From NCBI GenBank assembly GCA_036504735.1, contig DASXUQ010000010.1, forward strand, positions 124,001 through 188,000: DNA of 64,000 nt, read 5' to 3'. The notes beneath the pieces are model-generated. The model was given only the letters and a program-made list of their open reading frames with translations. It did no database searches and was not told the origin of the DNA. Both the position numbers and the translations under genes were made by a program. Positions 1 through 64,000 of the stretch are shown here, piece by piece. The stretch's first letter is position 1, and each line of letters starts with the position of its first letter. Origin of the DNA: a bacterium. Lineage in GTDB: Bacteria > Electryoneota > RPQS01.

Positions 1-1
1 G

Positions 2-3000
2 ACCCAGGAACAGTTGTGGAATTACCAGACATACCAGACCTTCAGCATTGCGGGAGAGTATCCCGTGATGACGACGGGCGGTCCGTCGGTTCCGCAGGTG
101 AGCCGCTTTTACCGGATTCCGAATACGGGCGGCGCGGATCTCGTGATCAACGAAGCCGACTATGAGGTGGTAGACAATGTCAATGCTTTCCCGGTGCAGC
201 CGGAAGAAGCGGGCTTCAATGCCCTCGTGCGCAATGAAGCAGTCTACAGCAAGGATGGCTGGTATCCGGAAAACGTGGCGGTGATGAGCGATCCCATGAT
301 CATGCGCGACTTCCGCGTGGTCACGGTCACGCTCTACCCCGTGCAGGTCAATCCGGTCACCCATCAGGCCCGCATCTACCGCAACCTCAGCGTCGATGTG
401 GTCGCCAATAATCATCCCGGCGTCAATGAACTGCTGAATCCCCGCCGCCCTTCGAGCGCGTGGGCGAGTATCTACCGCAATCTGATTCCCAATCTGGACG
501 ATATGGCGCTGGATGATGTGACAACGGATCCGGGAAGCTATCTGATTCTGACCAGCAACAATGCGCAGGTCCGGCCGTGGGCGGACACGCTGGCGGAGTG
601 GAAGACGCGCAGGGGATTCAAGGTTACCGTAGACTCCCGTGGGACATGGTCCGCACAGGATGCGATCACGCGGATTCGCACCGCATACACGCAGTTCGAT
701 CCTCCTTTGGAGTTTGTCACGTTGATGGGAGATCCGGGCTGGAACGGCGTGGGTATTCCATCGGACGGCGGAAATTATGATCACTCCTTTGCCTTGGGGA
801 ATACACAGGACGAACTTGAAGACATCGGCGTGGGCCGGTTGAGTTGCGGCACAGGCAATGCACTGGGACAAGCCATTGCCAAAATCATGGCGTATGAGCG
901 CGAGCCGCATATGCAGAATGCTCAGCAGCAGCCGGACACGATGTGGTTCCGCAAGTCTTACCTGCTGGCGGGTATCGGGAATTCCTGCGCTGGCAATTAC
1001 CTGGTGATGCGCTGGGCGAAGGATCAGTTCCTGCACAATACAGGTGTGGACAGCAGCACGATTGCTACACACGATGGGGTGATGACGGGGCAGCAGGTGA
1101 CCGCCTTGCAGACGGCGGTGAACAACGGCATTGGCTACATGCTGTGGCGTGGCAGTTGGCAATTCCAGATGCCGAACACGATTGCGGACGGAACCAGCCC
1201 GGCGGGCCGGTTTCCGATCTGCATGTGCGTAACCTGCAATGCCGGCGATTTCACGGGCTCGGGCAATGCCGACAGCCCGGCGGAAGACTGGCTTAGCCCC
1301 ACGGGCTCTACCTATACGAATCCCAAGGGCGGCGTGGCGGGCATGGGCACGTCGTCAGCGGGAACCATGAACGGCGCGAACGTCGTTCTGGCCGCGGGCC
1401 TGATTTACAATATGGCGGATGTGCAGGTGCCGAATCTGGGAACGGCAGTAAACGGAGCGAAGGCACAGCTTTACCTGTCCTTCGGGCCGAGCCACTCCGA
1501 TCCGCACGGCGGAAACGTGGCACAGAATTTTTCGCGGCTGTTCAATCTGTTCGGCGACCCCGGACTTGAGATGTGGACAGACGTGCCGAAGGTGATGGAC
1601 GTGACGCATCCGGCAGTCCTGAATGTGGGGGATCGCGCGGTGAGCGTGTCGGTGGTCAATCACGCGACGGGCGCCGCCTTGGATGAAGCGCTGGTGGTGT
1701 TGTGGAAGCGAGGCGCGGATTCCACATGGGTAAAGGGGCTGACCGACGGTCAGGGCCGAATCACGCTGCCGGTGGCGGTGGGAACGGCGGGCAACATGTA
1801 TCTGACGGTGACCAAACGCGGGTATAAACCCTATCTGTTTACGATCCCCTGTGGCCAGGTAGATGCGATGCCCATGAACTGCAGCGTGGTGCTGGATGAC
1901 GACAACAGCGGCGGCACGCAGGGCAACGGGGACCATTTGATGAACCCCGGCGAGACGATTGACCTGCCGGTATACATCAAGAATTTCGGCAGCACCCTGA
2001 CAGTGACAGGAATTTCGGCGACGTTGACCAGCAGTGATCCGCGGGTGACGGTGACGAGCGCGACGGCAGGCTATACGGATCTGGCGCCGGGAGACTCGGT
2101 GCTGGGTTCAACGCCGTACCGGATCGTGGTCGGCCCCGGAGTACAGAACCATGATTTGATTCTATTGAGTCTTGCGATTGCGTCCTCGGCGGGTCAGACT
2201 GTGGGAGCAGTTTCCCTCGAGTGCCATGCGGGCGAGATGCGCAGCGTACGTTCGCGGCTCAGCGCAACGCTGGATCCGGGCGCCACGGCAAACCTGACGG
2301 CGGTGGTGCGGAACGTGAGCACAGTGCCCCTCACGGGTGTGACCGGGCACATTACGCCTCTCAGCCCATTTGTGCACGCGGACGACGCGGAAGCGGTGTT
2401 CGGAGATATTGCAGCGGGAGCGCTGGATTCCAATACGACGGACGTGTTTACCTTGACGGCGAACACGATGGCGTTTCGCGGCCTGCAGGTTCCGGTGCAG
2501 CTCATCCTGAGCACGGCGACCGGTTTTGCGGACACGGTGCAGTTTACAATCAGTGTCGGCTCAGCGGCCACGACCGATCCCACGGGACCGGACGCCTACG
2601 GCTACTACGCCTATGACAACACCGACGTGAACTATGAGATGCATCCCACGTACAGTTATGTGAACATCTCCGGCACGGGCGGCACGAACTTGAATCTGAG
2701 CGATCCGGGTGACAAGACCGATTGGCAGGCGATGTACTCGACGGCCCGACGACTGCCGTTCGGGTTCAAGTTCTATGGGCAGGTGTACGATACGATTACG
2801 GTATGTTCCAACGGCTGGTGCGCATTCGGCAATCAGTCCTATATCGACATGTTCCGCAACTATCCGATCCCGTCGATGGGTGCGCCGAGCGCGATGATCG
2901 CGCCGTACTGGGATGACCTGAAGACGAGCGGAACCGGCCAGGGTGTGTGGGTGATGGATGACGCGGCCAATCACCGCTATATTATCCAGTGGAAGGCCGG

Positions 3001-4879
3001 GGTGGGCAACAACAACTACGGCACGGCGTTGGACTTCGAAGTCGTTCTTTATGATACGACCTTCACACCGACGATGGATGGCAATGGCCAGATCCTGATG
3101 CAGTACAATGTCGCGTCGGGAACGAACGTGCCGAACCAGCAGAATGATGAAGCGGAAGGGTGTACGATTGGCATTCAGGCGCCGAATAATACCGTTGGCC
3201 TGGGTTATGCGCACCGGATAGATGTGATTCCGGGCTCGGCGACGATTGCAACCGGGCGGGCGATTATGTTTACCACGGAAGCCCGGCACATGTTCGGCGC
3301 CATTCAAGGCACGGTCTTAAACGCGGCCGATAATCTGCCGATGGCGGGCGCCCGGGTGAGCGTGAACGGCTATTCTTACCATACGACGACGGACGCCTCT
3401 GGACATTATCTGATCCCCGATGTGCTGGTGGGAACGTATGCTTTGAATGCGACCTTCCACCGCTTTAACGCGGATTCCGTGTCGAACATCGTGGTGGCGC
3501 TGGATGACACGGCATCGGCTGACTTTTCGCTGCACCATCCGGTGATGGAGCTGTCGGAGACGTCGCTATGGGACAGCGTCGGATCCGATCAGGGCAGCGT
3601 GCCGTTGACGATCTCCAATTCAGGCAACGGCCCGCTGGATTACGAAACGAGCATTTTCCTGCACGGCGACCCCAGCCCCAATCCGTGGGATTCGATTGGC
3701 AACGTAAGCGTGACGCAGATCACCGGCGATGGAATGCCGTGGGGGTGCGAATTCTTCCATGGCGAATGGTGGGTCAGCGGGCCGGGAACGGCTGGACAGC
3801 CGACGCTCTATCGCTTTGACACCGAAGGCAATGCGCATGGATCGGTTCCCCAGCCGGCGACGACAATGTTGGGATGGTTCGATCTGGCCACGGATGGACA
3901 GTATCTGTATGGATCGGACAACCATTCGATTACCGGAATCGACACGGCGGGCGTTGTTCAAGTGACAATCCCCAGCCCGCTTAATCCATGCCGGGCGATA
4001 GCCTATGATCCTGCGATGGACTATTTCTGGATTGCGGACTATACCTCGGACATTTACGCGATTGACCGGACCGGCGCGGTACAGATTCAGTTGCCGGACA
4101 CCGCGGGATACAATATTTCGGGCCTGGCGTGGAATGCGAACGACCCCAACGGTTACAAGCTCTATATCTTCAGCCGTGACGGAGCGAACCAGACGCGGAT
4201 TACGAAGATGGTTCCGACGGCACCTTATGCGCAACAGACGGTGGTGGATCTTCCCGCTCTTGCCGGCGACCGGGCAGCGGGCTGCACGATCACGAACCAG
4301 TGGAACAGCACGACGCAGGTGTTTGCAGGCATCGTGCGCGGCGGCGAAGGCGGACGCATTGCCATTCACGAGATGACGTTCAACTCTTCGTGGATGCATG
4401 TGCTGCCGTCATCGGCGGCGATTCCGGGACCGGGCTCGCAAAACCTCACCGTGACCTTCAATCCGGACTCCCTGCACGATGCGGTGTATCACGTGGACCT
4501 GCATGTGTCCAGCGTGATCTATGATTCGACGGTGATCATTCCGGTGACGCTGGTGGTGCGCCGCACTCTGGCGGCGGGCCATGTGTCGCACGAGATTCCG
4601 GCGGAATACGCGCTGCACCAGAACTATCCGAATCCGTTCAACCCCACCACGCAGATCGCGTTCGATCTTCCTAAGGCCGAGCATGTGAGGCTGGCGGTGT
4701 ACAATTCACTGGGGCAAAAGGTGGCGACGCTGCTGGACGAGACGCGGGCGGCGGGATCGTACGCGGTGAACTGGGATGGACGAACGGGCACGGGCGGCGA
4801 AGTATCGACCGGCGTATACTTCTATCAAATTAAAGCAGGCAGCTATACATCCGTCAAGAAGATGCTGTTGATGCGGTAG
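2..4879 (+). CDS. Secreted C25 (gingipain-like) multidomain protein, 5' end outside window
   Basis: The frame is open to the left edge, so the N-terminus is missing; the TTG at 14 is unlikely to be the start. About 1,625 residues remain. The order is a C25 propeptide-like region, a C25 caspase-fold peptidase region (nt ~530-1590), CARDB-like beta-sandwiches (~1870-2560), a large jelly-roll-like region (~2600-3270), a carboxypeptidase-regulatory-like domain (~3300-3530), beta-propeller-like repeats (~3670-4390) and a C-terminal FlgD-like/type A sorting domain starting with NYPNPFNPTT (~4620). The nucleophile-type Cys is in VTCNAGDF (nt 1229-1252). The expected GHG histidine motif reads MLWRGSWQF (nt ~1139-1165), so the catalytic His is not where expected. 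Probably cell-surface or secreted. The family is known; proteolytic activity is uncertain. Confidence 0.88.
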   Translation, partial: TQEQLWNYQTYQTFSIAGEYPVMTTGGPSVPQVSRFYRIPNTGGADLVINEADYEVVDNVNAFPVQPEEAGFNALVRNEAVYSKDGWYPENVAVMSDPMIMRDFRVVTVTLYPVQVNPVTHQARIYRNLSVDVVANNHPGVNELLNPRRPSSAWASIYRNLIPNLDDMALDDVTTDPGSYLILTSNNAQVRPWADTLAEWKTRRGFKVTVDSRGTWSAQDAITRIRTAYTQFDPPLEFVTLMGDPGWNGVGIPSDGGNYDHSFALGNTQDELEDIGVGRLSCGTGNALGQAIAKIMAYEREPHMQNAQQQPDTMWFRKSYLLAGIGNSCAGNYLVMRWAKDQFLHNTGVDSSTIATHDGVMTGQQVTALQTAVNNGIGYMLWRGSWQFQMPNTIADGTSPAGRFPICMCVTCNAGDFTGSGNADSPAEDWLSPTGSTYTNPKGGVAGMGTSSAGTMNGANVVLAAGLIYNMADVQVPNLGTAVNGAKAQLYLSFGPSHSDPHGGNVAQNFSRLFNLFGDPGLEMWTDVPKVMDVTHPAVLNVGDRAVSVSVVNHATGAALDEALVVLWKRGADSTWVKGLTDGQGRITLPVAVGTAGNMYLTVTKRGYKPYLFTIPCGQVDAMPMNCSVVLDDDNSGGTQGNGDHLMNPGETIDLPVYIKNFGSTLTVTGISATLTSSDPRVTVTSATAGYTDLAPGDSVLGSTPYRIVVGPGVQNHDLILLSLAIASSAGQTVGAVSLECHAGEMRSVRSRLSATLDPGATANLTAVVRNVSTVPLTGVTGHITPLSPFVHADDAEAVFGDIAAGALDSNTTDVFTLTANTMAFRGLQVPVQLILSTATGFADTVQFTISVGSAATTDPTGPDAYGYYAYDNTDVNYEMHPTYSYVNISGTGGTNLNLSDPGDKTDWQAMYSTARRLPFGFKFYGQVYDTITVCSNGWCAFGNQSYIDMFRNYPIPSMGAPSAMIAPYWDDLKTSGTGQGVWVMDDAANHRYIIQWKAGVGNNNYGTALDFEVVLYDTTFTPTMDGNGQILMQYNVASGTNVPNQQNDEAEGCTIGIQAPNNTVGLGYAHRIDVIPGSATIATGRAIMFTTEARHMFGAIQGTVLNAADNLPMAGARVSVNGYSYHTTTDASGHYLIPDVLVGTYALNATFHRFNADSVSNIVVALDDTASADFSLHHPVMELSETSLWDSVGSDQGSVPLTISNSGNGPLDYETSIFLHGDPSPNPWDSIGNVSVTQITGDGMPWGCEFFHGEWWVSGPGTAGQPTLYRFDTEGNAHGSVPQPATTMLGWFDLATDGQYLYGSDNHSITGIDTAGVVQVTIPSPLNPCRAIAYDPAMDYFWIADYTSDIYAIDRTGAVQIQLPDTAGYNISGLAWNANDPNGYKLYIFSRDGANQTRITKMVPTAPYAQQTVVDLPALAGDRAAGCTITNQWNSTTQVFAGIVRGGEGGRIAIHEMTFNSSWMHVLPSSAAIPGPGSQNLTVTFNPDSLHDAVYHVDLHVSSVIYDSTVIIPVTLVVRRTLAAGHVSHEIPAEYALHQNYPNPFNPTTQIAFDLPKAEHVRLAVYNSLGQKVATLLDETRAAGSYAVNWDGRTGTGGEVSTGVYFYQIKAGSYTSVKKMLLMR

Positions 4880-4910
4880 CGGACAGGTTGGTTCGGGCAC
4901 TTTGAGCACG

Positions 4911-4948
4911 GCAGGCCCTTCGTATGCCGGAGGGCCTGCTCTCTTTTC
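4911..4948 (+). terminator. Rho-independent terminator after the C25 gene
   Basis: A 9-bp perfect stem (GCAGGCCCT at 4911-4919 with AGGGCCTGC at 4931-4939) is followed by TCTCTTTTC. It lies 31 bases after the C25 stop codon and separates that gene from the TldD-type pair. Confidence 0.8.
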
Positions 4949-5008
4949 TATCCGCCGGGGACACGATAGACCCGGGGCAGAGATTTGATTTTCACATTTC
5001 GGGATGAT

Positions 5009-6721
5009 ATGAAAGACGTCATGGTCTGGTGGCGGCCGCTGATTCTGGCGTGCTGCCTGATTGCAGGACCGGCGCGGATGTGTTTGGCCGCCGATCCGGT
5101 GAACCTTTTGGATGTGATGCAGCAGGAGCTGCAAAGGTCCATGTCGCACCTTGGACAAAGTAAGGAAGCGCCGCTGTACTATCTCGGGTACACCGTGACG
5201 GAACGTCACACCTATGAAGCCCGGATGGTGGATGGGGCCTTGGCAGAGCCGCAATCTACGAACCGGAAGAATCTGGATGTGGATGTGCGCGTGGGCAGCA
5301 TGGCGCTGGACAATACGCACCAGATCCGCGAGGGGAGCTGGCGGGACAATGATTCCCGGCGGCGGATGGTGGATTTTCCGATGGAGACCGACGCGGCGGC
5401 GATTCGCGCGTCCCTGTGGAATGAAACGGAGTTTCAATTCCGTCAGGCGCAGGAACGCTACACGAAGGTGGTGGCCAACCGGCAGGTGAAGGTTGAAGAG
5501 CAGGACACGTCGCAGGATTTCTCGACGGCGCAGCCGCAGCAGTTCAGCGAGGCGTTCACGCTGACGGCTGTGGACCAGGGCCGCTGGCAGAGTATTCTGA
5601 AGCGCGTGGGCAAGGTGTTCATGGACTCGCCGTTTGTGCAGGAATCCAGCGCGCGTCTGTCGGTGAACGATCAGAACGTGTTTATGGTGAATAGCGAGGG
5701 AAGCCGGCTGCAGCACTGCAACCATTACCTTCGGCTGCGGATGACGGTGTCGGGGATGGCGGCGGACGGCATGAAGCTGGAACGCAACGCATCGTACGAC
5801 GCGGCGACGCCGGAAGGCATGCCGTCCGATGACGTGATGCTGGCGGATGCGCAGCGGATCGTATCGGAGTTGCAGTCCTTGATCAACGCGCCGCTGGTGG
5901 AGCCGTACATCGGCCCGGCGATTCTGCGCAGCCGCGCCAGCGCGGTGTTCTTCCACGAAATTTTCGGCCACCGGATCGAGAGTCACCGCCAGAAGAGCGA
6001 GACGGAAGGGCAGACGTTCACGAAGAAGGTGGGACAGCCTGTGCTGCCCGATTTCATCAGCGTGTACGACGATCCGACGCAGGCAAAGTTCAAGGGCGTG
6101 GATCTGCGCGGCTATTACACCTATGACGACGAAGGCATCCGGGCACAACGGGTGACGGTGGTGGACAAGGGCGTGCTGCGGAATTTTCTCACGTCGCGTT
6201 CGCCGATTGCGAATTTCCCACAGAGCAACGGACATGGCCGCCGCGAGTGCGGACAGGACGTGTGCTCACGCCAGGCAAATCTGATGGTGACGTCGGAGAA
6301 GGTGGTGCCGTATGAGCAGTTGCGCAAACTGCTGATCGAAACCTGCAAGAAGCAGGGGAAGCCTTACGGGCTGATCTTCGACGACATTTCCGGCGGGTTC
6401 ACGATGACAAGGCGGCAGGGACCACAGGCCTTCAAGGTGGAGCCGCTGCTGGTGTACAGGGTGTACGCCGATGGGCGGCCTGACGAAGTGATCCGCGGAG
6501 TGGATATTGTGGGTACGCCGCTGACGAGTTTCAGCAAGATCATCATGGCCGGCAACGACGACGCGGTGTTCAACGGAACCTGCGGCGCGGAATCCGGGTG
6601 GGTGCCGGTATCGGCTATTTCGCCCAGCGTGCTGGTGTCGGAAATCGAGGTGGAGAAGAAGCAGAAGGAGCAGGAGAAGCCGCCGATTCTGCCGCCACCC
6701 GGACATGACCCTCAACCCTGA
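5009..6721 (+). CDS. Exported TldD/PmbA-family metallopeptidase (zinc site intact)
   Basis: A TldD-family protein of about 570 residues. TldD enzymes are zinc metallopeptidases, best known as cytoplasmic TldD/TldE heterodimers. The HEXXXH motif is at H316-E317-H321 (HEIFGH, nt 5954-5971), and the third ligand expected from TldD is the Cys in GTCGAESG (C525, nt 6581). The N-terminus has a hydrophobic segment (MVWWRPLILACCLIAG) followed by an Ala-type cleavage site before ADPVN, so export is predicted. I start at ATG 5009 because GGGA lies five bases upstream; a TTG at 4985 and an ATG at 5021 are alternatives. It is followed after 20 bases by a paralogue, which fits a heterodimer. The C-terminus is Lys/Glu/Pro rich. 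Confidence 0.88.
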   Translation: MKDVMVWWRPLILACCLIAGPARMCLAADPVNLLDVMQQELQRSMSHLGQSKEAPLYYLGYTVTERHTYEARMVDGALAEPQSTNRKNLDVDVRVGSMALDNTHQIREGSWRDNDSRRRMVDFPMETDAAAIRASLWNETEFQFRQAQERYTKVVANRQVKVEEQDTSQDFSTAQPQQFSEAFTLTAVDQGRWQSILKRVGKVFMDSPFVQESSARLSVNDQNVFMVNSEGSRLQHCNHYLRLRMTVSGMAADGMKLERNASYDAATPEGMPSDDVMLADAQRIVSELQSLINAPLVEPYIGPAILRSRASAVFFHEIFGHRIESHRQKSETEGQTFTKKVGQPVLPDFISVYDDPTQAKFKGVDLRGYYTYDDEGIRAQRVTVVDKGVLRNFLTSRSPIANFPQSNGHGRRECGQDVCSRQANLMVTSEKVVPYEQLRKLLIETCKKQGKPYGLIFDDISGGFTMTRRQGPQAFKVEPLLVYRVYADGRPDEVIRGVDIVGTPLTSFSKIIMAGNDDAVFNGTCGAESGWVPVSAISPSVLVSEIEVEKKQKEQEKPPILPPPGHDPQP

Positions 6722-6741
6722 CCCCAAAGCTGGAGCAAAAC

Positions 6742-8469
6742 ATGCCACGATATACACGCTACGTTTCGGCAGCCGTGCTGGCACTGACCCTGTGCGGCGC
6801 AAGCCTTGCGGCGGAGGTCAAGGACCCGGTCTTCAAGGCGATGCAGGATGAACTGGACCGCTCTGTGAACCGGCTGGTGATCGAGAAGATGTCGCGCCCG
6901 TACTTCCTCAGCTACCGGATTGAGGACAACGAGCGCGTGGAGATCGGCGCGCGCTACGGTGCGCTGGTGGAATCGCAGCGGTCGAAGGATCGCTATCTGT
7001 ACGTTGATTTGCGGGTCGGCGACGCGGCGCTGGACAATTCCAATTTTGTCGGCGACTGGGGCGACCTCTACAATATGCGCCATGACCTGGCCGAGGAAGA
7101 TGATTACCAGGCGCTGCGGCATCAGATCTGGCTGTCCACGGACAAGGCTTACAAGGACGCGCTGGAGAATCTGGCGCGCAAGAAGGCCTTTTTGCAGACA
7201 CATCCGGCGCAGGAATCCCTCGGGGATTTCGGCAAGGCGGATCATCTGGAGGTGATGGACAAGCCGTATGCCTTGACGGCGGACACAGCGGCGTGGGCGG
7301 CATCGGTGCGGCAGGCGGCGGCAGCCTTGCGGGCCTATCCTGCGCTGCAGGATTGGAAGGTGACGTATACGGCGACGGCGGTGACCAAGCGGTATCTGAG
7401 TTCCGAAGGAAGCCGCCACATGAAGGGCGCGGTTCAGCAACAGATTGAAGTTTCCGCGACCGCACAGGCGAAGGACGGACAGCGGCTCAGCAGCTTCCGC
7501 CGGTTTGTGACGCGCGACGGAGAAAATCCGCCGCAGGGTGAAGACCTGGTGAAGGCCGTGCAGAAGATGTCGGAGGAGTTGACGGCAGCGGTGGCCGCTC
7601 CGGCATTGGATGAATACTCGGGTCCGGTGCTGTTTACGGACTACGCATCGGCGCAGGTGATCTCGCAGCTCTTTGCGGAGCAGCTTACGCTGGCGCGGGA
7701 CGTGCTCACACCGGAAGACTGGATGAGCCAGTATTTTTCGCTGGGCAAATTAGCCGAGCGGATGAACCGGCGGGTGATGCCGGATTTTGTGACGATCACG
7801 GATGATCCGAAGACAGCCGAATGGAAAGGCCACCGGCTGCTGGGGCATCAGGTGGTGGATGATGAGAGCGTGCCCAGCCGCACCCTGACGCTGGTGAAAG
7901 AAGGGCGGCTGGTGAGCTTGCCCAGCACGCGACAGCCGACGAAGAAGACGCCGGAATCCAACGGCCACGCGCGAACTCTGATCAACCAGTGGACGATTCC
8001 GGTGGTGACGAATTTGTTTGTGAAGACGGATAAGCCCGTGGCCGCGCCGCAGATGATGGAGAAACTGCGGCGGCTGGCGAAAGACTCGGGCAACGAGTAC
8101 GGACTGCTGATCACGCGGCTGGAAGACGAGCGGATTTCCAACGAGTACTCGTGGATGGACGATTCGCAGGACAAGCCCAAGCTGATGACGCAGCCGCTGA
8201 TTGCCTACAAGGTGTATGCGAAGGATGGGCGGATGGAGCCGGTGCGCGGTCTGATTTTCGATGACGTGACGATCCGCAGTCTGCGCGACATTTCGGCGAT
8301 GGGCAAAGACGAACAAGTGTACGGCATGCTGCAGCCGACAATGCTGCCGCAGGTCCAATATCCGGTGAGCATCGAGACGCCGTCGATTCTGATCGAAGAG
8401 ATGGAATTCAAAGCCAACACGGCGCATGAACCGCTGCCGGTGAGCAGCAATCCCCTGTTTGAAAAATGA
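6742..8469 (+). CDS. Exported TldE/PmbA-like paralogue lacking the zinc site
   Basis: 575 residues, related along its length to the preceding TldD protein: the N-terminal region resembling LDNSNFVGDW, the DDE-like loop near nt 7855 and the VYxxDGRxxxVRG stretch near 8215 all match. At the place of HEXXXH it reads SAQVISQLFAEQ (near nt 7650), and the C-terminal Cys is replaced (MLQPTMLPQ), so zinc binding is lost, as in TldE. A signal peptide is clear: a hydrophobic core VSAAVLALTLCG then ASLAAEV. GGAG lies 10 bases before the ATG. It probably forms the non-catalytic half of an exported heterodimer. The stop codon overlaps the ATGA at 8466 in front of the M6 protease, suggesting co-transcription. 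Confidence 0.85.
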   Translation: MPRYTRYVSAAVLALTLCGASLAAEVKDPVFKAMQDELDRSVNRLVIEKMSRPYFLSYRIEDNERVEIGARYGALVESQRSKDRYLYVDLRVGDAALDNSNFVGDWGDLYNMRHDLAEEDDYQALRHQIWLSTDKAYKDALENLARKKAFLQTHPAQESLGDFGKADHLEVMDKPYALTADTAAWAASVRQAAAALRAYPALQDWKVTYTATAVTKRYLSSEGSRHMKGAVQQQIEVSATAQAKDGQRLSSFRRFVTRDGENPPQGEDLVKAVQKMSEELTAAVAAPALDEYSGPVLFTDYASAQVISQLFAEQLTLARDVLTPEDWMSQYFSLGKLAERMNRRVMPDFVTITDDPKTAEWKGHRLLGHQVVDDESVPSRTLTLVKEGRLVSLPSTRQPTKKTPESNGHARTLINQWTIPVVTNLFVKTDKPVAAPQMMEKLRRLAKDSGNEYGLLITRLEDERISNEYSWMDDSQDKPKLMTQPLIAYKVYAKDGRMEPVRGLIFDDVTIRSLRDISAMGKDEQVYGMLQPTMLPQVQYPVSIETPSILIEEMEFKANTAHEPLPVSSNPLFEK

Positions 8470-8495
8470 TCCTTTCTAACGCGAGTGAACTTCCA

Positions 8496-11204
8496 GTGAA
8501 ACCCTGCACTACCGCCTTGACGGTGCTCCTGCTGTTTTGCCTTACGTCTGTTTTGCCGGTGTCGGCTATGCCGCCGCATCCGGATCTGTTGCAGAAAATC
8601 CGGAGCCACGAAGTGGCCGCGCCGTACTACCTGCAGCACTATCAGCAAATTCAGTCCCGCGGGGTGGAATCCCCGACGCGCCGTCCGCTGGTGGATATGC
8701 TGCGTCAGCGTTCCCTCGACGAGGATATTAATATGATCGCGATCCTCGTGGATTTCAGCGATCATGGCGCGCATACGGATCCGGTCGGTTTCGACAGCCT
8801 GTTGTTTGGAGCGAACACGGGAACGCTGCGCAACTATTATTCGCAGGTCTCCTACGGCAACCTGACGCTGGTGACCCTCAACATGCCCAGCGCGCTGGAA
8901 TGGCAGCGGGCGCCGCACACCTACAGCTATTACGTGGATGGACAGAACGGATTCGGAAGTTATCCGCAGAACGCGCAACGGCTGGCGGAAGACGCCGTGA
9001 ACCTCGTGGATCCGCTGGTGGATTTTTCGCAATATGACAATGACGGCGACGGCCATGTGGACGCGCTGTTCATCATTCACACCGGACCGGGCGCAGAGCG
9101 GACGGGCCGCGGATCGGATATTTGGTCCCACAAGTGGCAGATGCAGAATCCGCCGCAGGTGGATGGCGTAACGGCGGATGTCTACTCGATGGAGCCGGAG
9201 TACTGGGATGTGCCCGGCGATATGACGTGCGGCGTGTACGCGCACGAGATGGGGCATTCGGTGTTTGGATTGCCCGACCTGTACGATTATGACTATGATT
9301 CGGAAGGCGTGGGTAATTGGAGCCTGATGGCGGGTGGGTCGTGGAACGGCGGGATGGGCAGCCTGCCGTCCCATCCCGACGCTTGGAGCCGGATCCGCAT
9401 GGGATTTGTGAACGCGACGAACCTGACATCGAACGTGACTCGCATGGCGATTCCGTCCGTGGAGGCGACGCCGCAGATTTTCCGGATGTGGACGGACGGC
9501 CAGCAGGGCAGCGAGTATTTTCTGGTGGAGAACCGGCAGCAGGAAGGCTATGACCGGGGATTGCCGTCCGGCGGCCTGATGATCTGGCACGTGGATGATC
9601 AACAGTACGGGAACGACCATCAGTGGTATCCCGGCTATACGGACCAGGGGCATTACCACGTGGCGCTGGAGCAGGCGGACGGCTTCTGGAATCTTGAACA
9701 CAATGCGGGCCGGGGCGACGCGGGTGATCCGTATCCGGGCGCGCTGGAAAATCATATTTTCAACGTGAACAGCGCACCCAGCAGCGAAGCGTACGATTTG
9801 TCGGACTCGCATGTTTCGGTGCGGCACATCAGCGCCTCGGCGGACACGATGTACGCGGGATTTTATGTGAGTTCATCTCCTGACGGCAACCCGGCGTTTG
9901 TGTGGATGCCGGACACATCCGTGGTTGCAGGTTCGGACATAGTGATTCCGGTGGGCGTGGAAAATGATCTGAACGGCCGCAACGTGACGTCGCTGCAGTT
10001 TACGGTGCACTTCGATTCGACGCTCTTCAGCGCCGTTGCGCCATACGTGATCCGGGGCGGACTGGTGCCGCAATCCTGGAACCTAACGGCGACACCCGCG
10101 AGCGGCTCGCTGACGGTGAATGCCTCGGGCAGTGCGCCCCTCAGCGGAAACGGCACGATGCTGTCTTTGCAGCTCCACGCGGCACGGGCGGCGCAGGATA
10201 ATTCTTGCAGCGCGCTGACGTTTGCCGGATTCACGCTGAATCAAGGGGTGCCTGCGGTAGACACCACCAACGGACGTGTGTACGTGATGGCGTCCCGGAT
10301 TGTCTTTACGCCGGTGATCCTCGACCTGGACGTGGCGCGCGTAGGCTCGACGGAGGTTTACGATGCGTTCGTGATTCGGAACACCGGCAGCGCGGATCTG
10401 GTGCTGGATTCCCTGCATATTCCGGGTTTCATCACGACGGATTTTCACGGGCCGCGAACGGTGGGACCTAACCGCTGGTACCCGGTGCGCGTGCAGTTTG
10501 CGCCGACGGAACCGCGGCTGTTCGAGGATACGCTGATTGTTTACAGCAGTGATTACACCAGTCCGAACCGGATGCCGGTGCATGGGCGGGGTGGAGTGCC
10601 TGCACTGACGGCATCGGCGACGAGCGTGAATTTCGATACGGTGGAGATCGGTCAGCAGGGAGTACGAACTCTTCAGCTTGCCGACAGCGGATACTGGCCG
10701 ACGGCGATTCAGAGCCTGCGGCTGGCGGCGGGTTTGGTGTTCTCCGTGGCGGACAGCACGCGTCCGGCGACAGTGCCTGCGCGCGGTGAACGGACGTTGT
10801 CTCTGGTGTTTGCGCCGACCGCCGGCGTGTGGAGCGACACACTGATTATCACGCATGATGCGGGTGAGCCGCTGCGCGTAGTGCTGCATGGAGTGGGAGC
10901 GGTCCTCCGGACCGACGATCCGAATGGAACGGCGCTGCCGACGGCGTTCGGTTTGTCGTCGAACTTCCCGAACCCGTTCAACGCCACGACGGTGTTGACG
11001 TATGCCGTGCCGCGCGCCGCGTGGGTTACGCTGACGGTGTACGATGTGCTGGGCCGGGAGGTGGATGCGCCGGTGAAGGGAATGGCACAGGCAGGTCGGT
11101 ACACAATCCGCTGGGGCTGCTCCGAATGCGGCAGCGGAATCTACTTCTTCGTGTTGTCCGCCGGCGGTGTGCGGCTGACGCAGAAGGCGATGCTGCTGCG
11201 CTGA
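8496..11204 (+). CDS. Secreted M6 family (immune inhibitor A-like) metalloprotease with sorting domain
   Basis: About 902 residues from GTG 8496, which places a clean signal peptide at the N-terminus (hydrophobic TALTVLLLFCLTSVL then PVSA). ATG 8466, overlapping the previous stop, is the alternative. The zinc motif HEMGH (H250, E251, H254) is followed by SVFGLPD, giving the candidate third ligand D261, and LYDYD, typical of M6 though with one residue more than HEXXHXXGXXD. After the catalytic region (~60-455) come a cohesin-like beta-sandwich (~465-590), two ASPM-SPD-2-Hydin-like Ig domains (~600-800) and a C-terminal FlgD-like/type A sorting domain beginning NFPNPFN. It degrades extracellular protein, or matures surface proteins, by family inference. 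Confidence 0.88.
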   Translation: MKPCTTALTVLLLFCLTSVLPVSAMPPHPDLLQKIRSHEVAAPYYLQHYQQIQSRGVESPTRRPLVDMLRQRSLDEDINMIAILVDFSDHGAHTDPVGFDSLLFGANTGTLRNYYSQVSYGNLTLVTLNMPSALEWQRAPHTYSYYVDGQNGFGSYPQNAQRLAEDAVNLVDPLVDFSQYDNDGDGHVDALFIIHTGPGAERTGRGSDIWSHKWQMQNPPQVDGVTADVYSMEPEYWDVPGDMTCGVYAHEMGHSVFGLPDLYDYDYDSEGVGNWSLMAGGSWNGGMGSLPSHPDAWSRIRMGFVNATNLTSNVTRMAIPSVEATPQIFRMWTDGQQGSEYFLVENRQQEGYDRGLPSGGLMIWHVDDQQYGNDHQWYPGYTDQGHYHVALEQADGFWNLEHNAGRGDAGDPYPGALENHIFNVNSAPSSEAYDLSDSHVSVRHISASADTMYAGFYVSSSPDGNPAFVWMPDTSVVAGSDIVIPVGVENDLNGRNVTSLQFTVHFDSTLFSAVAPYVIRGGLVPQSWNLTATPASGSLTVNASGSAPLSGNGTMLSLQLHAARAAQDNSCSALTFAGFTLNQGVPAVDTTNGRVYVMASRIVFTPVILDLDVARVGSTEVYDAFVIRNTGSADLVLDSLHIPGFITTDFHGPRTVGPNRWYPVRVQFAPTEPRLFEDTLIVYSSDYTSPNRMPVHGRGGVPALTASATSVNFDTVEIGQQGVRTLQLADSGYWPTAIQSLRLAAGLVFSVADSTRPATVPARGERTLSLVFAPTAGVWSDTLIITHDAGEPLRVVLHGVGAVLRTDDPNGTALPTAFGLSSNFPNPFNATTVLTYAVPRAAWVTLTVYDVLGREVDAPVKGMAQAGRYTIRWGCSECGSGIYFFVLSAGGVRLTQKAMLLR

Positions 11205-11253
11205 CAGGCGTGACACTTGCACCCATGCCGCCTTCGGCGCGTTGGGATATGAA

Positions 11254-11290
11254 GAAAGGGCGACCCTGCGGGTGCCCTTTCTTTGTTTGG
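11254..11290. terminator. Bidirectional terminator between convergent M6 and TolC genes
   Basis: GAAAGGGC (11254-11261) pairs with GCCCTTTC (11274-11281), and ACCC pairs with GGGT inside the loop. T-runs follow on the + side (TTTCTTTG); the A-run GAAGAAA on the left gives TTTCTTC on the - strand. It sits between two convergent operons. Confidence 0.8.
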
Positions 11291-11313
11291 CGGCTGTGAT
11301 GCGCGGAAATGGA

Positions 11314-12624
11314 TTATTGTCCGGCGGGTTCCCATACTTTGACGCCGATGGCCTGCTCGAGGTTATAGCGGGCGAGTTCATAAGAATAGAGCGCCTGCAA
11401 CTGGATGAGGTTGGCTTGGGCCAGCGAGGTCTCGGCATCGAGCAGGTCGACGTTGGTAATGGTGCCATATTGATAGGCGGAACGGGCGACGGCAATGGCG
11501 GCGCGGGCGCGTTCGATGCCGACGGCAGCGATGTCGATCTTGCTCTGCGCGGCCTTGACGTCCACAACGGCGCGGCCAATGTCGGACTGAATCTGGCGCT
11601 GGATGTTGCGCGTGTTTTCCTGCTGCGAGCGCAGATTAGCGTCGGCTTCCTGCTTGTGGAATTCCTTGCGCTTGCCGGAGAAGACCGGAACGGCGAGCTG
11701 CCCGCCCACGGCCCAGTTGCTCACCCACTCATGCAAATGCGGCTCATAACCATTCTTGAAGCCATATTGCGCGAAGGCATTGAGCGCGGGCAGATCGGAA
11801 AGGGAAGTGACACGCTGCTGCATACGCGCGGAAGCTTCGGCATCACGCGCGATCTGCAGATCGGTGCGCTGGCGATAGGCGACGGACATGAGGGAATCCT
11901 CGTTGACCGTGACCGGAGTGTGCTCCAGAGTGCCGCGAAGTGTAACGGGAGCTTGCGGTGGAAGACCGAGCAGTTCGCGCAAAACGGTGATCTGCTTGTC
12001 CAGCATGTTCTGTAAGTCCACCCGCTGATTTTGTGCGGCGGCGACACGAACATCGGTGGTTAAGACGTCGAGGTTGGTGGCGACGCCGGTTTGCACGCGC
12101 TTCTGCGCGATGTCATGATGCTCATTCAATGCGGCAATCTGCTGATCCTGCACGGCAAGGGCCTGCTGAAAGTAGACGACGCCATAGAAGGCGCGCGCCG
12201 CCTGATAAGCCAGAGTGCTGCGAGCGGCATCGACCGCGTCGGCGGTGACCGCGACACGACTGCGGCTCAGATCGACCTGCGTCGCTGTGCGCTTGAAATC
12301 GTAGAGGTTGTAGCGTCCGGTGATGTGCAGATCGTAATTGTCGGCAGGGGCCAGCTCAAAGACCGCACTGCCGAAAGGAATGGAGGGCACCGGACCGATG
12401 CGGGCGTAATTTGCAACACCATCCACCGTAGGATAGAGCGCGCTGCGGCTTTGTCCAACGCGGGCCTCGGCAGCGGTGACATCTTCAAGGGCACGCTGCA
12501 CAGCCGGATGGTTTTGCAGGGCGCGCTGCATGACGTCCTGCACGGTGAGAGTGTCGGCGGCGCGGACGCTCAGCGAGCCGAAGAAAAATGTCAGAAGGAG
12601 AACAGACTTATAGAAGCGATTCAT
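11314..12624 (-). CDS. TolC-family outer membrane efflux channel
   Basis: 436 residues with a signal peptide (SVLLLTFFFGSLSVRA), then two long alpha-helical coiled-coil repeats typical of outer membrane efflux proteins: LTVQDVMQRALQNHPAVQRA near the N-terminus and a second NVDLLDAETSLAQANLIQLQ near the C-terminus. The family forms a trimeric beta-barrel with a periplasmic tunnel. It is the last gene of the tetR-adaptor-permease-channel operon and should be the outer membrane exit for the DHA2 pump. It ends near a bidirectional terminator. Substrate unknown. Confidence 0.92.
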   Translation of the reverse strand: MNRFYKSVLLLTFFFGSLSVRAADTLTVQDVMQRALQNHPAVQRALEDVTAAEARVGQSRSALYPTVDGVANYARIGPVPSIPFGSAVFELAPADNYDLHITGRYNLYDFKRTATQVDLSRSRVAVTADAVDAARSTLAYQAARAFYGVVYFQQALAVQDQQIAALNEHHDIAQKRVQTGVATNLDVLTTDVRVAAAQNQRVDLQNMLDKQITVLRELLGLPPQAPVTLRGTLEHTPVTVNEDSLMSVAYRQRTDLQIARDAEASARMQQRVTSLSDLPALNAFAQYGFKNGYEPHLHEWVSNWAVGGQLAVPVFSGKRKEFHKQEADANLRSQQENTRNIQRQIQSDIGRAVVDVKAAQSKIDIAAVGIERARAAIAVARSAYQYGTITNVDLLDAETSLAQANLIQLQALYSYELARYNLEQAIGVKVWEPAGQ

Positions 12625-12671
12625 CGGGATTCCAGAAATTGGTTCGAAACTTGCCGGCTGCGAGCGCGGCG

Positions 12672-14294
12672 CTATTCGACAGGAGCGGGAGCATGGCCGC
12701 CGCCCTTCTTCTTGCTTCCGCGAAGCAGGAAAATGGGAATCAGACCGAGCATGGTGATTGCCGCGGCGAGGAGAAAATCGTCATTGATGGCCTGTACGAA
12801 CGCCTGCTGCGCCACATGCGAGGCGATGAGTGCATTGGCGCGCATGGCGGCAACGCCGGATGATCCGCCGACCGCCTGCTGGGCAAACTGCTGCAAGCCG
12901 TGCACGAGGCTCTGGAAGAGGGGATCATGCGTATTGACCGCCTGTCCATACATCGCGGTGTGATAGATCATGCGGCGGGTGAGCATGGTGCCCATGATGG
13001 CGACACCGAAGCTGCCGCCGATCTGGCGGATGACGTTGAAGAGCCCCGAAGCCTGCGCCATCTTCTCGCGGGGAATGTCGCTTAAGGCCAACGCGCTGAG
13101 TGGCGTAAAGAGCAGACCCATCGCTACGCCGCGAATGACGAGCAGCCACATGATGTGGTGGCGCTCTGTGGACAGGGAGAGAAAGCCGTTGAAATAGAGG
13201 CTGATGCCGAGCAGCAGAATGCCGATGGCCGCGGGAATTTTGGGGCTGAGCTTGTCCGACACCACGCCGGCCAGAGGCGACATAAAAGCTTGCAGAATGC
13301 CGACGGGAAGGAACATGGCGCCGGTTTGCAAAGCGGTGTATCCGAGCGAGTTCTGCAAAAAGAGCGGAAGCAGGAAGGTGCTGCCGAACATGCCAAGGCC
13401 GAAAATGAAGAGGATGGCATTGGTGACGGCGAAATTGAAGTTCTTCAGCAGGCCGAGGTCAATCAGCGGATGCTTGATCGTCAACTCCGTAGACATGAAG
13501 ACCACCAGCCCGAGCAGCGAAAGCGCAAAGCAGGACAGGATGAAGGGCGAGGTCCAGCCGCCGGTGTTCCACGCCGCATTGCCGTCGGAAAGCGCGAGCA
13601 ACAGAGCGGAGAGAAAGACGGTCATGGAGATGAAGCCCACGAAGTCGAAGGAGCGGGTGTGCTCGGTTTTGTATTCGCGCTGAATGACCAGCGTCACGAA
13701 CATGGCGAAGATGCCGACGGGGACGTTGACATCGAAGATGGCATTCCAACTGATGTTGTCGACGAGATAGCCGCCGACGAGCGGGCCGAGCGAAACAGAG
13801 GCCGCCGCGGAAATAGCCCAGAAGCCGAGCGCGAGGCCGCGCTGCTTGACGGGGAATTCGCGGGTGATGATGGCCATGCCGACGGGCATCAGAAATCCGG
13901 CGCCCGCGCCCTGAATGATGCGGAAGATAATCAGCACGTCCTCATTCCAGGCCAGGCCGCAGAGAAACGACCCGAAGGTAAAGAGGAAGAGCGACGCAAA
14001 ATAGGTGCGCTTGTAACCAAAGTGATCGGCTACCCAGCCCGAGGTGGGGAGCATCACGGCGAAGACGAGCAGGTAGGCGGTGACGACCCATTCGATTTTG
14101 TCCACGCTCACGCCGAATGTCCCCATGAGCTTGGGCAGGGCAACGTTGACGATGGTGGCATCGAGCACGGCCATAAAGGTGCCGATCATGACGTTGGCGA
14201 GCACCCACCAGCGGTAGGACTCGTGTTCATGATGCAGCGAGGCGAAGCGGCCGATAAGCTTGCCGCGAACGGCGTGATGCGAGAACGGATTCAC
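12672..14294 (-). CDS. DHA2 family (EmrB/QacA) 14-TM MFS drug exporter
   Basis: 540 residues with about 14 hydrophobic segments. The first helix carries the DHA2 signature MAVLDATIVNVALPKLMG, and the family motif A variant GWVADHFGYKR follows. The C-terminus is Gly/Lys/Pro rich. It uses the proton motive force to export drugs or other amphipaths through an adaptor and an outer membrane channel. It overlaps the adaptor gene by four bases (ATGA) and lies 47 bases before the TolC-like gene, so the four genes form one operon. Substrate cannot be read from sequence. Confidence 0.93.
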   Translation of the reverse strand: MNPFSHHAVRGKLIGRFASLHHEHESYRWWVLANVMIGTFMAVLDATIVNVALPKLMGTFGVSVDKIEWVVTAYLLVFAVMLPTSGWVADHFGYKRTYFASLFLFTFGSFLCGLAWNEDVLIIFRIIQGAGAGFLMPVGMAIITREFPVKQRGLALGFWAISAAASVSLGPLVGGYLVDNISWNAIFDVNVPVGIFAMFVTLVIQREYKTEHTRSFDFVGFISMTVFLSALLLALSDGNAAWNTGGWTSPFILSCFALSLLGLVVFMSTELTIKHPLIDLGLLKNFNFAVTNAILFIFGLGMFGSTFLLPLFLQNSLGYTALQTGAMFLPVGILQAFMSPLAGVVSDKLSPKIPAAIGILLLGISLYFNGFLSLSTERHHIMWLLVIRGVAMGLLFTPLSALALSDIPREKMAQASGLFNVIRQIGGSFGVAIMGTMLTRRMIYHTAMYGQAVNTHDPLFQSLVHGLQQFAQQAVGGSSGVAAMRANALIASHVAQQAFVQAINDDFLLAAAITMLGLIPIFLLRGSKKKGGGHAPAPVE

Positions 14295-15325
14295 TGCGAG
14301 CGCACTTTCACTTTGACTTCAGCGGACATGCCGGGCAGAAGCTGCACGGGACGGCCATCGGTAACCGGAATTTGTTCAAGGCGGATTTTCACGGGTACGC
14401 GTTGAGTGACCTTGGTGAAGTTGCCGGACGCGTTGTTGGGCGGAATCAGGGAGAACTGCGCGGCGGTGTTGGTGCCAAACTGGGTCACATGCCCGGTGAA
14501 CTGCAGACTGGGATAGGCGTCGATGTGCACCTCCACATTGTCTCCGAGCTTGAGCGAACGCAGTTTGGTCTCTTCAAGATTGGCGGTGATCCATACATCA
14601 CGCAGGTTGTAGAGCGTAAGGATCGGCTGCGCGGGCTGCACGACATCACCGGGAAGCACCCAGCGCTTGGAGACGACGCCGGTCATGGGCGCGGTAATGG
14701 TGGTGTTGCGCAAGGACGTGTCGACGACGCTGATTTGGGCGCGCGACGTGCCGACTTGCGCTTCGGCAATCGCAAGACGCGCCTGTGAAGCTTCATATTC
14801 CTTCTGCGCATGGTCAAGGGTTTCAGCGGGAATGACATTGTCCTTGAATTGCGCCTGTGCCCGGCGGTAATCCTGCTCGGCTTTGCTGACGTTCACGCGG
14901 GCCAGACGGATATTTTCCTGCGCGAGGTCGAGGGAGGTATGCGCCTGTGCCTGTTGGGCGCGCAGGTCGCTGGCGTCGAGCTGCACGAGGATTTGTCCGG
15001 CGGTGACGGAATCGCCTTCATCGGCATTGAGTTGCACGATGCGGCCGAGGACTTTGGAACTGACGGATACGCGGTCGGCATCGACGGCGGCATCATCGGT
15101 GGACACGTAATCGCGATTGCCCAGATACCAGCGCCAGGCGAAAAGGCCGATGGCGCCGAGGACAATAACCACGGGGATGATGACTTTCAAGCGGCGGGCG
15201 AAGGAACCGGACTTGCCGTTGTTCGCATCGTCGCGCTGTGACCTGCCATTGGCGTCGGCTGGGTTGGCCTCGGCGCCGTTGGTTTGAGCGACAAATGTCT
15301 GGTCCTTACGGGACTCCTGATCCAT
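14291..15325 (-). CDS. HlyD/EmrA-family membrane fusion protein
   Basis: 344 residues: a short charged cytoplasmic N-terminus, one transmembrane segment (VIIPVVIVLGAIGLFAWRWY, ~50-69), a biotinyl-lipoyl-like half with the YVSTDDAAVDADRVSVSSKV signature of EmrA adaptors, a coiled-coil hairpin (~110-190) and a second lipoyl/beta-barrel half. It links the inner membrane DHA2 pump to the TolC-like channel in the periplasm. The gene starts five bases after the TetR stop and overlaps the permease by four bases. Confidence 0.93.
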   Translation of the reverse strand: MDQESRKDQTFVAQTNGAEANPADANGRSQRDDANNGKSGSFARRLKVIIPVVIVLGAIGLFAWRWYLGNRDYVSTDDAAVDADRVSVSSKVLGRIVQLNADEGDSVTAGQILVQLDASDLRAQQAQAHTSLDLAQENIRLARVNVSKAEQDYRRAQAQFKDNVIPAETLDHAQKEYEASQARLAIAEAQVGTSRAQISVVDTSLRNTTITAPMTGVVSKRWVLPGDVVQPAQPILTLYNLRDVWITANLEETKLRSLKLGDNVEVHIDAYPSLQFTGHVTQFGTNTAAQFSLIPPNNASGNFTKVTQRVPVKIRLEQIPVTDGRPVQLLPGMSAEVKVKVRSQ

Positions 15326-15330
15326 GCCTG

Positions 15331-15978
15331 TTAGGCCCTTTCTGCTCGGTGAGAGATTTTGGTTTTGCGGATGCCGTTCAGGAAGACTTCGGTAACGTGC
15401 CGCATCTCACGGGCGAGTTGTTCGGATTCGGGCTCGGCCGGTGCGGCAATCTGCGAGGCCCGCATGATCCGCAGGCGCAGTCCCTGAAAGACATGCAACA
15501 TCAACGTGGCGAGCGCCTCGGAAGATTTGACGTCGAATTCTCCGTTGCGCTTGCCCTCGCGGAGGATTTCGGTCAACTGCCGTTGCTCCTCGGAGGCAAA
15601 AGTTTCGAAGAGGTCGTGGATTACCGGCTTCGTCAAGAGGTAGGACATCATGTTGGAGACCTGAAGATTCAGCAGGCTGCGCGAGTAATCGAGGCGCAAT
15701 TCGGTGAATTTCCTCAGTTTTTCGGAAGCCGGGATGTCCTTGGCCAGAGCCGTTTGGAGGCGCTGCATAAACTCCGCCTGTTCGCGGGCGATGACGCTGC
15801 GGAACAGATGTTCCTTGGTGGGGAAGTAGTAGTAAAGAGAAGCCTTACCCATGCCGATATCGGTGGCAATTTCGTCCATGGTGACCTTGGCCAGACCATA
15901 CACGGCAAACCGCCGCTGGGCGGCGTTCAAAATAAGGGTTTCCTTTTCCGAGGTAAGAGCGGGAGCCCGAACGGCCAT
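15331..15978 (-). CDS. TetR family repressor of the efflux operon
   Basis: 215 residues. The N-terminal helix-turn-helix (ILNAAQRRFAVYGLAKVTMD then IGMGKASLYYYFPTKEHLF) is a textbook TetR DNA-binding domain; the C-terminal ligand-binding helical domain is divergent. I place the start at 15978 (MAVRAPALT), because GGAG lies five bases upstream on the - strand; the frame remains open upstream to 16206 but that part overlaps the operator. It probably represses its own operon by binding the inverted repeat at 15994-16014 and lets go on binding an inducer. Confidence 0.92.
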   Translation of the reverse strand: MAVRAPALTSEKETLILNAAQRRFAVYGLAKVTMDEIATDIGMGKASLYYYFPTKEHLFRSVIAREQAEFMQRLQTALAKDIPASEKLRKFTELRLDYSRSLLNLQVSNMMSYLLTKPVIHDLFETFASEEQRQLTEILREGKRNGEFDVKSSEALATLMLHVFQGLRLRIMRASQIAAPAEPESEQLAREMRHVTEVFLNGIRKTKISHRAERA

Positions 15979-15993
15979 GTGCACTCCATTTTC

Positions 15994-16014
15994 GACTGTT
16001 CTACTTGAACAGTC
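15994..16014 (-). promoter_or_regulatory. Predicted TetR operator (perfect inverted repeat)
   Basis: GACTGTTC (15994-16001), a five-base spacer (TACTT) and GAACAGTC (16007-16014) form a perfect 8-bp inverted repeat. It is 15 bases upstream of the tetR start, the usual place for autoregulation. No clear -10/-35 pair was identified. Confidence 0.7.
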
Positions 16015-16067
16015 CAAAGTACGAAAAGTTTCCGCGAAGCGCAAGCCGCAGGGGTAACCCTTGCACC

Positions 16068-16232
16068 CCAACGCAGTGCGTTGGATCACGGGGCCGCCTT
16101 CGGCGGGGGGACAGCGCGGGAATACCGCGCGGTCCCTCTCCTTCCCGTGCTGCATCTCGCACCGAACTAGGCGCCACGCTCCGCCGTGGCGCAAACCGAG
16201 AATCAAGAATCCAGCACGACGGCGCGTGCTGG
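16068..16232. repeat. Cluster of five GC-rich hairpins
   Basis: Five separate perfect stems stand in 165 bases: CCAACGCA/TGCGTTGG (16068-16084), CCGCC/GGCGG (16094-16106), GCGCGG/CCGCGC (16114-16130), GCGCCACG/CGTGGCGC (16171-16192) and CCAGCACG/CGTGCTGG (16211-16232). No gene is seen between 15979 and 16363. The stretch looks like stacked repetitive extragenic palindromes. Confidence 0.6.
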
Positions 16233-16282
16233 CTTAGGAATAGCCACAAAAGCATAGCGATCCGTAATCAGTCCATTATTAA

Positions 16283-16317
16283 CGCCAAAGCCCCGGAGAT
16301 GATCCGGGGCTTTGGCG
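16283..16317 (-). terminator. Hairpin terminator downstream of the EamA-type gene
   Basis: A 15-bp perfect stem (CGCCAAAGCCCCGGA at 16283-16297 with its complement at 16303-16317) has a five-base loop. On the - strand it is followed by TTAATAAT, a weak U-tract. It lies 46 bases after the stop of the last gene in the uvrA-to-EamA run. Confidence 0.65.
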
Positions 16318-16363
16318 CGGTGAATCGCGGCCAATACAAAAACGGGAAGTATCGTCTAAGCTA

Positions 16364-16813
16364 TCATCTCATGCCAATCAGGGTGGTGCCGAGAACGATA
16401 AGAAGCGCGCCTCCGAGGTTGCGGACCAAGTCGCCGCCGGTGGGGAGTTCCTTGAAGAAGATCACGGCCAGCAAAAAGGCAACCAGCGTGTTGGTGTTAT
16501 AGACGGGGACGAGCTGGCTGATGTTGGTGCCGGGGGAACGCATGGCGTAGAGGATCAGCAGCGTGGCGAAACCATTCAGGAAACCGATGGGAATGGCCCA
16601 GAGCACGGGTGTGACGATTTGTCCGCTGGACGCGGCGGCGGGCCAGACCAGCACGCCGAAGAAGCCGCAGACGACAATGCCCATGCCGATGCCCGCGAGC
16701 ACCCAGCCGGAATGGCCGTTCAGATATTTTTCCGAGGTGAGCAGCTTGAAGAGCACCGCACTGACACCGTAGAGCAACGATGCACCCAGGCCGATGAGGA
16801 ACCAGGGCTTCAT
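16364..16813 (-). CDS. EamA/DMT-type small membrane transporter (single repeat)
   Basis: 149 residues with about five transmembrane helices and one EamA-like repeat; the last part (SQLVPVYNTNTLVAFLLAVI then FFKELP and LGGALLIVLGTTLIG) is characteristic. Most DMT carriers have two repeats in ~300 residues, so this is a half-size form that would dimerise. Start ATG at 16813 overlaps the stop of the previous gene by one base (TAATG), which argues for translational coupling; upstream in-frame extension is read-through of that gene. Substrate unknown. Confidence 0.82.
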   Translation of the reverse strand: MKPWFLIGLGASLLYGVSAVLFKLLTSEKYLNGHSGWVLAGIGMGIVVCGFFGVLVWPAAASSGQIVTPVLWAIPIGFLNGFATLLILYAMRSPGTNISQLVPVYNTNTLVAFLLAVIFFKELPTGGDLVRNLGGALLIVLGTTLIGMR

Positions 16814-17631
16814 TACTTCAGCATCACCCGGCGCAGATCGGTGCGGTCTCCTTCGCCGACAGCCCAGCGCGCGCCTTCCAGCGTGAACCACTCATTGACG
16901 CCCTGCACGGGAGCATAGGGGCGCATCACGTAGAGATTGGTGCTGGGCGTGCCGCAGGTGCCGAGTAAGAAAAGTTTTTCGCCGCGCGGTCCCTTGCAGG
17001 CGTCGAGGATCACGCCGAGCCGGGTTTCGGTATCCTTGCGCAGAGCAATGATCACATCGCCGACGGTAAGGGAATCGTCATAGGTGATAATAGTGCTCTC
17101 GCGCTTGAGGGCAATGGCGCCCATCTCTTCGGCGACAAAGGAGAGAAAATCCTGATAATTGGCGTAGCTGCCATTGGGCGTGGTGACCTGCGTAAAAATG
17201 TAACGGCCACCGGCCTTCTTGGGACGCAGGCCGTCGCGCCAGTCTTTCCATTCGGCGATCTGTCCATTATCCAGCGGGAAGGAAATACCACCCTTGGGCT
17301 GGGTCTTCCAGAGATGTTCACCCCACAGCCTGACAATGCCATCCACGCCCACATCGTGCGTATTGTTATACGGCAAAACGGTGGTGATGGCGACGCGGTC
17401 ACTGTCGCAGATCGGCGTCTTGCCGTCGCCCGCGAGCAGCACCTTTTGATCGGAGAGTTCGAGTTGCCGGAGGGCGGCAGGGAACGATCCGGGGGCCAGC
17501 GGCAGACGCGTGAAACCGGCCGGCGGATTGATAGCGCCTTCGATGGTGCGCGTTCCGGCAGCCTGAAGCGAGAGCAGCGCCCCGCTGCACAGCAGAAGGA
17601 GCAACAGAGTGAGCCAGCGTGTGTTCGTCAT
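16813..17631 (-). CDS. Exported DUF4846-like protein
   Basis: 272 residues with a strong signal peptide (RWLTLLLLLLCSGALLSLQA). The body resembles DUF4846: an N-terminal PPAGFTRLPLAPGSFPAALR, a central YANYQDFLSFVAEEMG, then VGDVIIAL, a variant of GHAVIVVD (RLGVILDA) and GEKLFLLGTCGTPSTNLYVM, ending with a WF motif. I recognise this by pattern only. The protein should sit in the periplasm or outer membrane. It is translationally coupled to the downstream EamA-type carrier. Function unknown. Confidence 0.75.
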   Translation of the reverse strand: MTNTRWLTLLLLLLCSGALLSLQAAGTRTIEGAINPPAGFTRLPLAPGSFPAALRQLELSDQKVLLAGDGKTPICDSDRVAITTVLPYNNTHDVGVDGIVRLWGEHLWKTQPKGGISFPLDNGQIAEWKDWRDGLRPKKAGGRYIFTQVTTPNGSYANYQDFLSFVAEEMGAIALKRESTIITYDDSLTVGDVIIALRKDTETRLGVILDACKGPRGEKLFLLGTCGTPSTNLYVMRPYAPVQGVNEWFTLEGARWAVGEGDRTDLRRVMLK

Positions 17632-17667
17632 GGAAAGATCTCTTTTGGAGGTTCTGGAAGGGTAGAC

Positions 17668-18402
17668 TCAGAAGAGGAGGAAACGGAGACCGATAACCGC
17701 GAGCGCAACAATCAGAATGGAGCGGAACAGGCGAACGGGCATGCGTGTAACCAGGGCGGTGCCGGCCCACGAACCGGCAATCATCAACACCGAAAGCGGG
17801 AGAAGGAGAAGAATGTCGCTGGTGCGGATCATCCCCGTGCCGCCCCATACGCCGAGTTTCACGACATGAATGGCGGCGGCGCCGACAGCTTCGGTGCCGA
17901 TAAAGGTTTCCTTGATCAGGCCATAGCGAAGCAGCCACGGCACTACCACCGGGCCTGAGCCACCGACGACGGCCGACACAAGCCCAGCGGGAACGCCGAC
18001 AATGCTGATAGATTTGAGCGTCGCTTCCTTCGGCCATGTGGCCTTGGTGTAGCTCAAGATGACGTAGGCGATAAGATAGACGCCCAGCGCCTTGGTGATC
18101 CAGAAGGGCGGAAGGTACGTGTAAAGCAGCGCGCCAAGGGCGGCACCGGGCACCGCGCCGAGGCAGAAGTGCCGCCAGACCTTCCAGTCAATGCCCTGAT
18201 GTGCGAACCAGGCGCGGGAGACATTGGCCACGAGCAGCAGCATGGACAGATAGGGCACGGCATATTTCGCTCCCACGGTAAACACCAGGAAAGGGAGAAA
18301 GACCATGCCGCCGCCGACTCCGGTCACGCCGGAGACGGTTGAGCCCAGCAACGCACCGAAGGCCAGAATCAGATATTGCAGGGTGGTGAGTTGCGGGTCC
18401 AC
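17668..18402 (-). CDS. TauE/SafE family permease
   Basis: 244 residues, about eight transmembrane helices, in two related halves. The N-terminal signature GALLGSTVSGVTGVGGGMVF and the second-half VGVPAGLVSAVVGGSGPVVV are the two glycine-rich motifs of the family. TauE/SafE proteins are implicated in export of sulfite or other sulfur-containing anions; the substrate here is not predictable. The start codon is GTG at 18402. The gene begins eight bases after the stop of the aspartase gene on the same strand. Confidence 0.9.
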   Translation of the reverse strand: MDPQLTTLQYLILAFGALLGSTVSGVTGVGGGMVFLPFLVFTVGAKYAVPYLSMLLLVANVSRAWFAHQGIDWKVWRHFCLGAVPGAALGALLYTYLPPFWITKALGVYLIAYVILSYTKATWPKEATLKSISIVGVPAGLVSAVVGGSGPVVVPWLLRYGLIKETFIGTEAVGAAAIHVVKLGVWGGTGMIRTSDILLLLPLSVLMIAGSWAGTALVTRMPVRLFRSILIVALAVIGLRFLLF

Positions 18403-18410
18403 TCAGGCGT

Positions 18411-19826
18411 TTAGCTGTTGCCGAAGGTTTGCTGATCGGGCTCGGTGAGCTTGATGGGATCGAGGATATCCTTGAGCTGCTCTTCGGTGAGCAGTTTCTG
18501 CTCGCGGATGAGATCCACAATGGTCTTGCCGGTCTTGACGGACAGCTTGGCAAGTTCCGCGGCCTTGGAGTAGCCGATGTAGGGATTGAGAATGGTGGCC
18601 ATGCCGACGGATGCTTCGAAGTAATACTTGCAGCGGTCGCGATCCACGGTGATGCCGTCCACGCACTTGGTGGTGAACATGCGAATAGCATTGGCCATGA
18701 TGTGCATGCCCTGCTGCAGATTGAAATTGATGACGGGCATCATCACGTTCAGGTCCATCTGTCCGGCCTGAGCGCTGAAGGCCACGGTGGTGTCGAAGCC
18801 GATCACCTGATAGCAGACCTGATTCATCATTTCGGCCATGGAAGGATTGACCTTGCCCGGCATGATGGACGATCCCGGCTGAACCGGCGGGAGAACGAAT
18901 TCATTCAGACCGGTGCGCGGGCCGCAGGAGAGCAGGCGGATGTCATTGACGATGCGGCAGAGTTCGATGGACAGCAGGCGCATGGCGCTGGAATAGTAGA
19001 GCATGTCGCCGAGGCTCTGCGTGACTTCAAACAGATTCTGCGCGGGCTGGAACTTGATGCCGGTAAACTGCGAGATTTCCTGCGCGACCATGAACCGGTA
19101 CTTGGGATGGGCGTTCATGCCCGTACCCGCGGCGGTAGCGCCGAGGTTGAGCTGGCGCAGTCCGAGTTCCGCTTCGTTGAGGCGCGCGCGGCAGCGTGAC
19201 ATGATGGAAGCCCAGCCGCCGAACTCCTGACCGAGGCGGATCGGCACGGCATCCTGCAAGTGAGTACGCGCGGACTTGATCACGTCGTCGAATTCAGCGG
19301 CCTTCTTCTCGAAGGAAACGATCAGGCCGTCGAGGGATTTGATTAGCTCGGGGTGCTTCATCGACACGCCGATGCGGATGGCGCCGGGATAGGTATCGTT
19401 GGTGCTCTGCGCCATATTCACATGGTCGTTGGGATGAACCTTGGTGTAATCACCGCGGACGCCGCCCATCAGTTCAATGGCGCGATTGGCGATGACTTCA
19501 TTCATGTTCATGTTGGTGGACGTCCCCGCGCCCGCCTGATAGGCATCCACGACAAACTGATCGGCCCACTCGCCGGACAGAATTTCATCACAGGCCCTGA
19601 TGATAGCGTCGGCGCGCTCGGGAGAGAGCAGGCCGAGTTCGCGATGCACCACGGCGGCAGAGCGCTTGATGGTGACAAAGGCGCGGACAAAAATCGGGTG
19701 AGGCTTGATGCCGGAGATCGGGAAATTGGCTACCGCGCGCGCGGTTTGCACGCCGTAGTAGGCATCTGCAGGGACTTGGAGTTCGCCCAGCGAATCCTTT
19801 TCGATGCGGAAGTTTGGAGCTGTCAT
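18411..19826 (-). CDS. aspA: Aspartate ammonia-lyase
   Basis: 471 residues from ATG 19826 (a TTG 12 bases upstream is less likely). It converts L-aspartate to fumarate and ammonia. The superfamily signature GSSIMPGKVNPSM carries the catalytic loop Ser. AGAGTSTNMNMNEVIANRA and HPNDHVNMAQSTNDTYP match the two other conserved regions. AspA is preferred to class II fumarase because of YYGVQTARAVANFPISG at the N-terminus, but the two enzymes are close and fumarase cannot be fully excluded. It lies downstream of nadA on the same strand, 80 bases away. Confidence 0.88.
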   Translation of the reverse strand: MTAPNFRIEKDSLGELQVPADAYYGVQTARAVANFPISGIKPHPIFVRAFVTIKRSAAVVHRELGLLSPERADAIIRACDEILSGEWADQFVVDAYQAGAGTSTNMNMNEVIANRAIELMGGVRGDYTKVHPNDHVNMAQSTNDTYPGAIRIGVSMKHPELIKSLDGLIVSFEKKAAEFDDVIKSARTHLQDAVPIRLGQEFGGWASIMSRCRARLNEAELGLRQLNLGATAAGTGMNAHPKYRFMVAQEISQFTGIKFQPAQNLFEVTQSLGDMLYYSSAMRLLSIELCRIVNDIRLLSCGPRTGLNEFVLPPVQPGSSIMPGKVNPSMAEMMNQVCYQVIGFDTTVAFSAQAGQMDLNVMMPVINFNLQQGMHIMANAIRMFTTKCVDGITVDRDRCKYYFEASVGMATILNPYIGYSKAAELAKLSVKTGKTIVDLIREQKLLTEEQLKDILDPIKLTEPDQQTFGNS

Positions 19827-19906
19827 GGTGGAGACCAAGTGTGGGTGGTAGGATAAGGGACAGGGAAGGACTCCCGATCCGGTTAAAGTACGTTAGAGAG
19901 GATGGG

Positions 19907-20941
19907 TTATTCTGCCGCGACGTCCGCGGGCAACGTAAGGTTATCGCGTTTGGAACTGGTGAGTTCGAACATACGTTGGATGGCACGGCCGGCACGGAGG
20001 CGGACGTCTTCATCGAGGGTAATTTCGAACTGCATCTTTTCAAGGGACGCTTCGACGTTGTCGAGCGTGATGGCCTTCATGAAACGGCAGATTTTGCAGG
20101 CGCGATAGAAATGCTTTTCGGGAACGGCGATTTGCAGCATGTCGGACAGGCCGCATTCGGTGACGGCGAGGAACTCGGCAGCGTTGCTCTGCTGGGCGTA
20201 CTCGATCATACCGGAGGTGGAGAGTGCGGCGTCGGCCAGCTTCACCACATCGTCGCGGCATTCGGGATGGACGAGCACTTTGATGCCGGGGATCTCGCGG
20301 CGCATTTTGAGAATAACGTCCGGCGAAATCTGGTGGTGCACGTAGCAGAAGCCGTCCCAGGCGATAATGGTTTTCTCGGGAACGTGAGTGGCCACGTGGC
20401 GGGCCAGGTTCTGATCGGGAATGAAGAGAATCTGCCGCTGCGGCATGGCGCGCACGACGCTCACGGCGTTGGAAGACGTGCAGCAGGCATCCGATAGTGC
20501 TTTGACGTCGGCGGTGGTGTTGACGTACGTGACCACACCGAGGTCGGGGTAGACCTTCTTCAGTTCGCGGATACGGTCTTCCACGGCGGGAGCGGTGGCG
20601 GTATCGGCCAGAGAGCAGCCCGCTGCCAAATTGGGCAACAGCACCGTCTTTTGGGGATTGACGATCTTGGCGGTCTCGGCCATGAAATGCACGCCGCAGA
20701 AGACGATCACTTCAGCGTCATGCACTTCGGCGGCTTGCAGAGAAAGACCCAGCGAGTCGCCGGTGAAATCGGCGACTTCAAAAATTTCGGGGCGTTGATA
20801 GTTGTGCGCCAGCAGCACGGCGTTGCGCTCGCGCTTGAGTATGCGGATATGTTCAAGCTGGGCCTCCAGCTTCGCGACGCGCTCTGCGCCGTAATAATCC
20901 GGATCCACCCGCTGAAGTTTTTGTGTCAGTGTCTCAGTCAT
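19907..20941 (-). CDS. nadA: Quinolinate synthase
   Basis: 344 residues. NadA condenses iminoaspartate with dihydroxyacetone phosphate to quinolinate in NAD synthesis, using a [4Fe-4S] cluster. Cluster ligands expected from the family are visible: C82 in FCGVHFMAETA, C198 in DGFCYVHH and C282 or C285 in CKICRFMKAITL. AHNYQRPEI and GDSLGLSLQAA, the N-terminal substrate motifs, are intact. No nadB or nadC is in the window, so the source of iminoaspartate is not local. Confidence 0.95.
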   Translation of the reverse strand: MTETLTQKLQRVDPDYYGAERVAKLEAQLEHIRILKRERNAVLLAHNYQRPEIFEVADFTGDSLGLSLQAAEVHDAEVIVFCGVHFMAETAKIVNPQKTVLLPNLAAGCSLADTATAPAVEDRIRELKKVYPDLGVVTYVNTTADVKALSDACCTSSNAVSVVRAMPQRQILFIPDQNLARHVATHVPEKTIIAWDGFCYVHHQISPDVILKMRREIPGIKVLVHPECRDDVVKLADAALSTSGMIEYAQQSNAAEFLAVTECGLSDMLQIAVPEKHFYRACKICRFMKAITLDNVEASLEKMQFEITLDEDVRLRAGRAIQRMFELTSSKRDNLTLPADVAAE

Positions 20942-20961
20942 CGTATATCCCTCCCCCGGTC

Positions 20962-23151
20962 CTACAGTTCAAAAAATCTGCGCAAATTGCCGCCGGTCAG
21001 AAGCAGAATTTCATCGCGGTTCAGTCCCGCATCATACATCGCCTTCATCGCATGCCAGGCCCGGACCTCGCGGAACTCGGCGGGGAAGGCGGCAAAACTC
21101 AGATGGATATTACGCTCGCGCCCCGGGCGGATGGCATCCAATTGCTCTTTGGTCGGCGTCGCGCCGACATCCAGCACCACCAATGCATCACCGGACAGCA
21201 GTCCTTCGCGCATGGCGGCGGGAGCGGCGGCGAAGTCTTTCAAGGTGCTGAGGACAATGGCCTGCTTCTTCCACTTGGCGACGCGGTCATGGGTGGTGAA
21301 GTCGAAGGGCACCAGCGCGTAGACGCCACTCTGGCGCGCCTTGTCAATCGGACTTCCGGCGAGTCGCTCCGCCTCGGACGGGCTGGCGGGAGCAAGTGTA
21401 ACCACCGAAAGCCCCTGACGAATGAGAGTGGATGCTTCGGCGACACTGCGAACGCTCAGGTCATAGGCATCCATGCCCACGAAAAGCGATTTGCGAAGCG
21501 CGCGGTCGCCCTGCAACGCATCTTTGAGACTGGCGGCGGCGATGTCGTGCTGATCGCAATAGTAGCGCAACTCGCTGATGCGGCGCACGGCTTCGGGGAA
21601 ATTCAGACCGCTGGCCGAAAGCCACAGGGCCGTGGGGCAGCTCAGGGTCGGCACCGTGATCGTGGGATCGAGACGGTAGCCGTTGAAATCCACCGTCTGC
21701 GCGAGCCGCGCCATGATGCGCAGGGAATCACCGTCGGAGGCCAGTCGCCCCGGGTGATTGCCCAGAAAGCGGACAAAGTCTTCGGCACGATTGCCGACGG
21801 CGGTCAGGGCGGAATCGGAAATCATGCGGGCTTCGTCATCATAGTGATGATAGAAGGGATGCGGTCCGCGCGACCAGAAGGCCAGCGTCGGGACACCTGC
21901 ATGCATGAAACTGGCATAGTCGCTGGCGCCGTGGCCGTCCTCGCGATGGATCTTGATATGCGAAAGCTTCGCGGAATCCAGCGTGGCGGTGTATTCTTGC
22001 CAGAGATTGCTGCCGAAGGTCTCGCCGCCGTTCATGGCGACGTCGCCCTTGCCCATGCCTTCCATGTCGAGATTCACCATGCCCACCAAATTGGCGAGGG
22101 GGATGGTCGGATTGCGCACCCAGTAATCGGAGCCGAGCAGGCCGTCCTCTTCTCCTGTGAAGTGCAGAATCAGAAGGCTGCGCTTGGTCGGATGCTCGGT
22201 AAAGGTGCGTGCCAGTTCGGAGGTGATGGCGGTGCCGGATCCGTTGTCATCGGCGCCGGGATACATCACGCCACGAGAGTTGGTGCCGATGTGGTCGGCA
22301 TGCGCGCCAATGACCACCACTTCATGGCGTAGCGTGGGATCGGAGCCGTAGATAAACCCGAGCACATTGCGCGCATAACCGGATGACAGTTTGCGCACCT
22401 GCACCGATAAGGTCACGCGCTTGCCGGTTTCCAGCGGGAGCGCTGCGCTCTTCAGCTTGTCCTTGTAGGTCTCGGCGGAGTAGCCGGTGCCGTCAAGCAG
22501 CAGCCGCAGCATGCGGTCGCCGACAAACATCATGGGAAGATGCGGATCATAAATGTCCGCCGGAATGGCCGCGCCGTTGACGGGATTTTCACCCTGATAG
22601 AATAGAATCGCCGCAGCGCCGTGCTCCTTGGCCCACGTCATGGTCTTGCGGCGGCTGATATCCGAGGAAAAATCGTACGGGCTGTCGGGAGTGTCGCGGA
22701 TGATCAGAACGATTTTGTGCGAGACATCCAGCGAATCGTAATCGTTGCGGTTCTTGTCCGGACGGTTGTAGCCGTAGCCGACGATCACCACCGGTGCGGA
22801 AACACTACCCGAGCCGCTGTGAGTGATGACGGTAAAATCCGCGCCGAGTTGAAAATCCACCTTGCCCAGGTACGAGTGATCGAGCGACAGGCTGGCGGAT
22901 TTCTCCTGCGTGACCAGCAGTGGGACATCCTGAAAGTAGCTGTCTCCATTGCCGGGATAAACCTGATTCTGGCTGAGTCTCAATGCCAGAAAGTATTCGG
23001 CTTCCGCCTGTGCAGGAGTGCCGGAGCGGCGGCCTTCAAAGGCTCTGGACGTTAAGGTGTCCAAGACGGCGCGCGCCCGCGACTCATCGAAAGCGTGGGC
23101 GGCGGTGGACCAAAGTACCATCCCAACCAACAGAACCAGAAGTTGCTTCAT
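20962..23151 (-). CDS. Exported M28 aminopeptidase with a C-terminal dipeptidase-like domain
   Basis: 729 residues. Signal peptide ([17 protein letters not shown]), a PA-type insert (~110-240), then an M28 zinc peptidase domain (~255-480). Metal ligands are all present in order: [36 protein letters not shown] and a final His in RGPHPFYHH. The last 240 residues are not M28; they read like a degenerate TIM-barrel membrane dipeptidase (M19), ending [15 protein letters not shown], reminiscent of the M19 motif GGNFLRV, but no M19 metal ligands are obvious. The start overlaps the uvrA stop by four bases. Confidence 0.88.
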
Positions 23152-26078
23152 GAACGCACTTTCGTTCGCCGCAGAGCTGCCTTGGCCGAATCGCTCTCGG
23201 ATGCAGAATTGCCATTGGATGCGCGCGCAGGCTTCTTGCCGTTGGAAGTGACGCCGCCATTTTCCGCGAACAGCCGTTTCAAATAGTGTCCGGTGTGACT
23301 TTCCTTGATGCGAGCGACCTCTTCCGGTGTGCCGGTGGCGATGATCAGACCGCCTGCGTCGCCGCCTTCGGGACCGAGATCAATTAAGTGATCGGCGGTT
23401 TTGATGACATCAAGATTGTGCTCGATGACGACGACGGTGTTGCCGCGTTCCACAAGCGTGTGCAGCACCTTGAGCAGCAACTGGATGTCGGCGAAGTGCA
23501 GACCGGTAGTGGGCTCATCGAGAATATACATGGTCTGGCCGGTGGACTGGCGGGAGAGTTCCGTTGCCAGTTTCACTCTCTGGGCTTCACCGCCGGAAAG
23601 CGTAGTGGCCTGTTGGCCAAGATGAATGTAACCGAGACCGACCTCCTCGAGTGTAGACAGTTTGCGCGAAATGGATGGAACGGCATCGAAGAACTCCCGC
23701 GCCTCGGCAACGGTCATATCCAGCACTTCGGCAATGGACTTGCCTTTGTAGCGCACCTCAAGGGTTTCGCGATTGTAGCGCTGGCCGTGGCAGACTTCAC
23801 AGGGGACGTAGACATCGGGCAGGAAGTGCATCTCGATCTTTATGATGCCGTCGCCTTCGCAGTTCTCGCAGCGTCCACCCTTCACATTGAACGAGAACCG
23901 GCCCGGCTTGTAGCCGCGCATCTTGGCTTCGGGAAGCTGGCTGAAGAGATCACGGATCGGGGTAAAGACGCCGGTGTATGTTGCCGGATTGGAACGCGGC
24001 GTGCGTCCGATGGGCGACTGGTCGATGTCAATGATCTTGTCGATGTTCTCGACGCCGCTGATGCCGCTGTAGGGAAGCGGTGGCTCATTGGCCGAATAGA
24101 AGCGCTGTGCCAGTGCACGGTAGAGGGTCTCATTAACCAGTGTAGACTTGCCGGAGCCGGAGACGCCCGTCACGACCGTAAATGTTCCCAGCGGAAAGTC
24201 GACGGTGACGTTCTTAAGGTTGTTGCCGCGCGCGCCCTTGATGGTGAGCTTGTTTCCCGTGCCTTCACGTCTCTGGGGCGGAATCTCAATCACATCCTTG
24301 CCCGCAAGGAACCGGCCGGTGACGGACTGGCCCTTGGTCATGATCTGCTGCGGAGTGCCTGCCGCAACCAGATAACCGCCGTGGCGTCCGGCGCCGGGGC
24401 CGAGGTCTACAAGGTAATCGGCGGCGAGAATAGTGTCGCGGTCATGTTCAACGACGACGACAGTGTTGCCGATGTCGCGCAACTCAGTGAGTGTACGGAT
24501 CAGGCGGTCATTGTCGCGCTGATGCAGACCGATGGACGGTTCATCGAGAATGTAAAGCACGCCGGTTAATTGTGAGCCGATCTGCGTGGCGAGACGAATA
24601 CGCTGCGCTTCGCCGCCGGAAAGAGTTCCCGCCGCGCGGCTCAAGGTCAGGTAATCGAGACCGACATTCAGCAGAAAGGTGAGCCGGGCGCGGACCTCTT
24701 TCAGAACCTGCTTGGCAATCATGGAATCGCGCGAGGAGAGCGCCAGCGAATTGAAGAAGGCAAAGGCGTCGCGAATGGAGAAGTCCGTCACCTGCGCAAT
24801 GTTGTGATCCTGAATGAGCACCGCGCGCGCTTCGGGCTTGAGGCGCGTGCCTTTGCAGTCAGGGCAAGGGACATTGCCCATAAACTCTTCGATCCACTCC
24901 CGCACCTGCGTCGAGGACGTCTGGCGGTAGCGGCGCATGAGGTTGGGAATGATGCCTTCCCAGCGGGCGCTGTGTTCGAAGCGGGCCGTGGCGGATTCGT
25001 AGACCACATCGATCTTTTTGGCGCCGGTTCCGTAAAGCAGGATCTTCTGCGCTTCGGGTTTCATCTTGCGCCAAGGGACATCAAGGCGGAACTTGTAAGT
25101 CTCGGCAACGGCATCAATCATGCCCCATGTCCAGCCGTCGGTGGCATTGCCCACGCTGGCAATCGCGCCGTCGCTCACGGAAAGATCGGGATTGGGAACG
25201 ATGCGGTCGGGGTCGATTTCCAGCTTGAAGCCCAGACCTGTGCAGGTCGGGCAGGCGCCGAAGGGGCTGTTGAAGGAGAAAAGGCGCGGTTCGACTTCGC
25301 TGATGGAGATATTGCAGTCGGTGCAGGCGAATCGCTCGCTGTAGACCTGCTCCTTTGTGCCGTCCAGCAGCGCGGTGAGCATTCCACTGGACAGGCGCAA
25401 TGCGGTTTCCACCGAATCGGTGAGACGCGAGCGCAAGCCGTCCTTAATCACCAGACGGTCGACGACGACTTCGATGGTGTGCCGCCGCTTCTTATCAATA
25501 GTGATGTCTTCATCAAGGGGACGCACGACACCGTCCACGCGCACGCGCACGAAGCCATCCTTGCGCACGTTCTCGAGCAGATCTTTATATTCACCTTTGC
25601 GTCCGAACACCACGGGCGAAAGCAGTTCGACCTTGGTGCCGTTGGGCAGATTCAAAAGGGCATCGACAATTTCCTGCGCACTCTGCCGCTGAATGGGCTT
25701 GCCACATTGAGGACAATGAGGCTGTCCGATGCGCGCAAAGAGCAGCCGCAGGTAATCGTAAATTTCGGTAACGGTGCCGACAGTAGAGCGTGGATTGCGT
25801 ACGCCGGCTTTCTGCTGGATGGAGATCGCCGGAGACAAGCCTTCAATCGAGTCCACGTCCGGCTTTTCCATCAGACCCAAAAATTGCCGGGCGTAGGCAG
25901 AAAGAGACTCGACGTAACGGCGCTGACCTTCCGCGTACAAGGTATCAAAAGCCAGAGAGGACTTTCCAGATCCCGAAATCCCCGTAATGACGATCAGATT
26001 ATTTCTGGGAAGAATGACATCAATGTTTTTGAGGTTATGCTCGCGAGCCCCAGTAATGCGTATGTGCGGTAGTTCCAT
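23148..26078 (-). CDS. uvrA: UvrABC excinuclease subunit A
   Basis: 976 residues. UvrA is the dimeric ATPase that finds bulky DNA lesions and loads UvrB in nucleotide excision repair. Two ABC modules are present: Walker [11 protein letters not shown] (~34) and GVSGSGKST (~645), with LSGGEAQRI and LSGGEAQRV signatures. Zinc-binding Cys pairs are visible (CPQCG, CTDC with CPTC, CENC with CEVC). A lysine/serine-rich tail of ~40 residues follows the family end. It is the promoter-proximal gene of a seven-gene run on the - strand. Confidence 0.98.
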
Positions 26079-26105
26079 ATATTTCTGTACCTTACTTATC
26101 CCATC

Positions 26106-26134
26106 AATTTACCAAAAAATCCGTAGATAATCAA
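26106..26134 (-). promoter_or_regulatory. Predicted sigma-70 promoter of uvrA
   Basis: On the - strand TTGATT (26134-26129) and TAAATT (26111-26106) are separated by 17 bases, ~28 bases before the uvrA ATG. No LexA-type box was seen. Confidence 0.5.
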
Positions 26135-26190
26135 GACGGCTCGGAAAAAGATCGCGCTGGTGTGGCATTCCTTACCGGGGCAAAAACTTC

Positions 26191-26219
26191 TTGACAATCG
26201 AATCAGCATTGCGTATATT
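26191..26219 (+). promoter_or_regulatory. Strong sigma-70 promoter upstream of the sigma-54 activator gene
   Basis: TTGACA (26191-26196), a 17-base spacer and TATATT (26214-26219) match the consensus at 11 of 12 positions. Transcription would begin near 26226 and produce a leader of about 230 bases before ATG 26454. Confidence 0.75.
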
Positions 26220-26290
26220 AGCGCCACTTAAAAGAGAGTGCTCTAATCTTTTCAGAATCTTATGTTTATAGACTTATTTGACATAACACG

Positions 26291-26384
26291 TGCCTCCCCA
26301 GAGGCATAGGCAGATAGTACAATGTAAACAAGGGTTAAGTTCCCAACTAAAGTCCTCATGGAAACGCTATACGTTTTCCATGAG
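26291..26384 (+). promoter_or_regulatory. Structured part of the 5' leader of the sigma-54 activator
   Basis: Two hairpins are visible: TGCCTC CCCA GAGGCA (26291-26306) and a stem of CTCATGGAAA with TTTCCATGAG (26355-26384). The second has CG/CG pairing extended into the loop with one bulged T. No run of T directly follows, so this is not a simple terminator. No known riboswitch class recognised. Confidence 0.45.
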
Positions 26385-26453
26385 AAAGTGTCCTGATTTT
26401 TGCAGTACATGTTGCTCTTGTCATTGGCACTCTGAGAAATAAGGAGAGGCAAT

Positions 26454-27839
26454 ATGGCCAAGGCTCGCATTCTGGTAGTAGATGATGAGTTTCACATTCG
26501 TGATTGGGTGGCAGAAACCCTGCGCCGGCGTAATTTTGTAGTTGAGACTTGTGAAGACGGGCATTCGGCTTTGGATTTCATCGCCAAGGAAGAGCCCTTT
26601 GATATTCTGATCAGTGATTTGCGGATGCCCAAGATGTCGGGCTTGACGCTTTTGAAGACGGTGAAGGAACGCTATCCCTCGATGGACGTGGTGATGATGA
26701 CCGCCTACGGTACGATTGCCGATGCGGTGACCGCCATCAAGGACGGGGCACATGATTTTCTGGAGAAGCCGTTTCCGCAGGAGACCCTGCTGATCCGGGT
26801 GCAGAAGATCCTTGAGACCCGCAAACTGCGCAACGAGAACTATACTCTGAAACGGGAATTGGGCTCTAAGTCCCAGTTCGACCATATTATCGGCGCGGCG
26901 CCGTGCATGATTTCGGTGTTCGAACAGTTGCAGGCGATTGCTCCGACCAAGGCGACGGTGCTGATTACCGGCGAGAGCGGAACGGGCAAGGAACTGGTGG
27001 CGCGGGAGATTCACATGAACAGCCCGCGGCGCAACGGACCGTTTATCAAGGTGAACTGCGCGGCCATGCCTGAGACCCTGATGGAATCGGAGCTGTTCGG
27101 CCACGAAAAAGGGGCTTTTACGGGGGCGATCAAGACCGTGGAAGGCCGCTTTGCCCTGGCCAACGGCGGCACACTGCTCTTGGACGAAATCAGCGAGATG
27201 AGTGTGGGCATGCAGGCCAAGCTGCTGCGGGTGTTGCAGGAGCGGGAGTTCGAGAAGGTGGGCGGACGGGAGACGATCAAGATCGACATCCGGATCGTGG
27301 CCACCACCAACCGTGATCTGAAGAAGGAGATTGTCGAGAAGACGTTCCGCGAGGATTTATATCACCGGCTGAATGTCTGTCCGATTCATCTGCCGCCGCT
27401 GCGCGAACGCAAGGAAGACACACCGCTTTTGGCGGGGCATTTCATGCAGCGTTATGCAGGCGAGTACAGCAAGGACATTCGCGGCATTCAGGACAATGCC
27501 ATGGAGCAGCTTATTCAATACGGCTGGCCGGGCAACGTGCGCGAACTCCAGCATAAGATGGAGCGCGCGGTGATCATGTGCAACGAGCCGTTGATTAGCC
27601 CCAAGCATCTGTTCCTCGGAGAACTCGACCATCAGCCGGTGCAGACCTCCGCGCAGCCGGGCACTCTGAGCGACGGCGACGCCGCTACCCTGCGGGAGAT
27701 CGAAAAGGCCGCGATTTTCCGGGCCTTGCAGTTCAACGAGAACAACCGCACGAAGACGGCTGAAGCCCTGGGAATCTCTATCCGGACGCTCCGCAACAAA
27801 CTGCGGGAGTACCGGGCGGAAGGGATCAATCTGAACTAA
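26454..27839 (+). CDS. NtrC-family sigma-54-dependent response regulator
   Basis: 461 residues. An N-terminal receiver domain with the phospho-acceptor D55 ([13 protein letters not shown]) is followed by a sigma-54 AAA+ domain (~140-370) with Walker A GESGTGKE, the sigma-54 contact loop GAFTGA and Walker B GTLLLDE, and a C-terminal Fis-type helix-turn-helix ([18 protein letters not shown]). The ribosome binding site AAGGAGAGG lies five bases before the ATG. No histidine kinase is in the window. Because sigma-54-type promoters precede the flagellar genes 2 kb downstream, it is a candidate master regulator of that cluster, but this is inference. Confidence 0.93.
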
Positions 27840-27867
27840 GACTCGAGACTCGAGACTTGAGACTTGA
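27840..27867 (+). repeat. 7-bp tandem repeat GACTYGA x4
   Basis: Four head-to-tail units (GACTCGA twice, then GACTTGA twice) start at the base after the stop codon of the sigma-54 activator gene and run into the terminator stem. A related array stands at 28142-28175. Confidence 0.85.
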
Positions 27868-27872
27868 GAAAG

Positions 27873-27900
27873 GGCGCGCCTTGGGGTGCGCCTTTTCTCT
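27873..27900 (+). terminator. Rho-independent terminator after the sigma-54 activator
   Basis: GGCGCGCC (27873-27880), loop TTGG, GGTGCGCC (27885-27892; one G-T pair) and TTTTCTCT. Confidence 0.85.
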
Positions 27901-28141
27901 TAAAGGCCCAAATGGGAATTCGGGTCGCAAATGTGATTAATGGTGCGAAGTGGGGTTGTGGACTTGTGGGACATTGTAGTAAGGATTATCCAAGGGGTTG
28001 AGGAGGTTGAGGTTAGAGGTGGGACGGGAAAGTGACGGGTGTCAGAAGTTTTGCAGGCGGGAGGGGACGGGCGGGATGGGGGTAAAGTTTTGAAATGCAG
28101 GGGAGTGACGAGTTTTAGCTGGAAGGGTGGTTTTGAGGAAA

Positions 28142-28175
28142 ACTTGAGACCAGAGACTTGAGACTTGAGACTCGG
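28142..28175 (+). repeat. Second array of the 7-bp repeat GACTYGA
   Basis: Five units, two imperfect: ACTTGA, GACCAGA, GACTTGA, GACTTGA, GACTCGG. Same unit as at 27840-27867, 300 bases away. Confidence 0.75.
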
Positions 28176-28272
28176 GGGCGGATGGGTCTTGCATGTTGAC
28201 TGAATTTGATGCAGATTGAATTATCTGCGGGAGTTGGGGATTTGGGGGAATCTGGGTCTCTGCTTTGATGGT

Positions 28273-28293
28273 GGGCGGATCTTAGATCCGCCC
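28273..28293. repeat. Dispersed 21-bp palindrome, copy 1
   Basis: GGGCGGATCT, a central T, then AGATCCGCCC: a perfect 10-bp stem. It differs from the copy at 30946-30966 by a paired change (A to G on the left, T to C on the right). Confidence 0.75.
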
Positions 28294-28425
28294 CTCCGGC
28301 GATGCCCGTGGCATCATAAAAGTCGCCCGAGGTCCTTCAGCCGAAGACGGCTTCTGGATGACAATGTTTAGGGGATGGTGCGGGTGGGGAGGAGCGGGAT
28401 GATCGTGAGGGGAAGGCGAGAAAGA

Positions 28426-28488
28426 GGCGGCCGGGAGGCCGCCGGAAGTAGGACAATAGGAGCGCGCGGGGTAGGGACACCCCGCGCG
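28426..28488. repeat. Two GC-rich palindromes in tandem
   Basis: GGCGGCC GGGA GGCCGCC (28426-28443) and a 10-bp stem CGCGCGGGGT/ACCCCGCGCG with a six-base loop (28463-28488). Similar in style to the hairpin cluster at 16068-16232. Confidence 0.65.
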
Positions 28489-28587
28489 GCGATGATCGGC
28501 GGCGCTGACGGCCGGAGGCCGCCGCTAGGGTCCGTGCTGGATACATGGCTGCCAAGGCCTGACGTAGGGTGCGAAGGATGTTGCATA

Positions 28588-28627
28588 TTGATTTTGGGGG
28601 ATGTGTGTTGTATATTTGAACATACAA
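28588..28627 (+). promoter_or_regulatory. Predicted promoter and overlapping operator of the second TetR gene
   Basis: TTGATT (28588-28593), 17 bases and TATATT (28611-28616) form a plausible sigma-70 promoter. The -10 is inside an imperfect inverted repeat TTGTATATTT/GAACATACAA (28608-28627, 8 of 10 pairs), so the repressor could block its own promoter. Confidence 0.5.
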
Positions 28628-28650
28628 GCAAGTGGGATAAGGAGGGCATA

Positions 28651-29244
28651 ATGGCGAGGAAATGGAAGCGAGGGGAAGAGCGGATTCGGGAATTGCTGGA
28701 TGCGGCGGAGAAGGAGTTTTTGGAGAAGGGGTATGAAGGGGCGGTGATTGTGGACATCGCAAAGCGGTCGGGGGTCAGCCCGGCGCTGATGTACCGGTAC
28801 TTTCCGGACAAGGCGGATATTTTGTCCTCGGTCTGCGACCGGATGTTTGAGCCGCTGGATGTGTTTATGAGCAGCGCAGATGAGCAGGATGATGCGGTCG
28901 CTGCGCTGCACCGCTTTCTGATTGACTACCTGAGCTTTTGGGAGCGCAATCCGCGGCTGGTGGAGTTCTATTTCTTAGACAGACTGCATACCATGGAAGA
29001 CGATCAGCGCCGCGCACGGTACATCGGAGCGAAGTCAGGGTTCTTTGTCTGGCTCCATCAGACGCTGGCCTGGGGTGTAGAAGAGAATGTGCTGGGGGAG
29101 CATAACAAGGCGGCGCTGGCGGAAGCGCTGATGTACGCGATGGAAGGAGCCATGATCCACGTGGCGATCCTGCGGGACACGAAGGTGAAAAGGGCGGTGG
29201 CGAGAATTGAGAGAGCGCTGCTTTGGGATGTAAGAAAAGGCTGA
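28651..29244 (+). CDS. TetR family transcriptional regulator
   Basis: 197 residues. The helix-turn-helix (IRELLDAAEKEFLEKGYEGA, then IAKRSGVSPALMYRYFPDKA) is a clear TetR DNA-binding domain; the C-terminal domain is all-helical and unassigned. The start at 28651 is set by GGAGG seven bases earlier and by the HTH beginning at about residue 10; longer in-frame readings to 28375 lack a ribosome binding site. No target gene is adjacent on the same strand: the next 650 bases are gene-free, so its regulon lies elsewhere or is only itself. Confidence 0.9.
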   Translation: MARKWKRGEERIRELLDAAEKEFLEKGYEGAVIVDIAKRSGVSPALMYRYFPDKADILSSVCDRMFEPLDVFMSSADEQDDAVAALHRFLIDYLSFWERNPRLVEFYFLDRLHTMEDDQRRARYIGAKSGFFVWLHQTLAWGVEENVLGEHNKAALAEALMYAMEGAMIHVAILRDTKVKRAVARIERALLWDVRKG

Positions 29245-29250
29245 ATTAAA

Positions 29251-29324
29251 GACGGGCAGGAGATGGGGTTTCGGCCACCCCGCGTTCACGGAAGACGGGC
29301 ACGACATGGCCCTTCGGCCACCCC
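29251..29324 (+). repeat. Imperfect direct repeat of 31 bp
   Basis: Two copies start with GACGGGC at 29251 and 29294 and end TTCGGCCACCCC, 43 bases apart. The middle differs at a few positions. Confidence 0.6.
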
Positions 29325-29331
29325 CCTGAAT

Positions 29332-29351
29332 CCCCCCACAAAAGTGGGGGG
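29332..29351. repeat. C8/G8-type hairpin
   Basis: CCCCCCAC, loop AAAA, GTGGGGGG. A perfect 8-bp stem without a U-tract; intergenic palindrome rather than terminator. Confidence 0.6.
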
Positions 29352-29464
29352 AACACAGACCCCCTAACCCCTACGGCGGAGGCGATACCCTTGCTCTGAC
29401 CGGTGTAGGGGAGGGGTAAGGTCTGCCGCAACCCTCCCGTGTTGCCTATTGCCGGGATCATAGC

Positions 29465-29526
29465 GGGCGGGTTGCGCGTGGTGCATTCTCTAAGGTGTGG
29501 CATTCTTCTGCTTAACCCGCCCCTAC
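29465..29526. repeat. Dispersed palindrome family, open copy with insert
   Basis: GGGCGGGTT (29465-29473) and AACCCGCCC (29514-29522) are complementary arms with 40 bases between them, followed by CTAC as in the copy at 30946. It appears to be a third family member with a longer loop. Confidence 0.5.
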
Positions 29527-29625
29527 ACGGGAATGGGTTCGTGAGCGGGTAGACCCCCATCCCCCGGCCCGTTTCCCCATGAAATAGGGAAAGGGGGAGC
29601 AGTGAATAATCAAGAGCATTCCTTG

Positions 29626-29661
29626 ATGCCCGGCGCTTTCTCGCCGGGCATTGTTTTTGTT
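29626..29661 (+). terminator. Strong rho-independent terminator with no gene upstream
   Basis: ATGCCCGGCG (29626-29635), loop CTTTCT, CGCCGGGCAT (29642-29651) and TGTTTTTGTT. It is 380 bases after the nearest gene end. An upstream stem, ATCAAG with CTTGAT (~29609-29627), abuts it and shares bases AT, so the two could compete. Confidence 0.8.
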
Positions 29662-29844
29662 ACGGCGGAGGATAGCGGGTTTGTTATGACAGGGAGCAGG
29701 ACATGTTGCAGGGGATGGGCAAGAACTTCTTACCTTGAGGTGCGGGAAATTTGTACCGATGGGAGAAGGTGGGGGTGGCGGCGCATGCTCTATGTAATTG
29801 ATTTATATGGCGGTTGATTTCAGGATTAAAGTTCGGGTGGCAAA
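29662..29844. other. Intergenic, nothing recognised
   Basis: No gene supported. An open frame of 71 codons from GTG 29602 runs through the terminator and resembles no family. In particular no flgB is present in front of flgC. Confidence 0.5.
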
Positions 29845-29858
29845 GGCACGATAATTGT
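29845..29858 (+). promoter_or_regulatory. Predicted sigma-54 promoter of flagellar block I
   Basis: GGCACGATAATTGT carries the -24 element GGCACG and a -12 TTGT, in place of the consensus TTGC, with the GG and the GT exactly ten bases apart. It lies ~40 bases before the flgC start. One conserved -12 base deviates. Confidence 0.55.
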
Positions 29859-29897
29859 GTTTATGCTTAGAGCCAAAAACGGCGAGGAGCATATCGG

Positions 29898-30392
29898 ATG
29901 GATATTACGCCACTTTTTTCCGGGATGGACACCAGTGCCAGCGGCCTTACCGCCCAGCGCAAACGGATGAACGCCATCGCCGAGAACATCGCCAACGCCG
30001 AAACGACTCACACCAAAGAAGGCGGTCCCTACCGCCGCCAGCAGACCACGCTTTCCTGCGACCGGCAATTCGCGCTCGACCTTGACGCGCAAGTCCACTC
30101 CAACAACAAACTGTCCCGCGAACACCAAAGCCACATGCCGGGCGAAGACTCGGAACGGGCTTTGAGCAGCTTCACCGGAGTGAAGGCGAGCGTCGGCAAA
30201 GACATGTCGCAGTTCCGCGAGGTGTATGATCCGAACAATCCTGACGCGGACGAGAACGGCGTGGTGAAAATGCCGAATGTGGATATCGTCGAAGAGATGA
30301 CGGATCTGATCAGCGCGTCGCGGGCGTTCGAGGCCAACGTTACGGCCTTCAACGCGACCAAGGGAATGATGAAAAAAGCTCTGGAACTGTAA
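29898..30392 (+). CDS. flgC: Flagellar basal-body rod protein FlgC
   Basis: 164 residues. FlgC builds the proximal rod. The N-terminal rod motif is LTAQRKRMNAIAENIANAET, and the C-terminal one is VDIVEEMTDLISASRAFEAN, ending ATKGMMKKALEL. GGAG lies eight bases before the ATG. flgB, which normally precedes flgC, is absent. It is the first gene of block I, and is joined without a gap (TAAATG) to the next small gene. Confidence 0.95.
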   Translation: MDITPLFSGMDTSASGLTAQRKRMNAIAENIANAETTHTKEGGPYRRQQTTLSCDRQFALDLDAQVHSNNKLSREHQSHMPGEDSERALSSFTGVKASVGKDMSQFREVYDPNNPDADENGVVKMPNVDIVEEMTDLISASRAFEANVTAFNATKGMMKKALEL

Positions 30393-30605
30393 ATGAGAAT
30401 CGAAGGTTATCCCCCCTTGATGCCGTCTATTCAGCCTGCCGGCGCAAAGACCCCGGCGCACAGCGCCAAGCCCGCTCCGGAAGAGACTCTCACCGCGCAG
30501 GAAAAGCTCGCGCGGCTGCTGGATGAGAAACGCTGGATGAGTGATGCGGCCTTCGGCGGGGATCCTGAAGGCGAACTCGGGAAACACATAGATCTGAGGG
30601 TCTGA
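30393..30605 (+). CDS. Uncharacterised 70-aa protein between flgC and fliE
   Basis: The ATG begins immediately after the flgC stop codon and the stop is two bases before fliE, so it is likely translated in the operon. The composition is Ala/Pro/Lys rich in the first half, then a short predicted helix (TAQEKLARLLDEKRWMSDAA). No membrane segment, signal peptide or known domain. Not recognised. It may be a lineage-specific rod-assembly factor, by position only. Confidence 0.6.
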   Translation: MRIEGYPPLMPSIQPAGAKTPAHSAKPAPEETLTAQEKLARLLDEKRWMSDAAFGGDPEGELGKHIDLRV

Positions 30606-30607
30606 TT

Positions 30608-30913
30608 ATGCCTTCCATCGACCGCTTACCCGCGCTGCCCAAATTCCCCACCGCTCTGCCCGACGTGCAGCAGAAGACTCCGGCGGCGCAGAACGGGAGC
30701 TTCGGCGAGACGCTGAAGTCGTTCGTCTCCGGCGTGAATGAGATGCAGAACGTGTCCGCTGAGAAGACCTTGCAGTTTGCCACCGGGCAGATCACCGACG
30801 TGCACGAGGTGATGGCCGCTTCGGAAGAAGCGGGAATTTCGCTGTCGCTGCTGATCGAGATCCGCAACAAACTGCTCGAAGGCTACAAGGAACTGTCGCA
30901 CATTTCAGTTTAG
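30608..30913 (+). CDS. fliE: Flagellar hook-basal body protein FliE
   Basis: 101 residues. FliE links the MS-ring to the proximal rod. The C-terminal helix pair is conserved: EMQNVSAEKTLQFATGQITD then VHEVMAASEEAGISLSLLIE and IRNKLLEGYKELSHI. The N-terminus is Pro-rich and variable, as usual. It follows a 70-aa gene by two bases and precedes fliF by 69 bases that contain a palindrome. Confidence 0.95.
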   Translation: MPSIDRLPALPKFPTALPDVQQKTPAAQNGSFGETLKSFVSGVNEMQNVSAEKTLQFATGQITDVHEVMAASEEAGISLSLLIEIRNKLLEGYKELSHISV

Positions 30914-30945
30914 GCCTGACCGCAGGACCACGCATTGATAAGGGC

Positions 30946-30966
30946 GGGCGGGTCTTAGACCCGCCC
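30946..30966. repeat. Dispersed 21-bp palindrome, copy 2
   Basis: GGGCGGGTCT, T, AGACCCGCCC, followed by CTAC. It sits between fliE and fliF inside the operon, and shows a compensatory pair change from copy 1 at 28273. Confidence 0.75.
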
Positions 30967-30982
30967 CTACGACAAAATCCAT

Positions 30983-32674
30983 ATGGCAACACTCTTTCGA
31001 CCATTTATAGATTTGTGGCAGCGGCTGACCCTGGGGCAGCGCGCGGGACTTGTGCTGGCGCTGGGCGTCGTGATCGCGATTGTCGCGGGCGCGGTATCCT
31101 ATACCACGCGTCCCGTATACTCGACGCTTTATACCGGGTTGAACAGCAAGGACGCGGGACAGATCCTCGATAAGCTGCGCGAAAAGAAGACTCCGTACGA
31201 AGTCGGTAGCGACGGCTCGACCATCAAAGTCCCGCAGGAGAAGGTCAGCGAACTGCGGCTGGAATTTGCCGGACAGGGACTGCCGCGCTCGGGAGAGATC
31301 GGCTACGAACTTTTCGACAAGCCGATGCTGGGCATGACGGACTTCGTGCAGCAGATGAACTATCACCGCGCGATGGAAGGCGAACTGGCGCGGACGATTC
31401 AGGAACTGGACGCGGTGGAAACGGCGCGTGTGCATCTCGTGCTGCCGAGCAGCCGGCTCTTCAAAGAGGACCAGAAGCCCGCGACAGCCTCGATTGTGCT
31501 GCAACTGAAGCCGGGAGCAGCGCTCTCGCCGCAACAGGCGCAGAGCATCGCCTACATGACGGCGTATTCGGTGGAAGGCCTGGACGCGGCGAATATTACG
31601 ATTGTGGATACCCGGGGGACGCTGCTTTCGGGCAAGACCGCGCGCAACGATATGGCGGGATTGTCCTCGACGCAGCTCGACGTGCAGCACAGCGTGGAAG
31701 CGGAATTGGAACAGAAGGCGATGACGCTGCTGGAAAACACGCTGGGCGCAGGCAAGTCGCAGGTGAAAGTCACCGCCAAGCTGAACTGGAACCGCGTGGA
31801 ACGGACTACGGATGATTACAATCCTGACCGCACGGCGACCCTGAGCGAAGAGCGGCAGGAGAGTTCCGGCAAGGCGGATGCGGGAGCCGGCAATCAGACC
31901 AGTGAACGCAGCGTCACCAACTATCAGGTGCCGCATACGGTTGAAAAGTACGTGCCGGAAGTCGGCAACATCGAAAAGCTGTCTGCGTCCGTGCTGGTGG
32001 ATGGAAACTATAAAGTATCGAAGGACGCCAAGGGGGTTGAACAGCGCGACTACGTGGAACGCAGCCCGCAGGAGATCGAGAAGTTTCGCTCTCTGATCTC
32101 GGCGGCAATTGGCGTAGACCGCAAGCGCGGCGACGAATTGACCGTGATCTCCTTCCCCTTCGCACAGGAAGAAAATGCGCCGCCCAAGCGTACGGTGATA
32201 CCGCCCTGGCCGAAGCTGATTGAGAAGATTCTGCTGGGCATCGCGCTGATTGGCCTGTTCCTGCTGATTCGCTCGCTGATCAACCGCATTGGCAAGAGTG
32301 TCCCGCCGCTTCCGGGAAGCATGCAGGCGCAGATGGCTCTCGCCGCCGGGCAGACACCCTACATGCTGGCTGAAGGCGGGGCGGCGCTGCCTCCGGGAAC
32401 TCCGGGGGCCGTGGCCGCAGAAGCCAGCGCGGCAGCACAGCAGCTCCGCGCGGCGACGGGCAACGGAAAGGGCGAGGAAGGCGGGACGAAGGTGGTCTTC
32501 CATCAGCCCAACCAGACCGTGGTGCTCGAAGACGCCTCACCCAGCGTGGAAACGTTGAAGTATCAAGAGCTGCTGCGGCGAACCACCGATTACATTGTTC
32601 AGAAACCCGACAACGCAACACAAATCCTTAGAAGCTGGATTTTAGATGAGTCCCCCGAAAAGCTCTCCCGGTAG
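30983..32674 (+). CDS. fliF: Flagellar MS-ring protein FliF
   Basis: 563 residues. FliF forms the MS-ring in the inner membrane, the platform for rod and C-ring. An N-terminal membrane segment (~20-42), the YscJ-type ring-building motif region (TVEKYVPEVGNIEKLSASVL), a second membrane segment (ILLGIALIGLFLLIRSLI, ~413-430) and a cytoplasmic tail ending TDYIVQKPDNATQILRSWIL are as in the family; that tail binds FliG. The last 29 bases overlap fliG. Confidence 0.97.
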   Translation: MATLFRPFIDLWQRLTLGQRAGLVLALGVVIAIVAGAVSYTTRPVYSTLYTGLNSKDAGQILDKLREKKTPYEVGSDGSTIKVPQEKVSELRLEFAGQGLPRSGEIGYELFDKPMLGMTDFVQQMNYHRAMEGELARTIQELDAVETARVHLVLPSSRLFKEDQKPATASIVLQLKPGAALSPQQAQSIAYMTAYSVEGLDAANITIVDTRGTLLSGKTARNDMAGLSSTQLDVQHSVEAELEQKAMTLLENTLGAGKSQVKVTAKLNWNRVERTTDDYNPDRTATLSEERQESSGKADAGAGNQTSERSVTNYQVPHTVEKYVPEVGNIEKLSASVLVDGNYKVSKDAKGVEQRDYVERSPQEIEKFRSLISAAIGVDRKRGDELTVISFPFAQEENAPPKRTVIPPWPKLIEKILLGIALIGLFLLIRSLINRIGKSVPPLPGSMQAQMALAAGQTPYMLAEGGAALPPGTPGAVAAEASAAAQQLRAATGNGKGEEGGTKVVFHQPNQTVVLEDASPSVETLKYQELLRRTTDYIVQKPDNATQILRSWILDESPEKLSR

Positions 32675-33668
32675 GCGCCTTACCGCCATTCAAAAGGCCG
32701 CTGTGCTGCTGATCTCCGTCGGTTCAGAGGCATCGTCCTCGATATACAAGAGCCTCCAGGAAGAGGAGGTTGAGGAAATCACCCGCGAAGTGGTGGGCCT
32801 CAAGAACGTGGACTCGGAGACCGTGCACGAAGTGATCGATGAGTTCTATCAGATGATGAAGGCTCAGGATTTCGTGGCGGTGGGCGGACTGAACTACGCG
32901 GAAGAGGTTCTGAGGAAATCACTGGGCGAAGAGAAGGCGGTGGAAATCCTGCGCCGGATCGAACGCATGATGAAGGTCAAGGGTTTCAACATTCTGAAGA
33001 ATGTGGATGCCAACCAGCTTCTCGCGTTTATCCAGAAGGAGCATCCGCAGACGATCGCCTTCGTGCTGACGCAGCTCAGCCCGACCCAGAGCGCGACGAT
33101 TCTGGCGGACCTGCCTCCCGAATTGCAGGCCGACGTGATGCTGCGCTTCGCCAATATGGAGCGCGTGGCGCCGGAGACGATTGCATCGGTGGAAGCGGTG
33201 CTGGAGTCACGGATCGACTTCTCGCAATCGGCCAGCAAACTGGGCGGTGTGCGGGCGGCGGCGGAAATCCTGAACATGATCGGCCAGTCGGCGGAGCGCT
33301 CGATTCTGGCGAAGATCAATGAGCAGGCTCCGGAACTGGCGACAGGGATCAAGAATTTGATGTTCGTGTTCGAAGATATTACCAACCTCGACGACCGCTC
33401 GATTCAGCGTGTGCTGAAGGAAGTGGACAACAAGGAACTGGCGCTGGCCCTGAAGCACGTCAGTCCGGACGTCAAGCGGCGTGTCACGTCGAATCTTTCG
33501 CAGCGCGCGTCACAGATGATCATGGAAGAAATCGAGTACATGGGCCCGGTGCGGCTCAAGGACGTGGAAGACGCCCAGCAGCGCATCGTGGATATTATCC
33601 GCAACCTTGAGGAAGCGGGACAGGTGGTGATCGTCGGCGGCGCGAAGGCCGAAGAGATGGTGGAATAG
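32646..33668 (+). CDS. fliG: Flagellar motor switch protein FliG
   Basis: 340 residues. FliG joins MS-ring and C-ring and takes up torque from the stator. The N-terminal FliF-binding domain, the middle EHPQTIAFVLTQLSP and PPELQADVMLRFANM segments, and the C-terminal torque helix region with charged residues (VDNKELALALK, DVKRRVTSNLSQRA) are all visible. Length is normal. It overlaps fliF and is three bases before fliH. Confidence 0.97.
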   Translation: MSPPKSSPGRRLTAIQKAAVLLISVGSEASSSIYKSLQEEEVEEITREVVGLKNVDSETVHEVIDEFYQMMKAQDFVAVGGLNYAEEVLRKSLGEEKAVEILRRIERMMKVKGFNILKNVDANQLLAFIQKEHPQTIAFVLTQLSPTQSATILADLPPELQADVMLRFANMERVAPETIASVEAVLESRIDFSQSASKLGGVRAAAEILNMIGQSAERSILAKINEQAPELATGIKNLMFVFEDITNLDDRSIQRVLKEVDNKELALALKHVSPDVKRRVTSNLSQRASQMIMEEIEYMGPVRLKDVEDAQQRIVDIIRNLEEAGQVVIVGGAKAEEMVE

Positions 33669-33671
33669 TCC

Positions 33672-34388
33672 ATGCAGACAAAAAAGCAGCGCATTATCCC
33701 TGCCCGCGAGGCGTCGCACTTGAAAGCGGCGACCTTCCGTTCCTTTGATCGCCGTCCGGCGAACTACTACCGTGACATGATCACCGATGAGGATCAGGCC
33801 GCCGTTCAGAGGATCAATGAGCAAGAGTTCAACACGCGAGTCGAGCAGTTGCTGGCGGCTGAACGGCAACGGCTGAGCGAGGCGCAGCGCCACGAATCGC
33901 AGAAGCAGTACGAGGCGGGCTTGAAGCAGGGGCGTTCGGAGGCGGGCGCGGAGTTCAAGCGGGGACTCGAACTGCTGACAGAATACGCGCGGGTGGTGCA
34001 GGCCGAAAAACTGGAGATGGCGGCCCAGGCAGAGAAGAACAGCATCGAACTTGCCTTTCTGCTGGCGGAGAAGATTCTTGGACATGAAGTGGAGACCAAA
34101 CCGGAAGCCGTGGCGGACATTGCGCGCATGGCGCTCGAACAGGTGCTGGATTGCAGCCAGATTGAGCTGAAGGTGAATCCGGAGGATTTCGGTTACCTGA
34201 AGACGGTGCAGAAGGACCTTGAAGCGCTGCTCAGCAGTCAAGCCAAGCTTGAATTGCGTGCGGACAAGGCACTGGACCGAGGCAGTTGTGTCATAGAGAC
34301 GGAGCGGGGCGTGCTGGACGCGCGGATTGTCAGCCAGTTGGCGACGCTGCGGACAAAGATGAATCCGAACGCCGCGGCGCGGGCATGA
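33672..34388 (+). CDS. fliH: Flagellar export ATPase regulator FliH
   Basis: 238 residues. FliH anchors and holds the FliI ATPase. A long helical N-terminal half with heptad-like Glu/Arg/Gln content is followed by the C-terminal FliH/HrpE domain (LAFLLAEKILGHEVE, then VNPEDFGYL and ADKALDRGSCVIETERGVLD). Its stop overlaps the fliI start by four bases. Confidence 0.93.
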   Translation: MQTKKQRIIPAREASHLKAATFRSFDRRPANYYRDMITDEDQAAVQRINEQEFNTRVEQLLAAERQRLSEAQRHESQKQYEAGLKQGRSEAGAEFKRGLELLTEYARVVQAEKLEMAAQAEKNSIELAFLLAEKILGHEVETKPEAVADIARMALEQVLDCSQIELKVNPEDFGYLKTVQKDLEALLSSQAKLELRADKALDRGSCVIETERGVLDARIVSQLATLRTKMNPNAAARA

Positions 34389-35701
34389 GCGCTATGACGT
34401 TGCTGGAAATGTCGCGCAAATCCCTGTTGAAGGCCTCGCCCTACCGCACACTGGGGCGGGTGCAGCGTGTGCGGGGATTGGTGATTGAAGCCCAGGGACC
34501 ACGGGCCACGATGGGCGAACTGTGCACGATCCGCTCCGGCGATCACACGCGCCTGGCGGAGGTGGTGGGGTTCAACGGCCACACGACTCTGCTGATGGCG
34601 CTGGAAGACCTGGATGGTCTTGCCCCGGGCGCGGAAGTGGAAGCACAGGGACGCGCACTGTCGGTTCCGGTGTCCAAAAGCTTGCTGGGACGGGTGATCA
34701 ACGGTTTGGGCGAGCCTTTAGACAGCGGTGCGCCGATTGTGACCAGTGACTACCGTCCTCTGTATGCGGCGGCTCCGCATCCGCTCAAACGGCGGCGCGT
34801 CACGCGGCCGCTCTCGGTGGGAGTGCGGGCGATTGACGGGTTGCTTACTTTGGGCGAGGGCCAGCGGGTAGGCATCTTTGCCGGGAGCGGAGTGGGGAAG
34901 AGCGTGCTGCTGGGCATGATGTCCAAATTTACCGAAGCGGACGTGGTAGTGATCGGGCTGATCGGCGAGCGCGGCCGGGAGGTCAAGGATTTTATCGAGA
35001 AGTATCTGGGACCTGGCGGCATGAAGAAGACCGTGGTGGTCGCCGAGACTTCAGACCGCTGGCCGCTCTTGCGGGTGAAGGGGACGATGACCGCCACCAC
35101 CATTGCCGAGTATTTCCGGGATCAGGGGCTGCGGGTGTTACTGTTGATCGACAGCATTACGCGCGTCTGCCACGCACTGCGGGAAGTGGGATTGTCTTTG
35201 GGAGAGCCACCGGCCACACGCGGGTATCCGCCATCGGTATTTGCCACGCTGCCTAAGCTTCTGGAGCGGGCCGGCAACGGCGAAACCGGCAGCGTCACCG
35301 GTTTGTATACGGTGCTGGTGGAAGGCGACGACCAGACCGAGCCGGTTGCCGATGCGGTGCGCAGTATTCTTGACGGCCACATTGTGCTGTCGAGGAAAAT
35401 TGCCGCGCGGCACCATTATCCGGCGATTGATGTGCTTTCGAGCATCAGCCGTGTGATGCCGGATGTGACGAGCAAGGTCCACGGAGATGCGGCAGGGCAA
35501 TTGAAGGAGTGGATGGCGGTGTATGCCGAGGCGGAAGATTTGATTTCCATCGGAGCCTATGCGCGGGGATCACGGCCCGAGGTGGACCGGTCCATCGAGC
35601 GCATGCCGCTGATCAACGCATTTCTGAAGCAGAAGATGGATGAGGTCGCACCGCTGCCGGCGACGATTCAGGCCGTAAGCGCGTTGACGGGAAAAGCATG
35701 A
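34385..35701 (+). CDS. fliI: Flagellum-specific export ATPase FliI
   Basis: 438 residues from ATG 34385; the upstream extension in this frame is inside fliH and is rejected. FliI is the hexameric ATPase that unloads substrates into the export gate. Walker A GSGVGKSVLLG lies near residue 165, with Walker B LLLIDSITR and the C-terminal SSISRVMPDVT all intact. It overlaps fliH and fliJ by four bases each, which implies coupled translation of the ATPase complex. Confidence 0.97.
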   Translation: MSAMTLLEMSRKSLLKASPYRTLGRVQRVRGLVIEAQGPRATMGELCTIRSGDHTRLAEVVGFNGHTTLLMALEDLDGLAPGAEVEAQGRALSVPVSKSLLGRVINGLGEPLDSGAPIVTSDYRPLYAAAPHPLKRRRVTRPLSVGVRAIDGLLTLGEGQRVGIFAGSGVGKSVLLGMMSKFTEADVVVIGLIGERGREVKDFIEKYLGPGGMKKTVVVAETSDRWPLLRVKGTMTATTIAEYFRDQGLRVLLLIDSITRVCHALREVGLSLGEPPATRGYPPSVFATLPKLLERAGNGETGSVTGLYTVLVEGDDQTEPVADAVRSILDGHIVLSRKIAARHHYPAIDVLSSISRVMPDVTSKVHGDAAGQLKEWMAVYAEAEDLISIGAYARGSRPEVDRSIERMPLINAFLKQKMDEVAPLPATIQAVSALTGKA

Positions 35702-36150
35702 AGAAGTTTACGTTTCGCCTGCAAAAGGTGCTGGCGCTGCGGGAAGCCCGCGAGAAGCTGCGTTTAGGAGAATTTGGCCGGGAGCAGCAGAAATTGCAGG
35801 ATGAGCAGGCGCGGTTGGAACTTTTCCAGACGGAGCGGGAGATGCAGATCCGCGACACGCGCAGCGTGCGCGAGCAGCCGTTCTCTGCGTGGTCGCAGGG
35901 CATCAGTACCCGTTACATGCAGCGGATTGGCCGCGTGGTGGACTTTCAGCAGACCCGGGTGCAGACCCAAGAACAGGCGCTGGAACAGGCGCGGCACCGT
36001 TACACCGAAGCGCGGCGGGACACACGAATTCTGGAAATGTTGCGTGAGAAGAAGGTCGATGAATGGACGCGTGAAAATCTGCTGGACGAGGCGAAAGTGC
36101 TCGACGAAGTCGGATCGCGCAATTCCCAGCCGGAGGAGACATGTCAATGA
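35698..36150 (+). CDS. fliJ: Flagellar export chaperone FliJ
   Basis: 150 residues, almost wholly alpha-helical and Arg/Glu/Gln rich, with a coiled-coil pattern from about 5 to 135. The start FTFRLQKVLALREAREKLRL is characteristic of FliJ. FliJ is the stalk of the FliI ring and a chaperone escort. It overlaps fliI (ATGA) and its end overlaps the next gene by ten bases. The identification rests on position plus helical character. Confidence 0.9.
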   Translation: MKKFTFRLQKVLALREAREKLRLGEFGREQQKLQDEQARLELFQTEREMQIRDTRSVREQPFSAWSQGISTRYMQRIGRVVDFQQTRVQTQEQALEQARHRYTEARRDTRILEMLREKKVDEWTRENLLDEAKVLDEVGSRNSQPEETCQ

Positions 36151-36794
36151 ATAAGTATGTGAAGCTTGTGGGACTCGTAGTGGCCAGTTTTGCCGTCATC
36201 AACGTAAGCATGTTCTTCTTTCTGAGAATGACGCAGCCGAAAATGGGTGCGCGTGTGGATACGGCGAAGATCGAGCACCAGAGCGGAAGCGATAGCACCA
36301 CCCATTCGGACGCTGTCAAGACGGACGCCGAAGCTCATCATGAACCGGCGGCGAGCGCGACTCCGGCGGCAAAGGACAGCGCGCAGGCCGTCCATGAGCA
36401 GGCGCCGGTTGCCGCTTCACTTGCCGGCGAGCCGCCGCAGGCCTTGCCGCCTCCGCCGGAAGGGGAGAAGCAATTGTCTTCTGTGGATTCCACGCCGGTG
36501 GCGAGCAAAGACAGCAAGGAAGGCACCGCGGATACGGGCAGCAGCGTTGCAGCGGCGGTCACGGGCGGGGATAGCAAAGAAATGGCCAAGTTGGCGAAGC
36601 TGCTCGAATCGGTCAAACCCGATGAGGCCGCTTCCATAGCATCGGAATTGAGTGTGGAGCAGATCGTCGCCCTGGTGATGATCATGAAGGACCGCAATGC
36701 GGGTAAAATGCTGGCGGCCTTGCCTGCGGATCAGGCGGCGCGAGTGGCGCTGCGGATGACTCAGATGGCCACGGCAACGCGAGGGAAGCCATGA
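36141..36794 (+). CDS. MotE-like protein with MgtE_N-like C-terminal domain
   Basis: 217 residues. One N-terminal membrane helix (VKLVGLVVASFAVINVSMFF), then a disordered Ala/Pro/Ser-rich linker (~40-150), then a helical domain (SKEMAKLAKLLESVKPDEAA then LSVEQIVALVMIMKDRNAGK). That arrangement matches MotE proteins, which in other bacteria stabilise stators. It lies between fliJ and fliK, as in many such loci. No motA or motB in the window. GGAGG precedes the ATG. Confidence 0.82.
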   Translation: MSMNKYVKLVGLVVASFAVINVSMFFFLRMTQPKMGARVDTAKIEHQSGSDSTTHSDAVKTDAEAHHEPAASATPAAKDSAQAVHEQAPVAASLAGEPPQALPPPPEGEKQLSSVDSTPVASKDSKEGTADTGSSVAAAVTGGDSKEMAKLAKLLESVKPDEAASIASELSVEQIVALVMIMKDRNAGKMLAALPADQAARVALRMTQMATATRGKP

Positions 36795-39130
36795 AAGTAA
36801 CGTCGCTCTGGCAACTGTTCTCAAAGAAGACGGCCGCTGTTGCGGCGCCTGCGCAGAGCAGTGCAGAGAAACCCACGAAGGGATTTGTCCAGATTCTGCG
36901 CGACATCACGGCAGGATTGCTCCCCAAAACCGTTCATCCCGCGCCGAAGCAAATCCTCACCGCAGATACGAATGAACGGCCCAAGGAAAAGACGACAACG
37001 GCGACGCCGCAGAGGGCGCGGACCGTGGCGGTCTCCGGCAAGGATAAACCGGCACCGCAACCCGGGTTGGAGCAAATGGTCGTGATGGTGCCGCAGGTAT
37101 TGCCGGCGCAGCCCAGGCCAGTGGTGGCAAGTGTCAGGCCCGAGCCTTCCGCGGCAAGCGGGAGCAGGCTTGTGTGTCCGCCGCCGGCGAAGGGTGAAAA
37201 TCCGGTGATTACCGTGAAGCCTGTCCGGCAGGAGATGGTACCACCGTCCGTGCGGCCGGAGGGCCGTCGGGACAGCGTGTTGCCTGCACCGGACTTGGCA
37301 AGGCGGGCGCAAACAGCGGCAAAGGATCCGATCAGCACGCCGGCGACGACTGCGCCAACTTCACCTTCAGCTTCATCCCCAGCTTCACCTCCAACTTTCG
37401 CTACCTCAGCTCCTGTATCGAAACAGGAAAAGGCGGCAGTGGGTTCCGTTCCAACACCCGTGAGCAGACCGGCAGACGTAGAAACGAAAGGCACGATAAC
37501 CACGGCGCGTGCCGAGAGCCCAAAGAACGTCACCGTGGAGCGCGTCTCTGCCAGCGTACCGAGGATGCCTGAATTGCCCGGCAGTAAACCTCTCAGCAAA
37601 CCGATAGAGCGGTTTTCGCAGCCGATGGCGAACGCGATGCGGGAGATCCAGACCTTCTGGCAGAAACATATTGCGGTCAACAAGACTCCGGCGGCCGCTC
37701 CGGTTCCGGTCAAGGCACAGCCTCGTGCGGTTGCGGCACCTGCGCCGGTACCTTCGCAACCCGAGAAGGGTACCGTACCAACCCTGCAATCTGTACGCGC
37801 CGCACCACTTGAGGCAAAGCCTACGCGCGCCGCCACACGGGCGGCACAGCCCATACGTGTTGCAGCACCAACGACACCGGCGGAGAAGATCGCAGCGACA
37901 CCTATGCAGCCCGTCCGTGGCACAGCCCCTGCGGCACCCGTCATACACGCCGTCCCGGCAGCGCAGCCGATGCAGGCAGCGGGGCAGCCGGCACCGGTGG
38001 CGCAGCCCGTGCAGGTGGCAAAGCCGGTTCAGCCCATTATCATGCCCAGCAAGCCTATGGAGGAGGCCACAACGCCGGTGCAGGGCAAAAAGAGCGCGAC
38101 GAAGACTTCACCGCGAACGACGGTACAAAGCGCACCGGCAAAGACGGATCCCATTCAATCGGAACGGCTCGGCGGGACTGAGACCCCTTCTCGGAAGGAT
38201 GACCGATTGAATGATGGGGAAACGTTGCGGCCAGCCGCCGACGTGATGCCGCGCTCCTTTTGGGGAGTGAAGGTGCACAAGGAAGCCCATCCGCTACACG
38301 TGGAGGACGTGTCGCGGGCTCCGGCAACCGATACTGTGCAACAAGGGGCCGTTAAGGCCGTGGAAGGGCACGGAACGCGCGCTGACACGCGGAGCGGCGA
38401 GCCGGCAACGGCTTCAGATATGGTCAGGCGGGAGCAGCACACCGATGCCAAGGCGGACAACGGCTTCTCCTCCCATACGCCGGATCAATCCCAGAAGCAG
38501 ACCCAATCTCCTGAGCCGGTTCGCGCCGTAAGCGAGAAACCGGCAGACGTACCGCATGTGAAGACGGACGAGCCGTCGCAGAGCACACCGCAGGCCGTAA
38601 CTCCGGGCAAGGAATTCGCGCGGGAAGTCGCCGGGGATGCCGCCGTCAGTTCACCGCTGCCGCGTGCGGTGTTCACCCTTGAGCAGATCAAGGACTTGCA
38701 GGCGATGGTGAGTAAGAGTCTGCAAGGGACGCGCACCACGCTGGATGGATCGAAGGAAGCGGTGTTCAAGTGGAATCACGAAGCTTTAGGGCCGCTCGCC
38801 TTCCGGATCAGCGCCAAAAACTCCGACGTGGAAATCCGCATTCAGTCCGGGCGAAAGGACGTGGCGGACGCGCTGGAGGAGGGACGTCCGGCAATGGAGC
38901 GGATCTTTGCCGATCTGGGCCTGAAGATGGAGCGGTTTGAAGTCAAGGTCCGTGGCGAGGCGATGAGCCATGAGCCGACCACGCAGACGCAAGAGCGCGA
39001 GCATTCCCAGCACGGACGTAAGGCGAATTCCGAAGCGGCTACGGGTACGAACATGGATATGGAACTGGAGACCGAGGAGGAGGCCCCGCAGCGGGCACCG
39101 GCTTTGGCCGACAGGGAATGGGTTGCCTAA
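36791..39130 (+). CDS. fliK: Flagellar hook-length control protein FliK
   Basis: 779 residues. About the first 600 are low-complexity Pro/Ala/Lys/Thr-rich sequence, partly in short repeats such as QPV and PVAQPVQVAKPVQP; this part is the molecular ruler and is expected to be disordered. The conserved Flg_hook domain is at ~640-730 (LDGSKEAVFKWNHEALGPLA then VEIRIQSGRKDVADALEE). It is longer than E. coli FliK (405 aa). A terminator follows 17 bases downstream, closing block I. Confidence 0.92.
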   Translation: MKVTSLWQLFSKKTAAVAAPAQSSAEKPTKGFVQILRDITAGLLPKTVHPAPKQILTADTNERPKEKTTTATPQRARTVAVSGKDKPAPQPGLEQMVVMVPQVLPAQPRPVVASVRPEPSAASGSRLVCPPPAKGENPVITVKPVRQEMVPPSVRPEGRRDSVLPAPDLARRAQTAAKDPISTPATTAPTSPSASSPASPPTFATSAPVSKQEKAAVGSVPTPVSRPADVETKGTITTARAESPKNVTVERVSASVPRMPELPGSKPLSKPIERFSQPMANAMREIQTFWQKHIAVNKTPAAAPVPVKAQPRAVAAPAPVPSQPEKGTVPTLQSVRAAPLEAKPTRAATRAAQPIRVAAPTTPAEKIAATPMQPVRGTAPAAPVIHAVPAAQPMQAAGQPAPVAQPVQVAKPVQPIIMPSKPMEEATTPVQGKKSATKTSPRTTVQSAPAKTDPIQSERLGGTETPSRKDDRLNDGETLRPAADVMPRSFWGVKVHKEAHPLHVEDVSRAPATDTVQQGAVKAVEGHGTRADTRSGEPATASDMVRREQHTDAKADNGFSSHTPDQSQKQTQSPEPVRAVSEKPADVPHVKTDEPSQSTPQAVTPGKEFAREVAGDAAVSSPLPRAVFTLEQIKDLQAMVSKSLQGTRTTLDGSKEAVFKWNHEALGPLAFRISAKNSDVEIRIQSGRKDVADALEEGRPAMERIFADLGLKMERFEVKVRGEAMSHEPTTQTQEREHSQHGRKANSEAATGTNMDMELETEEEAPQRAPALADREWVA

Positions 39131-39146
39131 GGCAAGTTTTTCCGCG

Positions 39147-39176
39147 AGGGGCAAGGCAATTGCCCCTTGTTTTTTA
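39147..39176 (+). terminator. Rho-independent terminator after fliK (end of block I)
   Basis: AGGGGCAA (39147-39154), loop GGCAA, TTGCCCCT (39160-39167), then TGTTTTTT. Confidence 0.85.
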
Positions 39177-39229
39177 GGTGGTAGAACTTAAAGTGAATGT
39201 TTAGGGAAGGTTAACGGGTGGCTTTCGAC

Positions 39230-39245
39230 TGGCCCGGACTTTGCC
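39230..39245 (+). promoter_or_regulatory. Possible sigma-54 promoter of flagellar block II
   Basis: TGGCCCGGACTTTGCC places GG (39231-39232) and GC (39243-39244) exactly ten bases apart, in a TGGC/TTGC context; the A of TGGCAC is a C. It follows a terminator and precedes flgD. If used, transcription would start at about 39256, almost at ATG 39260. Confidence 0.4.
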
Positions 39246-39259
39246 CAAGTCTAAGTGCC

Positions 39260-39484
39260 ATGAATCAGAAGAGCTTTACCCCCAAACTGATCTGCAAGTG
39301 CGGATCGCAGGATTTCGAAACCGTTTTCAGCGGTCGGAATCTGAATGGCCGGCATGAGCACCGCCTTGCGTGTCGCCGTTGCCGAATCGTTGTTCCGGTG
39401 GAAAAGACCACCTACGCACTTTATCGTTACTTGAACAGCCACCAGGCGTCCGTTCCGTTTCTTAAACTGTTTGACCTGGGTTAA
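39260..39484 (+). CDS. Small zinc-ribbon-like protein between fliK and flgD
   Basis: 74 residues from ATG 39260. Two cysteine pairs stand out, CKC (residues ~10-12) and CRRC (~38-41), spaced like a zinc ribbon, with a helical end (YALYRYLNSHQ). A GTG at 39218 has a better ribosome binding site (GGAAGG) and would add 14 residues, but would start upstream of the possible sigma-54 promoter. I cannot decide which is right. Family not recognised. Position in the flagellar locus suggests a regulatory or assembly role. Confidence 0.55.
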   Translation: MNQKSFTPKLICKCGSQDFETVFSGRNLNGRHEHRLACRRCRIVVPVEKTTYALYRYLNSHQASVPFLKLFDLG

Positions 39485-39489
39485 TCGCC

Positions 39490-40194
39490 ATGCCCGTTGA
39501 TTCTGTCACTTCCGGCTCTGCAACGCCGCCCGCGGATATGATCGGCTCCCGATCCGAGACCATGGGGCAGGCGGATTTTCTGCAGATGCTTACTGCGCAA
39601 CTCAAGGCACAGGATCCGATGAATCCGTTGCAGGGACAGGAATTTGCCAGCCAGCTCGCGCAGTTCAGCTCCTTGCAGGAACTGCAGAAGATGGGGCAGA
39701 CGGCGGACCAGACGCTGCAAGCGAATATTCTGCTGGCTCAGACCTTCAACAACACCATGGCGTCGTCGCTGATCGGCAAGACGGTGCGCGCGGACCTGGA
39801 CCAGGTTGCGCTGGGCGCGTCGGGCAGCGCAGGACTGAGCTATACGCTGCCCAGTCCGGCCACCGAGATTAAGATTGAGATCAAGGACAGTGACGGAAAA
39901 ACGGTGCGGACACTGAACGTCAATCCCCAAGCTGCGGGCGACCATACGGTGGAATGGGACGGCGTGGACAGCAACGGCCACCGCGTGTCGGCAGGCAATT
40001 ACACCTACACCATCAGCGCCAAGGGCGCGGACGGCGCCGACGTAAAGGCATCGACCTTCGTGGAAGGCCGGGTGTCGTCGGTGCGCTATGAAAACGGCAA
40101 CGCCGTGTTGACCGTGGGCGGAATGACCGTGATGCTGGGCCAGGTGATTTCGATCAGCGAATCCGGCAGCGATAACGCGTCGAAGAGAGGATAG
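39490..40194 (+). CDS. flgD: Flagellar hook capping protein FlgD
   Basis: 234 residues. FlgD caps the growing hook and directs FlgE assembly. The N-terminal motif GQADFLQMLTAQLKAQDPMN followed by GQEFASQLAQFSSLQELQ is diagnostic. The C-terminal half is the FlgD Ig-like domain (IKIEIKDSDGKTVRTLNVN then TVEWDGVDSNGHRVSAGNYT). That fold is also the C-terminal sorting-type domain of the two secreted proteases at 4.6 and 10.9 kb. Confidence 0.96.
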   Translation: MPVDSVTSGSATPPADMIGSRSETMGQADFLQMLTAQLKAQDPMNPLQGQEFASQLAQFSSLQELQKMGQTADQTLQANILLAQTFNNTMASSLIGKTVRADLDQVALGASGSAGLSYTLPSPATEIKIEIKDSDGKTVRTLNVNPQAAGDHTVEWDGVDSNGHRVSAGNYTYTISAKGADGADVKASTFVEGRVSSVRYENGNAVLTVGGMTVMLGQVISISESGSDNASKRG

Positions 40195-40196
40195 CG

Positions 40197-40595
40197 ATGA
40201 TCGACGCGATCAAACGGCTGCCGCCGCTGCCGGGAGCGCAGGGAATCGATCCGGCGCGGCGGACTCCCGCTCCGGGCGTCTCCGAGACCAGGCAAGGGCC
40301 GGAGTTCGGCGATATTTTCCGCGACAAACTGGCCACGGGCGAGCCGCTGACGTTTTCGGCTCACGCACAGTCGCGGTTGATGACACGGAGTATTCACCTC
40401 ACCGCGCCGCAGATGGAGCGTCTGCAGCACGGCGTCAATCAGGCGGCGCAAAAAGGGGCGCGCGAGTCCCTGGTCGTCATGGACAATCTCGCGTTTATCG
40501 TCAGCGTGCCCAACCGGACGGTCGTTACCGCCGTGGATGGGGCCGCCACCAACGGAAATGTTTTTACGCAGATAGACAGCGCAGTCATCGTTTAA
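40197..40595 (+). CDS. TIGR02530-like flagellar operon protein
   Basis: 132 residues. The pattern FSAHAQSRLMTRSIHLTAPQ then VNQAAQKGARESLVVMDNLA and FIVSVPNRTVVTAVD matches the short flagellar operon protein found between flgD and flgE in many phyla (TIGR02530, flg_new). Its function is not established. The start is two bases after the flgD stop and it lies 73 bases before flgE. Confidence 0.85.
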   Translation: MIDAIKRLPPLPGAQGIDPARRTPAPGVSETRQGPEFGDIFRDKLATGEPLTFSAHAQSRLMTRSIHLTAPQMERLQHGVNQAAQKGARESLVVMDNLAFIVSVPNRTVVTAVDGAATNGNVFTQIDSAVIV

Positions 40596-40668
40596 CTAAA
40601 CGGGCCGGACCTCGTGTAGGAGGCCCAAAGCGGGTGGATCGACTGAAGCCCGCGGAGGAAATTGCATT

Positions 40669-42336
40669 ATGATGCCATCTTTGTTCAGTGCCGTCTCGGG
40701 TCTCTCGAATCACCAGACCCTGATGGACGTTATCGGCGACAACATCGCCAACGTCAACACCATCGGTTTCAAGGGCAGCCGCGTATCGTTTGCCACCGGT
40801 TTTTCCCAGTTGCTGCAGGGCGCGGATGCACCGTCCGACAATCGTGGCGGCAAGAACGGAATTGAAGTCGGTCTGGGTATGCGCATCGGATCCATCGACC
40901 GCATGTTCAAGCAGGGCAATTTCGAAAACACCGGAAACCGGACGGACCTGGCGATTCAGGGCGACGGCTTCTTTGTGGTGGGCGATGGCAGCTCCAAGTT
41001 TTACACACGCGCCGGCGGTTTTCAGGTAGATGCCAACGGCGATCTGCTGGCCTCGGGCGGCCGGTATCACGTGCTGGGCAAACTGGCCGACAAGAATGGC
41101 GTGATGGTCAACTCCTCGACCGTCGAACCGCTGAAACTGCCGTTCGGCGAGAAGGACCCGGCCCGCGCGACAACGTCGATCAAATACTTCTGTAACCTCG
41201 ACGCCAAGGCCTCGACGAAGCGGACCTTTAATGCCTCCATCGCGTTCGCGGAAGACGGCGTTCCGGCGACGGCGGCATCGGCGCTCAATAATCTCGATCA
41301 GGTGACCGCTCCGCTGGATGACGGCGACGTCATCACGATTACCGGCACCAACCGCACGGGTACGGCGGTAAGTGTGACCTTCACCTATGGCGCGACCAAC
41401 GACGGCGTGACGCTGGGCGACGTGATGAACCGGATCAATTCCGTGGCCGGTTATGACAGCTCCGCGCAGACCGGCGCCACCGTAAGCCTTGACGCCTCGG
41501 GCAAGCTGATTCTGCGCGACAACCTGAGCGGCACCAGTCTGACGACGATTTCCATGTCGTTTACTGACGGCGGCGCGTCCGCCTCGGCGATGGTGCTGCC
41601 GACGTTCGTCAACACCGAGGCCGGTTCCACCGGAACGCACTCGACCTCGATTGACGTGTATGACAGCCGCGGGGAGAAGCATCGTGTGGAACTCACGTTT
41701 ACGCAGGATGTGACTCAGACCAACGTCTGGAACTGGAACTCGGTGGTGGATGACGGCGCCATCGACTCGATCAACAACCGCCTGACGGGCAGCTCCGGCC
41801 AGGTGCGTTTCAATACGGACGGTTCGCTGCAGGCTTTCGAAGGCGGCCCGCTGACCTTTACGCCGCCGGAAGCGCAGGGCATGGTCATCAATCTGAACGG
41901 CGGCACTGTGGGAACGTTCGACGGCATTACGCAGTTCGCCTCCCCCAGCACGACCATCGCGCTGAACCAGGACGGCCACGGCATGGGCGTGTTGCAGGAC
42001 TTTACGGTGGACACCACGGGCAAGATTTCGGGCAGCTACTCCAACGGCATCACGCGGACTCTGGGCCAGATTGCCCTGGCGCGGTTCGCCAACCCGTCGG
42101 GCTTGCAGCTCGCCGGTCAGAACGTCTATGGGGCGACAGTAAACTCCGGCGATCCCATGATCGGACTGAGCGGCAATGTGAACCAGGTCTATTCCGGCTA
42201 TCTGGAAATGTCGAACGTGGACTTGGCCAAAGAATTTACGGACATGATTATCGCGCAGCGCGGATTTCAGGCGAGCGCGAGGGTGATCAGTGTTGCAGAC
42301 TCACTGCTGAACGAAGTGACGCAGCTCAAGCGGTAA
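40669..42336 (+). CDS. flgE: Flagellar hook protein FlgE
   Basis: 555 residues. The N-terminal rod/hook motif SNHQTLMDVIGDNIANVNTI, the downstream FKGSRVSFATGF, the mid-protein FlgE variable domains (~130-400) and the C-terminal motif SNVDLAKEFTDMIIAQRGFQ are all intact. It is longer than enteric FlgE (402 aa), through an enlarged outer domain. Start preceded by GGAGG. It is the last gene before the hairpin at 42347. Confidence 0.96.
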   Translation: MMPSLFSAVSGLSNHQTLMDVIGDNIANVNTIGFKGSRVSFATGFSQLLQGADAPSDNRGGKNGIEVGLGMRIGSIDRMFKQGNFENTGNRTDLAIQGDGFFVVGDGSSKFYTRAGGFQVDANGDLLASGGRYHVLGKLADKNGVMVNSSTVEPLKLPFGEKDPARATTSIKYFCNLDAKASTKRTFNASIAFAEDGVPATAASALNNLDQVTAPLDDGDVITITGTNRTGTAVSVTFTYGATNDGVTLGDVMNRINSVAGYDSSAQTGATVSLDASGKLILRDNLSGTSLTTISMSFTDGGASASAMVLPTFVNTEAGSTGTHSTSIDVYDSRGEKHRVELTFTQDVTQTNVWNWNSVVDDGAIDSINNRLTGSSGQVRFNTDGSLQAFEGGPLTFTPPEAQGMVINLNGGTVGTFDGITQFASPSTTIALNQDGHGMGVLQDFTVDTTGKISGSYSNGITRTLGQIALARFANPSGLQLAGQNVYGATVNSGDPMIGLSGNVNQVYSGYLEMSNVDLAKEFTDMIIAQRGFQASARVISVADSLLNEVTQLKR

Positions 42337-42346
42337 ACTCCAAAGG

Positions 42347-42377
42347 CCGGCGGGGCCGCTGTACGCGGCCCCGCCGG
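42347..42377 (+). terminator. Very strong hairpin after flgE (end of block II)
   Basis: A 13-bp perfect stem CCGGCGGGGCCGC/GCGGCCCCGCCGG with loop TGTAC. There is no U-tract, so termination may be weak or the stem may protect the mRNA end. The following 200 bases (to 42577) show no clear promoter. Confidence 0.6.
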
Positions 42378-42591
42378 GCCTGCCTGCTGTCACCAGGTTC
42401 TCACGTCTTTCTTCTCCTCTCCGCCCTCACACTCTCATGCCGTGCCTCCCCCGGTGCGGCGCTCGACGACTATTCTCGCTGCAAAACACATTCAAACATC
42501 GCACAGCTTTTGTGCTGACTCTGGGCGCACCGGCGGCTATTGATCGCCGCCGTGTGTGACCGGTCATGACACCTCACGGGAAGGATTTTAC

Positions 42592-43122
42592 GTGGCTAAA
42601 AAATCCGAGGCAACGGAAACCGCGCAGGCCGCCGACGAATCGGCTGCAGCGTCGAAATCATCCGGTCTGATGACGAAGATCGGGATCATCGCCGCCGTGC
42701 TGTTGATCCAGATCGCGGGATCCTATTTTCTGCAGAAGACTTTCCTCTTTCAAAACGCCGCGGCGGGCAACTCCAAGGTGGAAGAAAAGAAGCCTGAGCC
42801 GTCAAAGGAAAGCGACTCCGAAATGAGCGTGATCATGCTCGATGAGATCGTCGTCAATCCCGCCGAGACCGGCGGACGGCGCTACCTCGTGGTCAGCCTT
42901 GGTCTTCAAACCACGGCGCCCGAAGCGGAAAAGTCCATCGAGAAGTTCAAGCCGCTGATCCGCGATGCCTTGATTTCCCTGTTGTCTTCAAAGCACATGG
43001 ATGAGCTGTCGCGCATTTCCTACCGCGACACTCTGCGGGCGGAGATCAAAGAGGCGACCAACCGCGAACTCCGCAAGATCAAGGTGGATAATGTCGTCTT
43101 CAGCAGTTACGTTCTGCAATAA
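42592..43122 (+). CDS. fliL: Flagellar basal body-associated protein FliL
   Basis: 176 residues from GTG 42592, set by GGGAAGGA seven bases upstream. FliL helps stator function at the basal body. A single N-terminal membrane helix (IGIIAAVLLIQIAGSYFL) precedes a periplasmic domain with RRYLVVSLGLQT and a C-terminal IKVDNVVFSSYVLQ. A lysine/glutamate-rich linker (KVEEKKPEPSKESDSE) follows the helix. It opens block III and is six bases before fliM. Confidence 0.92.
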   Translation: MAKKSEATETAQAADESAAASKSSGLMTKIGIIAAVLLIQIAGSYFLQKTFLFQNAAAGNSKVEEKKPEPSKESDSEMSVIMLDEIVVNPAETGGRRYLVVSLGLQTTAPEAEKSIEKFKPLIRDALISLLSSKHMDELSRISYRDTLRAEIKEATNRELRKIKVDNVVFSSYVLQ

Positions 43123-43128
43123 GAAGCC

Positions 43129-44118
43129 ATGAGTAAAATCCTCACCCAAGAAGAGATTGATGCGCTGTTGAAGAGCGTGGTGACGACCCAGTCCTCGACG
43201 CCCGTGGCGGAGTCCAAGGACCGGCCGATCCATCTCTACGACTTCAAGCATCCGGATCGCATTTCCAAAGACCAGCTCCGGGCGCTGCGCACGATTCACG
43301 ATTCGTTCTCCCGCGCCTTCGGCACGTACCTTTCGGGAATGTTGCGCACCCTCGTGGACATCAATCTGCTGTCGATCGATCAGGCCACCTATTCCGAGTA
43401 CATGCTGTCGCTGTCGGTGCCGTCGTGCATCTACATCATGGCGTCAAAGAACCTCAAGGGCGCGGCGATCATGGAGATATCGCCGCAGTTTGCGCTGACG
43501 GTGGTGGACCGCCTGTTGGGCGGCAGCGGCAACCGCGTGGGGAATATCCGCGAATTGACCATTATCGAACAGAACATTCTGCGCAAGATGGTGGAGTCGG
43601 GCATCAGTATTCTCACCGATGCCTGGCGGCACATTTACCGCCTGAACCTGTATATCGAATCTTTCGAGTCCAATCCGCAATTCGTGCAGATCGCGCCCGC
43701 GTCGGAGACGGCGGCGGTGGTGTCCTTCGAGATTATTATCCGGGACATGACCTTCCCCATGAACCTCTGCTTCCCGTACTTCGTGCTCGATCCGCTGATT
43801 CAGAACCTGTCCACGAGCTGGTCGAATGTGGCGACCAAGCGGCTGACCTCGAGGGAAAACGAAAGCCTGCGCACGCGGATCCAGCTTTCCAAGCTGCCGA
43901 TTGAAGTGCGTCTGGGGTCGGCGAAACTGCACATGAAGGATCTGGCGAAGCTGAGAGTCGGCGACGTTGTGCGCATGGACGAGCGCAGCGACGAGTGCCT
44001 GAAAATCATCGTAAACGGTAAGACAAAATTCTGGGGCGAGCCCGGGGTGAGCAAAGCGAGAAAAGCCGTGCGCATCGTGCGCCGCGTTTCCGAAATGGAG
44101 GAACTGAACCTTGGATAA
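43129..44118 (+). CDS. fliM: Flagellar motor switch protein FliM
   Basis: 329 residues. FliM is the C-ring protein that binds CheY-P. N-terminal LTQEEIDALLKS (CheY-binding peptide) is present, followed by the CheC-like middle domain (FGTYLSGMLRTLVDINLLSI then LTIIEQNILRKMVESGISIL) and a C-terminal SpoA domain (KLHMKDLAKLRVGDVVRMDE). Its stop overlaps the fliN start. Confidence 0.97.
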   Translation: MSKILTQEEIDALLKSVVTTQSSTPVAESKDRPIHLYDFKHPDRISKDQLRALRTIHDSFSRAFGTYLSGMLRTLVDINLLSIDQATYSEYMLSLSVPSCIYIMASKNLKGAAIMEISPQFALTVVDRLLGGSGNRVGNIRELTIIEQNILRKMVESGISILTDAWRHIYRLNLYIESFESNPQFVQIAPASETAAVVSFEIIIRDMTFPMNLCFPYFVLDPLIQNLSTSWSNVATKRLTSRENESLRTRIQLSKLPIEVRLGSAKLHMKDLAKLRVGDVVRMDERSDECLKIIVNGKTKFWGEPGVSKARKAVRIVRRVSEMEELNLG

Positions 44119-44995
44119 CGTGCTGTTCAACGATACACTGGATCGGAAGGTCGGCGAAACGGAAGAAAAGTTCCGCTCCATCTTCGAGCAGTCCCTGGCT
44201 TCCTTCCTCGAGCGGCAGGTCCCGGTCAGCACTCGCGGGCCGGAGGCCTTCGAGTTCAAGGATATGAAGAGCACCCTGCCGGGCGAGGTCGTGCTGGCGG
44301 CGCTGACCGCCACCGAGGGCGGACCGGGCCGCACCCTGTTCGTGCTTTCCAAGGAGAGCGCGGGAATCATCGCCGACCTGCTGCTGATGGGAGACGGCAA
44401 GGCTACCTTTTCCTATGAAGAGCATCTCGAACCCATGCGCGACCTGTTCAAGGAAGTCATGGCCGCCTTCTGTTCCGAACTCAGCCTTGAGATCGGGCAC
44501 CGCGTGGCGTTCGAAGAGGTCAAGGTTACGCTGGTGGACCTGACTCCGGCGGACTTCGTGGGCACCGGATGGATTTCCAACCGGATGGAAATCGGGCTGG
44601 CGCCGCAGCACGTCATGTATCGCATCGTTTCGGGTGAATTCTTCGAAACGTGTTTTCCCGAATCCAATGTTCACACCGAGACGCCGGAGATCAGCATTCC
44701 GACGGGAGACGACGGGTCGTTCGCGGAAGCGCAGAAAGAGATGGGATTGGTGCTCGACATCGAACTGCCGATTTCCATCGAGCTGGGGCGCACCGCCATG
44801 CTCATCCGCGACATCGTCAAACTGGCGCCGGGTTCGATTGTGGAACTGGACAAGCTGTCCGGCGAGCCGGTGGATCTGCTGGTAAACGGCAAGATGTTCG
44901 CCCGCGGCGAAGTGGTGGTGGTCGATGAGAATTTCGCCATCCGCATCACGGAGCTGGTAACGCCGGCGGAGTATTCGCGAGGCCGTTCCAACTAA
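44111..44995 (+). CDS. fliN: Flagellar motor switch protein FliN with long CheC-like N-terminal part
   Basis: 294 residues, against ~140 for enteric FliN. The C-terminal 80 residues are the SpoA domain (VLDIELPISIELGRTAMLIR then ELDKLSGEPVDLLVNGKMFA). The N-terminal ~200 residues resemble the CheC-like domain of FliY-type proteins, but the phosphatase motif ExxN is missing: the equivalent reads FKEVMAAF. TTG start at 44111 is set by GGAGG at 44097 and overlaps fliM. I read it as a FliY/FliN-type switch component without CheY-P phosphatase activity. Confidence 0.88.
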   Translation: MDNVLFNDTLDRKVGETEEKFRSIFEQSLASFLERQVPVSTRGPEAFEFKDMKSTLPGEVVLAALTATEGGPGRTLFVLSKESAGIIADLLLMGDGKATFSYEEHLEPMRDLFKEVMAAFCSELSLEIGHRVAFEEVKVTLVDLTPADFVGTGWISNRMEIGLAPQHVMYRIVSGEFFETCFPESNVHTETPEISIPTGDDGSFAEAQKEMGLVLDIELPISIELGRTAMLIRDIVKLAPGSIVELDKLSGEPVDLLVNGKMFARGEVVVVDENFAIRITELVTPAEYSRGRSN

Positions 44996-44997
44996 GC

Positions 44998-45342
44998 ATG
45001 CTGCTGCAACTTCTTAAAACGATTGCCGCCCTGGCGGGCATTCTGGGGCTGATCTTCGGTTTGGCCTATCTGGTCAAGCGTTTCAATCTGGCCGGGCCGC
45101 GCGCCGACGGGGGCACGGAGGGCTGGCGGCTGCTGGGCATTCGCGCTTTGGGGCCGAAGCGGCAGGTGTACGTGCTGGAAGTCGGCAGCCATGTGTTGCT
45201 GATCGGCACCACCGACCGCACGATGTCCACGCTGATGGAGATTTCGGATCCTGCGGAAAAAGAGAAATTGATCGGGGCGCTGACGAAGCCGAAACGGACC
45301 ATCACCAGCTTTCAGGACCTCTTGCGCAGGGCGGAATCGTGA
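44998..45342 (+). CDS. fliO: Flagellar biosynthesis protein FliO
   Basis: 114 residues. One N-terminal membrane segment (LLKTIAALAGILGLIFGLAY) and then a short cytoplasmic domain with the typical RALGPKRQVYVLEVGSHVLL. FliO assists FliP assembly in the export gate. It overlaps fliP by four bases. Confidence 0.9.
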   Translation: MLLQLLKTIAALAGILGLIFGLAYLVKRFNLAGPRADGGTEGWRLLGIRALGPKRQVYVLEVGSHVLLIGTTDRTMSTLMEISDPAEKEKLIGALTKPKRTITSFQDLLRRAES

Positions 45343-46088
45343 AGAAAATGCTTGTCAGGATATTCGGAATCGCCGCTGGATTGCTGTGCACGCTGCATGT
45401 TGCCGCAGCGCAGACGATACCCAGCATGACCTTGAAGGTGTCGCAGGGGCAGGATCCGGGCGACGTGGTGCCGACGCTGCAAATCGTCGGGCTGATGACG
45501 CTGCTGGCCCTGGCACCGTCGCTGGTGCTGATGATGACCAGCTTCACGCGGATTCTCATCGTGCTGCATTTCCTGCGGCAGGCGATGGGCACGCAGCAGG
45601 TGCCGCCGGCGCAGCTTGTGGTGGCCCTCGCGCTGGTACTGACGTTCTTTGTCATGCAGCCGACGCTGAACGCGGTGAACGACAACGCGCTGAAGCCGTA
45701 CATGGCGAAGACGATCGATCAAAAAACCGCGCTGGCCAACGCCACGCAACCCTTCAAGGATTTTATGCTGCGGCAGGTGCGGGAGCGCGACCTTGCGCTG
45801 TTCGTCAATCTGTCGGGTCAGCCGCGCCCGGCCAGCCAGGCGGATATCAGCCTCGGCGTGCTGGTGCCGGCCTTTGTGATCAGCGAGCTGCGGATCGCTT
45901 TCCAGATCGGCTTTGTGCTCTACCTTCCCTTCCTGATTATCGACATGGTCGTATCCTCGATTCTGCTCGCCATGGGCATGATGATGCTGCCGCCGGTAAC
46001 CGTCAGCCTTCCCTTCAAGATTCTGCTGTTCGTGATGGTGGACGGCTGGTACCTTGTCGTCGAATCCCTCGTCAAAAGTTTTCACTGA
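45339..46088 (+). CDS. fliP: Flagellar export gate protein FliP
   Basis: 249 residues. Signal-like N-terminus (IAAGLLCTLHVAAA) and four transmembrane helices; the family motif FTRILIVLHFLRQAMGTQQV is unmistakable. FliP pentamers form the core of the export gate with FliQ and FliR. Starts with GTG at 45339, overlapping fliO by four bases. The 3' end is ten bases before fliQ. Confidence 0.97.
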   Translation: MKKMLVRIFGIAAGLLCTLHVAAAQTIPSMTLKVSQGQDPGDVVPTLQIVGLMTLLALAPSLVLMMTSFTRILIVLHFLRQAMGTQQVPPAQLVVALALVLTFFVMQPTLNAVNDNALKPYMAKTIDQKTALANATQPFKDFMLRQVRERDLALFVNLSGQPRPASQADISLGVLVPAFVISELRIAFQIGFVLYLPFLIIDMVVSSILLAMGMMMLPPVTVSLPFKILLFVMVDGWYLVVESLVKSFH

Positions 46089-46098
46089 AAGATCAGCC

Positions 46099-46368
46099 GT
46101 GACTCAGGAACTTGCCCTCTATTTGACCAGCCAGGCGCTTACCACCGCGCTGATGGTCAGCGCGCCGTTACTCATTGCGGGCCTCGTGGTCGGCGTGGGA
46201 ATCTCCATCTTTCAGGCGGTAACGCAAATCAATGAAATGACGCTGTCCTTTATCCCGAAGATCGTCGTCACGGCGTTTGTGCTGCTCTTGACGATTCCGT
46301 GGATGGCGTCCAAGGTCACCGACTTTTTCCGCTACTGTTTCGAAATCATCCCGCAGGTGTCCCGATGA
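46099..46368 (+). CDS. fliQ: Flagellar export gate protein FliQ
   Basis: 89 residues, two transmembrane helices, with LIAGLVVGVGISIFQAVTQI then NEMTLSFIPKIV of FliQ. Start GTG 46099 leaves ten bases after fliP; a frame open further upstream overlaps fliP and is rejected. It overlaps the HDOD gene start by four bases. Confidence 0.96.
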   Translation: MTQELALYLTSQALTTALMVSAPLLIAGLVVGVGISIFQAVTQINEMTLSFIPKIVVTAFVLLLTIPWMASKVTDFFRYCFEIIPQVSR

Positions 46369-47222
46369 ACGAGCGTGAACGCGTGGCAACGGTGCTGCGC
46401 AACATCACGGCGCTGCCGACGCTGCCCGACGTGGCGGTGAAACTGCTGGAGCTGGGCGAGAAGCCCACGACTTCGGCAGGCGATCTTGCCCGGCTGGTGG
46501 AGCGGGACATGTCTTTGGCGACCCGGGTGCTGCGGCTGGTCAATTCATCGTTCTTCGGCGTGCGCCGCGAAGTCACCAGCATTCAGCATGCCGTCATGAT
46601 TCTTGGAGTGTCGAACCTGAGGAGCATTGTGCTCTCGGGCGCGGTCTCGGATCTGTTCGACCGCAAAGGCGCGGTGGGGAGCTTCAACCGGGAAGAATTC
46701 TGGAAGCATTCCGTGGCGGTGGCGGCAACCTCGCGCATCATTGCGCAGAAAGTGAAACTGGTCGATGCGGAAATCGCTTTCACCGCAGGGCTGATTCATG
46801 ACATGGGCAAGGTGGTGGTAGACCGCTATCTGCACCCCGAATTCGTGCGCGTGGTGGAGCTGCTGGATGACCCGGAAATGACCATGCGCAACGCGGAGAA
46901 TACCGTGCTGGGCGTCAACCATGCCGAGATCGGTCATCACCTGGCGGTCTACTGGAATCTGCCGGAGATCCTGCTGGAGGCGGTGGGCTATCATCATCGC
47001 CCGCTGGAGGCTCCCGAATACCGCTCTGTGGCGGCGATTGTGGGCACGGCGGATGCGTTAGTGCGCCATCTGGGAATCGGACAGGGGGGTGGGGCAAACT
47101 GGCCAGTGCAGGAAGCGACACTGAAACTGTGCGACCTGACCACGGAATCCTATGCAGAGTTGGAGACTCGCCTCGCCGACGAATTGCCGGAGCAGGTCAA
47201 CGGCTATGCGAGTCAGGAGTAG
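46365..47222 (+). CDS. HDOD-domain protein inserted between fliQ and fliR
   Basis: 285 residues. A single HDOD domain covers most of it: LPTLPDVAVKLLELG, RVLRLVNSSFFGVRREVTSI, then AVMILGVSNLRSIVLSGAVS, and the degenerate HD residues in TAGLIHDMGKVVVDRYLHPE and GVNHAEIGHHLAVYW. HDOD proteins act in signalling, often with c-di-GMP or kinases, usually without phosphohydrolase activity. The HD in GLIHDMGK is retained here. ATG 46365 overlaps fliQ by four bases, so it is translationally coupled to an export-gate gene. Confidence 0.92.
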   Translation: MNERERVATVLRNITALPTLPDVAVKLLELGEKPTTSAGDLARLVERDMSLATRVLRLVNSSFFGVRREVTSIQHAVMILGVSNLRSIVLSGAVSDLFDRKGAVGSFNREEFWKHSVAVAATSRIIAQKVKLVDAEIAFTAGLIHDMGKVVVDRYLHPEFVRVVELLDDPEMTMRNAENTVLGVNHAEIGHHLAVYWNLPEILLEAVGYHHRPLEAPEYRSVAAIVGTADALVRHLGIGQGGGANWPVQEATLKLCDLTTESYAELETRLADELPEQVNGYASQE

Positions 47223-47245
47223 CGCGAATCCGACGCGTCCTTGCC

Positions 47246-48022
47246 ATGCCGATTGACATCCACCAGATCGAGTTCTTTGTTCTTGTCTTCATCCGCATCG
47301 CGGGCGCGCTGGCGGTTTTGCCGCTGTTTTCCCATTCGGCCATCCCGGCCATGCTCAAGGCGGGGTTGGCGGGGGCCATCGCCCTGCTGCTGGTGCCGAC
47401 TCTTTCGGGCTCCATGCCCGCGCCCAGCGGAACGATTCTCGACTTCTTCATGCTGGCCTTCCGGGAAACCGTGTGCGGAATGTTGATCGGATTCGCGGGG
47501 CAGTTTCTGTTTTACGCGGTGGACATTGCCGGGCAGCTCATTGGGTTCCAGGCGGGCTTTTCGGTGGTCTCTTCGATTGACCCCAACACCGAGGCGCAGA
47601 GCACGGTGATTACGCAGATGTACAATCTGACGGCGATGCTGGTATTTCTGGCGATCAACGGCCACCACGCGATGCTGAAAGCGGTGTGCGACAGCTTCCA
47701 CGTTATTCCCATCGGCAAGCTGACCGTGGATTCGCGCCTCTTCGACTGGACCATGCTCTCGATCAAGGATGTGATGGTGGACGGTATCCGGCTGGCGGCT
47801 CCACTGATGGTGACGCTGCTGCTGACCGACGTGGGGCTGGGGATTCTCACACGCGTTGCGCCAACGCTTAACGTGTTCGTAATCGGCTTCCCGCTGAAGA
47901 TCGCGATTACCCTGATGATGGTTTCCATGACGCTGGGCGTGGTGGTGTCGATCTTCACCACGCAGTTTGGCGACTACGTGCATCAGGCGCCGGCGTTTCT
48001 GAAGTTGCTGACGGGGCCATGA
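47246..48022 (+). CDS. fliR: Flagellar export gate protein FliR
   Basis: 258 residues from ATG 47246, chosen because the family begins IEFFVLVFIRIAGALAVLPL. About six transmembrane helices; the segment YAVDIAGQLIGFQAGFSVVS is conserved. FliR joins FliP and FliQ in the gate. It is separated from fliQ by the HDOD gene and overlaps flhB by four bases. Confidence 0.96.
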   Translation: MPIDIHQIEFFVLVFIRIAGALAVLPLFSHSAIPAMLKAGLAGAIALLLVPTLSGSMPAPSGTILDFFMLAFRETVCGMLIGFAGQFLFYAVDIAGQLIGFQAGFSVVSSIDPNTEAQSTVITQMYNLTAMLVFLAINGHHAMLKAVCDSFHVIPIGKLTVDSRLFDWTMLSIKDVMVDGIRLAAPLMVTLLLTDVGLGILTRVAPTLNVFVIGFPLKIAITLMMVSMTLGVVVSIFTTQFGDYVHQAPAFLKLLTGP

Positions 48023-49092
48023 GTTTTCAAGATCCATCCAAAACCGAAGCGCCGACACCCCGGCGCCGTGCAAAAGCGCGGGAAGAGGGGAATGTCGCGC
48101 GGAGCATGGAGCTGAATTCAGCCGTTGTGCTGGTGGTATCGTCTCTGATGCTGCTCTGGTTCGGCGGTCAGCTTACGGCGGGACTGAAGCAGATCATGAT
48201 CAGCCTCTTCCGCCATATGGGGACGATGGAGATCACGACGGGTTCCCTGCCGGTGTACATGTGGATGGGGATGAAGGCCGTCGCCTTCCTGGTTGCGCCG
48301 ATTTTTCTCGGCATCATGGTGGCGGGTGTGGCGGTCAACGTCGGGCAGGTGGGTTTCAAGATCACCGGCAAGAACGCCTATCCGAAGTTCTCGCGCATCA
48401 ATCCGATTTCCGGATTCCAGCGGCTGTTCACCATGCGCTCGCTGGTGGAACTGGGCAAAAGTCTGCTGAAGCTTGCGGTGATCGGCGGCGTGGTTTACCT
48501 GACGATTGCATCGCAGTACGGCACCATCTACAATCTCTCGCGCATTCCCGTCGAGAACTTGGGGATCATTGTGGGGAAGACAGTGGTGCGGCTGTTTCTG
48601 GTCGTGTCGCTCTCGCTCATAGTTATCGGCATCCTCGACTATATCTATAACCGCTTCGAGTTCGAAAAGTCCTTGAAAATGACCAAGGAAGAGGTGAAGG
48701 AAGAGGCGAGGCAGAGTGATGGTGATCCGAAGGTCAAGGGCAAGATCCGCGAGACCATGTTCAAGAACGCTTACCGGCGGATGATGCAGAAGGTGCCGGA
48801 GGCGGATGTGGTGCTGGCGAACCCGATTCACTTGGCGGTTGCGCTGAAATATGACCGAACCAAGGGCAACGCGCCGATCGTCGTGGCAAAGGGCGCGCGC
48901 AAGGTGGCGGAACGCATCAAGCAGATTGCCCGGGAGCATGATATTCCGGTGATCGAAAACCCGCCGCTGGCCCGGGCCCTGTACAAGGCGGTGGAAATCG
49001 GCGACGAGATCCCCGCGGATCTTTACAAAGCGGTGGCGGAAGTGCTGGCTTACGTGTATCGTCTGAAACGTAAATTCTTCGGAGTGGCCTGA
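48019..49092 (+). CDS. flhB: Flagellar export switch protein FlhB (NPIH autocleavage motif)
   Basis: 357 residues. Four transmembrane helices and a cytoplasmic tail; FlhB switches substrate class from rod/hook to filament through self-cleavage. N-terminal KTEAPTPRRRAKAREEGNVA matches the family. The autocleavage motif is N268-P269-I270-H271 (nt 48820-48831) instead of NPTH; the Asn and Pro that are cut between are present, Thr is replaced by Ile. The downstream ENPPLARALYKAVEIG is normal. Overlaps fliR by four bases. Confidence 0.96.
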   Translation: MSFQDPSKTEAPTPRRRAKAREEGNVARSMELNSAVVLVVSSLMLLWFGGQLTAGLKQIMISLFRHMGTMEITTGSLPVYMWMGMKAVAFLVAPIFLGIMVAGVAVNVGQVGFKITGKNAYPKFSRINPISGFQRLFTMRSLVELGKSLLKLAVIGGVVYLTIASQYGTIYNLSRIPVENLGIIVGKTVVRLFLVVSLSLIVIGILDYIYNRFEFEKSLKMTKEEVKEEARQSDGDPKVKGKIRETMFKNAYRRMMQKVPEADVVLANPIHLAVALKYDRTKGNAPIVVAKGARKVAERIKQIAREHDIPVIENPPLARALYKAVEIGDEIPADLYKAVAEVLAYVYRLKRKFFGVA

Positions 49093-49098
49093 TAAGAT

Positions 49099-51207
49099 AT
49101 GGGCGCGGCAAAACCGAAAGTCATGATGCCGGGAACCAAGAGCAACGGTTCGGCAATGAAGAGCCTCCTGTCCCACAGCGATATCGGGATGGCGCTGGCC
49201 CTGGTAGCGATTATCGTGGTGATGGTGATTCCCATTCCCACCTTTCTGATTGATATTTGCCTGGCCCTGTCCATCGCCCTCTCGCTCTCGATTCTGCTGA
49301 CGGCTCTGTATGTCAAGGAGCCGCTGGAGTTCTCCGTATTTCCCGGCCTGCTGCTGGTGACGACGCTGTTTCGCCTTGCCATGAACGTGGCTACCACCCG
49401 GCAGATTCTCGGCCAGGGGTATGGTGGCGAAATCATTCAGGCGTTCGGCAGTTTTGTGATCAAGGGCAACTACGTTGTCGGTATCATCATCTTCCTCGTG
49501 CTGGTGGTGATTAACCTTGTGGTGATCACCAAGGGCTCGGGACGTATTGCGGAAGTTGCCGCGCGGTTTACCCTCGATGCCATGCCCGGCAAGCAGATGG
49601 CGATTGACGCCGATCTGAATCAGGGCCTGATCGATGAGCGCGAAGCCCGCCGCCGCCGCGACAAGATTCACCGCGAAGCCGACTTCTACGGCGCGATGGA
49701 CGGCGCGTCCAAGTTTGTGCGCGGAGACGCCGTGGCCGGCCTGCTGATTGTCGGCATCAACATTTTCGGCGGATTTGCCATTGGCATGTTCCAGATGAAG
49801 ATGGGTTTCGCGCAGGCGCTGCAGACGTTTACCACGCTGACGGTAGGTGACGGCCTGGTTTCGCAGATTCCGGCGCTGATTACCTCTGTTGCCGCCGGTA
49901 TTACCGTAGCCCGTGCCGCCTCCGAGAATAATCTCGGGCGTGAAATTGCTTCTCAGCTTCTATCCTATCCCCGCGCGATCTACGTGGCGTCCGGTGTGCT
50001 GGCCTTCTTTGCCATCACGCCCGGCATGCCTACCATCCCGTTCTTGATCCTGTCCGCCTCCCTGTTTGCTCTTGCGCGGCTCTCCGCCGAAGCGGCGAAG
50101 CATCCCGCGCCCGCCCAAGCCGAGGCCGAGCAGGCCGAAGCCGCCGCCAAGAAGAAGCCCGAGCGTGTGGAGGACTTTGTGCTGGTGGATCCTTTGGAAA
50201 TCGAAATCGGCTACGGCCTGATTCCGCTGGTGGAAGGCGGCCCGGGCGGAGACCTTCTGGACCGCATCACCAGTCTGCGGCGGCAATTTGCCATGCAGAC
50301 CGGGCAGGTAATTCCGCCCGTACGCATCCGTGACAACACCCAGCTTGCGCCGAATCTGTATGTGATGAAGATCCGTGGCACCGAAGTGGGACGCAGCGAA
50401 CTGCGCCCGAACATGCTGCTGGCTTTGACTCCGGGCGATGGCGCGCCGCGCATCGAAGGCGTTCCCACCCGCGAACCGAGCTTCGATCTGCCCGCCATCT
50501 GGATTCCGCGCCATGACAAGGAGCGCGCTCAGACCTCCGGTTACACGGTGATTGAACCCGCCGCCGTGGTCTGCACGCATCTCTCCGAGATCCTGAAGAA
50601 GGAAGGCTTCCGCCTGATGTCCCGCGACGCCGTGCAGGAGCTGATCGACGCGGTGAAGAGGACGCACAAGACAGTAGTCGAGGAACTGGTGCCGGGTCAG
50701 CTCGGAATCGGACAGATTCAGAAGGTCCTGCAGAATCTGCTGCGGGAAGGCCTGCCGATCCGGGATATGGTCACCATACTGGAAACCCTTGCCGACTACG
50801 CGCCAATCACCAAGGACACCGATTATCTGACCGAGGCGGTGCGGGTTGCGCTCTCCGCGGCGATCGCTCACCGCTATGAAGATGAGCCCGGCAAGCTGAC
50901 GGCGCTGACGGTGGATCCCAAGCTGGAGCAGATGATTGCCGACGGTTTACGGACCTCCGCAAAAGAAGGCACGGAGTTCGCACTACCAGGTGCTATAGCT
51001 CATAAATTGGCCGATAAACTGCGGGATCTGTCCAAAACCATGCTGGCGCGCGGCTTCCAGCCCATACTGGTTACAGCGCCGGGAGTACGCAGTTTCGTCC
51101 GCCGGATGATCGAGCCGGAAATTCCCAACCTGATCGTGCTCTCGATCGGGGAATTGCCGCCTGCCACGAAGATTTTTCCCATGGGTATGGTCAACCTTGA
51201 AGGATAA
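49099..51207 (+). CDS. flhA: Flagellar export apparatus protein FlhA
   Basis: 702 residues. Eight transmembrane helices in the first ~330 residues, with family motifs FSVFPGLLLVTTLFRLAMNV and the FHIPEP-equivalent domain MPGKQMAIDADLNQGLIDE; then a large cytoplasmic domain that forms the export ring and docks chaperone-substrate complexes. Six bases after flhB. N-terminal extension of ~23 residues is slightly longer than usual. Confidence 0.97.
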   Translation: MGAAKPKVMMPGTKSNGSAMKSLLSHSDIGMALALVAIIVVMVIPIPTFLIDICLALSIALSLSILLTALYVKEPLEFSVFPGLLLVTTLFRLAMNVATTRQILGQGYGGEIIQAFGSFVIKGNYVVGIIIFLVLVVINLVVITKGSGRIAEVAARFTLDAMPGKQMAIDADLNQGLIDEREARRRRDKIHREADFYGAMDGASKFVRGDAVAGLLIVGINIFGGFAIGMFQMKMGFAQALQTFTTLTVGDGLVSQIPALITSVAAGITVARAASENNLGREIASQLLSYPRAIYVASGVLAFFAITPGMPTIPFLILSASLFALARLSAEAAKHPAPAQAEAEQAEAAAKKKPERVEDFVLVDPLEIEIGYGLIPLVEGGPGGDLLDRITSLRRQFAMQTGQVIPPVRIRDNTQLAPNLYVMKIRGTEVGRSELRPNMLLALTPGDGAPRIEGVPTREPSFDLPAIWIPRHDKERAQTSGYTVIEPAAVVCTHLSEILKKEGFRLMSRDAVQELIDAVKRTHKTVVEELVPGQLGIGQIQKVLQNLLREGLPIRDMVTILETLADYAPITKDTDYLTEAVRVALSAAIAHRYEDEPGKLTALTVDPKLEQMIADGLRTSAKEGTEFALPGAIAHKLADKLRDLSKTMLARGFQPILVTAPGVRSFVRRMIEPEIPNLIVLSIGELPPATKIFPMGMVNLEG

Positions 51208-51213
51208 GCGACC

Positions 51214-52413
51214 ATGAAGACTCAAAAGTTCACCGCGCCGACCATGAAAGAAGCTCTGGCCAAGGTTAAGGAAGCCTTGGGCGAGGATGCCTTAATCATC
51301 AAATCGGAGAAGGTTAAATCGGACGGCGTACTGGGCTTCTCGCGGCAGGAAGTGATTGAAGTCACGGCGGCCCGTCCGGAAGAAGTTAAAGCAGACCTGC
51401 ACAGTGGCCCCGAATTTGCTGAGACTCTACAGGAGACCCTGTCCAAGCCACCTGTTCAGGAGATCCCCGAACGCGAATCCATGGACCTGAGCAATCTGAA
51501 TAGCGAAGTCAAACGGCTCCGCGAAGACCTGATGGATATCGGCAAGTTTATCAAGTATAACAACTTGCCAAATATGCCTCGGGAACTGGTGCGGGTTTGG
51601 GAGACTATGGGAGAGTCCGGCATCAACAAGGAGTGGGCTACCGATCTGGCGCAGGATGCTCTGGTCAGATTGGGCGCAGAAGAGCTGATCTCTGCCCCCG
51701 CCGTCGAGAACTACCTGATTTCCAAGCTGTCCACAGCGGTTCGGCCTGCCCCTCAACTTCAGTTGAAGCGTTCGACGCCTTTTAAGGTGATGCTGGTGGG
51801 CGCTCCCGGAGCGGGGAAGACCACCTTAATTCAGAAATTAGCTTCCGATCCCCTGGGCTACGCCAAACGCAAGATCGGCCTGATATCGCTGGACACTCAT
51901 CGCATGGCGGCGATTGAGCAGATCCGCGCCTTTGCCCGCATCGCGGGCACACCCTTGGAAGTTGTCTTCCAACCGGAGCAAGCGGCGGCGGCACTCTCGC
52001 GGCTGGCTTCCTGCGAAGTAATCCTGATTGATACTCCCGGATGTTCGGTCGGCGACAGCGACCGCCGGGCTTTGATGAAACAGTTCATTGACGCGCTTGA
52101 CCCCGATGAAGTTCATCTGATCCAGAACTCATCTGTGCGCGACGAAGACCTGATCTTCGCCTGCCGCCTGTTCCGGGATCTGGGAATTACCCATCTTGGC
52201 TTCACGCGGCTCGACGAGTCGCTGCGGCAGGGCTATCTTCTCAATGTGGTTAAGGCGGCGGAGCGGCCGGTAGCCTGGCTCAGCAAGGGACAGGGATTTA
52301 TGGGCTGTCTGGAGCGGTTTACCACCGAACATCTGCGGCGCTGGACGGCTTTAACCGCAGCGGCGAACGTTGCTTCCGAGCAACCGAGAGTTGCCGAAGC
52401 CTTGAAGAAGTGA
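51214..52413 (+). CDS. flhF: Flagellar GTPase FlhF
   Basis: 399 residues. FlhF is an SRP-type GTPase that sets flagellar number and place. N-terminal basic region (MKTQKFTAPTMKEALAKVKE) is followed by the N and G domains; G1 loop GAPGAGKTT at ~195, then DTHRMAAIEQIRAFARI, and a Walker B-like VILIDTPG. FlhF usually works with FlhG, but the next gene is not flhG. Confidence 0.96.
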   Translation: MKTQKFTAPTMKEALAKVKEALGEDALIIKSEKVKSDGVLGFSRQEVIEVTAARPEEVKADLHSGPEFAETLQETLSKPPVQEIPERESMDLSNLNSEVKRLREDLMDIGKFIKYNNLPNMPRELVRVWETMGESGINKEWATDLAQDALVRLGAEELISAPAVENYLISKLSTAVRPAPQLQLKRSTPFKVMLVGAPGAGKTTLIQKLASDPLGYAKRKIGLISLDTHRMAAIEQIRAFARIAGTPLEVVFQPEQAAAALSRLASCEVILIDTPGCSVGDSDRRALMKQFIDALDPDEVHLIQNSSVRDEDLIFACRLFRDLGITHLGFTRLDESLRQGYLLNVVKAAERPVAWLSKGQGFMGCLERFTTEHLRRWTALTAAANVASEQPRVAEALKK

Positions 52414-52426
52414 GACGGTAAACCCC

Positions 52427-52720
52427 ATGCCCCGCGCCGCCACGTCTGATCTTTTTGAGCTGCTGAAGCTGCTGCGGCGCATTGTTGTGCTTGGCGTGGC
52501 CGCCTACGGTCTGGCCCGCGAAATGCCCTATACCACCTTAGCTGTACGGCTGGCCGCCCTCTGGGCCGTGCTCTATATCAGTTCCGGTCTGGTGGACATC
52601 GTGTTCCGGCGCCTGAGTTATCAGGCGGCGCAGAGCGAAGAACAAAAAGACGAACAAGCGGATGCCCCGAACCCGTCTGGAGCGAATCTTCCGGTGATGA
52701 GCGAGAATCGAGCCTCATAA
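52427..52720 (+). CDS. Uncharacterised 97-aa membrane protein in the flhG position
   Basis: One or two hydrophobic segments (LRRIVVLGVAAYGLAREMPY, and AVRLAALWAVLYISSGLVDI), then a charged tail (AQSEEQKDEQADAPN). It lies 13 bases after flhF and six bases before fliA. Many bacteria carry flhG here; this protein has no Walker or MinD motif and so is not FlhG. No family recognised. Confidence 0.7.
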   Translation: MPRAATSDLFELLKLLRRIVVLGVAAYGLAREMPYTTLAVRLAALWAVLYISSGLVDIVFRRLSYQAAQSEEQKDEQADAPNPSGANLPVMSENRAS

Positions 52721-52726
52721 GCGTCT

Positions 52727-53494
52727 ATGAAAGCCATTAATCCAGCGATCGCAGGATGGGAAGCCTACACCCAGTCCCGCACTCCCGAAATGCGCGAGAA
52801 GCTGTTGCTGCAGTATCTGCCGCTGGTGCGCCGCGTGGCAAGCCGGATGCTGGGATCGCTGCCGCGCAGCGTACGCCTCGACGATCTTGTTTCCGCGGGA
52901 GTTGTTGGGCTGCTCTCCTCTCTGGATGCTTTCGATCCGACCCTCGGCGTCAAGTTCGAAACGTTTGCCATGAACCGCATTCGCGGCGCGATGGTAGACA
53001 GCTTGCGTGAACTGGATTGGGTTCCGCGCTCGGTGCGCCAGAAGGCCCGCCAGCTCGAACGCACGATGGAAGAACTGGTGCAGAAGCTTGGCCGGATGCC
53101 CGAGGACGCCGAAGTCTCGGACCGGCTTGGACTATCGGTAGAAGGTTATCAGGCGCTGATGGAAGAGGTCAACGTGACCGTGCTGCTGTCGCTCGATGAT
53201 GCCTTTCCGAACCAGAACGGCGACGGAAGCTGCCTGTCGGAGATTGCGGCCGATCCCAATGCCGAGTCCAGCCATGAGCGCATGGAAGAACTTGAGCTGC
53301 GCGGCCTCTTAGTGGATAACCTGAAGAAGCTGCCGGAGCAGGAAAAGCTGGTGCTGGCTCTGTACTACTATGAAGAGCTGACCTTCAAGGAAATCGGCGA
53401 CGTTTTGAAACTGACGGAATCGAGAGTCTCACAAATCCATAGTAAGGCGATCTTGAAGCTCCGGTCCAGTGTCCGCCAGACGATGAACCAATGA
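52727..53494 (+). CDS. fliA: RNA polymerase sigma factor FliA (sigma-28)
   Basis: 255 residues with regions 2-4 intact: LLLQYLPLVRRVASRM, RLDDLVSAGVVGLLSSLDAF (region 2), FAMNRIRGAMVDSLRELDWV, and the region 4 helix-turn-helix LTFKEIGDVLKLTESRVSQI. FliA drives late flagellar genes after hook completion, normally held by FlgM. No flgM is in the window. Confidence 0.97.
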   Translation: MKAINPAIAGWEAYTQSRTPEMREKLLLQYLPLVRRVASRMLGSLPRSVRLDDLVSAGVVGLLSSLDAFDPTLGVKFETFAMNRIRGAMVDSLRELDWVPRSVRQKARQLERTMEELVQKLGRMPEDAEVSDRLGLSVEGYQALMEEVNVTVLLSLDDAFPNQNGDGSCLSEIAADPNAESSHERMEELELRGLLVDNLKKLPEQEKLVLALYYYEELTFKEIGDVLKLTESRVSQIHSKAILKLRSSVRQTMNQ

Positions 53495-53523
53495 GGCGGC
53501 AGGGGCAGGAGCGGAGGTAGCTC

Positions 53524-53808
53524 ATGATACAGCCCCTCGAAGAAAAGAGAAATCCCGGTGAATATATTAACCGGGTGAAACGGGTGGAGCATGATCACGG
53601 CCCGGGCTCGCGGGATTTCGCCTATGAGGTTGGCGAGATTTCCGAGGAGCAGCAGAAGCGCCGGCAGCCTCCGCACGAGTTCGGTGAAGATACGTACGAG
53701 CATTCGGAAGAAGAGGCCGGCGCTCCCGAGGCCGGACCGAATGACGACGCCAGGCACGGAACCACGCCCCCGCCTTCGGACGAAGGCAGCTTAGATATTA
53801 CCATCTGA
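53524..53808 (+). CDS. Uncharacterised 94-aa acidic protein after fliA
   Basis: A strong ribosome binding site (GGAGGT) lies eight bases before the ATG and the stop is one base before the next gene, so it is likely real. The protein is highly charged and Pro/Glu-rich, with no hydrophobic core, and is expected to be disordered. No known domain. Position between fliA and the AMIN-like membrane protein suggests a flagellar or regulatory role, but there is no direct evidence. Confidence 0.6.
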   Translation: MIQPLEEKRNPGEYINRVKRVEHDHGPGSRDFAYEVGEISEEQQKRRQPPHEFGEDTYEHSEEEAGAPEAGPNDDARHGTTPPPSDEGSLDITI

Positions 53809-53809
53809 T

Positions 53810-54949
53810 ATGTCTCTCCGCACATTCTTCTCCATGACCCTGCTTCGCGTGGCGCTTCTCGGAAGCATGGCCCTCAGCGCCTTCGCCGCGCCCAACAATG
53901 CGTTGCTCGACGTCCGCATCGGCACTCACAAACAGTTTGACCGTGTGGTGTTCGAGCTTCAGAGCGCCCTTGTGCCGTCGGTAAAGGTCAAGGACGGCCA
54001 GCGGATCGAAGTGCGGTTCAGCGGAGTCAACGTGCCGCAGAATTTCTCATTGCCTTCTCTGCCGCCCGATCTGACGATCCTGAAGCGCATCGATGCCTTC
54101 CGTGAAGGGGAGGACATTCTATTCGACCTCACGTTGGTGCGCGACGCCACTCCCACGGAATTGCCTCTGATGGGCACTCCCTGGCGGCTGGCCATTGACC
54201 TTGCCCCGCGCACCGCGGCGGCACCACCCGAGAAGAAACCCGAGTATATTCCGGGCGATTTGCCCATTCCTACAAAGTTAGCCGGTGAGGATGTGACCGA
54301 GGCTCCGGAAGATCCGGCGCAGGCTCATGCGGTGCTGGCCTACTTCTATCTGGATCGCGGCGATACGGCCAATGCGGCGCAGGAAGCCCTGGCGTATCAG
54401 CAGATCACGGGCAAGGCCTTGGATCTGTCTGCCCGAACCGTGGCCAAAGCCACGCCGACGCCGCCTCCTCCACGACCGCAGAGTGCCCAGGCCAAGCAGG
54501 GCTTTTGGCCGAAGAAGTGGCCGAAGCTGGTCATTCCTACTCCCGTGATCTGGCTGATCATCTTTGGCGGCGGGTTGCTGGGTGGTCTGGCGATCAGAGG
54601 CGGTATCCGTCCGCCGCGTTTGCGCATGCCCAAGCTTCCCCAGCGCAAAAAGAAGCCGCAAAGCCAGGACATGGAAACGGAACTTTCGGACGATCTGCAA
54701 GCCCTCGAAGAGGCCGTTGCCCAGGAGCCGCCGCGCAAGGCCGCGCCTGCCGCACCGCCACCGCCGGAAAGGGAATTAATTCCCGAGCCGGTGCTTGAGG
54801 AAGAACAGGAGGTCCGGGAGAGTCTGATGGATCGCCGTGTACGCCGCGTGCTGGAACTCAATCGTGAGGGCCGCAGTGTCACGGATATCGCTGAAGAACT
54901 GCAAATGGGCCAGGATGAAGTAAAGCTTATTCTCGATCTCAACCAATAA
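53810..54949 (+). CDS. AMIN-like / TPR-like / transmembrane / SwrB-type C-terminal protein
   Basis: 379 residues. A signal peptide (LLRVALLGSMALSAFA) precedes an AMIN-like beta domain (~25-125), a short TPR-like helical pair (AVLAYFYLDRGDTANAAQEA), a Pro-rich linker, a membrane helix (PVIWLIIFGGGLLGGLA), a linker, and a C-terminal helix-turn-helix-like motif (MDRRVRRVLELNREGRSVTD then IAEELQMGQDEVKLILDL). That last motif resembles the DUF6115/DUF2802 end found in the SwrB-type protein next to sigD in other bacteria. The N-terminal half would be periplasmic. Probably a flagellar assembly or wall-linked factor. Confidence 0.75.
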   Translation: MSLRTFFSMTLLRVALLGSMALSAFAAPNNALLDVRIGTHKQFDRVVFELQSALVPSVKVKDGQRIEVRFSGVNVPQNFSLPSLPPDLTILKRIDAFREGEDILFDLTLVRDATPTELPLMGTPWRLAIDLAPRTAAAPPEKKPEYIPGDLPIPTKLAGEDVTEAPEDPAQAHAVLAYFYLDRGDTANAAQEALAYQQITGKALDLSARTVAKATPTPPPPRPQSAQAKQGFWPKKWPKLVIPTPVIWLIIFGGGLLGGLAIRGGIRPPRLRMPKLPQRKKKPQSQDMETELSDDLQALEEAVAQEPPRKAAPAAPPPPERELIPEPVLEEEQEVRESLMDRRVRRVLELNREGRSVTDIAEELQMGQDEVKLILDLNQ

Positions 54950-54966
54950 TTCGAAGGGTTTCTGTT

Positions 54967-55224
54967 TTGTCTATCCTGCGCATGCCGATGCGCGTCGGTG
55001 AAGTATTGTCCGCCACCGTGCGCCGTAAATTGTCCGAGAACCGCGTGCTGATCTCTTTGAAAGGCCACACTCTCGTTGCCGAACCGGAGCACGACGTCAG
55101 CCCCGGGGACGAAATCTCGGTGCAAGTGTTGACGATTTTCCCGCGCATCCGGCTTCGCGTGCTGACCGCGCCGCTGGCCGCAGACGCCAGTCGCCGCCGA
55201 CCGCCCCTCGACCTGCATACCTGA
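54967..55224 (+). CDS. Small FliK-like beta-domain protein
   Basis: 85 residues from TTG 54967, preceded by GAAGGG; ATG 54982 and 54988 are alternatives. The core, LSENRVLISLKGHTLVAEPE then HDVSPGDEISVQVL, resembles the beta-barrel domain that repeats in FliK-type proteins, but stands alone with no Flg_hook domain. It ends block III, 17 bases before the terminator at 55242. Function unknown. Confidence 0.55.
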   Translation: MSILRMPMRVGEVLSATVRRKLSENRVLISLKGHTLVAEPEHDVSPGDEISVQVLTIFPRIRLRVLTAPLAADASRRRPPLDLHT

Positions 55225-55241
55225 CCCGACCATGACGCCAC

Positions 55242-55273
55242 AAGCGGCAGGGAAAACTCTGCCGCTTTTTGTT
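55242..55273 (+). terminator. Rho-independent terminator closing block III
   Basis: AAGCGGCAG (55242-55250), loop GGAAAACT, CTGCCGCTT (55259-55267), then TTTGTTT. Confidence 0.88.
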
Positions 55274-55362
55274 TACCCCCGCCGCCTTCAAGCTCTTCTC
55301 TAACTTTCCTATTCACAGGCCTTTAATTTGCGCTAAGTTTCGCGTGAAGGTGTTATAACGTT

Positions 55363-55378
55363 TGGCACCTTCCTTGCA
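55363..55378 (+). promoter_or_regulatory. Consensus sigma-54 promoter of flagellar block IV
   Basis: TGGCAC (55363-55368), CTTCC, TTGCA (55374-55378): both -24 and -12 elements match the consensus, with GG and GC ten bases apart. It lies 32 bases before the flgF ATG and 90 bases after the block III terminator. The best sigma-54 site in the window. Confidence 0.85.
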
Positions 55379-55409
55379 TCCTTTCCTTTAGCGAAAATGG
55401 AAGTTTGCA

Positions 55410-56129
55410 ATGATTAAAGGCATCTACACGTCCGCCATGGCCATGCGGCAGGGTATCCTTAAGCAGGAAATCACTGCCAACAATCTGGCTAACGCGGGAA
55501 CCACCGGCTTCAAACGCGACCGTCTCTTTGCGCAGGAATTGACCTCGGCGCAGGGCGATCCTGTCACGTCCGATCCCCTCTCCAAGAACGTCAGCCATTG
55601 GACGGAGTTCTCGCAGGGCGCCTTTGTGCCAACCGGCGAGACCATGGATTTCGCGCTGCAGAACAAGGGCTTCTTTGTGCTTTCCGACGGCCAGGGCGAA
55701 TTCTACACCCGCAACGGGCACTTCGAGCGTTCCGCCGAAGGCCTGCTGGTTGACGTCCAGGGCCGCATGGTGCAGGGCGAAGGCGGGAATATCTCACTGC
55801 CCAACGGACTGGTCACGGTGTCTCCGGAAGGCCGCGTCAACGTGGACGGCGTGATGGTGGACCGCCTGCGCGTGGTGGATTTCGACAATCCCCAGACCCT
55901 GCGCAAGGCCGGAGGCTCCGCCTTTGCCAAGTCTCCCGAGACCAGCGGCGATATGCCGGTGGATGCTCCGGTCGTTCGTCAGGGCTTTCTGGAAAATTCC
56001 AACGTGGATGCGGTCAAGGAAATGGTGGAGATGATTTCCACCTCGCGCAACTACGAGATTAACGCCAAGCTGGTGACCACGCAGGATGACACGCTGCGCC
56101 AGGTTGTCGGCGAAATGGGCCGAGTCTAA
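55410..56129 (+). CDS. flgF: Flagellar rod protein FlgF
   Basis: 239 residues. N-terminal rod motif SAMAMRQGILKQEITANNLA then NAGTTGFKRDR and C-terminal SNVDAVKEMVEMISTSRNYE with NAKLVTTQDDTLRQVVGEM. FlgF is a proximal rod protein. Length and order next to flgG fit. First gene of block IV behind the sigma-54 promoter. Confidence 0.93.
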   Translation: MIKGIYTSAMAMRQGILKQEITANNLANAGTTGFKRDRLFAQELTSAQGDPVTSDPLSKNVSHWTEFSQGAFVPTGETMDFALQNKGFFVLSDGQGEFYTRNGHFERSAEGLLVDVQGRMVQGEGGNISLPNGLVTVSPEGRVNVDGVMVDRLRVVDFDNPQTLRKAGGSAFAKSPETSGDMPVDAPVVRQGFLENSNVDAVKEMVEMISTSRNYEINAKLVTTQDDTLRQVVGEMGRV

Positions 56130-56143
56130 CCCCCACCCATCCT

Positions 56144-56929
56144 ATGATCAAATCGCTGTATTCCGCGGCTTCGGGCATGAACGCCCAGCAGACGAACCTC
56201 GACAACGTAGCGAACAACATCGCCAACGCCAACACGACCGGCTTCAAGCGCAGCCGCGTGGAGTTTCAGGATTTGGTCTATGAAACTCTGCGTGGCACCT
56301 CCGCTACGGCGCAAGGAACCTCGGTGCCGGTGGAGTTGCAGATCGGCGGCGGTACCAAGCCTGTGGCGACCGTGCGCAACTTCGAAACCGGGACCCCGCA
56401 GGAAACCGGGAATCCGCTGGACATGATGATCCGCGGCGACGGCTTCTTTCAGGTGTTGATGCCCGACGGCTCGCGTGGCTACACGCGCGATGGATCGTGG
56501 AAGACCTCTTCCAACGGCCAGGTTGTCAACGCCGACGGCCTTCCTATGGAGCCCCCGCTGACCATACCGCAGGACGCCACCGGCGTCACGATTCAGACCG
56601 ACGGGCGTGTGATGGTGACCACCGCCACGGCCACCGAGCCTACCGAACTGGGCCGTGTTGAACTGGCGCGCTTTGTCAATCCAGCCGGACTGACCAGCCT
56701 CGGCGGCAACCTTTATAAGCAGACCGTTGCTTCCGGTGATCCGATTGTGGCGCAGGCCGGCCTTGACGGCACGGGCACCCTCGATCAGGGCTACATCGAA
56801 AGCTCCAATGTGAAGATCGTCAACGAGATGATCGCCATGATCACCGCGCAGCGATCCTATGAATTGAATTCCAAGTCGGTCAAGACCGCCGATGACATGA
56901 TCGGCATCGCCACCAGCCTTAAGCGGTAA
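56144..56929 (+). CDS. flgG: Flagellar distal rod protein FlgG
   Basis: 261 residues. SAASGMNAQQTNLDNVANNI at the N-terminus and a C-terminal SNVKIVNEMIAMITAQRSYE, SVKTADDMIGIATSLKR are diagnostic of FlgG. It is 14 bases after flgF and two bases before flgA. Confidence 0.96.
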   Translation: MIKSLYSAASGMNAQQTNLDNVANNIANANTTGFKRSRVEFQDLVYETLRGTSATAQGTSVPVELQIGGGTKPVATVRNFETGTPQETGNPLDMMIRGDGFFQVLMPDGSRGYTRDGSWKTSSNGQVVNADGLPMEPPLTIPQDATGVTIQTDGRVMVTTATATEPTELGRVELARFVNPAGLTSLGGNLYKQTVASGDPIVAQAGLDGTGTLDQGYIESSNVKIVNEMIAMITAQRSYELNSKSVKTADDMIGIATSLKR

Positions 56930-56930
56930 C

Positions 56931-57605
56931 ATGAATACGCGCTTCAGTCTTCTCATTACCCTTCTTATCCCCCTGTGCCTGCATGCGGAAACCGCCGAGT
57001 GCCTTGTGCAGCGGCTGATTGCCGATGCCTGGTCGCCGCGCAGTGCGCGCGTGGAGTGGACGTTCAGCGGCAAGGTTCCCGCGGACTTGGGCGCGCATGA
57101 TGACTGGAAGCTGTGTGAGCCGCGTCCAACGCGCCTGGCGGGAAACATCATTCTGGCCTTTGAGCGCACGGATGGCGGCGCCACCCGGCGGATCGTCGTC
57201 ACGGGCACAGCGCATGTTTTTGGGCCTTGCCTGACGGTGAAGCAGACGGTTCCCGCCGGCCAGCCGGTGCAGGTTGCGAATCTTGACAGTATCAGCGCCG
57301 AATGGACCTATCTTAATGGCGATGCGGCGCAACTGTCCGATTTCTCAGCGGCCAAGGTCGCCACCCGGGCATTGACGCAGGGCAAGCCCATCACCACGCG
57401 GGACATCAAGGGCGCCAAACTGGTGCATCGCGGGCAAAACGTCAGTGTTTATTATGCCGAAGGCTCCGTGCGCATCCGGATTTCGGGACGCGCGCTCTGT
57501 GACGGCGCCATGGGCGATGTGGTTCCCGTGTCTACGGAACTTGTCGCGTCGCGCCGCCTGAGCGGCACCGTCAGCGCCGATGGTTCGATTCAACTCGAGA
57601 GATAA
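56931..57605 (+). CDS. flgA: P-ring chaperone FlgA
   Basis: 224 residues with a signal peptide (LLITLLIPLCLHA) and a C-terminal SAF-like domain (ATRALTQGKPITTRDIKGAK then HRGQNVSVYYAEGSVRIRIS). FlgA delivers FlgI to build the P-ring in the periplasm. The start is two bases after the flgG stop, the stop is 13 bases before flgH. Confidence 0.92.
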   Translation: MNTRFSLLITLLIPLCLHAETAECLVQRLIADAWSPRSARVEWTFSGKVPADLGAHDDWKLCEPRPTRLAGNIILAFERTDGGATRRIVVTGTAHVFGPCLTVKQTVPAGQPVQVANLDSISAEWTYLNGDAAQLSDFSAAKVATRALTQGKPITTRDIKGAKLVHRGQNVSVYYAEGSVRIRISGRALCDGAMGDVVPVSTELVASRRLSGTVSADGSIQLER

Positions 57606-57618
57606 GAGAGGCTTCGCC

Positions 57619-58173
57619 ATGCGACTACTCCTCGCCATACTGATTCTGATTCCGGCTCTCGTAGACGCCGGTCCCGCGCCGTCCATGTTTGCGGACCGTA
57701 TTGCGCGGCAGGTGGGAGACGTGCTCACGGTGCAGATTGTGGAAAACACCAGCGCCACAGCGTTGGCCACAACCAACACCAAGGAAGAGTACAAAGCGGA
57801 TTTGAGCGGCGGCAGTTCCGGAGGCTTCAGCAAGCTTATACCTTTCGGAGCCAACGGCGGCACCAAGAGCGAGCACAAAGGCGATGGCCGCACCGTGCGT
57901 CAAGGCCGGCTTACCGGCACGCTGACCGCTAAAGTGGTGGAAGTCTATCCCAACGGCAACATGCGCATCGAAGGCCAGAAGTGCCTGATCATCAACGGCG
58001 AACGGCAGATGACGATTCTGACCGGCGTCGTTCGTCCCGAAGATGTTGCCCCGGGAAACGTGGTCAGTTCCGACGTCATCGCCGATGCGGAAATCGCCTT
58101 CAAGGGCAAGGGCGTCCTTGCCAATGCCGAACGTCCCGGACTCATTGCACGCCTTTTCGACTGGTTGTTTTAA
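57619..58173 (+). CDS. flgH: L-ring protein FlgH without a visible lipobox
   Basis: 184 residues from ATG 57619. FlgH forms the outer membrane L-ring. The family signature ADRIARQVGDVLTVQIVENT and the C-terminal QMTILTGVVRPEDVAPGNVV, ADAEIAFKGKGVLA are present. FlgH is usually a lipoprotein with a lipobox Cys; here the signal sequence LLLAILILIPALVDAGPAP ends in Ala and has no Cys. The protein is shorter at the N-terminus than enteric FlgH. Confidence 0.93.
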   Translation: MRLLLAILILIPALVDAGPAPSMFADRIARQVGDVLTVQIVENTSATALATTNTKEEYKADLSGGSSGGFSKLIPFGANGGTKSEHKGDGRTVRQGRLTGTLTAKVVEVYPNGNMRIEGQKCLIINGERQMTILTGVVRPEDVAPGNVVSSDVIADAEIAFKGKGVLANAERPGLIARLFDWLF

Positions 58174-58174
58174 T

Positions 58175-59269
58175 ATGCGCAGCGCCATTCTCACTATCCT
58201 TATTGCCGTTCCGTTGCTGTCAGGTTTTGCTCAGGTCCGCATCCGCGATCTGACCACCTACCCGAACACTACGCCGACCACGCTGACAGGCTACGGCCTT
58301 GTGGTGGGTCTGGCCGGATCCGGCGACGGCAGCAAGTCCACCTTCACCCCCCAGTCCTTTGCCACCATGCTGAAGAGCTACGGCATTCAGGTCGATCCTA
58401 ACGGTCTGAAGTTGAAGAATGTCGCGGCGGTGATGGTCACCTGCCAGGTCAAGGCCGGTTCACGCACGGGCGGACGGAATGATGCGCTGGTCTCTTCCCT
58501 TGGTGACGCCACAAGTCTGCAGGGTGGAACACTCCTGCGCACGGTGCTGCTCGATCCGTGGGGCAAGGCTGTGGCCGAGTGCCAAGGGCCGATGTCCATC
58601 GGTGGCTTCAATTTCGAATCGGCAGGCTCAAGCATTTCGCGTAACCATGCCGTGGTTGGCCGCATTCCCGACGGCGTCGTGCTTTTTGAAGATGCGCCCG
58701 CGCTGCCCGCTCCCGCCGACACCTTTGTCTTGAACTTACGGCAACCGGATTTGCAGCTTTCCGTGCGCATTTCCGACGCCATTAACGCTCGCTATACTCT
58801 GAGCGCCGACGTCCGCGACCCTGCCACCATCGTGGTGCATGTCCCGCCGGCACGCGGCACGCTGAGTTCACGCCTCGCCTTTCAATCGGAAGTCGGCGAA
58901 TTGACGGTGACTCCCGTCGCCTCGGACCGCGTCGTCATTAATGAGCGTACCGGTACCATTGTCGTCGGCGCTGCCGTTGTGCTGATGCCTGCCGCAATTG
59001 CCCACGGCAATCTTACGGTGGAAATCACGGATCGCGCCGCGGTCAGCCAGCCGTCGCCCTTTTCACAGGGACAGACGATTTCCGAGCGTCAGAGCAAAAT
59101 CTCGGTGGACAATGCCGGAACAGGGTTGCTGGAGATGGCCGGTGCGGCTTCCGCAGGCGACGTCGCCCGTGCTCTCAACGCGCTGGGCGTCAGTCCGCGC
59201 GATATGATCGCCATTTTTCAGGGACTCAAGGAAGCCGGCTCCCTGCAGGCGGAATTGGTAATTATATGA
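58175..59269 (+). CDS. flgI: P-ring protein FlgI
   Basis: 364 residues from ATG 58175. A signal peptide (SAILTILIAVPLLSGFAQ) is followed by VRIRDLTTYPNTTPTTLTGY, GLVVGLAGSGDGSKSTFT, and the C-terminal GVSPRDMIAIFQGLKEAGSL of FlgI. FlgI makes the periplasmic P-ring. It starts one base after flgH and overlaps flgJ by four bases. Confidence 0.97.
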   Translation: MRSAILTILIAVPLLSGFAQVRIRDLTTYPNTTPTTLTGYGLVVGLAGSGDGSKSTFTPQSFATMLKSYGIQVDPNGLKLKNVAAVMVTCQVKAGSRTGGRNDALVSSLGDATSLQGGTLLRTVLLDPWGKAVAECQGPMSIGGFNFESAGSSISRNHAVVGRIPDGVVLFEDAPALPAPADTFVLNLRQPDLQLSVRISDAINARYTLSADVRDPATIVVHVPPARGTLSSRLAFQSEVGELTVTPVASDRVVINERTGTIVVGAAVVLMPAAIAHGNLTVEITDRAAVSQPSPFSQGQTISERQSKISVDNAGTGLLEMAGAASAGDVARALNALGVSPRDMIAIFQGLKEAGSLQAELVII

Positions 59270-59574
59270 CACAGAAAATCAGCCACGATCCGCTTCCGCT
59301 TGCAGCCAAGGCATCGCAGCCGCTGCACGCGAAGCCTAAGCACACTCAGGCGGACCAGGCGGCAGAACAGTTCGAGATCATGATGGCGCAGCAGATGATC
59401 AAGAGCATGCAGTCATCGCTCGAAGGCGGCAGCCTGTTCGGCGGCGGTGTGGCCGGTGATATTTACAGTGGTTTAGCAGAAGTCCAACTGGCGCAGACCC
59501 TGACCAAGGGTTCTCATTTTGGGCTCAAAGAGCAGATCCTTCGGCAATTGCCTAAGGCGGAGGTTCAGAAGTGA
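59266..59574 (+). CDS. flgJ: Rod-assembly protein FlgJ, N-terminal domain only
   Basis: 102 residues, covering the rod-binding (rod cap) domain with AAEQFEIMMAQQMIKSMQSS and DIYSGLAEVQLAQTLTKGSH. The C-terminal muramidase domain of enteric FlgJ (~150 more residues) is missing, as in many non-enteric bacteria, so a separate peptidoglycan hydrolase must open the wall for the rod. Overlaps flgI and the FlgN-like gene by four bases. Confidence 0.88.
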   Translation: MTQKISHDPLPLAAKASQPLHAKPKHTQADQAAEQFEIMMAQQMIKSMQSSLEGGSLFGGGVAGDIYSGLAEVQLAQTLTKGSHFGLKEQILRQLPKAEVQK

Positions 59575-59936
59575 TGAAATCTGTCCGCGGTGAATTTGTA
59601 CGCAAGCTTGGCTGCTTGCGGCTGGAAGTCCAGCATCTGAATGAAAGTCTGCGCACCAACAACTTCTCGGGCATCGAAGAACGCTCGCGCACCATTCAGG
59701 ATCTGCTCGTGGATCTGGTAAAGTACCAGCGAAAACTGACAAAGCTCGAACAACTGTCGATGAAACCCCGCTTCGCAACCCTGCGCGATGAAGCCCTCCA
59801 AAGCCTGGAGATCGCACGGCACATTCTCGACGACAGTCTCGAAGCCATGCTCGAGCTGGTGAAGTCGGTGCAGATCACATCGGGCTATGGACCCGATCAG
59901 CCCGGTTCCTCTTACTTCGTAGACCGGAAGGCCTGA
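59571..59936 (+). CDS. FlgN-like chaperone of hook-filament junction proteins
   Basis: 121 residues, nearly all alpha-helical with coiled-coil-like spacing (LRLEVQHLNESLRTNNFSGI then TIQDLLVDLVKYQRKLTKLE). The identification as FlgN rests on helical character, size and position immediately before flgK and flgL, the FlgN clients; sequence similarity is weak. Overlaps flgJ (ATGA) and is one base before flgK. Confidence 0.7.
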   Translation: MMKSVRGEFVRKLGCLRLEVQHLNESLRTNNFSGIEERSRTIQDLLVDLVKYQRKLTKLEQLSMKPRFATLRDEALQSLEIARHILDDSLEAMLELVKSVQITSGYGPDQPGSSYFVDRKA

Positions 59937-59937
59937 G

Positions 59938-61332
59938 ATGAGTACCCTTGCGGACATTATGAACACCGGCAGCTACGCGCTGCGCATCCAGCAGTTGGCG
60001 ATGCAGGTGGTGGGACAGAACACCGCCAACGTCAACACGGATGGCTTCACGCGGCGCCGCCTCGACCTGACCACCGCGCCTCCTTCCGCCGGCCTCGGCG
60101 TGTGGGACGCGGGCGCAGGCGTGGATGTGCTGAACCTCGCGCGAGTGCGGGACGGAGTGCTGGACCGGCAGGTCCGCACCGGCAACGGCGATCTCAATTA
60201 CTGGTCGAAGAAGGATGACGTGCTCAGTCAGGTGGAAAATGTCTTCAACGAGATGGGCGACTCCGCCATTGGCACTCAGCTTCAGGATTTCTGGGCGTCA
60301 TGGCAGGATCTGGCGAATCATCCCGAAGGCGATGCGAACCGCAGTGCGGTCCTGCAAAAGGCTCAGACTCTTTCCGCCGGCGTACGCCGCGCCTACTCCG
60401 ACCTTTCCCAGCGCCACGACAATGTAGATTCCCAGATCAAAACGGACGTTACCGAAGTCAACTCGCTGACCTCGAAGGTCGCACAACTGAACGTACAGAT
60501 TGTCCGTTCGGAGATGAGCGGGGGAGAAGCTTCGGACCTGCGCGATGAGCGCGACCGGGTGCTCGACCGCCTCTCGTCTTTGATGAACATTTCGACGCAG
60601 GAAGACTCCAACGGCGCGGTCTCCGTGTTCAACGGCGGACAGGCCATCGTGCAGCTCGACCACAACACGGAACTCACCATGAGTACCGTGTCCAGCAACG
60701 GTTTGCTGAACACCGTGGTCACCTACGGCACCAGCGGACGGCAACTGGAACTGCAGGGCGGCGAAATTAAGGGACTGATGGACGTACGCGACAAAGACAT
60801 CCGATCCGTGATGGACAATCTTGATACTTTCGCCGTGGCTCTGGCCAATCGTGTCAACGAGGTGCACCGCACAGGCTACAGCGGGACCAACATTACCGGC
60901 GTGGACTTTTTCGCCAGCGACGTAACCGGCGCGGCCAGTTTCCGCGTTTCGGACGCCGTAAGCGATGACTATTCTCTGATTGCCACCGCCGCCGCGCCCG
61001 ATTCTCCCGGAGACAATTCCATTGCCCTGCAATTGGCCGGCATTCAGAACGAGAAACTGCTGAACAGCGGCCGCTCGACCGCCAGCGAGTTTTATCGCGA
61101 TGCGATGCTGGATCTTGGGTCAAAGAAGTCCTTCGCCACCAGCCAGCTCAAGGTGGAGCAGGTTGCGGCGGACAACCTCGAAAATCGCCGCCAGCAGGTG
61201 TCCGGCGTATCCCTCGATGAAGAGATGACACGCCTCGTTCAGGTGCAGCAGGCCTACGGCGCCGCCGCCAAAATCGTCAATGCGGTGGACCAGATGATGC
61301 AAACCGTGCTTACTTTAGGCACGGCAGCGTAG
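59938..61332 (+). CDS. flgK: Hook-filament junction protein FlgK
   Basis: 464 residues. Rod-type N-terminus with LRIQQLAMQVVGQNTANVNT then DGFTRRRLDLTTAP, and C-terminal SGVSLDEEMTRLVQVQQAYG then AAKIVNAVDQMMQTVLTLG. FlgK is the first junction zone protein. Length is shorter than enteric FlgK (547 aa). Confidence 0.95.
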   Translation: MSTLADIMNTGSYALRIQQLAMQVVGQNTANVNTDGFTRRRLDLTTAPPSAGLGVWDAGAGVDVLNLARVRDGVLDRQVRTGNGDLNYWSKKDDVLSQVENVFNEMGDSAIGTQLQDFWASWQDLANHPEGDANRSAVLQKAQTLSAGVRRAYSDLSQRHDNVDSQIKTDVTEVNSLTSKVAQLNVQIVRSEMSGGEASDLRDERDRVLDRLSSLMNISTQEDSNGAVSVFNGGQAIVQLDHNTELTMSTVSSNGLLNTVVTYGTSGRQLELQGGEIKGLMDVRDKDIRSVMDNLDTFAVALANRVNEVHRTGYSGTNITGVDFFASDVTGAASFRVSDAVSDDYSLIATAAAPDSPGDNSIALQLAGIQNEKLLNSGRSTASEFYRDAMLDLGSKKSFATSQLKVEQVAADNLENRRQQVSGVSLDEEMTRLVQVQQAYGAAAKIVNAVDQMMQTVLTLGTAA

Positions 61333-61344
61333 TAAGGAGGCTCT

Positions 61345-62295
61345 ATGAGAATTTCCGAAGTACAACGCCATCGTTCCTTCACCCAGAATGTCGACCAGCG
61401 TCTGGTCAACATGAATCGCATTCAGGAAGAGATCGGCACCGGACGCAGTCTGTTTACGCCGTCCGAAGGCGTCAGTCGCGCCAATCAGGCTCTCACCGCG
61501 CGCGATGCCCTTGCGACCGATGGTCAGTTTCTGCGCAATATCGACGATGGCCGGACCTGGGTGGATGCCGCGGATTCCAAACTGCAGGCCGTGGTGGACC
61601 TGCTGAATGAAATCGACGCGCTGGCCGTGTCGGCGGATAACAGCAGCCAGACTCCGGAAGATCGCCAGGCGACGGCATTGCAACTGGACCAGAAGCTGGA
61701 GACCCTGATGGGTCTGGCCAACGCGAAGAATGGCGACCGCTACCTCTTCGGCGGCTATGGCACTACGACCAGCCCCTTCTCGGCGGCCCGCGACGCCAAC
61801 GGCAAGATTCAGGGCGCGGTGGCCAATCCGGACACCATTGCCGGAAAGATCTATCGCCGCATCGGCGATGGCGACGACATCCAGATCAACGTTTCCGGAG
61901 CGCAGCTCTTTCAACCGGTGGGCGCTGAAGGCACGGACGGCGACGTGTTCTACGTGATTTCGGCGCTGCGCGATACCATCGGCAATAATAACACGCCGCC
62001 CGCCGGCTATGAAGATACGCGTTCCAACGAACATCTTCGTGACCAGTTGGCGACGATTCGGGAACGCATCACGCAGCAGCAGACCTATCTTGGCAGCATC
62101 GGGCAGCGGCTCGATCAGACCAAGTCACGCCTGAAAGAGCGTGAACTCAACTTGACGAACAGCCTCGAGGACGCGCAAGGCGTCGACATGCCCAGTCTCG
62201 TCGCCCGCATGGCGACGGAATCCGGCGCGTACAACGCTTTGGCGGCGATGGGGCAAAAACTGCTCGGGCAATCCTTAGTAGACTATTTAGGATAA
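61345..62295 (+). CDS. flgL: Hook-filament junction protein FlgL
   Basis: 316 residues. A flagellin-like N-terminus ([38 protein letters not shown]) and a C-terminal coiled-coil ([20 protein letters not shown] then [15 protein letters not shown]). It follows flgK by 12 bases with GGAGG ahead. It is the last flagellar gene; no flagellin, fliD or fliS follows in the window. Confidence 0.94.
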
Positions 62296-62305
62296 AGGTG
62301 AACAC

Positions 62306-63361
62306 ATGCGGGCATTGATTACAGGCATCACGGGGCAGGACGGCAGCTATCTGGCGGAACTGCTGCTGGCAAAAGGCTATCAGGTCTACGGCATGGTACG
62401 CCGCTCGAGCCAGGACAATCTGGGGCGCATCGAGCATCTGCGCACGCGCATTCAGGTGTTGCAGGGAGATTTGCTGGACGCCAACTCGCTGGAGAAAATT
62501 CTGCGCGAATCCCGCCCGAACGAGGTCTATAATCTCGCCGCGCAGAGCTTTGTGCCGACCTCCTGGGAGCAGCCGATTCTCACCGGTGAATTTACAGCCC
62601 TCGGCGTGACGCGCCTGCTTGAAGCCGTGCGCTCGGTGGATCCGTCGATCCGCTTCTACCAGGCATCGTCTTCGGAAATGTTCGGCAAGGTGCGCGAAGT
62701 GCCGCAGGGCGAGAATACGCCGTTCCATCCGCGGAGTCCGTACGGCGTCTCCAAGGTCTACGGCCATTACATCACCATTAACGCTCGCGAGAGTTACGGG
62801 CTGTTTGCCGTCTCCGGCATCCTTTTCAATCATGAATCCCCGCGTCGCGGTAAGGAATTCGTCACCCGCAAGATCACCCGCACGGCTGCGGCAATTCGCC
62901 TCGGTCTGGCCAAGACCCTCGATCTGGGCAATCTGGACGCGCGCCGCGACTGGGGTTTTGCCGGCGACTACGTGGATGCCATGTGGCGCATGCTGCAGCA
63001 AAACACGCCCGAGGATTTTGTCATTGCCACCGGCGAAACTCATTCGGTGCGCGAGTTCTGCGAACTGGCGTTTGCGCATCTCGGCTTGAATTACCGCGAC
63101 CACGTGCGCGTCAACACCCAACTGGTCCGTCCCGCCGAAGTCGATCTGCTGGTGGGAAACGCCAGCAAGGCAAAGGCCCTGCTGGATTGGGAACCGCGCA
63201 TCCGCTTCCCGGAATTGGTACGGGTGATGGTAGATCATGATCTGGCCGACTTGCAGAACGGCGCGACCGATTACCCGCAGGCCACGCGGACGCAAAACCG
63301 CCGCAATGACCTGAATCCCGTAGTGATTCCGCCGGCAGCAACGGTTCCGGCAGTCGGCTGA
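62306..63361 (+). CDS. gmd: GDP-mannose 4,6-dehydratase
   Basis: 351 residues. Converts GDP-D-mannose to GDP-4-keto-6-deoxy-D-mannose using bound NADP. N-terminal NADP motif [14 protein letters not shown], the active-site segment [11 protein letters not shown] (Ser and Glu), [10 protein letters not shown] (Tyr-x-x-x-Lys) and [20 protein letters not shown] of GMD are intact. The C-terminus is longer than needed and ends in a Pro/Val tail. It follows flgL by ten bases, so may share its transcript; with a glycosyltransferase gene after it, this may start a glycan locus. Confidence 0.95.
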
Positions 63362-63401
63362 CATCTTTCTTCATGTTCGCAACATCTAAAGAGATCCATA
63401 A

Positions 63402-64000
63402 GTGAATCGCAGCCTGCGCATCGGGATCGACGTTCGAGGCCTTGAAGTCGAGACCTCTCTCCGTCGCGGCATCGGACGTTATGTCTGCAATTTGATCCGC
63501 GCTCTTGCCGATCAGACGGTGGGACATCAGATCACGCTCCTCGGCGATGCCATGCCCTGGCACGTGGCACATCTTGCGCCGCTGCTCGAGCGGGGGCACG
63601 TGCGCTATGTCACCTACCATCCGACCTTCGCGTCGGAACTCGACGTGCTGCTGCTCACCGATCCCGCGCCGGTCCTGACCGGGCGCAAACTGCTGGCGTA
63701 TCCGCTGAACGGGCTGCCTTGTGCGACGATTTTCTACGATTTGATTCCGCTGGCCTTTGAGCGGGAGTATCTGGAACCGAATCCTCAGTTGCAGCAGGAA
63801 TACTTTGCGCGGCTGGAGGAAGCGTCCGAAGTGGCGTCGCTGTTTTTGACGATTTCGCGGTTTGTCGCCGAAGACCTTCATGTCCGTTTGGGCGTTGAGC
63901 CCTCGCGCATTGAACCGGTGATGGGTGGTCTCGACGAGGCGTTTCGCGACGCACCGTCTGCCGGCGAAACGGAGGCTGCACTGAAGCGTCTGGGCATCAG
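63402..64000 (+). CDS. Glycosyltransferase (GT4-like), 3' end outside window
   Basis: The frame is open from GTG 63402 to the right edge, about 199 residues. It begins with SLRIGIDVRGLEVETSLRRG then IGRYVCNLIRAL, the N-terminal beta1-loop of GT-B transferases, and contains YDLIPLAFEREYLEPNPQL and SRFVAEDLHVRLGVEPSRI, which is typical of family 4 transferases. The C-terminal nucleotide-sugar domain is not in the window. It starts 40 bases after gmd. Confidence 0.85.
   Translation, partial: MNRSLRIGIDVRGLEVETSLRRGIGRYVCNLIRALADQTVGHQITLLGDAMPWHVAHLAPLLERGHVRYVTYHPTFASELDVLLLTDPAPVLTGRKLLAYPLNGLPCATIFYDLIPLAFEREYLEPNPQLQQEYFARLEEASEVASLFLTISRFVAEDLHVRLGVEPSRIEPVMGGLDEAFRDAPSAGETEAALKRLGI

Follow-up and report, generated by a model that had tools for sequence, protein, structure and literature searches.

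A putative exported TldD/TldE-type metallopeptidase with one active and one inactive subunit, encoded in many bacterial phyla

Introduction

Few peptidases are as widespread among prokaryotes as TldD/TldE, for which a general function is yet to be settled (PMC5810440). In E. coli, TldD and TldE (PmbA) form a hollow heterodimer in which TldD alone holds the metal, with H262, H267, and C454 as ligands. The enzyme takes unfolded peptides only and trims them from the N-terminus (PMC5810440).

The window analyzed here is a stretch of 64,000 nucleotides from a bacterium of the phylum Electryoneota (GenBank assembly GCA_036504735.1, contig DASXUQ010000010.1, positions 124,001 to 188,000). It encodes two adjacent TldD/TldE-type paralogues that both begin with a predicted signal peptide and lie between a C25 peptidase and an M6 metalloprotease. 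The locus raises the question of whether the paralogues are an exported counterpart of TldD/TldE, and whether they work together with the proteases on either side.

Sequence features of the two paralogues

Gene A (positions 5009..6721, + strand) encodes a putative exported TldD-like active subunit of 570 amino acids. Gene B (6742..8469, + strand), 20 bases further on, encodes its putative exported TldE-like inactive partner of 575 amino acids. The two had been annotated as TldD/TldE-type paralogues. Both open reading frames are present, and each matches the third PmbA/TldD domain alone, PF19289, well above the cut-off (98.4 bits for A, 69.1 bits for B). Scores against the NCBIfam TldD equivalogs were 75.2 bits for a cut-off of 635 bits and 49.3 bits for a cut-off of 513 bits.

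Numbered from the ATG at 5009, A carries the sequence HEIFGH at residues 316-321 (5954..5971, + strand), a predicted metal-binding and catalytic motif that includes H316, E317, and H321. Its Cys525 (6581..6583, + strand), the equivalent of E. coli Cys454, is the predicted third metal ligand. A search with A matched E. coli TldD (PDB 5nj5) with an E value of 1.6e-15 over residues 187-546, the catalytic region, and the alignment places HEIFGH on HExxxH and C525 on CG. A scan of B for HExxxH found none, and the sole Cys of B, Cys18, lies inside its signal. The zinc site is kept in one paralogue and lost in the other, as first noted. Searched against the PDB as a single sequence, B gave no match; as a profile, it finds PmbA and TldD with a slight preference for PmbA.

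The C-terminus of A is a Pro-rich tail, KPPILPPP (6677..6700, + strand), in which P559, L561, and P564 are found in 80/80 of the A proteins analyzed. The C-terminal tail of B (8428..8466, + strand) contains Pro571, present in 72/74 homologues. The Pro-rich tail was not found in the canonical TldDs compared and, judged by sequence, the KPPILPPP region of A is specific to the exported family.

Conservation across genomes

A genome scan identified at least 478 relatives, and the best 80 loci, window included, were analyzed. These 80 loci span at least 12 phyla: Planctomycetota, Acidobacteriota, Verrucomicrobiota, Eiseniibacteriota, Zixiibacteriota, Elusimicrobiota, Caldifarciminota, Cloacimonadota, Pseudomonadota, Calditrichota, Electryoneota, and Cyanobacteriota/Melainabacteria. 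In 73 of them (window counted), B comes directly after A and in the same orientation. The remaining loci are mostly cut by contig ends, and four hold a partial B. Two loci, L015 and L055, have an A without a detectable B nearby, and A may therefore not always need B. In one Planctomycetota locus (L037:7977-9671), a stop splits gene A into two open reading frames while B is intact.

H316, E317, H321, and C525 are invariant in the A proteins (80/80), and the corresponding positions are replaced in B. PF19289 is matched by 43/43 A and 57/57 B members, and the central domain PF19290 is matched weakly, in 18 A and 18 B members. PF01523, the N-terminal domain of canonical TldD, was searched for at E 0.01 and matched 0/43 A and 0/57 B members. 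Since this domain is not recognized, the entry channel may differ from the canonical one. The A and B distances correlate over the 73 loci (r=0.92), a value to which shared species history contributes. A plasmid search returned TldD-type genes as weak matches only, and none was related over its full length.

Export signals

From direct reading and conservation among homologues, A is predicted to carry a signal peptide at residues ~1-27 (5009..5089, + strand) and B at residues ~1-24 (6742..6813, + strand). A begins with MKDVMVWWRPLILACCLIAGPARMCLA, followed by ADP, with cleavage near the CLA/AD junction, and B begins with MPRYTRYVSAAVLALTLCGASLAA, followed by EVK; both cleavage sites are our own reading. 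The homologues were examined with a strict, home-made sequence rule rather than SignalP. The rule asks for a positive n-region, a hydrophobic core, a cleavage site with small residues, and a start codon before the conserved core. Among the best 80 loci, 65/80 A proteins and 68/73 B proteins pass. In controls, 9/765 internal positions of the same genes pass, as do 0/38 canonical TldD/E proteins of the phylum, four of which carry a twin-arginine motif that is outside the scope of the rule. Several of the A proteins that fail still have a visible hydrophobic start on inspection. The predicted Sec-type export signals on A and B are conserved far above chance, which bears out the signal peptides initially assigned to both paralogues. 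A downstream start codon that removes both signals is unlikely, as the same kind of signal recurs across phyla.

Neither A nor B matched the T9SS C-terminal sorting domain TIGR04183. Without such a tail, the periplasm would be the likeliest location of both proteins.

Pairing and structure models

An Eisenbacteria locus (L004:7956-11327) encodes a natural A-B fusion, a 1124-amino-acid open reading frame that has one signal, at its N-terminus. Both the stretch between the genes and the signal of B are missing, which one sequencing error could not have brought about.

AlphaFold2 was run on the 1092 mature residues of this fusion with 34 further alignment rows, including 14 two-gene rows. These bridging rows come from loci that have A and B in one frame and were read through the stop. 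When the fusion was aligned with single-subunit rows only, the paralogues were merged onto each other, and the bridging rows solved this. The resulting model has a pLDDT of 90.5 and a pTM of 0.87. If both halves were well folded but their mutual placement were undefined, a pTM near 0.5 would be expected. By the definition of pTM, from which alone this is read, the value of 0.87 suggests that the model is confident about the packing of the A and B halves.

The model matches E. coli TldD with an E value of 3.5e-30 and a TM score of 0.81 by target, and its significant PDB matches are TldD/TldE entries only. Modeled alone, B of the window has a pLDDT of 93.8 and a pTM of 0.93. A Foldseek search of the PDB with this model gave 16 TldD/TldE chains as the only significant matches (best E value 4.4e-25). 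The structure prediction proposed in the initial annotation, when run on B, thus returned a TldD/TldE fold.

A and B almost certainly pair as active and inactive halves. The pattern of an active/inactive heterodimer, proposed from the single locus, now extends to 73 A-B pairs with invariant ligands in A. The conserved pairing and signals, the invariant ligands, the natural fusion, the fold searches, and the confident model of the fused pair together give good support to an exported heterodimeric metallopeptidase. The dimer of the window pair and its geometry are predictions from the pTM of the fusion model of a relative.

Relationship to canonical TldD/TldE

A and B share with E. coli TldD and TldE (PDB 5nj5 series) the fold of both subunits, the arrangement of active and inactive paralogues with an HExxxH and Cys metal site in one of them, and, it is expected, the hollow heterodimer. 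They differ from the E. coli pair in several respects. Both A and B have predicted Sec signals and Pro-rich C-terminal tails, and their mature chains are 60-100 residues longer. PF01523 is unrecognized in them, and their TldD equivalog scores are approximately tenfold below the cut-off. In the trees, moreover, A and B tend to fall together, apart from TldD and TldE.

The genome that contains the window is 98% complete. A search of it for canonical TldD/E gave no PF01523 match, and A and B are its only PF19289 matches. Nine other genomes of the same family have neither the exported pair nor canonical TldD/E. Among 36 genomes of the phylum, the exported pair is found in 7, canonical TldD/E in 19, and both in 5. 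Canonical members are also found in 28/37 genomes of the homologous loci, and because of this coexistence the exported pair is a system separate from canonical TldD/E. The idea that A and B are a relocated sole TldD/E fits the window genome, which lacks a canonical pair, yet it was rejected on the basis of the same 28/37 genomes. In one genome, that of L011 (G044), the N-terminal domain of canonical TldD is matched thirteen times, an unusual expansion.

Some other TldD proteins may have links to the outside of the cytoplasm. Four genomes from the phylum (L091, L094, L100, and L105) have a canonical TldD with a twin-arginine motif (SRRDFL/SRREFL) beside a signal-less TldE. These proteins resemble A in having HExxxH and an export signal and in adjoining a TldE. 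Unlike A and B, they have the canonical PF01523 architecture, carry the motif on TldD only, and belong to a separate lineage. They may be a second type of exported TldD, with the partner TldE perhaps carried along. In Myxococcus xanthus, the 'Peptidase U62' MXAN_2519 is enriched in outer-membrane vesicles (PMC4158809). At the family level it is comparable to A and B, as a TldD-family protein located outside the cytoplasm by proteomics. A Leptospira TldD listed in the exoproteome (PMC5881292) was considered as a further case and set aside, since ClpP, HslU, and Map are listed with it and lysis is likely. Literature searches on TldD that is exported, periplasmic, secreted, carried by vesicles, or tagged with a twin-arginine motif turned up neither a description of the A/B family nor an experiment on it. 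As far as the literature found shows, the exported pair, present in many bacterial phyla, is apparently undescribed before.

Origin of the inactive subunit

In the trees, A and B fall into a single clade that excludes canonical TldD and TldE (SH-aLRT 99-100). With full-length alignments, a topology in which A joins TldD is rejected (AU p=0.0002); with the C-terminal domain stripped of the metal-site columns, it is not (AU p=0.11). Loss of the metal site in B independently of TldE is favoured by these trees but unproven. For TldE itself, Ghilarov et al. assumed descent from a TldD whose site had been lost (PMC5810440). Should an inactive partner have arisen two times, the family would be a good case of convergent pseudoenzyme evolution.

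A broader reading is possible and is put forward tentatively. A and B may represent a widespread, undescribed envelope peptidase, in which duplication of an exported TldD-like gene gave rise to an inactive partner without any part played by TldE. It would be the periplasmic counterpart of the cytoplasmic TldD/E in many diderm phyla, with a tie to LPS export in Acidobacteria.

Proposed function

Together, A and B probably make up an exported metallopeptidase of the TldD/TldE type, with A as the active and B as the inactive subunit, which would serve in the disposal or trimming of periplasmic peptides. This role is proposed because the exported pair keeps the features that the mechanism of E. 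coli TldD/E needs. Each protein would pass Sec by its own signal peptide. The two would then form a hollow heterodimer outside the cytoplasm, with the periplasm as the most likely site. A would hold the metal through the two His residues of HExxxH and Cys525 and would cleave the substrate, and B would close the chamber by forming its other wall. If the enzyme behaves like E. coli TldD/E, it would admit unfolded peptides only, shortening them from the N-terminal end with little regard to sequence. The likely job of the enzyme would be the disposal or trimming of cell-envelope peptides. A large subfamily that has export signals on both subunits, coexists with the cytoplasmic enzyme, and retains one active and one inactive partner suggests that the chambered design also has a use in the envelope, and it makes the A-B pair a testable candidate for the ATP-free disposal of unfolded periplasmic peptides.

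A more specialized task is the best of the alternatives and is unlikely. The pair could remove leaders from specific exported peptides, as TldD/E does with the microcin B17 leader (PMC5810440), and TldD/E is discussed among RiPP leader proteases (PMC10885120). The pair could also belong to a dedicated envelope pathway, LPS transport for instance. A gene for LptF/LptG lies directly 3' of B in 12/16 Acidobacteriota loci that have downstream DNA (L050, L053, L056, L064, L065, L066, L068, L070, L074, L078, L080, and L081), with 50-73% identity, and it is the sole widely recurrent neighbour of the pair. However, this link occurs in one phylum only and is absent at the window locus. No other neighbour is kept across phyla, and the recurrent neighbours do not have the look of a RiPP pathway. 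General peptide trimming in the periplasm is preferred.

Flanking proteases

The C25 peptidase (1..4879, + strand) starts 5' of the window, at approximately -183, and has a signal peptide and a T9SS tail. The M6 metalloprotease (8466..11204, + strand) also has a T9SS tail and may be co-transcribed with A and B. An overlap of B with the M6 gene had been reported. This is correct for an M6 start at ATG 8466, where the overlap is 4 bp (ATGA), and fails for the equally possible start at GTG ~8496.

The initial annotation went further and suggested that the pair forms a periplasmic or secreted proteolytic module with the C25 and M6 proteins. The four genes do share direction, B and M6 lie within a few bases of each other, and all four products appear to be exported. 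Against this, a strong terminator-like hairpin with a 13 bp stem and a T-rich tail (4910..4940, + strand) sets C25 apart from A. M6 adjoins the pair in 0/79 other loci and C25 in 1/79, on the opposite strand, though some of these loci have short flanks. The neighbours of the pair differ even among loci of the same phylum. The final compartments probably differ as well, since the T9SS tails are on C25 and M6 and not on A or B. Neighbours of the T9SS type are unremarkable in this genome because it has SprA and at least 150 T9SS tails. A common module is therefore not supported and very improbable, the link of A-B to the flanking proteases looks like chance, and C25 is judged to be outside the A-B system.

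Least probable is an ordinary cytoplasmic TldD/TldE with artefactual signal peptides: the in-frame Met24 of A could serve as a signal-less start, but family homology begins right after the signals, which vary in sequence and not in character, the pass rates of A and B far exceed those of the internal and canonical controls, the fused L004 protein has lost its internal signal alone, and most of the homologue-bearing genomes have canonical TldD/E as well.

To our knowledge, reviews describe T9SS as Bacteroidetes-specific. The genome of the window, which is placed outside Bacteroidota, encodes its SprA-like protein at G000:C8:189815-191131.
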